Of a DNA stretch of 26,495 nucleotides, positions 1 to 26,495 are shown one piece after another (position 1 is the first letter of the stretch; each line of letters begins with the position of its first letter). The notes under the pieces were generated by a model. The model searched no databases, was not told the DNA's origin, and saw only the letters and a list, made by a program, of their open reading frames with translations. Position numbers and translations under genes: made by a program. Origin of the DNA: an uncultured Petrimonas sp. (lineage in GTDB: Bacteria; Bacteroidota; Bacteroidia; Bacteroidales; Dysgonomonadaceae); contig CAKTUP010000008.1 in the NCBI GenBank assembly GCA_934621705.1, positions 1 through 26,495 of the forward strand, given 5' to 3'.

Positions 1-242
1 TCAATGTCGTTTAGTTAAGCGCACATCGTGCGCCATATCACTAACTCCATGCGACTTGTCGCTTGGAGTGAAGAAAGTCCTGCATATCCCGCGCGAAGTG
101 CGGCACTATAATAGGCTCATTGTGCCGCCCCTACGGGCGGAGTTGGCGGTGCGGTTCTGCCACAGGCGGATAAATCGCCTGCGGTTAAAAAAATGTCGCC
201 CACAAGGGCGAAAGCTATCAATGCTTAACTAAACGGCATTGA
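1..242. repeat. Hairpin-rich element bounded by 20-bp inverted repeats (MITE-like)
   Basis: The first 20 bases (1-20) and bases 223-242 are inverted repeats of each other, matching at 19 of 20 positions. Between them lies a chain of hairpins: GCGCAC/GTGCGC (19-33), ACTCCA plus GCGAC against GTCGC plus TGGAGT (44-69), CCGCGC/GTGCGG with loop GAA (89-103), CCGCCC/GGGCGG (125-140), AGGCG/CGCCT (164-180) and CGCCC/GGGCG (197-210). No reading frame of note is present. This is the build of a non-autonomous inverted-repeat element or a composite palindromic repeat. Because the left inverted repeat starts at base 1, the true left boundary and any target duplication cannot be seen. The window may begin here because a repeat broke the assembly. 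Confidence 0.6.
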
Positions 243-251
243 ATCATAAAT

Positions 252-714
252 CTAAAATTTCAGTGTTTTGGGATCTCTACTGTTGTCCCAAAACGACAAA
301 ATATAGACGGTCTTTTCTTCTATCTTATAGTATAAAGAAAATCGTTTTAATATTATGATTCTTCGGATATCTTTGTATTGGGTGTTTGAACCGATATATG
401 GGTTTTGTTCCAATAAATCTTGAAAATGCTCTACTTCCTTGAAAATATCAATAGAATAGGAGTTAAGTACTAATCATAAATTAGTTATAGCTATTTTGCT
501 TTGCAAAATTTTTAGAGTCAGCCACTAATTACACAAATTTGCACGAATAAATCGGCTATGCCGATTTGAAATTCGTGTTCATTCGTGCCATTCGTGGCAA
601 ATAATAACTACAATTAATTTGTGTTCCATACTTAGACTTATTGTGGTTGACCCAAAATTCAAGAATTTGTGCTTGCTCTTCTATCGCTCTGTATTGCCAA
701 ATTATTTCAAACAT
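252..714 (-). pseudogene. ParE/RelE-family toxin gene split by a small inserted element
   Basis: The start codon is at 712-714 and the stop at 252-254. The first 27 codons (MFEIIWQYRAIEEQ... to NHNKS, about 634-714) match the usual N-terminus of ParE/RelE toxins. The frame is then lost in a 166-bp repeat element (466-631). From about 464 down to 252 the rest of the toxin resumes (NSYSIDIFKEVEHF, ENPYIG-like QNPYIG, LYYKIEEKTVYILSFWD). Removing the element plus one flanking TTA (169 bp) joins the halves in frame as ...NHNKSNSYSIDIF..., giving 97 residues, normal for this family of ribosome-independent gyrase poisons or mRNA interferases. The start overlaps the 3' end of the antitoxin gene by 13 bp, as is common in these operons. 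The broken gene should make no active toxin. The family call rests on motif recognition by eye. Confidence 0.8.
466..631. mobile_element. Small inverted-repeat element, copy 1 (166 bp, TTA target duplication)
   Basis: Non-coding element inside the toxin gene, flanked on both sides by TTA (463-465 and 632-634). Its ends are imperfect inverted repeats (467-495 against 603-631, 21 of 29 matching). Inside are two perfect hairpins: ATTTTGC/GCAAAAT (493-509) and AAATCGGC/GCCGATTT (549-567). Two further copies occur at 14489-14704 and 16867-17044 in the same orientation and also between TTA trinucleotides. The boundaries are fixed by the interrupted reading frame. It has no transposase, so movement would need one supplied in trans. 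A 3-bp TNA-type duplication is known for some IS5-group transposases, but the mobilising family here is a guess. Confidence 0.75.
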
Positions 715-929
715 ACTGAAAAAACTTTTCGAGCTTCGTCCCGTGATTTTGTATTTCCCTGTTTGGCGCTATTCAACCGTTCGGTTAATATTTCTTTCTG
801 GTAATTGGTAAGTTCTATTTCTGTAGTTTCATTTGGCGTGTCTATAAATTTTATTTTCATTTCTGCCAATAGACTTTTCAAAAGAAAATATTGATTTTCC
901 GAATTTGGATATATTATTAATGTATTCAT
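702..929 (-). CDS. Antitoxin of a ParE/RelE-type toxin-antitoxin operon
   Basis: A 75-residue protein beginning MNTLIIYPNSENQ and containing LLAEMKIKF, the pattern of the small Bacteroidetes antitoxins that precede ParE/RelE toxins (typically M-x-T-L-x-x-x-P then K-x-L-K-I-K-F). The frame stays open upstream to 1163, but that extension is translated G-rich repeat and promoter, so the ATG at 927-929 is chosen. A Bacteroides-type promoter lies about 60 bp upstream (990-1021). The toxin start codon (712-714) falls within the last codons of this gene. Its normal role is to bind and neutralise the toxin and to repress the operon. With the toxin gene split, it is now a solitary antitoxin. The last residues (SVCLK) look ordinary for an overlap-constrained end. 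Confidence 0.7.
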   Translation of the reverse strand: MNTLIIYPNSENQYFLLKSLLAEMKIKFIDTPNETTEIELTNYQKEILTERLNSAKQGNTKSRDEARKVFSVCLK

Positions 930-989
930 ATTAAATGAGTATTTGCCGAAATATTCTGATTTTATCTTTGGCTGATTATTTTTCTGCAA

Positions 990-1021
990 CAAATATAGAG
1001 TTATTTTTAAAAACAAACAAA
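990..1021 (-). promoter_or_regulatory. Bacteroides-type promoter of the toxin-antitoxin operon
   Basis: On the minus strand TTTG (1021-1018) is followed after 20 bp by TATATTTG (997-990), matching the -33 TTTG and -7 TAnnTTTG boxes of the Bacteroidetes housekeeping sigma factor. A start of transcription near 983 would leave a leader of about 54 nt before the antitoxin ATG. Confidence 0.6.
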
Positions 1022-1090
1022 CGGTTGCAAAATAGTATGCCGTAACCTTTGAAGCGAAAAGAACCCCACAACAGATGAGGTGAGGAGAGA

Positions 1091-1143
1091 TGCGGGGTGC
1101 GGGGTGCGGGGTGCGGGGTGCGAGGTACGGGGTGGGGGGTGCG
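1091..1143. repeat. G-rich heptamer tandem repeat (GGGGTGC), quadruplex-prone
   Basis: Four G-tetrads separated by TGC run from 1094 to 1118, followed by degenerate units up to about 1143. A related, shorter stretch occurs in the opposite orientation at 16102-16137. The sequence fits the simple intramolecular G-quadruplex pattern G4-N3-G4-N3-G4-N3-G4 on the plus strand. It lies about 70 bp upstream of the antitoxin promoter. Confidence 0.75.
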
Positions 1144-1360
1144 TGTTTCGGGTGCTTAGACATTCTTGTCTGAGTTAGTTAGCGAGTTAGAGAAGGGCGA
1201 TCAGGCGATTTGGAGAGGGGGGGATGTTTTGTTTGCATAAAAAGCCGCCGGAGTTTATCGCTTCGCGACACACGAGTTATAAACTCGCGCGAGCGGGGGA
1301 AATTAGATGAAACTGGTATCCCGCCAAGGAATTCGTGCGGTGGAGAGGAAAGTGTTGAAA
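1144..1360. other. Non-coding stretch with palindromes, no gene seen
   Basis: Between the G-rich repeat and the uptake-operon terminator there is no credible gene. It holds the palindrome AGACA-TTCT-TGTCT (1158-1171), which recurs at 14845-14858, and an inverted repeat GAGTTTAT/ATAAACTC (1251-1258 and 1279-1286) that can alternatively fold as CGAGTT/AACTCG (1273-1287). The 60-residue plus-strand frame at 1210-1392 runs through the terminator and is not supported. Confidence 0.55.
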
Positions 1361-1390
1361 AGAAAACCCCTCGCTGGGATGGCGAGGGGT
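1361..1390 (-). terminator. Intrinsic terminator of the four-gene uptake operon
   Basis: A perfect 9-bp stem ACCCCTCGC (1366-1374) with GCGAGGGGT (1382-1390) and a 7-base loop. Read on the minus strand it is followed by a T-rich run (complement of 1361-1366). It sits 36 bp beyond the stop codon of the last gene of the operon. Confidence 0.75.
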
Positions 1391-1425
1391 AGTAAAAAGA
1401 ATTAATACATTAAAGACCAACTTTT

Positions 1426-2733
1426 TTATTTATCATACGGCCATATTATAACACTAGGCATCAACTCAAAAGTATTATTAGGATTTCCATCCTCAGTTAA
1501 TTTTATCCAAGTTGGCGATTTCAAATTATCAGTAGTGACAGTAAATGTTCTTCCAGCGGATGTTCCAATAGGGTTAATAATATAATTAAAAGCGGCATTA
1601 TTATGATACCAAACTCCATCCCCTGCACCCGTTCCGGCAAATGTATATTTCACCTTGTCTTCACCAATAAGTTGATAATTGAAATGGAGCGCTCCCCCAT
1701 ACAGTCCAGTTCCATCGTAAGACGCAAAAGAGAAAGCATATTTCCCGTCTGAATGAGTTCCTATATATGCCCAGTACAATCTCTCACCTATTCGGTCCAA
1801 ACCATTTACTTTCGTGTAGTTCCAATAAGGTCTTCCAAAAGTACCGACTCCGCTGTATTTAAAATACCAGTTTCCCGACACAAGTTGTCTATTGACGGGA
1901 GGATATACGACTACAAGTTTTGCAGAGGCACCATTGGTTGGCTTAAAATATTCTAATTCGCCTTCCTTAGCAAATGTGAATTCTTCTACTGTTACATCAA
2001 AAATTGTAAGAGGTTTATACAATTTGTATCCGGTTGGAGTTTGTATATAAGGAGCTTTTACCGTTATTGCATTCTCATCCCCATCTGTATAAGTAAAACT
2101 CAAGCTCCGGAAAGAAACTGACACCGGTATCTTTTTGTCTCCTATTTGATATTCAAATTGGCGAAACGTCATTTCTTCCTCTGCATCATTGAGTTGAGTA
2201 ATATAGTCTGTCCATACTATGCCTTCTTTCATCGGGGTCATTACTATTTTATTGCTGGTTTTGCGGCCTTTAAGTATAACCGAGTCCGGTGTAGCTTTTA
2301 ATATTAAAAACTCAAAATCGCCTGCCATTCCTACCCCATTGTTGCCTGTAGGTGCATCTCTCTCTTCGGGTGTGGAAAAAATATGAAATATATCATTATA
2401 GACATCGAAAGTAAGAACAGGTCCCGCACTTTGCTTTAGTGAATATAAGCTCTCGGCTGTTTCCGAAGGGCTTGTTAATTCACTTGCCACCTTTACTTTA
2501 TCGGCCGTGAATAGAGCTAACACATTATATCCTCCGTACGTTTGTTGTGCCGAGGGATAAAACTGCATCAGCCATCCGTTTTTAGCACCAGTCAAAATGG
2601 CTTGGTCCGCTTTCATGGCTGCTTCAATTCTGTTTGACGCAGAATCTCCAAAAATGTCATTTTCTTCGGGTGTGCAAGAAAACAACACGACGGCGGCAAC
2701 CAAGATAAATATTCTATTTATTATTTTTTTCAT
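1426..2733 (-). CDS. DUF4302-family lipoprotein
   Basis: A 435-residue predicted lipoprotein. The N-terminus is a short lysine-containing signal peptide with a hydrophobic core ending in LFSC, so Cys20 is the likely lipidated residue. The motifs NGWLMQFYPSAQQTYGGYN (residues about 53-71) and SLYSLKQSAGPVLTFDVYND (split over residues about 96-115) are what I recall of DUF4302 proteins, which are repeatedly encoded beside SusC/SusD pairs. The function of the family is not known. An outer-membrane, surface-exposed accessory that helps bind or deliver substrate to the SusC transporter is an inference from position. It is the last gene of the operon, 41 bp after the metallohydrolase gene, and a terminator follows. 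No active-site motif is evident. Confidence 0.8.
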   Translation of the reverse strand: MKKIINRIFILVAAVVLFSCTPEENDIFGDSASNRIEAAMKADQAILTGAKNGWLMQFYPSAQQTYGGYNVLALFTADKVKVASELTSPSETAESLYSLKQSAGPVLTFDVYNDIFHIFSTPEERDAPTGNNGVGMAGDFEFLILKATPDSVILKGRKTSNKIVMTPMKEGIVWTDYITQLNDAEEEMTFRQFEYQIGDKKIPVSVSFRSLSFTYTDGDENAITVKAPYIQTPTGYKLYKPLTIFDVTVEEFTFAKEGELEYFKPTNGASAKLVVVYPPVNRQLVSGNWYFKYSGVGTFGRPYWNYTKVNGLDRIGERLYWAYIGTHSDGKYAFSFASYDGTGLYGGALHFNYQLIGEDKVKYTFAGTGAGDGVWYHNNAAFNYIINPIGTSAGRTFTVTTDNLKSPTWIKLTEDGNPNNTFELMPSVIIWPYDK

Positions 2734-2774
2734 ATCAATTGTTTTTAATTATTGTATTTAATGAAGTTCAACAG

Positions 2775-3677
2775 TTATTTTAAAGATTCCAGATCCAATG
2801 TATCAATTTCTGCTGACCGTCTTTGTACAATTTTTCTTAATTCGTCAATATTAATATCCCAGTTGGAGATTAAGTAATCTTTCACAAAAGCAAGTTTTTC
2901 TAATATTTTTTGTTTTCCTGCGGCGGCTGCTACCCTATTTTTGTGTGTGGGGTTTTCCAGTAAATTATTCCATTGTTGGTCAGAGCTGGTAACGTATCGC
3001 GAAATCATTTCCACAAAATCTTCTTGTGGTTCTGAACTGCCATAGGGAGATATGAATCCCATCCTTAAAGCCATTGTATCTGCCACATTAACCCAACTTC
3101 CGGATTGGTAGTCGGTTGGCGTTATCAAGTTGTAATCGGTTGAATAACTTTTTATTTGATGCAGAATATGGGCAAATTCGTGGTGCATTGTATTAAAATA
3201 CCAATAATTCAGGTAATCTAAGTCAGGATTATCCACATCAATGCCGTTCACATTATATAGTGTTACTTTCAATCCGCCTTCGGCTGTGCCCAACACCACA
3301 CTGCCAGCACCTGTGAACGCTCTGGAGCCTATCAGCTGAAATACTCTAGGCCCGTGTTTTTGCAAGAATGATTTACCCAATAATTCATCGTAAGCATCCA
3401 CCCACAAGTGTTTAATTAATTTCGATAAGGCAACAGACTTCTCATAACTTGCAGGTGCATGATTATACCTAAAGTCTGTTTCTTTTTCATCAAATCTGTA
3501 TTTAAACTGTATGTTGTAAGGAACTGTATAGTTGTTATACAACCAAGTGTCGAACTCATTGCTAACCCCGATTACTTCATCTTTAAAAATGCTTTCAGCG
3601 TCTAACTGCTCGTCGGCACACGACCAAAACATTGCAGATGCAATGAGTAAAGATAGTATAAATTTTATATTTTTCAT
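2775..3677 (-). CDS. SusD-linked zinc metallohydrolase lipoprotein (HExxH)
   Basis: A 300-residue lipoprotein with a signal peptide ending in FWSC (Cys20) and a zinc-peptidase motif HEFAH at residues 166-170 inside MHHEFAHILHQ. Glu223 in the segment EDFVEMIS is a candidate third metal ligand. This fits the Bacteroidetes family named substrate import-associated zinc metallohydrolase lipoprotein, found next to TonB-dependent receptor and SusD genes. The open frame extends upstream to 3779, but that would overlap the end of susD by 74 bp and bury the signal peptide, so the ATG at 3675-3677 (28 bp after susD) is preferred. Likely role: cleaving a peptide or other bound substrate at the cell surface before import. 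The substrate cannot be told from sequence. Confidence 0.85.
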   Translation of the reverse strand: MKNIKFILSLLIASAMFWSCADEQLDAESIFKDEVIGVSNEFDTWLYNNYTVPYNIQFKYRFDEKETDFRYNHAPASYEKSVALSKLIKHLWVDAYDELLGKSFLQKHGPRVFQLIGSRAFTGAGSVVLGTAEGGLKVTLYNVNGIDVDNPDLDYLNYWYFNTMHHEFAHILHQIKSYSTDYNLITPTDYQSGSWVNVADTMALRMGFISPYGSSEPQEDFVEMISRYVTSSDQQWNNLLENPTHKNRVAAAAGKQKILEKLAFVKDYLISNWDINIDELRKIVQRRSAEIDTLDLESLK

Positions 3678-3705
3678 ATCGTTATTTTTTATTACCATAC
3701 GTTTT

Positions 3706-5277
3706 TTACTTTCTCGGATTTGCTTGTAACCCGGCTTCAATAACATCTTGGGGAAGCTGTACAGCCCGTCTGGGATCATCTTTTAGCAACATGTCGGCAG
3801 CTTGCCCTTCTCTGTTGTGTGATATTTCTATGCCATAGCGTTTCAGGTCTGACCAACGCAAGCCATCATGCGCAGTTTCTATGCGGCGAAGGTGAAGTAT
3901 GCATTGTATCAGGTTTTCTTGTGCGCCTTGTGCTATGGTAAATCCTTGCGGATTAATTACCTTCTTGATGCTGCGGTCTTCGTCTCTAGTAACCTCAATA
4001 GGCATATACTGCAGGTTGTTGTAAAAATTCACAATTTGTTCCTGCGTATATACAGGCACCGATGGGTGTCCATTGGCTTGTATCCAAGTGTTAATATCAG
4101 CTACCCCTTCGGTTAATTTATTCTGTAAAATGTTAGCCTCGGCACGAACGAGCAATGTTTCACCTGCCGTAAATGCTACAGTTACATGATGTAAGAATCC
4201 AATCCCGGCCACTTTGTCAGTATATTCAAAATAACCAATTAATTTTGGAAGTGAATATTTTTGAACATAGCCCCACATAGCGGCTGCGGGATACAAGTTA
4301 GATCTTGAAACTCCCCAAATACCTGGAGCTCGCCACGATTCAAAATTTATTATCGGCAAAGCCATTCCGTATCTTTGATAGATACCGTAAGGTCCCAATA
4401 TATAAGGTGCAGCAGAGGAAGTAGGCATGATGAGATAATTAGCCGGGTCACTGGCTGAAATATAAGCATCAGACCGGGCTTGCACGTTCGATGCCATTGA
4501 AAACAAATTTTCCCATTTTGTAAGCGATTTTTCGGGGAAATCGCCTAAGGCAACCGTAGCATACTTCACGGCTTTGTCAAACTTCAAGTAATAGAGATTG
4601 AAGCGCGCGGCAAAGGCATTGGCTGCTTTTTTGTTAAAATGGTATTTGGGAACTTTATAGATTTCGTCATTAATCAACGGTAACCCTGCTTCAATATCTG
4701 CATTAATATTTTCATACAGCTCTGCCATTGTTCCTCTCACGTATTCTACTTTTACTTTCGTTTCAGGCTCGCTGGAATAGGGTAATCCTAAATCGGTTGT
4801 TGCAGTTTCAGGATTGTATCGCACACAAAATAAATTGGCTAATGCAAAATGTGCATAGGCGCGAGCTATCAAAGCTTCTCCTTTTTGAGCCTGTAAATTT
4901 TGTGGATTACCCATTTCTTCAATAGCCTCTAATGCTTGATTTGCTGCGGCTATTGCGCCGTAATGAGCATCCCAAATAGATTTGGGTGAGTCATTTTCCG
5001 TAGAAGTAATGTCTTTCCAAAGATAGCCATACTCTTGCGCCTCGCTATATCTTGATCCTGTGTAGGCTATGCCATTATCCATTGCATTGTCGGAAGACAT
5101 TTCTGCTATGACTACTCCATTATTGGTAGGATAAGCATCCACTAACAACGAGGTTATTTTTTCTACCGAGTTAATCTCCGCTCTGTTATCAGGCATCGTG
5201 TCCAAAAATTTCTCACAGGATACTGCAAAGAAACCAACAAGTAGTAGCAAAAATATTATAATATTATTTTTTTTCAT
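3706..5277 (-). CDS. SusD/RagB-family substrate-binding lipoprotein (operon 1)
   Basis: A 523-residue lipoprotein; the signal peptide ends FFAVSC with Cys21 lipidated, followed by EKFLDTMPDN, typical of SusD N-termini. The helical repeat region includes KGEALIARAYAHFALANLFCV (a TPR-like SusD hallmark, residues about 131-151). The C-terminal part has LHLRRIETAHDGLRWSDLKRYG, corresponding to the usual RxxEFxxEGxRxxDLxR block. It would cap the SusC channel of the same operon and bind the imported polymer or peptide at the cell surface. It lies 27 bp after susC and 28 bp before the metallohydrolase gene, so the four genes are almost certainly co-transcribed. The pairing with a peptidase-like protein suggests a peptide or glycopeptide ligand, but that is inference. 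Confidence 0.92.
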   Translation of the reverse strand: MKKNNIIIFLLLLVGFFAVSCEKFLDTMPDNRAEINSVEKITSLLVDAYPTNNGVVIAEMSSDNAMDNGIAYTGSRYSEAQEYGYLWKDITSTENDSPKSIWDAHYGAIAAANQALEAIEEMGNPQNLQAQKGEALIARAYAHFALANLFCVRYNPETATTDLGLPYSSEPETKVKVEYVRGTMAELYENINADIEAGLPLINDEIYKVPKYHFNKKAANAFAARFNLYYLKFDKAVKYATVALGDFPEKSLTKWENLFSMASNVQARSDAYISASDPANYLIMPTSSAAPYILGPYGIYQRYGMALPIINFESWRAPGIWGVSRSNLYPAAAMWGYVQKYSLPKLIGYFEYTDKVAGIGFLHHVTVAFTAGETLLVRAEANILQNKLTEGVADINTWIQANGHPSVPVYTQEQIVNFYNNLQYMPIEVTRDEDRSIKKVINPQGFTIAQGAQENLIQCILHLRRIETAHDGLRWSDLKRYGIEISHNREGQAADMLLKDDPRRAVQLPQDVIEAGLQANPRK

Positions 5278-5304
5278 AATTGTTCCTTATTATATTCTAA
5301 TTGT

Positions 5305-8300
5305 TTATAATCCAAATCTCAGTGTCAACGTATATTGTTTTGGTACCGGAGCTGCCACCCCCCCTGTATTGAAAAATTCGGGGTCTTGTCCGTTTAATTT
5401 ACTGTCGGCATATATCAGAAATAAATTTGTTGCTTGTAGTTTTAACGATAAATCGCTTATTTTCAAAGATGATATCATTGATTTTGGGAAATCGTAAGAC
5501 AATGAAATTTCTTTCATTCTGATAAAATCTCCCTTAGCTACGCGAGCTGTCGAAAAATTATAAGCATTGTAGGCACGGTTAAGCCTAGCGTCATTATTAT
5601 TTAATCTGCGATCTGCAATTACCGGTATATCGGTCAATTTTTCATCGCCCGGTATTACCCACCTGTTTTTGTACTCTTTTGGCATAGCATTCAAATCAGA
5701 ATATCGATTATTAAATATGGGATCAAGCCTTATTACATTTCCAAAAGAATATGTCATGAAAACATTTAATCTGAAGTTTTTGTAAGTAAAGATATTTCCA
5801 AAACTACCGGTAATGGTTGGATCGGTTGGCCCTTCATAAACTAAATGATCTTTATTGGTTCTGTTTTGAAAATCAATATCCGAAATGGTTGTTTCTCCTT
5901 TCTCATTAATAAAAGTGGGAAGCCCTTCTTCGGTAAGACCTTGAAAATCCATAGAGAATAATGAACGAACGGGATATCCTTTCATAGTAAAGCCTGTTCC
6001 GGTAATCATGTCGATGACACGTGTATTAGCTTCCAGTTCCGTAACTTCGTTTTTGGCATTGGAGAAAATAAAGTCTGTATTCCATTTAAAATCCCGAGAA
6101 ACAACATTTCGGGTTGACAATGTTAATTCAACGCCATGCGATTTCATGGAAGCAACGTTAGCCAATTTTGTAATTTGTCCGCCTATACCCATTGTGTTGA
6201 TCATTCCAATGAGGTCATAATTGTTTCGGGTGTACCAATCGGCAGCCACGTTGATTCTATTGTCGATAAAACCTACTTCTAAACCGATGTTTAACTCGTG
6301 CTTCTTCTCATAAGTTAATTCGCTATTCTCAAGATCTAAAATTCGAAGACCAGATTCTTTTACGCTGGTGAACGGGCGCCAAGGATTATAACTGCCAATT
6401 ACAACGCGAGAGTTAGTAACAGATGCAGGTCCTCGGTCGGCAGTTAATGAATAAGATGTTCTTAGCGTGAAGTTAGATAGCGTAGGCCTTAAGTTTTCAA
6501 AGAAACTTTCGTTATGAGCGTTCCAAGCTCCAGAAACGTTCCATGTGGGTAACCAACGCGCCGCACGACTTTTACCTAACTTATTCGACCCTTCATACCT
6601 TACTGTTCCGTTTACGGTATATCTTCCTTGGTAAGAGTAGGTGCCGGTGCTAAAGAATGAAACTTGCCTTCCACGTGTTTCGCCAATACCATAGTACTGG
6701 GCATTTTCCTCACTAATCTGTTTGAAGTATCTGTAATCAAAAGCAGGCAACATACCCATTTCATATTGCATAGCAATTCCATCAAATCTGGTACTTTTCC
6801 GGTTAACAGAGTTTACCTCCATCCCTCCGAAAAGATTTACAATATGGTCGTCGTGATACACATCGTTGTAATTTAATGTGCCACGGAAATCGTAGCCGTT
6901 CATCGAGAACTTTCTTTCGTTATAGAACCCACCATAAGGAAGTACGGTAATCGGCAACGAGTTGGGATCATCGGGGTCTGTGTAGAGCCAAGGGTTTGCA
7001 TCGCGCATAGTAGCATCGTCCATTGCTCTAAAAGCCATTGCTTGGTTTGAATAATCCTTTATGGAGTGTCCTTGCGTAGTAGATGAATATTTATAAGCAA
7101 ACAAAGCCGAAGCTTCGAGTTTTCTTATCGGTTTCCATTTCATTTCACCTTGGAATCTTAAATCAACAACATCTAAATCAAGAAAATTATTATTTAGTTC
7201 CGTCAATATATTGAAAGGAGCATAGTTGCGTACATAATTCATTTCAGGATCCAATGTCCGCGATGTGTTTAAGGCATAAGAGTATGGATTGATGTCAAAA
7301 TCACGTTTCACCTGACCGCTTACCACATCAACTTCCTGGCTCAATGTTCCCGGCGCTTTTTGTTTACGGTATGAGCCATTTCCTATTAGATTTAAAGAAA
7401 GGTTATCAAAAATACGATATAAAGCATTTACATTGGTTGTATAACGATTTACCGAACTTTGTTTTGACCATCCGGGATCAGACATTACACTTAGTGAAGT
7501 ATAGTAAGAAGCTTTTTCGGTTCCTGTTGACATGCTGATAGCATGGTTTTGAGAAAGGCTGTTGTTAAACAACAAATTGAACCAATCTGTATTTCTGTAT
7601 TCGGCTTCTCTCAAATATGCATTCCGAGCTTCTAACGTATTTGGAAGACCGTATGCACCATTTGTTTCATTAAAACTATTGATTAAATGATACATTTTTC
7701 CATATACACCGCTATTGGACGCTCTATAAGTTTCTGCCAAATTAAGATAGCCGTTTGCCTCCAATTCTTTGTAAACGCCCATTTGTTCCTGAGAGTTCAT
7801 AATGTTGAAATTCCGGTAACTGGGTTTTAAACGCAGTGAATATTCTCCGGTATACGAAATTTTATTTGTACCGGCTTTTCCTTTTTTAGTAGTCACTACA
7901 ATAACGCCTGCCATAGCTCTTGCTCCATAAATAGAAGTAGCAGAGCCGTCTTTTAATATCTGAAAACTTTCGATATCATCGGCATTTAATCCGGCAATGG
8001 CAGAACTTATCAATGTAACGGCATCTCCCGATGAAAGATCATCGGAGCTAACCTCCGTAACATCCTCCATTATGACACCATCAACTACCCACAACGGCTT
8101 TGAACTTCCATATATGGAAGTTGCACCGCGAACGCGAATTTTCGGCGCTGTACCAAATGTTCCCGAAACGTTTTGAACAGATACTCCGGCAGCACGTCCT
8201 TCAAGTGCACGGCTGATTTCAGGGATACCATCCAATCTAACCTCTTCGGCTCCTAATCTGTTTGTGGCACCCGTAAACAGGCGTTTATCCATTTGCTGCA

Positions 8301-8616
8301 TCCCTGTTACCACTACTTCTTGCAGCATTTCGCTGTCAGATACAAGAGTAATGTTCAAACTTGGCCTTACTGCAACTTCTTGAGTTACCATGCCTACATA
8401 CGAAATAACCAGTGTTCCGTTGGCAGGCGCCGTTAAATTAAATTGGCCATCAATATCGGTAACAGTTCCCTGCGATGTTCCCCTGACTTGGATGGTTGCT
8501 CCGATAACCGGTTCTCCAAACTCATCCACAACGGTTCCTCTTACCTGAGTTTGAGCAGTAGCTAGCCCTATTCCGATAATGAGCAGGGCCAAAAACATAG
8601 TTAGTTTTCTTTTCAT
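5305..8616 (-). CDS. SusC/RagA-family TonB-dependent outer-membrane transporter (operon 1)
   Basis: An 1103-residue TonB-dependent transporter. The order is a signal peptide (to about residue 22, LATAQ), a carboxypeptidase-D-regulatory-like domain (about 24-98, [20 protein letters not shown]), a plug domain, then a long beta-barrel ending in LTLRFGL. The SusC signature is present as [33 protein letters not shown] (split here only for naming; residues about 213-245). It takes up the ligand delivered by the paired SusD using energy from TonB-ExbBD. The frame opens at 8640, but the ATG at 8614-8616 (MKRKL) starts the signal peptide and is shared in exact context with the second susC, so it is chosen. 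No sigma/anti-sigma or hybrid sensor gene lies nearby. Confidence 0.93.
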   Translation of the reverse strand: [1103 protein letters not shown]

Positions 8617-8642
8617 AAACTCTACTTTTAAATTAAACAATT
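8603..8642 (-). repeat. 40-bp start-codon block identical in both susC genes (copy 1)
   Basis: These 40 bases, spanning 26 bp of leader, the ATG and the first codons of susC-1, are identical to 13972-14011 at the start of susC-2. Identity covers the AAGTAGAGTTT stretch just before the ATG. Conserved translation-initiation context or recent duplication/conversion are the two explanations. Confidence 0.85.
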
Positions 8643-8803
8643 ATAGTATTTAAATCATCTTTTCTATTCTGAGATAATCGCCACGAGTAGTTGAAAAACA
8701 TACGTTTTTTGGGTTGAAATAAATAATGGTATCAAGATGAAATCTTGACGGGTTTACTTTATTCATAAGCGATTAACATAAAATAAGTTTCCTTATTCGA
8801 TTG

Positions 8804-8811
8804 CAAATATA
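8804..8811 (-). promoter_or_regulatory. Candidate -7 box of uptake operon 1
   Basis: Minus-strand TATATTTG fits TAnnTTTG. A clear TTTG at the -33 distance is not seen, so it may need an activator. The implied leader to susC-1 is about 180 nt. A near-identical box occurs at 9086-9093. Confidence 0.4.
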
Positions 8812-9085
8812 AATTAATTTTTCATTATAACATTCATTTTTTGTGAATTATCGATTTTTTTTTCAAAATTTACTGCCTAATTAATTGATAATTTTCTTAT
8901 TGTTTGTAGCAAAATAATATTTCTTATTCGATATTTTTATCAATTAAATTCAAATAATAGTAAAGTCAAAAAACAGTTCAAAATCCTGATAATGTATGAA
9001 AAATGAGCATGGGAAACCCTTAGGAAGTGATTGTGGCTCTTTATTCATAATTTATTTAACATACGTTTTCAACTTAACGTTGGTG

Positions 9086-9093
9086 CAAATATA
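9086..9093 (-). promoter_or_regulatory. Second, distal -7-like box upstream of uptake operon 1
   Basis: Minus-strand TATATTTG in the same local context (GCAAATATAGATTAATTTTTTT on the plus strand) as the box at 8804-8811. It may be a second promoter or a decayed duplicate. No good -33 element is visible. Confidence 0.3.
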
Positions 9094-9197
9094 GATTAAT
9101 TTTTTTAATCGTAGAGCTATTTTTGCTGTTTTTTTATATTCAGGTAACAATTCGACAATAAAACGAATGTAATTATTACACTTTTAATTTTATGACA

Positions 9198-9232
9198 AAC
9201 AAAAAGCCGATGAACTTATATGGTTCACCGGC
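9198..9232 (-). terminator. Intrinsic terminator of uptake operon 2
   Basis: Stem GCCGATGAAC (9206-9215) with GTTCACCGGC (9223-9232), one non-Watson-Crick pair, 7-base loop. On the minus strand it is followed by TTTTTGTTTG. It lies 33 bp after the stop codon of susD-2. Confidence 0.75.
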
Positions 9233-9264
9233 TCTAACTATTTTTGATCAAATTTTCTATTCTA

Positions 9265-10869
9265 CTAAGTGCCCCATCCTGCGTTTTGCTGTTCTGCAAT
9301 TTTAGGATTTGAAGAAATTTCAGACAATGGAATTGGGAAAATGTATCTTCTGTCCTCGAAATTAAAACCTTCAGTTTTAATAATGTTGGGATCAATAACA
9401 CCAGATGCGGGAACGTATGATTCTGTTTTCATACTGCCCCATGATGCTTTATTCGGTATTCCCGCTTTTCCGTCTTTACTTTTTACTGCATATTTGTTGT
9501 CGTAGGTCAAACGATGAATATCGGGCCAGCGCCTGCCTTCCGCGAGAAATTCGATTTCGCGTTCCTGTAAAATAGCTTTCATCAAGTCGTCAACATTAGC
9601 AAAAGAAGAAAGTTTAAATTGTGATGCAGAGTCAGTAACCGCTCTGTTGCGTACTGCATTTAACAGATCAACTGCCTTTTGTGTTACTCCGCTTTGACGA
9701 GCTTCGGCTTCGGCATAATTCAACAACACTTCGGCATAACGTAATATCGGAGTCCAATCATTCATTACTGTTCCGGCGCGGTATTTCCATGACCAGAAGG
9801 CATCAATACCGCCATATACTGCTCTTTTCAGTAGCTGTTCGCGTCTTAAATCGTCCTCCAGCCAGAAATCGGCATTAATGATAATGGGGCTTACAGCTAC
9901 CAAGCTACGAACCGTAAAATAAAATTGTGAAAGCGAACCATTATTTGTGGCATTATCCAGCGCACTGTTTTCTATGGAAAAAATGGATTCAGAATTGCTG
10001 CTGTTGTTAGCAAAAGGACCTTCGGGTTCGGAAGTCAACGCGTAAGCACCAATAGGACTCGTGAAAGGAGCAGTTGCTCCAACAATTTTACTGGATTCAG
10101 TGATAACATCCGACCATTTTCCCATGTGTTGGTATACACGAGCTTTCAGCGCTATAGCAGCTCCTTTGGTAGCTCGCGAAATTTTCAAGCCTCCTGCTCT
10201 GGTTACCGCTAAATTTTGTTCAGCAAAAGCCAAGTCATCAAGAATCTGTTGGTATGTAGCAGCAACAGTTGCTCTTCCGGCTTCCTTGGCCTCTTCCACT
10301 TTATCGATTGTGTTAATGGGAACTGTGCTTACCGGAACTCCAAAATGAGAAGCATCAGGAGTTGCCGCATATGGTAATGCAAAATAAACCAACAATTCAT
10401 GCAATCCCAGCGCTCTGAGGAAACGTACTTCGGCTTCTCCATCCGTGGCTTTCTCTTGTGAGATAACACCGTTTTGCACTGCCGTTCTTAAACCATCAAT
10501 TACAATGTTTATTTTGTTTACCATTTGATAGGTACATTCCCAATGAGCCTGACCATTTGGAGAGGCCACGGTATAATCTCCGTTGTAAGTAACGGCAAAG
10601 AACTGTTGCACATTCAACATGTTTTCACCTTTCATATCTCCCTGCTGTACGGTTGCCGCACCAAACGGATAGCCGCGCCGTTGATTATTACCCGGGTAAT
10701 AGCCGCTTTGTGCAGCATCATAACAGCCAACAATGGCTAACTCGCAACGTTCAGGTGTAGCGAAAGCAACACCGTAAGTTATAGCATCTTTCTGTTCGAG
10801 ATTTATCGCCTGATCAGTGCAACTGAAAAACAATGCGAGAACGAATAAGATAGATAGTATTTTTTTCAT
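9265..10869 (-). CDS. SusD/RagB-family substrate-binding lipoprotein (operon 2)
   Basis: A 534-residue SusD protein of the canonical type. The signal peptide ends LFFSC, making Cys17 the lipid anchor. The helical core has AEVRFLRALGLHELLVYFALPYA (around residues 145-167) and RATKGAAIALKARVYQHMGKW. The C-terminal block has LRYAEVLLNYAEAEAR, LNAVRNRA and QEREIEFLAEGRRWPDIHRL, then FPIPLSEI near the end. It forms the surface lid of the neighbouring SusC channel. The gene starts 35 bp after susC-2 and is followed by a terminator, so this pair has no downstream enzymes in its operon. The ligand cannot be inferred. Confidence 0.95.
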   Translation of the reverse strand: MKKILSILFVLALFFSCTDQAINLEQKDAITYGVAFATPERCELAIVGCYDAAQSGYYPGNNQRRGYPFGAATVQQGDMKGENMLNVQQFFAVTYNGDYTVASPNGQAHWECTYQMVNKINIVIDGLRTAVQNGVISQEKATDGEAEVRFLRALGLHELLVYFALPYAATPDASHFGVPVSTVPINTIDKVEEAKEAGRATVAATYQQILDDLAFAEQNLAVTRAGGLKISRATKGAAIALKARVYQHMGKWSDVITESSKIVGATAPFTSPIGAYALTSEPEGPFANNSSNSESIFSIENSALDNATNNGSLSQFYFTVRSLVAVSPIIINADFWLEDDLRREQLLKRAVYGGIDAFWSWKYRAGTVMNDWTPILRYAEVLLNYAEAEARQSGVTQKAVDLLNAVRNRAVTDSASQFKLSSFANVDDLMKAILQEREIEFLAEGRRWPDIHRLTYDNKYAVKSKDGKAGIPNKASWGSMKTESYVPASGVIDPNIIKTEGFNFEDRRYIFPIPLSEISSNPKIAEQQNAGWGT

Positions 10870-10904
10870 ATTTTGATATTTATATTTCGTTTACTATTAA
10901 TTAC

Positions 10905-13900
10905 TTAAAATCCGATGTTTAAACCAATCAGAAATGTTCTCTGTTGAGGATTTCCGTTCCAGTCAACACCCGGCACTACTGTATAGCCTTCAGGGTCTAA
11001 GCCGCTGTATTTGGTGAAAGTGGCCAAGTTTTGTCCCTGCAAATAAATTCTCACTTTTTCTACCCATAACTGACTGCAAAGTTCTTTCGGGAAATTATAT
11101 CCGACAGAAAGGTTTTGAAGTTTCAGGAAGTCTCCGTTTTCGAGCCAACGCGAAGAACCTTCACCCGTGAGATTAATAAAACCGGCTCTTCCGTACCATA
11201 ATTTCGGCACATTTCCATCTCCCGGGTTGCTTTCGCTTTGCCAACGACCCAATATTTCCGTGCTACTGTTTGTAAACCCTTGGTCTAACATATCTCTGCG
11301 CGTAACGTTTGCAATTTTGTTACCTCCTGAGAAACGGAAGAAAATGTTAAAGTCAAAATTTTTCACAGTTACGGTGTTATCCCATCCTCCAAACCAAGTT
11401 GGCAAAGAATTACCAAGTATTACTTTGTCGTCTTGAACAAGGTTGGATGCCTGGCTTAAATCGGTAGGATCATTCGGGTTATATACGTAATACCGGGTAT
11501 TTGTAATATTTCCTTGCACAATGGTTCCATCTTTTTTGTAATACATCGGGTTTCCGTTCTTCATATTAACACCGGCGTATTGGTATCCCCAAAGAGCGTT
11601 CATGGATTCACCTTCTCTTAAAATATGGTGTTCGTAAGGAATCTCATTTACCAACGTAACTATTTTACTTTGCTGAGTGGAAAAGTTGAACGCGGTTTTC
11701 CAGATCAGGTCATTATTCTGAATTATGTTACCTCCCAATTCAAGTTCGATACCTTTGTTTTCAATTTTACCGTAATTTTGAGCGATAACATTCCACGGAA
11801 TACCCAACGATGGAGGAGTAGGAACATCTAAAACAATATCGCTGTTGTCTTTTTGCCAGTATGCAAAAACAAGATTGAAACGGTTGTGGAGGAAAGCCGC
11901 ATCGAATCCGAAATCGAGAATTTTTTGCTTTTCCCACTGTAAAGCAGGATTTCCTGCCTGATAGTAAGCGATACCTGCCTGATCTCCATATTTCTGGCCG
12001 GCAAAAATATCGTTATACATAAAGTCTCCCGATAATCTGTCGTTGCCTACTTCGGCAAAACTACCTCTAAGACGGAAATCACTTATAATATCGTTAATGC
12101 TGCTTTCTTTCCAGAAATCTAAGCCCGAAATACGTACAGCGGCAGAACCTCCATAAAATGTTCCCCAACGATTATCTTTATGTAAATTAGAGATACCGTC
12201 TCTGCGAAGAGATCCTCCTACATAAAAAATACTGTTGTAATTGTAGTTTGCACGAAAGATATAAGAAGCCAACCCGTTTGTTGTCCAGCTCCCCCCGGAA
12301 CTTTGTGTTACATAGGTGTCCGAAATCATTTCATTTACAAAGAAAGGGTCGGAAAAATCACGTGCACCGGCAGTGTAACGGCTATAAACATAATTTGTCC
12401 ATTCCGCAACTGCCGTAGCATCTAAATTGTGTAATCCAAATGATTTATTTGCTGATAAGATGTTCTGAAAGTTCCAACGTTGTCTTTTAATGGACGATCT
12501 GCTGATCAATCCTTTGTAGCCAAAGCCGTCGCCCGACTCGGGTTTCCAGATATAGCTATCGTCTATCATATTTACGTCGGCGCCTACCAAAGACCTAAAC
12601 GTAAGCCAATTAGTAGGTCTGATATCGATATTGGCGGTTGGGAGAATTCTGTATGAATTGTTTTTTTGTACGTTGTTCTTCAACACCCAAACTATATTTG
12701 GAATGGTATTCTCAATAGTTCGCAAATTTGCCCCTTTGGCTAATGATTTACGATCACTTGAATCGATATTGAATCCGGTCGGGTCATCCGGGTTATAAAC
12801 AGCAACGTTTGGTAACATTCTTGAACTCGCATACATATTATCGCTGATTGAATTTGTTCCTTTCACAGGACCTGTATTCACTTGATTGGATGCATTAAGT
12901 GAAAAGCCGGCTGTTACATAATCTTTCAAAAACTTATGCTCCGCTCTCGCGTAAAAGGTGTAACGATTGTAGCTGTTATTGATGGACAATCCTTTTTGAT
13001 CGGTATAACCCGCCGACATAAAGTATTGCGTTTGAGGAGAAGCTCCCGAAATGGATACCGTATGGCTGTGCTGGAAACCGGTTCTAAAAACATGGTCATA
13101 CCAGTTAGTATCGGTGCCGTTCTCATCCATTTTTGCTTGAGGATTACCTCCACTATTCGCATACTTTTCGTTTGCGATAGTGACGAATTGCTCAGCGTTT
13201 AAAAGATCGTACAATTTAGAAGCGGAAGACCATCCCATCCAGGAATCATAGCTTATTTTTGCTGCTCCTTGTTTCCCTTGCTTCGTGGTTATTAAAACCA
13301 CCCCATTTGCAGCACGTGAACCATAAATAGCTGTTGCAGCTCCGTCTTTTAAGATTTCAAATGATTCGATATCTGATGGATTGATGTCTGCAAGAGCATT
13401 GTTGTTTGAATAAGAATATCCAACGTTACCCGAAGTTACCGGTACACCATTGATTACATAGAGAGGAGTATTTGACGAAGAAATTGTACCGACCCCACGA
13501 ATAATAACTCGTGGCGGTTGCGTAACGTCGCCCGAAGGTGCAATTACCTGCACACCCGAAGCTCTCCCCGCCATTTGCTGCATAAAACTGGGAGATGCTT
13601 TTGACGACAAATCATCCCCTCTAATTTGAGATATCGAACTGGTAACGTCTCTTTTGCGTTGTGTACCGTACCCCACAACTACAATTTCATCTAATAATTC
13701 GGTATCCGGTAAAAGAGCAACGTTCACTGTTGGAGCCGCAGTAACCTCTTGAGTAACTAATCCAACATAAGAAATTACCAATGTGCTGTTGGCCGGGGCA
13801 GCTAACGAGAACCGGCCATCAAGATCGGTTATTGTTCCTTGTCCGGTTCCTTTTATCTGCACAGTTGCCCCAATTATGGGCACTCCTGCCTCATCCACAA

Positions 13901-13985
13901 TTGTGCCACGCACTTGCGTTTGAGCCGTAATAATCCCTATTCCCACGAAGAACAGGGCCAAAAACAAAAACAGTTTTCTTTTCAT
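10905..13985 (-). CDS. SusC/RagA-family TonB-dependent outer-membrane transporter (operon 2)
   Basis: A 1026-residue transporter with signal peptide ([17 protein letters not shown]... ending ITAQ), a carboxypeptidase-D-regulatory-like domain (about residues 24-98), a plug with the SusC motif [20 protein letters not shown] (about 98-117) and [24 protein letters not shown] (split region about 207-230), and a barrel ending [11 protein letters not shown] with the usual terminal Phe. It imports what SusD-2 binds. The ATG at 13983-13985 is chosen over the upstream ATG at 14007-14009 because it begins the signal peptide. The N-terminal 100 residues resemble susC-1 closely while the barrels diverge, so the two systems probably carry different ligands. 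Confidence 0.94.
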   Translation of the reverse strand: [1026 protein letters not shown]

Positions 13986-14011
13986 AAACTCTACTTTTAA
14001 ATTAAACAATT
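13972..14011 (-). repeat. 40-bp start-codon block identical in both susC genes (copy 2)
   Basis: Exact match to 8603-8642 over leader, ATG and first codons. Upstream of this block (from 14012) the two leaders diverge. Confidence 0.85.
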
Positions 14012-14488
14012 TTTTGATATTAAAATAAATTTTTATTTACACCTTTTGGATGTGTTGGTTTTTTATCTTGACACATGGCTGGAAGACAGCCAATTATGAG
14101 TCTGTATTATAATAGCTTTTCTTTAAGAAATTAAAAATCGAACAAATATAGATGAAATTATAATACAACAACAATAATATGACGTTTTTAACATTTCATT
14201 TTCCGTTTTTTATTATTGTTTTAATTACACTTTTAAAATATTTATGCAGAATAATATTCGAAAAGTAATTTATTTCCGTTATTTTTCTTTTTTAATTGTA
14301 TGATATGGGATTTTAATTGTAAAATATCCTAAAACGCGACAAAGGTAATATCAGGATTAACAATATGCAAAATATTTATGTTAAAATTAGAATTATGACT
14401 GCTGTGAAGATATAATTGAAACAGAATGATGGATAATGAGCAGATAATGTGTTTTTTTGATAAAAAATTATTTTGTTAATTTTAATTA
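14012..14488. other. AT-rich leader and promoter region of uptake operon 2
   Basis: No gene is seen. On the minus strand a predicted leader of about 145 nt contains a hairpin TGGCTG/CAGCCA (14076-14092). Beyond the promoter at 14143-14171 the sequence is very AT-rich with no further structure I can support. Confidence 0.5.
14143..14171 (-). promoter_or_regulatory. Candidate promoter of uptake operon 2
   Basis: Minus-strand TATATTTG (14150-14143) fits the -7 box. TTG at 14171-14169 is 18 bp away and could serve as a weak -33 element. Confidence 0.45.
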
Positions 14489-14704
14489 AGTACCAATTAA
14501 AAATTACTTTGTGTTATTTTGCTTTGCAAAATTTTTATATACAGCCACCGCTCGAACTTGTTCGCTCGCCTGCCTGTCGGCAGACAGGTTTTGACGAGAA
14601 ATGGCACCAATTTGCACAAATACATCACAAAGCTGATTTAATATTCGTGTTTATTTAGTGTCATTCGTGGCTAAAAATAACTATAACTAATTTGTGTCTC
14701 ATAC
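14489..14704. mobile_element. Small inverted-repeat element, copy 2 (216 bp)
   Basis: Begins AGTACCAATT and ends CTCATAC, flanked by TTA on both sides (14486-14488 and 14705-14707), as in the other two copies. The ends pair imperfectly (19 of 29). It has the same ATTTTGC/GCAAAAT hairpin but carries an extra central segment with the hairpin CCTGTC-GGCA-GACAGG (14573-14588) in place of the AATCGGC/GCCGATT hairpin, so it is longer and more diverged than copies 1 and 3. It lies in non-coding DNA between uptake operon 2 and the FKBP genes. No protein is encoded. Confidence 0.65.
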
Positions 14705-14722
14705 TTAAATGATAATCTATGT

Positions 14723-14859
14723 GGCATGGTAAGCCGGATTTTCATAACCGCAGGTCAGCGACCGGTGGTTATGAAGATGCTGCCTTTTAGGCAAGTGCAA
14801 CGGTGATATCCGTTGGGTGGGTGGTCAGAACACGGTAAGCTACAGACAAGAATGTCTGT
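14723..14859. other. Cluster of strong palindromes, possible structured RNA or decayed element end
   Basis: Successive stems are TTCATAACC/GGTTATGAA with nested GGTC/GACC (14741-14775), TGCC/GGCA (14781-14793), CAACGG/CCGTTG (14798-14815) and ACAGACA/TGTCTGT (14842-14859). The segment is much more GC-rich than its surroundings. It does not match tRNA, RNase P, tmRNA or SRP RNA as I know them. No promoter is evident, so a palindromic intergenic repeat is as likely as an RNA gene. Confidence 0.4.
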
Positions 14860-14989
14860 TTACCCATTAAAAAATAAGCATCACCCGAGCCGGGCAATGC
14901 CTATAAAAATTTATCTAATGGATTGAGAGTTATAAAATGTTGAGAAATTCATTTCAAAACTCAAAACTCTCAGAACTCAAAACTAATTC
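14860..14989. other. Non-coding, short tandem words after the FKBP lipoprotein gene
   Basis: Contains repeated CTCAAAACT-like words (about 14955-14983) directly beyond the stop codon of the minus-strand FKBP gene. No convincing T-tailed terminator is seen. Confidence 0.4.
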
Positions 14990-16012
14990 TTAGTTCTCTA
15001 TCCCCAACAATTCCACATCGAAGATGAGAGTGGAGAATGGCTTGATGGTTCCGCGGTCTTGCGCACCATAGGCCAGGTCATAAGGAACATACAACTTCCA
15101 TTTCGATCCAACCGGCATTAACTTAAGCGCTTCTGTCCATCCGGGAATAACTTGTGTTACGCCGAAAGTAGAGGGTTCTTTCCTGTCGACACTGCTTTCG
15201 AAAACGGTTCCGTTGATAAGCGTTCCGTGATAGTGAACTTTCACTGTGTTGGTATCAGCAGGGATAGGACCGTTACCCTGGCGTATAACTTCGTACTGTA
15301 ATCCGCTGGGAAGCGTTACTACTCCTTCGCGAGCAGCGTTATCGGCCAAGAATTTTTCGCCTGCGGCGATGCTGTCTTGATATTGAACTTTCAATTCCTC
15401 TTCTTGCTTAGCTTGCTGTTTGGCTTGTGCTTCTTCCATTCTGCTCTGAATCAATCCATTAGCGTCCATCTTGGAAATGGCAGTGTTTTGATTTTTCAGT
15501 GTTCCGATAAGTCCGGACAACATTTGATCGTTGTTGATCTTTTTGGTGGAATCCTGTCCAAACAACATGGTGCCGAATTGCGGAAGCATTTGTTGAGAGA
15601 TCTGATGTCCGATGCTTAATCCCTGGATGTAAGCCGATTTTTCTTCGCCGCCTTTCAGCGATTCCTTCAATCCTTTGATAAAATCGTTCAGTTTGGGAGC
15701 ATTTACTTTGTTCAACGAATCTATTTTCGCGTTCATTTCTTTTTGCAAAACCGGTTTCTGAACAGAATCTGCTGCAGCGATACGCATTTGATAATCGTAT
15801 TCGATGTTGGATGCGCTCTGGATAATGCCCGATTGTTCCAGGTATTGAATCAATCCGCCCTGATCGGCAAGATTAACGCCGTAAGCATAAGAAATACTGT
15901 CCACATCGCTTTTCAACGATGCTGCGGGAGCCGAACTGCCGCCGCCACAGGATGACAGAATTACAGCGAATGCTGCAATTGCGCCAAGTACAAAAAAGTT
16001 TTTTCCTTTCAT
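14990..16012 (-). CDS. FKBP-type peptidyl-prolyl isomerase lipoprotein (FkpA-like)
   Basis: A 340-residue lipoprotein. The signal peptide ends ILSSC, with Cys22 followed by GGGSS, which suggests export and lipid anchoring in the periplasm or outer membrane. An FKBP_N-type helical dimerisation region (about residues 36-230, rich in Gln/Lys/Glu) precedes the FKBP catalytic domain (about 235-340), recognisable by VKVHYHGTLINGTVFESSVDR, PGWTEALKLMPVGSKWKLYVP and FDVELLGIEN. It catalyses cis-trans isomerisation of X-Pro bonds and probably acts as a folding chaperone for exported proteins. It lies 125 bp downstream of a cytoplasmic FKBP gene on the same strand, and their catalytic domains are close paralogues. 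Confidence 0.92.
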   Translation of the reverse strand: MKGKNFFVLGAIAAFAVILSSCGGGSSAPAASLKSDVDSISYAYGVNLADQGGLIQYLEQSGIIQSASNIEYDYQMRIAAADSVQKPVLQKEMNAKIDSLNKVNAPKLNDFIKGLKESLKGGEEKSAYIQGLSIGHQISQQMLPQFGTMLFGQDSTKKINNDQMLSGLIGTLKNQNTAISKMDANGLIQSRMEEAQAKQQAKQEEELKVQYQDSIAAGEKFLADNAAREGVVTLPSGLQYEVIRQGNGPIPADTNTVKVHYHGTLINGTVFESSVDRKEPSTFGVTQVIPGWTEALKLMPVGSKWKLYVPYDLAYGAQDRGTIKPFSTLIFDVELLGIEN

Positions 16013-16064
16013 TTTTTTCTTTTTTTATTTAAAATTGTTTTGAAGTTATATTGTTATTTATTTT

Positions 16065-16137
16065 GAGACGCAAGCATTGCGTCTCTACATTTGCGGACTG
16101 TGACCCGAAACTCGCACCCCGCACCTCGTAACCCGAG
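16065..16137. repeat. Intergenic palindromic and word repeats between the FKBP genes
   Basis: A perfect stem GAGACGCAA-GCA-TTGCGTCTC (16065-16085) is followed by CCGAAACTCGCACCCCGCAC and related words up to 16137. The second part is the reverse complement of the G-rich repeat family at 1091-1155 (shared GTTTCGGGT and GGTGCGGGGTGCG-like words). Such repeats are common between Bacteroidetes genes. A transcript-processing or terminator role is possible but not shown. Confidence 0.6.
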
Positions 16138-16722
16138 CTATTCTATTCCCAACAATTCCACATCGAAAATCAATGCCGAATTGGGTTCTATGGAACTTCC
16201 GGCTCCCTGGCTCCCATACGCCAGTTCCGAAGGAATATATAATCTCCATTTGGAGCCAACGGGCATTAATTGCAATGCTTCTACCCAGCCTTTTATCACC
16301 TGGTTTACGCCAAAAACCGCAGGTTGTCCACGTTCTACTGAACTGTCAAAAACCTTGCCGTTTATCAATGTTCCGTGATAATGACACTTTACTTTATCGG
16401 TTGCTTTGGGTTTTGGTCCTGTTCCTTCTTTCAGAATTTCGTATTGCAATCCGCTCGGAAGAGCTACCACGCCTTCTTTCTTTTTGTTTTCTTCCAGAAA
16501 CTCGCGTCCTATTTTAAGATTTTCGCCTAACATTTCGTTTTGTCTTTTGCTTAAATATTCCTGAATATATTGGTTGGCTTCCTGCGGACTCATATCTGCA
16601 GCGCCGTTGTTTATTACTTCAACGAATGCTTTCACAAACGAATCCACATCAATTTGATTTAATCCCGAGTTAACCAGGCTCGAAGCCATACTCATCCCTA
16701 ACGCGTAACTTAATTTGTCCAT
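16138..16722 (-). CDS. Cytoplasmic FKBP-type peptidyl-prolyl isomerase (FklB-like)
   Basis: A 194-residue protein without a signal peptide. An N-terminal helical region (MDKLSYALGMSMASSLVNSG, residues 1-20, then about to 85) is of the FKBP_N dimerisation type. The FKBP domain (about 90-194) carries KCHYHGTLINGKVFDSSVERG, VIKGWVEALQLMPVGSKWRL and FDVELLGIE. It should isomerise prolyl bonds in cytosolic proteins or during folding. The promoter is inside the 57-bp block just upstream (minus-strand TATTTTTG, 16758-16751). The stop codon lies directly after the word repeats that separate it from the lipoprotein paralogue, with which it may be co-transcribed. Confidence 0.92.
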   Translation of the reverse strand: MDKLSYALGMSMASSLVNSGLNQIDVDSFVKAFVEVINNGAADMSPQEANQYIQEYLSKRQNEMLGENLKIGREFLEENKKKEGVVALPSGLQYEILKEGTGPKPKATDKVKCHYHGTLINGKVFDSSVERGQPAVFGVNQVIKGWVEALQLMPVGSKWRLYIPSELAYGSQGAGSSIEPNSALIFDVELLGIE

Positions 16723-16750
16723 TTAACTTTTTTCTTTTTAAATTCGGGCA

Positions 16751-16808
16751 CAAAAATACAATATTAATGTGAAATAATTTTGAATTTAAGGATAAAAAAC
16801 TATATTTG
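16751..16808. promoter_or_regulatory. Duplicated divergent promoter block, copy A
   Basis: Bases 16752-16808 are identical, 57 of 57, to 17391-17447. The block holds a plus-strand TTTG...18 bp...TATATTTG promoter and, at its left edge, a minus-strand TATTTTTG box (16758-16751) that faces the FKBP gene 29 bp away. The plus-strand promoter in this copy faces only non-coding DNA and the remnant region. The minus-strand box is intact only in this copy because the C at 16751 lies just outside the repeat. Confidence 0.6.
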
Positions 16809-16866
16809 TTGAGTTTATGGTAAATAGCGAAGGGCGAAGGGCAGAGAGCAAAGAACAAACAATTTT

Positions 16867-17044
16867 AAGTACAAGACAAGAATTACAATGCTATTTTGCT
16901 TTGCAAAATTTGCTTATCAAGCCACTGATTGCACAAATTAGCACGAATCAATCGGCTATGCCGATTTAAAATTCGTGTTCATTCGAGTCATTCGTGGCTA
17001 ATATCCCGATAATTATCGGGACTAAATTAATTTGTGTTCCATAC
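16867..17044. mobile_element. Small inverted-repeat element, copy 3 (178 bp)
   Basis: Begins AGTACAAGAC and ends TTCCATAC, flanked by TTA (16864-16866 and 17045-17047). The interior matches copy 1 closely, including ATTTTGC/GCAAAAT and the ATCGGC/GCCGAT hairpin. It has an extra 16-bp perfect palindrome CCCGATAATTATCGGG (about 17002-17019 region) near the right end. The flanks on each side resemble two halves of the 57-bp divergent promoter block, so it seems to have inserted at the TTA of a third, degenerate copy of that block. Confidence 0.7.
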
Positions 17045-17363
17045 TTAATGTGAAATAATTCTTGTTTTGACGATAAAAAACTATCCCTAGCCAATTTATC
17101 TGCTTTGTTTCGTAGCCTTTTCCATCCGAAGCAGTTGTTCGGAATTTCCGAACAACTGATTCTTCAATCAATTCTCCTTCTTCAAAAATGTGTTTGATAT
17201 GCTCACTGATATTGGATTTCGATGTTTGAAACAGCTCAATCATAGCCTGTTGGGTTAACCAAACAGTTTCATCTTTCAATCTTACATCAATTCGTAATTT
17301 TCCGTCTTCTGATTGATATAGCAAAAAGTCGTCGTTTGATCTCGTTAAATCGGCATCCGTCAT
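17022..17363 (-). pseudogene. RhuM-family gene remnant (5' part only)
   Basis: The first 87 codons (17363 down to about 17103) match the N-terminus of RhuM/virulence-type proteins: YQSEDGKLRIDVRLKDETVW, LTQQAMIELFQTSKSNISEH, IFEEGELIEESVVRKFRTTA and SDGKGYETK. Intact relatives continue with YYNLDVIISVGYRVKS and run to about 330 residues. Here that is replaced by unrelated codons running through the degenerate promoter block and into the small element, where a stop occurs at 17022-17024. RhuM proteins have a DNA-binding-like N-terminal part and occur on mobile and accessory DNA, with unknown function. This copy is truncated and presumably non-functional. Confidence 0.75.
17045..17090. repeat. 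Degenerate third copy of the divergent promoter block (right half)
   Basis: TTAATGTGAAATAATT and GATAAAAAACTAT occur here in the same order as in the 57-bp blocks. The -7 box is lost (TATCCCTAG instead of TATATTTG). The matching left half (about 16850-16866, AACAAACAATTTTA against AAAATACAATATTA) lies on the other side of the small element. Confidence 0.5.
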
Positions 17364-17390
17364 AGTCGTTGTTTTTTATCATGAATAGGT

Positions 17391-17447
17391 AAAAATACAA
17401 TATTAATGTGAAATAATTTTGAATTTAAGGATAAAAAACTATATTTG
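17391..17447 (+). promoter_or_regulatory. Duplicated divergent promoter block, copy B, driving the sirtuin gene
   Basis: Exact 57-bp duplicate of 16752-16808. TTTG (17418-17421), 18 bp, TATATTTG (17440-17447) is a good Bacteroides promoter, with transcription expected near 17454 and the sirtuin ATG at 17490. Confidence 0.65.
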
Positions 17448-17489
17448 CGAAGATTAGTTGTCGGTTTACAGTTATCAATTTACAGAAAA

Positions 17490-18176
17490 ATGAAAAAGAA
17501 ATTAGTTATACTTACCGGAGCCGGAATGAGCGCCGAAAGCGGAATTTCTACTTTTAGAGATTCGGGCGGATTGTGGGACAAATATCGGGTAGAGGATGTT
17601 GCCACGCCCGAGGCATTTCACAGAAACCCCGAGTTGGTATTGGAGTTTTACAACATTCGCCGTCGCGAATTGGTTACAGTGAAACCCAATGAAGGACATA
17701 CAGGGATTGCAGAATTGGAGAAAGATTTTGATGTTCATATAATTACGCAAAATATCGATAACTTGCACGAACAGGCCGGTAGTACCAACGTGTTGCACTT
17801 ACACGGCGAGTTGATGAAAGTGCGCTCCACGAACGATGAATCGTTGATTTACGAATTACCGGTGGATAAACCCGAAATAAAAATCGGCGACAAGTGCGAA
17901 AAAGGGTATCAGTTACGGCCGCATATCGTTTGGTTTGGCGAAGCCGTGCCGATGATATCGGAAGCAGCCAAAATTGCCGAACAAGCCGATATTTTTGTCA
18001 TAATCGGAACTTCCATGAACGTGTATCCCGCTGCCGGATTACTGGATTATGTGGAAAGAAATGTTCCGGTTTATCTTATCGATCCCCAACAGGTAAGAAC
18101 CAGCAGATTCGATGTGCATCATATCAAGAAAGGCGCGTCGGAAGGAGTTAAGGAACTGGCGAGGCGACTGGGATAG
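17490..18176 (+). CDS. cobB: Sir2-family NAD-dependent protein deacylase (class III-like)
   Basis: A 228-residue sirtuin. It has the NAD-binding GAGMSAESGI (residues 10-19) and TFR (21-23), QNID (87-90), the catalytic His105 in HLHG, and GTSMNVYPAA (173-182). Tyr54 and Arg57 in FYNIRRR correspond to the Tyr/Arg pair that marks class III sirtuins such as E. coli CobB and SIRT5, which remove succinyl and malonyl as well as acetyl groups from lysines. The usual four zinc cysteines are absent; only Cys136 remains in that region. The open frame starts at 17445 but overlaps the -7 box, so the ATG at 17490 is used. It reads divergently from the FKBP gene pair and is followed by a minisatellite. Confidence 0.93.
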   Translation: MKKKLVILTGAGMSAESGISTFRDSGGLWDKYRVEDVATPEAFHRNPELVLEFYNIRRRELVTVKPNEGHTGIAELEKDFDVHIITQNIDNLHEQAGSTNVLHLHGELMKVRSTNDESLIYELPVDKPEIKIGDKCEKGYQLRPHIVWFGEAVPMISEAAKIAEQADIFVIIGTSMNVYPAAGLLDYVERNVPVYLIDPQQVRTSRFDVHHIKKGASEGVKELARRLG

Positions 18177-18190
18177 GGGGCGATTGGGTG

Positions 18191-18293
18191 ACCGGGAGAC
18201 AAGAGACAAGAGACCGGGAGACAAGTGACAAGAGACCGGGAGACAAGTGACAAGAGACCGGGAGACAAGAGACAGGAGGCCTGGGGACAGGAG
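18191..18293. repeat. 22-bp minisatellite, four units plus a partial
   Basis: Units start at 18191, 18213, 18235 and 18257, each close to ACCGGGAGACAAGTGACAAG plus AG, with a degenerate fifth part to 18293. Differences are confined to AGAG/AGTG and the last unit. It begins 14 bp after the sirtuin stop codon. There are no spacers, so it is not a CRISPR array. Confidence 0.9.
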
Positions 18294-18342
18294 AAGAAAC
18301 TTGCAAATCGTAAATCGCAACTCGTAAATCCAAAATAATTTA

Positions 18343-18350
18343 TATCTTTG
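18343..18350 (+). promoter_or_regulatory. Candidate -7 box of mutS
   Basis: TATCTTTG fits TAnnTTTG and lies 49 bp before the GTG start of mutS. The -33 element is weak. Confidence 0.4.
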
Positions 18351-18398
18351 TTATCCTTTTTCAGAGAAAAAACATTACACAATAATTTATAGAGATAC

Positions 18399-21014
18399 GT
18401 GAGCAAGCAGATAGTTGAAACCCCGATGATGAAACAGTTTAACGAGATTAAAAGACAACATCCCGATGCTGTTTTGCTCTTCAGGGTAGGCGATTTTTAC
18501 GAAACTTTTTCCGACGATGCCATTGTGGCGGCTGAAATTCTGGGAATCACGCTGACGCGTCGCGCTAACGGCGCAGCACAATTCGTTGAACTTGCCGGAT
18601 TTCCGCATCACGCTCTCGATACGTATCTGCCCAAACTGGTTCGCGCGGGAAAACGAGTTGCCATTTGCGATCAGCTGGAAGACCCGAAGTTGACCAAAAC
18701 GCTCGTCAAGCGCGGCATTACCGAATTGGTTACGCCAGGCGTTTCCATCAACGACAATGTGTTGAACCACAAGGAGAATAATTTTCTTGCCGCCATTTAT
18801 TCGGCAAACGGAAAGTCGTTCGGCATCTCTTTTCTCGATATCTCCACCGGCGAATTTCTCACTACCGAAGGCTCCAAAGACGAAATCGACAAACTGCTTT
18901 CCAACTTTTCGCCCAAGGAAATCCTTATTGAACGCGGTAACAAACGTAAATTCGAAGAATTTTTCGGTTCGGGCTACTTCTTTTTCGAACTCGACGACTG
19001 GATTTTTACCGACGATGCCGCCCGCGACCGCTTGCTGAAACATTTTCGCACCAAAAACCTGAAAGGATTCGGCGTGCAAAACCTGGCGCTCGGAATTATC
19101 GCTTCCGGCGCCGTGCTGCATTACTTAGACATAACGCAGCACACGCAAATCAGCCACATTGTTGCACTCAGGCAAATCGACGAAAGCCGCTACGTGCGTC
19201 TCGATAAATTCACGGTGCGCAGCCTGGAGCTGATTTCCACGATGAATGAAGGCGGAAAAACGTTGCTCGAAGTGCTCGACAAAACCATTTCGCCCATGGG
19301 TTCGCGCATGTTGCGTCGATGGATGGTTTTTCCGCTCAAAGATGCCAAACCTATCGAAAATCGGTTGGATGTGGTGGAAAACTTTTTTCGTGAAACGGAA
19401 TTAAAACAACTGCTCGAAGAAAAACTATCGCTTATCGGCGATCTGGAGCGAATCATTTCCAAAGCTGCCGTCGGCCGGATTTCGCCGCGCGAAGTGGTTC
19501 AGTTAAAAGTGGCATTAACAGCCATCGAACCCGTTCGGGAAGCGTTTTTGGCATCCGAAAACACCAGTCTAAAGGAAATGGGCGAGCAGTTAAATCCTTG
19601 CCCCGTTATCCGCGACCGCATTGAGCGCGAAATTTTCCCCGATCCCCCCGCCCTACTAAACAAAGGCGGAGTTATTCAAAAAGGAGTGCATCCGCAATTA
19701 GACGAACTGCGCGATATTGCCTATTCGGGCAAGGATTATCTGCTTCAGTTGCAGCAGCGAAAAAGCGCCGAAACGGGTATTCCGTCGTTGAAAATTGCGT
19801 TTAACAACGTTTTCGGATACTACATCGAAGTACGCAACACGCACAAGGACAAAGTTCCCGAAACGTGGATACGCAAACAAACGCTGGTAAGCGCCGAACG
19901 ATACATTACCGAAGAACTGAAAGAGTACGAAGAAAAAATTCTGGGCGCCGAAGAAAAAATCGCATCGCTCGAAACGCAGCTTTACAACTCGCTTGTCGAG
20001 AGCCTGATAGAATATATTCCAACCATTCAGGTGAACGCGAACATCATTGCCCGTGCCGATTGCTTGTTGTCTTTTGCCAAAGCGGCGCAGGAAAACAAAT
20101 ACATCCGTCCCGAAATCAACGAGTCGGATGCCATCGATATTAAAAACGGGCGCCATCCCGTAATCGAAAAACAGCTTCCCCCCGATGAACCCTATATCGC
20201 CAACGACGTGTATCTCGACCGCGATTCGCAACAAATCATCATCATCACCGGGCCCAACATGGCCGGTAAATCGGCCTTGCTGCGCCAAACGGCGCTGATA
20301 ACGATAATGGCACAAATCGGAAGTTTTGTTCCTGCCGAATCGGCAAAGATTGGACTGGTGGACAAAATCTTCACCCGCGTGGGCGCATCCGATAACATTT
20401 CGCTGGGCGAATCCACGTTTATGGTGGAGATGAACGAAGCGGCCAACATCATCAATAATGTTTCGGAACGAAGCCTGGTGCTTTTCGATGAACTGGGGCG
20501 CGGAACAAGTACTTACGACGGAATTTCCATTGCCTGGTCGATAGTGGAATATCTTCACGAGCATCCCAAGGCAAGAGCCAAAACCCTTTTCGCCACGCAC
20601 TACCACGAGCTGAACGAAATGGAGAAATCGTTTAAGCGAATCAAAAACTACAACGTTGCCGTCAAAGAAATCGATAACAAGGTTATTTTTCTGCGAAAAC
20701 TTCTTCCCGGCGGAAGCGAACACAGCTTCGGTATTCACGTTGCCAAAATGGCCGGAATGCCGCAAAGCATCACCAAACGATCGGAAGCGATTCTGGAACA
20801 GATGGAAACTGCAAACCGCAAACAGGGAATTAAAAAACCGATAAAAGACATTGTGGAGAAACGCGAAGGCTACCAGTTGAGTTTCTTCCAACTGGACGAC
20901 CCCATCCTGAGTCAGGTTCGCGATGAAATTCTCAATCTCGACGTAAACAATCTCACGCCCATCGAAGCATTGAATAAATTGAATGAGATAAAGAAAATTG
21001 TGAAGGGGAAATAG
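18399..21014 (+). CDS. mutS: DNA mismatch repair protein MutS
   Basis: An 871-residue MutS1, full length. The mismatch-wedge motif is F33-Y34-E35 in GDFYETF. The ATPase domain has Walker A GPNMAGKS (about 618-625), Walker B/signature [16 protein letters not shown] (about 693-708) and the conserved FATHYHEL (about 729-736). It recognises mispairs and small loops as a dimer and recruits MutL. Translation starts at a GTG (18399); the upstream residues ETPMMKQF match the conserved TPLMKQY start of the family, so starting at the internal ATG would cut conserved sequence. The codon usage is noticeably more GC-rich than in the uptake operons. The downstream thymidine kinase gene is 92 bp away on the same strand. 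Confidence 0.97.
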
Positions 21015-21019
21015 GAAAA

Positions 21020-21101
21020 GTTCAATGTTCAACGTTTGATGTTCAAGGTTGTTGAGTAAGCCGCGACAACTTTAAACCTTAAACGATGAACCTTAAACGT
21101 T
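21020..21101. repeat. Imperfect inverted word repeat between mutS and tdk
   Basis: AACGTTTGATGTTCAAGGTT (21031-21050) is an imperfect inverted copy of the stretch 21075-21101, which itself repeats AACCTTAAACG. It starts 5 bp after the mutS stop codon. It may fold in RNA, but there is no T-tract, so a terminator role is uncertain. Confidence 0.55.
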
Positions 21102-21106
21102 AGAAA

Positions 21107-21685
21107 ATGTACAACGAATCCAACATACACGAAACCCATCGCCGCGGCCGAATCGAAGTGATTTGCGGCTCCATGTTCTCGGGTAAAACCGAAGAACTGC
21201 TGCGCCGTTTGCGCCGGGCGCAATTTGCCCGGCAAACAGTAGAGATTTTTAAGCCCGCCATCGATACGCGTTATTCCAACGAAGAAGTGGTGTCGCACGA
21301 CAAAAACTCCATTCTTTCCACTCCGGTGGAGCATTCGGGCAATATTTTGCTGCTTTCGTCCGACGTGGAAGTGGTGGGAATCGACGAAGCGCAGTTTTTC
21401 GATAAAGGCCTTGCCGATGTTTGCCAACAACTTGCTGACCAAGGCATTCGTGTAATCGTTGCCGGACTCGACATGGATTTCAAGCGCGTTCCGTTTGGCC
21501 CCATGCCCCATTTGTGCGCCATTGCCGACGATGTAACCAAAGTTCACGCCATCTGTGTGCGATGCGGCGCTTTGGCCAACTATTCGCACCGCATTGTGGC
21601 CGGCGAAAAACAGGTGATGTTGGGTGAAATGCAAGAGTATCAGCCGCTTTGCCGTATATGCTACAATCAGGAACTCCGAAGTTGA
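21107..21685 (+). CDS. tdk: Thymidine kinase
   Basis: A 192-residue type II thymidine kinase. It has the P-loop GSMFSGKT (21-28), the DEAQFFD motif (93-99) with Glu94 as the likely catalytic base, the lasso-region IVAGLDMDF (117-125) and a zinc site made of Cys150, Cys153, Cys182 and Cys185. It phosphorylates thymidine to dTMP with ATP in the salvage pathway. Length and motifs are standard. The start is the ATG at 21107, and the N-terminal [14 protein letters not shown] arrangement is normal for the family in Bacteroidetes. It probably shares transcripts with mutS or has a weak promoter of its own in the 92-bp gap. Confidence 0.96.
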
Positions 21686-21779
21686 ATCGGAAAAAATCGT
21701 TATTTTTTGGGTAAAAATCCCCAATTTGTCAATTTTTTTGCTTTTTTGTAACAAAATATAAACAAATTTCTTGTCTAAT

Positions 21780-21792
21780 GTGTTAATAACAC
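21780..21792. promoter_or_regulatory. 13-bp perfect palindrome upstream of the small barrel gene
   Basis: GTGTTA-A-TAACAC lies about 50 bp before the ATG at 21842 in an AT-rich region, a position suited to an operator. No textbook TAnnTTTG box is seen in this intergenic region, and the palindrome has no identified binding protein. Confidence 0.3.
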
Positions 21793-21841
21793 AAAACGTC
21801 ATAAAGACATTTTAGAACATTTTTTATTAAAACATTGACTT

Positions 21842-22312
21842 ATGAAACTTAGAAATTTATTTATCGTTGGTTTATTAGCTATAGCAGCCGTTACTACCAC
21901 TGCAAGTGCACAAAGTTACAGAACTGCATTCGGTGCTCGATTAGGTTATGACAGCGGTATTACCCTGAAACATTTCTTTGCTCCGGCAAGCGCATTCGAA
22001 GGTATTTTGAGCGCAGGGCCGCGTTATTTTCAGTTGACCGGTTTGTATGAATATCAGCAACCACTACCGGGTGCGCCGGGTTTAGATTGGTTTGTTGGTT
22101 TGGGAGCACACATCGGAAATGTTTATTACAAAAATCATCCGGGAGACAGGCTCTTCATTGGTGGTGATTTAATAGCCGGACTTGAGTACACATTTCCAAC
22201 CGCACCGTTCGCTATTTCACTCGACTGGAAACCATCGTTTAATTTTGTAAACGACTACAACGATTACTGGTATGCCGGTTTTGCACTCAGTTTGCGCTAC
22301 ACTTTCAGATAA
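21842..22312 (+). CDS. Small outer-membrane beta-barrel protein
   Basis: A 156-residue secreted protein. The signal peptide (MKLRNLFIVGLLAIAAVTTT, then ASAQ) should be cleaved after about residue 24. The mature part has alternating-residue strands (FGARLGYDSGITLKHFF, FIGGDLIAGLEYTF, YWYAGFALSLRYTF) and ends in Phe-Arg after aromatic-rich strand residues, consistent with a six- to eight-stranded barrel. Proteins of this size and pattern in Bacteroidetes are annotated as outer-membrane-beta-barrel or hypothetical; the function is unknown. Its AT-rich leader is 156 bp and it is followed directly by a strong terminator, so it is a single-gene transcript. Confidence 0.75.
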   Translation: MKLRNLFIVGLLAIAAVTTTASAQSYRTAFGARLGYDSGITLKHFFAPASAFEGILSAGPRYFQLTGLYEYQQPLPGAPGLDWFVGLGAHIGNVYYKNHPGDRLFIGGDLIAGLEYTFPTAPFAISLDWKPSFNFVNDYNDYWYAGFALSLRYTFR

Positions 22313-22335
22313 GAAGCAGATTCTGGTATTTTATG

Positions 22336-22367
22336 AAACCGTTCTCATTGCGAGAGCGGTTTTTTTA
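22336..22367 (+). terminator. Intrinsic terminator after the small barrel gene
   Basis: AAACCGTTCTC (22336-22346) pairs with GAGAGCGGTTT (22352-22362) with one mismatch and a 5-base loop, followed by a run of T on the plus strand. Confidence 0.8.
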
Positions 22368-22386
22368 TTATGTGCTGCGTTTTTCG

Positions 22387-22394
22387 TACTTTTG
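22387..22394 (+). promoter_or_regulatory. Candidate -7 box of the helicase gene
   Basis: TACTTTTG fits TAnnTTTG, lies just after the previous terminator and 52 bp before the helicase ATG. Confidence 0.45.
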
Positions 22395-22446
22395 TATCAC
22401 TATCCGTCTGATCGTTTGGAGTGGTCGGACGGGTTAAAAAGAACAA

Positions 22447-24756
22447 ATGGAAGAACTTCTCAATAAACTAAATACAAATCAACGACAAGCGGTTGAGTTT
22501 TGCGACGGGCCGTCGCTTATCATTGCAGGCGCCGGATCGGGCAAAACCCGTGTGCTCACTTACAAAATTGCTTATTTGCTGGAGCAGGGGCTTCCGCCGT
22601 ATTATATTCTGGCGCTCACTTTCACCAACAAAGCCGCGCGCGAAATGAAATCGCGGATTGCCGATTTGGTGGGAGAGAAGAAAGCGCGCCAGCTTTGGAT
22701 GGGAACGTTTCACTCCATTTTCTCGCGGATTTTGCGCAACGAAGCCGAACGAATTGGTTTCACTTCCAATTTCACCATATTCGATTCTTCCGATTCCGCA
22801 AACCTGATACGTCTTATCATCAAGGAAATGCAACTGGACGATAAGATTTACAAACCCGGAGGCGTTCACAATCAGATATCGAGAGCGAAGAACGGGCTGG
22901 TTACGCCCAGAATGTACGCGCAAAACAGAGAGATAATTGAATACGACCGGGCTTCGAAACGGCCGCAACTGTTTGAAATTTACCAGCGTTATCAAAGCCG
23001 TCTGAAGGCCGCCAACAGCATGGATTTCGACGATCTGCTGATGTACACCAACATCCTGCTGCGCGATAATCCCGATGTGCTGGAAAACTACCGCAACCGG
23101 TTTCAGTTTGTGCTGGTGGACGAGTATCAGGACACTAATTTTGCACAGCACCTTATCGTGAAACAGTTGGCGGAGCATCACAACCGGGTTTGCGTGGTGG
23201 GCGACGATGCGCAAAGCATCTATTCGTTCCGGGGCGCCAATATCGATAACATACTGAAATTCAAATCAACTTTTCCGCAAACGCAAATATTCAAGTTGGA
23301 GCAGAATTACCGTTCCACCAAAAATATCGTAAACGCCGCCAACAGCCTTATCAAGAAAAACAAGGAACAGATTTTCAAGGATGTGTTTTCGGAAAACGAG
23401 GAAGGTGAAAAAATTGAGGTAGTCAGTGCCTTTTCCGATTTTGAAGAGGGGCTTATCGTGGCCAATAAAATTGCGCGAATGCGCTACGAAGAACACGCGC
23501 GATTCAGCGATTTTGCCATTTTATACCGCACCAACGCACAATCGCGCATCTTTGAAGAATCGTTGCGGAAGAAAAATATTCCGTATGTTATTTACGGCGG
23601 ATTATCTTTTTATCAACGCAAGGAAATCAAGGACATCATCAGCTATTTCCGGCTTATTGTGAATCCCGGCGATGAGGAAGCGTTTCGCCGTATCGTGAAT
23701 TATCCCACGCGCGGGATTGGCGATGTTACCGTGAGCAAAATAAGCGAAACTGCCCGATTGCACGGCGTGAGCCTGTGGCAGGTGTTGTCGTCGCCGTTGC
23801 AATACAACCTGAATGTGAATTCCGGTACGGCAAAGAAACTGGGTGCGTTTCACGAATTGATAAGCGGATTTATTACCGATAACGAAACGCTTAACGCGTA
23901 CGAATTGGCGCAAAACGTGCTGAAAAATACCGGTATCGTTAAAGAAGCCTACGAAGATATGACACCCGAAGGGATGAGCCGGGCGCAAAACATTCAGGAG
24001 CTGCTCAATGCCATCAACGAGTTTGTAACATCGCGACAGGAAGAGGGCGAAACCGGTATCCGATTGGTAGATTTCCTTTCGGAAGTTTCGTTGCTTACCG
24101 ACCAGGACATGGGCAACGACGGCGACAACGAGCGGGTTACACTGATGACCGTTCACTCGGCCAAAGGCTTGGAATTCAACCACGTTTTCGTGGTAGGGAT
24201 GGAAGAAGATCTTTTCCCGTCGAGCATGGCTAAATTCGAGCCGCGCGGATTGGAAGAAGAACGCCGACTGTTTTACGTGGCTATTACCCGCGCCAAGAAA
24301 ACCTGCACCATTTCTTTTGCTAAAAGTCGCTTCAGGAACGGAAGCACAAACGCCACCCGCGAAAGCCGATTCCTGCAAGACATCGATCCGCAATTTTTGT
24401 TAATGGAACGCAATACAATATCATCTTTCAGAGAAGGTGCGTCCGACGGGTTCTGGGAATCGATGCGGCAAAAACGGGAAAGTACCGTCTTTACTCCATC
24501 ATCTGAATCCGGCAGCAGTTTTAAGCGTCCGATACGACAAACACCCGTGGAAAGAAGCGCTACGTCTTCCCTTCCCTTATCGAAAGAAGCTTTGGAGTTG
24601 CAAAAAGGAAATATTATTGAACACGAACGGTTCGGCAGGGGAGCGGTTACCGCTATCGAACAATCGGGAGGTGATAAACGCGCGTTTGTTGATTTCGATT
24701 CTGCCGGACAAAAACAATTGCTGCTTAAATATGCTAAGTTTACGATCGTGGGGTGA
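22447..24756 (+). CDS. UvrD/PcrA-type 3'-5' DNA helicase
   Basis: A 769-residue superfamily 1A helicase. Motifs in order: NQRQAVE Q-motif (11-17), Walker A GAGSGKT (28-34), motif Ia LALTFTNKAAREMK (about 55-68), motif II VDEYQDTN (about 224-231), motif III GDDAQSIYSFRGA (about 257-269), motif IV QNYRST, motif V TVHSAKGLEFNHVFVVG (about 565-581) and motif VI VAITRAKKT (about 611-619). The C-terminal tail ends in a Tudor-like segment (GRGAVTAIEQSGGDKRAFVDF), as in PcrA, which binds RNA polymerase. It acts in nucleotide excision repair, removal of stalled polymerase and replication restart. Which of the names uvrD or pcrA applies cannot be decided from sequence. Confidence 0.95.
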   Translation: MEELLNKLNTNQRQAVEFCDGPSLIIAGAGSGKTRVLTYKIAYLLEQGLPPYYILALTFTNKAAREMKSRIADLVGEKKARQLWMGTFHSIFSRILRNEAERIGFTSNFTIFDSSDSANLIRLIIKEMQLDDKIYKPGGVHNQISRAKNGLVTPRMYAQNREIIEYDRASKRPQLFEIYQRYQSRLKAANSMDFDDLLMYTNILLRDNPDVLENYRNRFQFVLVDEYQDTNFAQHLIVKQLAEHHNRVCVVGDDAQSIYSFRGANIDNILKFKSTFPQTQIFKLEQNYRSTKNIVNAANSLIKKNKEQIFKDVFSENEEGEKIEVVSAFSDFEEGLIVANKIARMRYEEHARFSDFAILYRTNAQSRIFEESLRKKNIPYVIYGGLSFYQRKEIKDIISYFRLIVNPGDEEAFRRIVNYPTRGIGDVTVSKISETARLHGVSLWQVLSSPLQYNLNVNSGTAKKLGAFHELISGFITDNETLNAYELAQNVLKNTGIVKEAYEDMTPEGMSRAQNIQELLNAINEFVTSRQEEGETGIRLVDFLSEVSLLTDQDMGNDGDNERVTLMTVHSAKGLEFNHVFVVGMEEDLFPSSMAKFEPRGLEEERRLFYVAITRAKKTCTISFAKSRFRNGSTNATRESRFLQDIDPQFLLMERNTISSFREGASDGFWESMRQKRESTVFTPSSESGSSFKRPIRQTPVERSATSSLPLSKEALELQKGNIIEHERFGRGAVTAIEQSGGDKRAFVDFDSAGQKQLLLKYAKFTIVG

Positions 24757-24826
24757 AAGAGGGCGACTTGGCGACTTGGCGAAAAGGCGGGAAAAAAGTT
24801 TACCGCTGCGTCTGACTCACTTAAAT
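24757..24826. repeat. Short tandem words between convergent genes
   Basis: GGCGACTT is repeated in tandem (about 24762-24780) with a GC-rich tail right after the helicase stop. It separates the plus-strand helicase from the minus-strand HlyD-like gene. No clear terminator is visible for either. Confidence 0.45.
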
Positions 24827-25375
24827 CTATTTCAGCATTCTTGTCGATTGTAAAAACTTTCTCAATACCGGAGTGTCCGACAAAACGATCCGTCCTTCCA
24901 TCACGTCTTTATCTTGTATTTTACCTGACGAAGAGTGTGGGGTAAAAACAACCGCTACTTCTCTTAAAAATCCTTTTTCGTGAATGGGTTCTGCCGATAT
25001 TTGCACAACCTCTGCTTCCAAATAACCGATCAACGGGTCGTTTATGACCACTTTATTTCCAATTTGCACACCGGATAACCGGTCTTTTGAGATTTCGATT
25101 TTACCATAAACCTTTGAGTCTGTTTTCTCGACGGATATTACCACCGGTATGGTTTCTCTATACGGAATAAAAGCGGACACAACAAACAGCGTAAGCAGCG
25201 CCAACCCAATAATAATTGTTCCGTAGCGGATAAGAACAGGGGGGATTTTGCCGATGATGTTGCGCACTTTTTCGCTGCGGAGTTCAATCCCACCTCTCCC
25301 TGAATCCCTCTCCACGAGAGAGGGACTTTGGACGGTGGAATTGTTTATAGAAGAACCGTATTTATTGCTTTCCAT
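24827..25375 (-). CDS. Short HlyD-like membrane-anchored export protein
   Basis: A 182-residue protein. Residues 1-40 are polar and partly repeat-derived. Residues about 51-70 (YGTIIIGLALLTLFVVSAFI) form one membrane span, and the rest is predicted periplasmic. The part after the span (KIEISKDRLSGVQIGNKVVI, then YLEAEVVQISAEP and EGRIVLSDTPVLRKFLQ) resembles the C-terminal, membrane-proximal domain of HlyD-type adaptors. Those proteins are normally about 400 residues with a lipoyl domain and a coiled-coil hairpin, both missing here. It lies 73 bp downstream of a peptide-exporter ABC gene on the same strand, so it probably belongs to that export system. It could be a reduced adaptor or an accessory with its own role. 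Confidence 0.65.
   Translation of the reverse strand: MESNKYGSSINNSTVQSPSLVERDSGRGGIELRSEKVRNIIGKIPPVLIRYGTIIIGLALLTLFVVSAFIPYRETIPVVISVEKTDSKVYGKIEISKDRLSGVQIGNKVVINDPLIGYLEAEVVQISAEPIHEKGFLREVAVVFTPHSSSGKIQDKDVMEGRIVLSDTPVLRKFLQSTRMLK
25305..25325. repeat. Palindromic repeat inside the HlyD-like coding region
   Basis: TCCCTCTC (25305-25312) pairs perfectly with GAGAGGGA (25318-25325) around CACGA, and is flanked by further CCTCTCCC-like words (25292-25300). This palindrome type is familiar between genes in Bacteroidetes. Here it encodes SPSLVERDSGRGG (residues about 17-29). Confidence 0.6.
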
Positions 25376-25414
25376 ATTTCTATTGTTTTCCCCATTCTTT
25401 TTATCATTCGGCTT

Positions 25415-25441
25415 CCCAAAGCCCTCCTCGGGAGGGTTGGG
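25415..25441. other. Hairpin between the exporter and HlyD-like genes
   Basis: CCCAA...CCCTCC-TCG-GGAGGG-TTGGG forms an 11-bp stem with a two-base bulge. It lacks a downstream T-run on the minus strand, so it may be an attenuator, a processing site or a dispersed palindromic repeat. Confidence 0.5.
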
Positions 25442-25448
25442 TAGGCTT

Positions 25449-26495
25449 TTAATTGCCCAATTCCAACTGATTTTTCACCAATTCATAATATTTCCCGCGT
25501 CTTCGGGTTAATTCTTCATGCGTACCGGTTTCGGCAATATACCCTGCATCCAGCACCACAATTTGGTCGGCATTTTTTACGGTGCTTAGCCGATGCGCCA
25601 CCACAATCACCGTTTTTCCACGGTAAAACTCCGACAAGTTTTCCACAATAGCTCTTTCGTTGTTGGCATCCAGCGCGTTGGTGGCCTCATCTAAAAAGAT
25701 AAAGCGCGGATTTTTATACACCACGCGGGCAATGAGTATGCGTTGCCGCTGCCCCTGACTCACGCCCTGCCCGTCTTGCCCTATTTTGGTGTTGTAGCCC
25801 AACGGCAGCGACTCAATATAATCGGCAATATTCGCCACAGATGCCGCGTATCGCAATTTTTCCAAATCAACTTCATCGCCCGATAGGGCAATGTTGCGAG
25901 CAATGGTATCCGAAAACAGGTATCCCTCCTGCATCACCGCGCCGCATTGGGTGCGCCACCACGCCAGGTTAAACTCATTCAGGCTTTCCTTTCCGATACG
26001 GATTTCGCCTTCGTTGGGCGCGTAAAAACCCAACAGCAATTTCACCAGCGTGGTTTTTCCGCTTCCGCTGGCGCCTACAATGGCCGTAACCTTGCCTTGC
26101 GGAATGTGCAGGTTGATGTTGCTGAGCACATAATTGGGGCGCGCGCCGTCGTATTTAAAGCACAGGTGGCGGATACGCACATCGGCATCCGTTGTTGGTA
26201 ATGTTTTCACGTTTCGTCCGGTATCTTCTTCGTTTTGTTGCGTATGAATTTCGTTCATCCTGTCCAAACTGATGCTCACGTCTTGCCACTGGTAAATAAA
26301 GCCCATCATCTGTTCCACGGGACTGTTCAGTTGCCCGATGATGTATTGGATGGAAAGCATCATCCCCAGCGTGAGTTCGCCACCGATAACCGCCGTTGCC
26401 GCCAATACCGTAACCAGAATCACTAGTGTCCGGTTATAAATCAAAGATAGCCAGCTGTTTATAGTTGTCCGATCTTTTGAGATTGTAATTTTGTT
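25449..26495 (-). CDS. ABC exporter, peptide/bacteriocin type (C-terminal part; runs off the window)
   Basis: The frame is open to the last base of the window, so the start and the N-terminal half are missing; 348 residues are visible. The first 70 or so are the last membrane helices and the coupling region. The ATPase domain follows, with Walker A GASGSGKT (about 141-148), Q-loop MQEGYLFSDT (about 188), signature VSQGQRQR in place of LSGGQ (about 245-252), Walker B FIFLDEATNALD and switch VAHRLSTV. The SQGQ signature and LDEATNALD are typical of Bacteroidetes peptidase-containing exporters that cleave Gly-Gly leaders and export bacteriocin-like peptides. The peptidase domain would lie outside the window. 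A TTG at 26442-26444 could be mistaken for a start, but homology continues upstream. Confidence 0.88.
   Translation of the reverse strand, partial: NKITISKDRTTINSWLSLIYNRTLVILVTVLAATAVIGGELTLGMMLSIQYIIGQLNSPVEQMMGFIYQWQDVSISLDRMNEIHTQQNEEDTGRNVKTLPTTDADVRIRHLCFKYDGARPNYVLSNINLHIPQGKVTAIVGASGSGKTTLVKLLLGFYAPNEGEIRIGKESLNEFNLAWWRTQCGAVMQEGYLFSDTIARNIALSGDEVDLEKLRYAASVANIADYIESLPLGYNTKIGQDGQGVSQGQRQRILIARVVYKNPRFIFLDEATNALDANNERAIVENLSEFYRGKTVIVVAHRLSTVKNADQIVVLDAGYIAETGTHEELTRRRGKYYELVKNQLELGN

What the first reader, a model, noticed from the sequence alone, without database searches (positions are those of the whole stretch)
252..714. A ParE-family toxin gene is split by a small element, and the frame is restored by its exact removal
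Seen: an N-terminal toxin half (714 to about 634) and a C-terminal half (about 464 to 252) lie in different frames on the minus strand, separated by a repeat. Deleting 169 bp (element 466-631 plus one TTA) joins them in frame into 97 residues, a normal toxin length, reading ...NHNKSNSYSIDIF... across the join. Neither half is visible as a standard gene, so automated annotation would miss the toxin. This gives base-level boundaries and a target duplication for the element.
Basis: partly seen in the sequence, partly recalled or inferred. Interest (0 to 1): 0.75.

Follow-up and report, generated by a model that had tools for sequence, protein, structure and literature searches.

The report
Toxin gene split by tiny transposon
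In a Bacteroidales bacterium, a small self-poisoning (toxin) gene has been cut in two by a 167-base non-coding mobile element while its antidote gene stays whole; this is a clear but ordinary kind of gene inactivation.

Summary
On the minus strand a ParE/RelE-type toxin gene lies in two pieces in different frames: residues 1-26 (714-635) and the rest (463-252). The C-terminal piece alone passes Pfam's ParE_toxin cut-off. Each piece, aligned apart, matches the same two intact natural relatives without gaps (1-26 and 28-95/97), so nothing of the gene was lost. Just upstream, overlapping the toxin start by 13 nt, is an intact small antitoxin-like gene; relatives have a like layout. Between the pieces sits a non-coding 167-bp element with inverted-repeat ends, two more copies in the window and relatives in genomes of probably the same genus: a MITE. 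Correction: the duplicated target is TA, not TTA (uninterrupted counterparts of copy 3's site). No transposase partner was found. Best explanation: a MITE insertion disrupted the toxin of a type II toxin-antitoxin pair and left an orphan antitoxin. Both kinds of event are known; whether the element family is already named could not be checked (no ISfinder).

The parts
635..714 (-). N-terminal piece of the toxin gene (ATG at 714; residues 1-26)
   Evidence: 14/26 identical to residues 1-26 of intact P0003, 0/2000 shuffles
252..463 (-). C-terminal piece of the toxin gene, to the stop at 252-254
   Evidence: PF05016 above cut-off; 43/68 identical to P0003 28-95
466..632 (.). inserted MITE-like element, copy 1 (167 bp, no ORF of 40 aa wholly inside, imperfect terminal inverted repeats beginning AGTA)
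464..465 (.). TA target duplication, left copy
633..634 (.). TA target duplication, right copy
521..598 (.). inner palindromic module of the element (GCCAC... / ...GTGGC around a short hairpin); parts of it also found without the terminal repeats in other genomes
702..929 (-). intact antitoxin-like gene, 75 aa, overlapping the toxin start by 13 nt
   Evidence: 95%-identical P0005, 7 sequences on 6 contigs
14489..14705 (.). element copy 2, intergenic, carrying about 50 bp of extra palindromic DNA
16868..17045 (.). element copy 3, intergenic, at a TA of a repeated promoter-region sequence upstream of the SIR2 gene

Best explanation
[quoted passage not shown] It shifts the frame, and the reading frame from the toxin's ATG ends at 556 inside the element (52-aa ORF), so only a truncated N-terminal fragment can be made. 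The upstream antitoxin gene is untouched and becomes an orphan antitoxin. Shown: the split gene, the intact relatives, the repeat family, its ends, the TA on both sides. Inferred: that the toxin was active before, that it is inactive now, that the insertion is fairly recent, and that a transposase acting in trans moved the element.
For: Profile match of the C piece; two intact natural relatives with ungapped match of both pieces; plasmid relatives annotated 'type II toxin-antitoxin system RelE/ParE family toxin', 51% identity in one record and 39.6% in six, 7 of 72,556 records. Layout: of 20 relative loci examined, 18 gave a tblastn match and all 18 have an ORF of at least 45 aa ending within -60 to +40 nt of the toxin start, overlap 7-35 nt (best-scoring ORF per locus chosen; no chance control); 0 of 300 shuffles reach its score against the window's antitoxin in 7 of 18. 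In the reverse direction 5 of 7 antitoxin-like matches lie beside a toxin match. Element: 3 copies in the window; 9 matches in genome G051 to one of its own copies, itself included, several only end pieces; 7 two-ended copies of 164-221 bp with TA on both sides; folding z-score -8.2 as RNA, -6.3 as DNA. Copy 3: its right flank continues a promoter repeat that stands uninterrupted at two other places in the window and once in each of 7 other genomes; TA is at that place in the two window copies and in 5 of the 7.
Against: In 5 of the 18 loci the upstream ORF is no more like the window's antitoxin than 60 or more of 300 shuffles are. The antitoxin matches its families only below cut-off. No transposase with such ends was found (1 DDE_3 match in 1 of 7 genomes; 17 DDE_Tnp_1 matches in 5 of 7; none of the 18 loci, 1.7-3.8 kb each, carries the ends), but the window's own genome is not held. 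No empty site at this toxin locus was found. TA was part of the search pattern for the 4 copies from other genomes, so copies with other ends would be missed. In 2 of 7 genomes (G049, G051) the place of copy 3 reads AA, not TA, and its left flank agrees only over about seven bases. The DNA minimum-energy fold is not end to end; only the RNA fold is. Fold prediction of P0003 was poor and gave no significant structural match.
Confidence: 0.93

Rival explanations
1. The element is removed or bypassed at RNA or translation level (intron-like splicing, or ribosome hopping across the end-to-end hairpin), so a full toxin is still made.
For: The sense-strand RNA of the element folds end to end into one long hairpin, z -8.2; both pieces are still free of stops and conserved.
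Against: No Rfam family, introns included, reaches its cut-off in the window; the two other window copies are intergenic; a long palindrome is expected of a MITE anyway; by eye the frames offer no matching take-off and landing codons (own inspection, not computed).
Confidence: 0.03
2. Assembly artefact: an assembler joined two loci through the roughly 170-bp repeat.
For: The element is repeated, and repeats can mislead assemblies (general knowledge).
Against: Both flanks are pieces of one gene, in the right order, strand and register against intact relatives; a chance join would not give this.
Confidence: 0.02
3. The gene was already dead, and the element arrived afterwards.
For: No equally close intact toxin was found while the antitoxin has a 95%-identical relative on 6 contigs; orphan antitoxins are abundant in a Klebsiella survey (passages).
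Against: Outside the insert neither piece has a stop, frameshift or gap against P0003/P0004.
Confidence: 0.08

Closest known systems
MITEs that disrupt genes, e.g. the hupL MITE of Candidatus Thiomargarita nelsonii (PMC4853749; passages read)
   Same: short non-coding inverted-repeat element, multicopy, inside a coding gene, no parental IS identified
   Different: that one has 10-bp direct repeats and interrupts a hydrogenase gene; here a TA duplication and a toxin gene
PF05016 / RelE-ParE type II toxins
   Same: profile match, overlapping upstream antitoxin-like gene
   Different: gene is split and presumably dead; ParE (gyrase) versus RelE (RNase) activity cannot be told
Orphan antitoxins (Klebsiella survey, PMC7192599; passages read)
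   Same: antitoxin gene left without a working toxin; discussed there as remnants or possible anti-addiction modules
   Different: here the way the toxin was lost is visible to the base
IS630/Tc1-type elements with TA target duplication (general knowledge)
   Same: TA duplication
   Different: no such transposase linked to these ends here

Membership tests
MITE | short and non-coding | tested here: met
   167 bp; no ORF of 40 aa or more wholly inside it
MITE | terminal inverted repeats | tested here: met
   imperfect: the left end of copy 1, inverted, matches the 19-nt right-end pattern with 3 mismatches; RNA fold end to end, DNA fold not
MITE | target site duplication | tested here: met
   TA on both sides in 7 of 7 two-ended copies examined, TA being part of the search pattern for the 4 from other genomes; uninterrupted counterparts of copy 3's site
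MITE | several copies at unrelated places | tested here: met
   3 in the window; 9 matches in G051, the query itself included
MITE | ends shared with an autonomous transposon | tested here: inconclusive
   none found in 7 genomes for two transposase families; own genome not held
ParE/RelE toxin (PF05016) | profile match | tested here: met
   C piece 24.8 bits over 23; intact relative P0003 27.1 bits, profile 1-88 of 89; NCBIfam RelE_StbE below its cut-off for both; N piece alone no match
ParE/RelE toxin (PF05016) | RelE/ParE fold | tested here: inconclusive
   P0003 model: strand, two helices, four strands, but mean pLDDT 60.4 and 0 Foldseek matches at E<=0.001; best, a PrpT toxin entry, E 0.13
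Type II toxin-antitoxin operon | small antitoxin gene overlapping or abutting the toxin | tested here: met
   13-nt overlap in the window; 18 of 18 relatives with a tblastn match, of 20 loci
RelB/ParD antitoxin | profile match of the antitoxin | tested here: inconclusive
   NF050811 14.4 bits, cut-off 60; DUF2683 16.6 bits, cut-off 27
Type II toxin-antitoxin operon | toxicity and neutralisation | not testable with these tools
   needs expression

The most novel reading that the evidence does not exclude
The insertion is a reversible or conditional off-switch: the element either leaves precisely in part of the population, or its end-to-end RNA hairpin lets some ribosomes cross it, so that a cell line keeps a silent toxin with a standing antidote and can bring the pair back.
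Probability: 0.03. Interest if true: 0.75.

Novelty: new member of a known kind. Interest (0 to 1): 0.3.

Why it matters
It gives a base-level picture of how a toxin-antitoxin pair can become an orphan antitoxin, and it defines the borders and TA target of a small element family, seen here as two-ended copies in the window and in two held genomes (G051 and, with a different interior, G055; the end pattern was tried in 6 genomes). Counts of toxin-antitoxin systems that use whole ORFs would miss the toxin here.

Tried and rejected
TTA as target duplication: rejected, the third base is not shared in 3 of 7 copies. Rfam element: none. Element elsewhere: an exact 20-base core pattern gives 0 in viral contigs, the element 0 matches in plasmids. 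Relatives of P0003 or P0005 in viral contigs: none; P0003 in phages: none. Autonomous partner through PF13358 and PF01609: none with the ends. Wider presence of the element by DNA search: 2 of 8, 3 of 101 family genomes, 1 of 393 order genomes, 3 of 10 genus genomes (the same three as); except in G051 these cover only the inner module, and none of their loci has the terminal pattern, so I do not count them as element copies. The first look scored only 8 or 2 candidates per genome. In G055 an element with like ends and a different interior was found by pattern. Empty site of copy 2: alignment too diverged to use. Empty site of the toxin locus: the DUF4302 neighbour is found in 2 of 10 genus genomes, 42% and 31% identical; I saw no matching locus. 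Fold prediction: too weak to use. Solved structures by sequence: none. A RhuM-like reading of 17106-17363, recalled from the letters: no Pfam match, dropped. Literature: four searches of which I saw 3 of 3, 15 of 187, 4 of 4 and 2 of 2 listings; none of those titles or abstract starts is about a MITE in a Bacteroidales toxin gene. Passages of three papers were read, no whole paper.

Full report
What is there. The window is from a Bacteroidales bacterium, probably of the family Dysgonomonadaceae. The nearest named record is a Proteiniphilum MAG at 81%, then a 'Dysgonamonadaceae' MAG at 80%. The family name is inferred from these titles. The window's own genome is not held.

The split toxin gene. 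On the minus strand an ORF starts at 714 and its first 26 codons end at the element; a 70-residue frame without a start runs from 464 to the stop at 252. The second passes the ParE_toxin cut-off of Pfam alone. A search with this piece alone returned one protein, P0003, 101 aa, intact; the search reaches only proteins that share short words with the query. P0003 in turn returned P0004. Aligned apart, the two pieces cover residues 1-26 and 28-95 (P0003) or 28-97 (P0004) without gaps, with 14/26, 13/26, 43/68 and 38/70 identities, and no shuffle of 2000 reaches any of the four scores. The gene is therefore interrupted, not otherwise degraded. P0003 itself matches PF05016 over 1-88 of 89 profile positions. 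Seven plasmid records (six Riemerella, one Empedobacter) carry relatives annotated as RelE/ParE family toxin.

The antitoxin. A 75-residue frame (929-702) overlaps the toxin start by 13 nt. It matches DUF2683 and RelB/ParD only below their cut-offs. Its nearest relative, P0005, is 95% identical, 7 sequences on 6 contigs. P0003 has matches in 18 of 101 family genomes. Of 20 loci fetched there, 18 gave a tblastn match and all 18 have a small ORF ending near or over the toxin start (criteria: at least 45 aa, end within -60 to +40 nt; best-scoring one kept; no chance control). In 7 of 18 no shuffle of 300 reaches its score against the window's antitoxin; in 5 of 18 it is no better than 60 or more of the shuffles. 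In G055 it has 75 residues and the same 13-nt overlap. The search with the antitoxin gave 7 matches in 6 of 101 genomes, 5 of the 7 beside toxin matches. That P0005 exists on several contigs while no equally close intact toxin was found hints that the interrupted state may be common in its population, or that contigs break at the repeat; I cannot tell which.

The element. Three copies in the window, same orientation, 171, 221 and 182 bp including both TAs. Copy 2 has about 50 bp of extra palindromic DNA, copy 3 shorter extra pieces. Each begins TA-AGTAC and ends CATACT-TA. In G051, nine matches to one of its own copies were found, that copy included, several being end pieces of 21-34 bases. 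Three two-ended copies there and one in G055 have like ends. Base outside the left TA: T in copies 1-3 and in G055; G, A and A in the three of G051. Hence the duplicated target is TA, and the T before the right TA belongs to the element. For the four copies from other genomes I searched by patterns that contain the TA, so this tests the third base, not the TA. Support for the TA itself comes from copy 3: its right flank (TA-ATGTGAAATAAT) continues a promoter-region repeat that occurs uninterrupted at two other places in the window (16765 and 17404) and once in each of seven other genomes; TA stands at that place in both window copies and in five of the seven, AA in G049 and G051. The left flank of copy 3 agrees only over about seven bases.

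The interior is an imperfect palindrome of its own around a small hairpin; parts of it also occur, without the terminal pattern, in G345, G055, G056, G008 and G003. Copy 1 folds end to end as RNA of the toxin's sense strand, z -8.2; as DNA of the other strand z is -6.3 but the minimum-energy fold is not end to end; copy 3 as DNA -4.8.

How it works (inference). A transposase acting in trans on the AGTA-type ends most likely inserted the element at a TA in the toxin gene. Translation now runs from the ATG into the element and stops at 556 (52 aa), so the C-terminal part, which holds most of the profile, is not made in frame. The antitoxin remains. Orphan antitoxins have been discussed as remnants or anti-addiction modules (PMC7192599, passages). 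I found no transposase with these ends in seven genomes, so the partner stays unknown.

Known or new. Gene disruption by MITEs is described in bacteria (PMC4853749, passages), MITEs together with toxin-antitoxin systems on Pseudomonas plasmids (PMC6354349, passages), orphan antitoxins in Klebsiella. The element family may be undescribed, but I had no ISfinder to check; it is a new member of a known kind.

Noticed in passing
window 1-242: A second small inverted-repeat element: 20-nt arms at 1-20 and 223-242, 95% complementary, ending 9 bp before the toxin's stop codon; the window begins exactly at its arm. No other match in the loci held.
   Followed up: partly
window 16752-17456: The promoter-region sequence between the FKBP and SIR2 genes is present three times (16765, 17046, 17404), with element copy 3 among the extra DNA; six genus genomes and L001 have it once. 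In G050 it lies about 630 bp from the FKBP side.
   Followed up: partly
window 14550-14597: Element copy 2 carries an inserted palindrome (CCTGCCTGTCGGCAGACAGG), a repeat inside a repeat.
   Followed up: no
L117, L119, L087: In G051 some element ends are joined to a GGATATTCAT end rather than the usual left end, perhaps relics or a second type of terminus.
   Followed up: no
window 18190-18299: 22-bp tandem repeat between the SIR2 and mutS genes.
   Followed up: no
window 1426-8640: SusC/SusD-like pair with a Peptidase_Mx1 lipoprotein and a DUF4302 protein beside the toxin locus.
   Followed up: no
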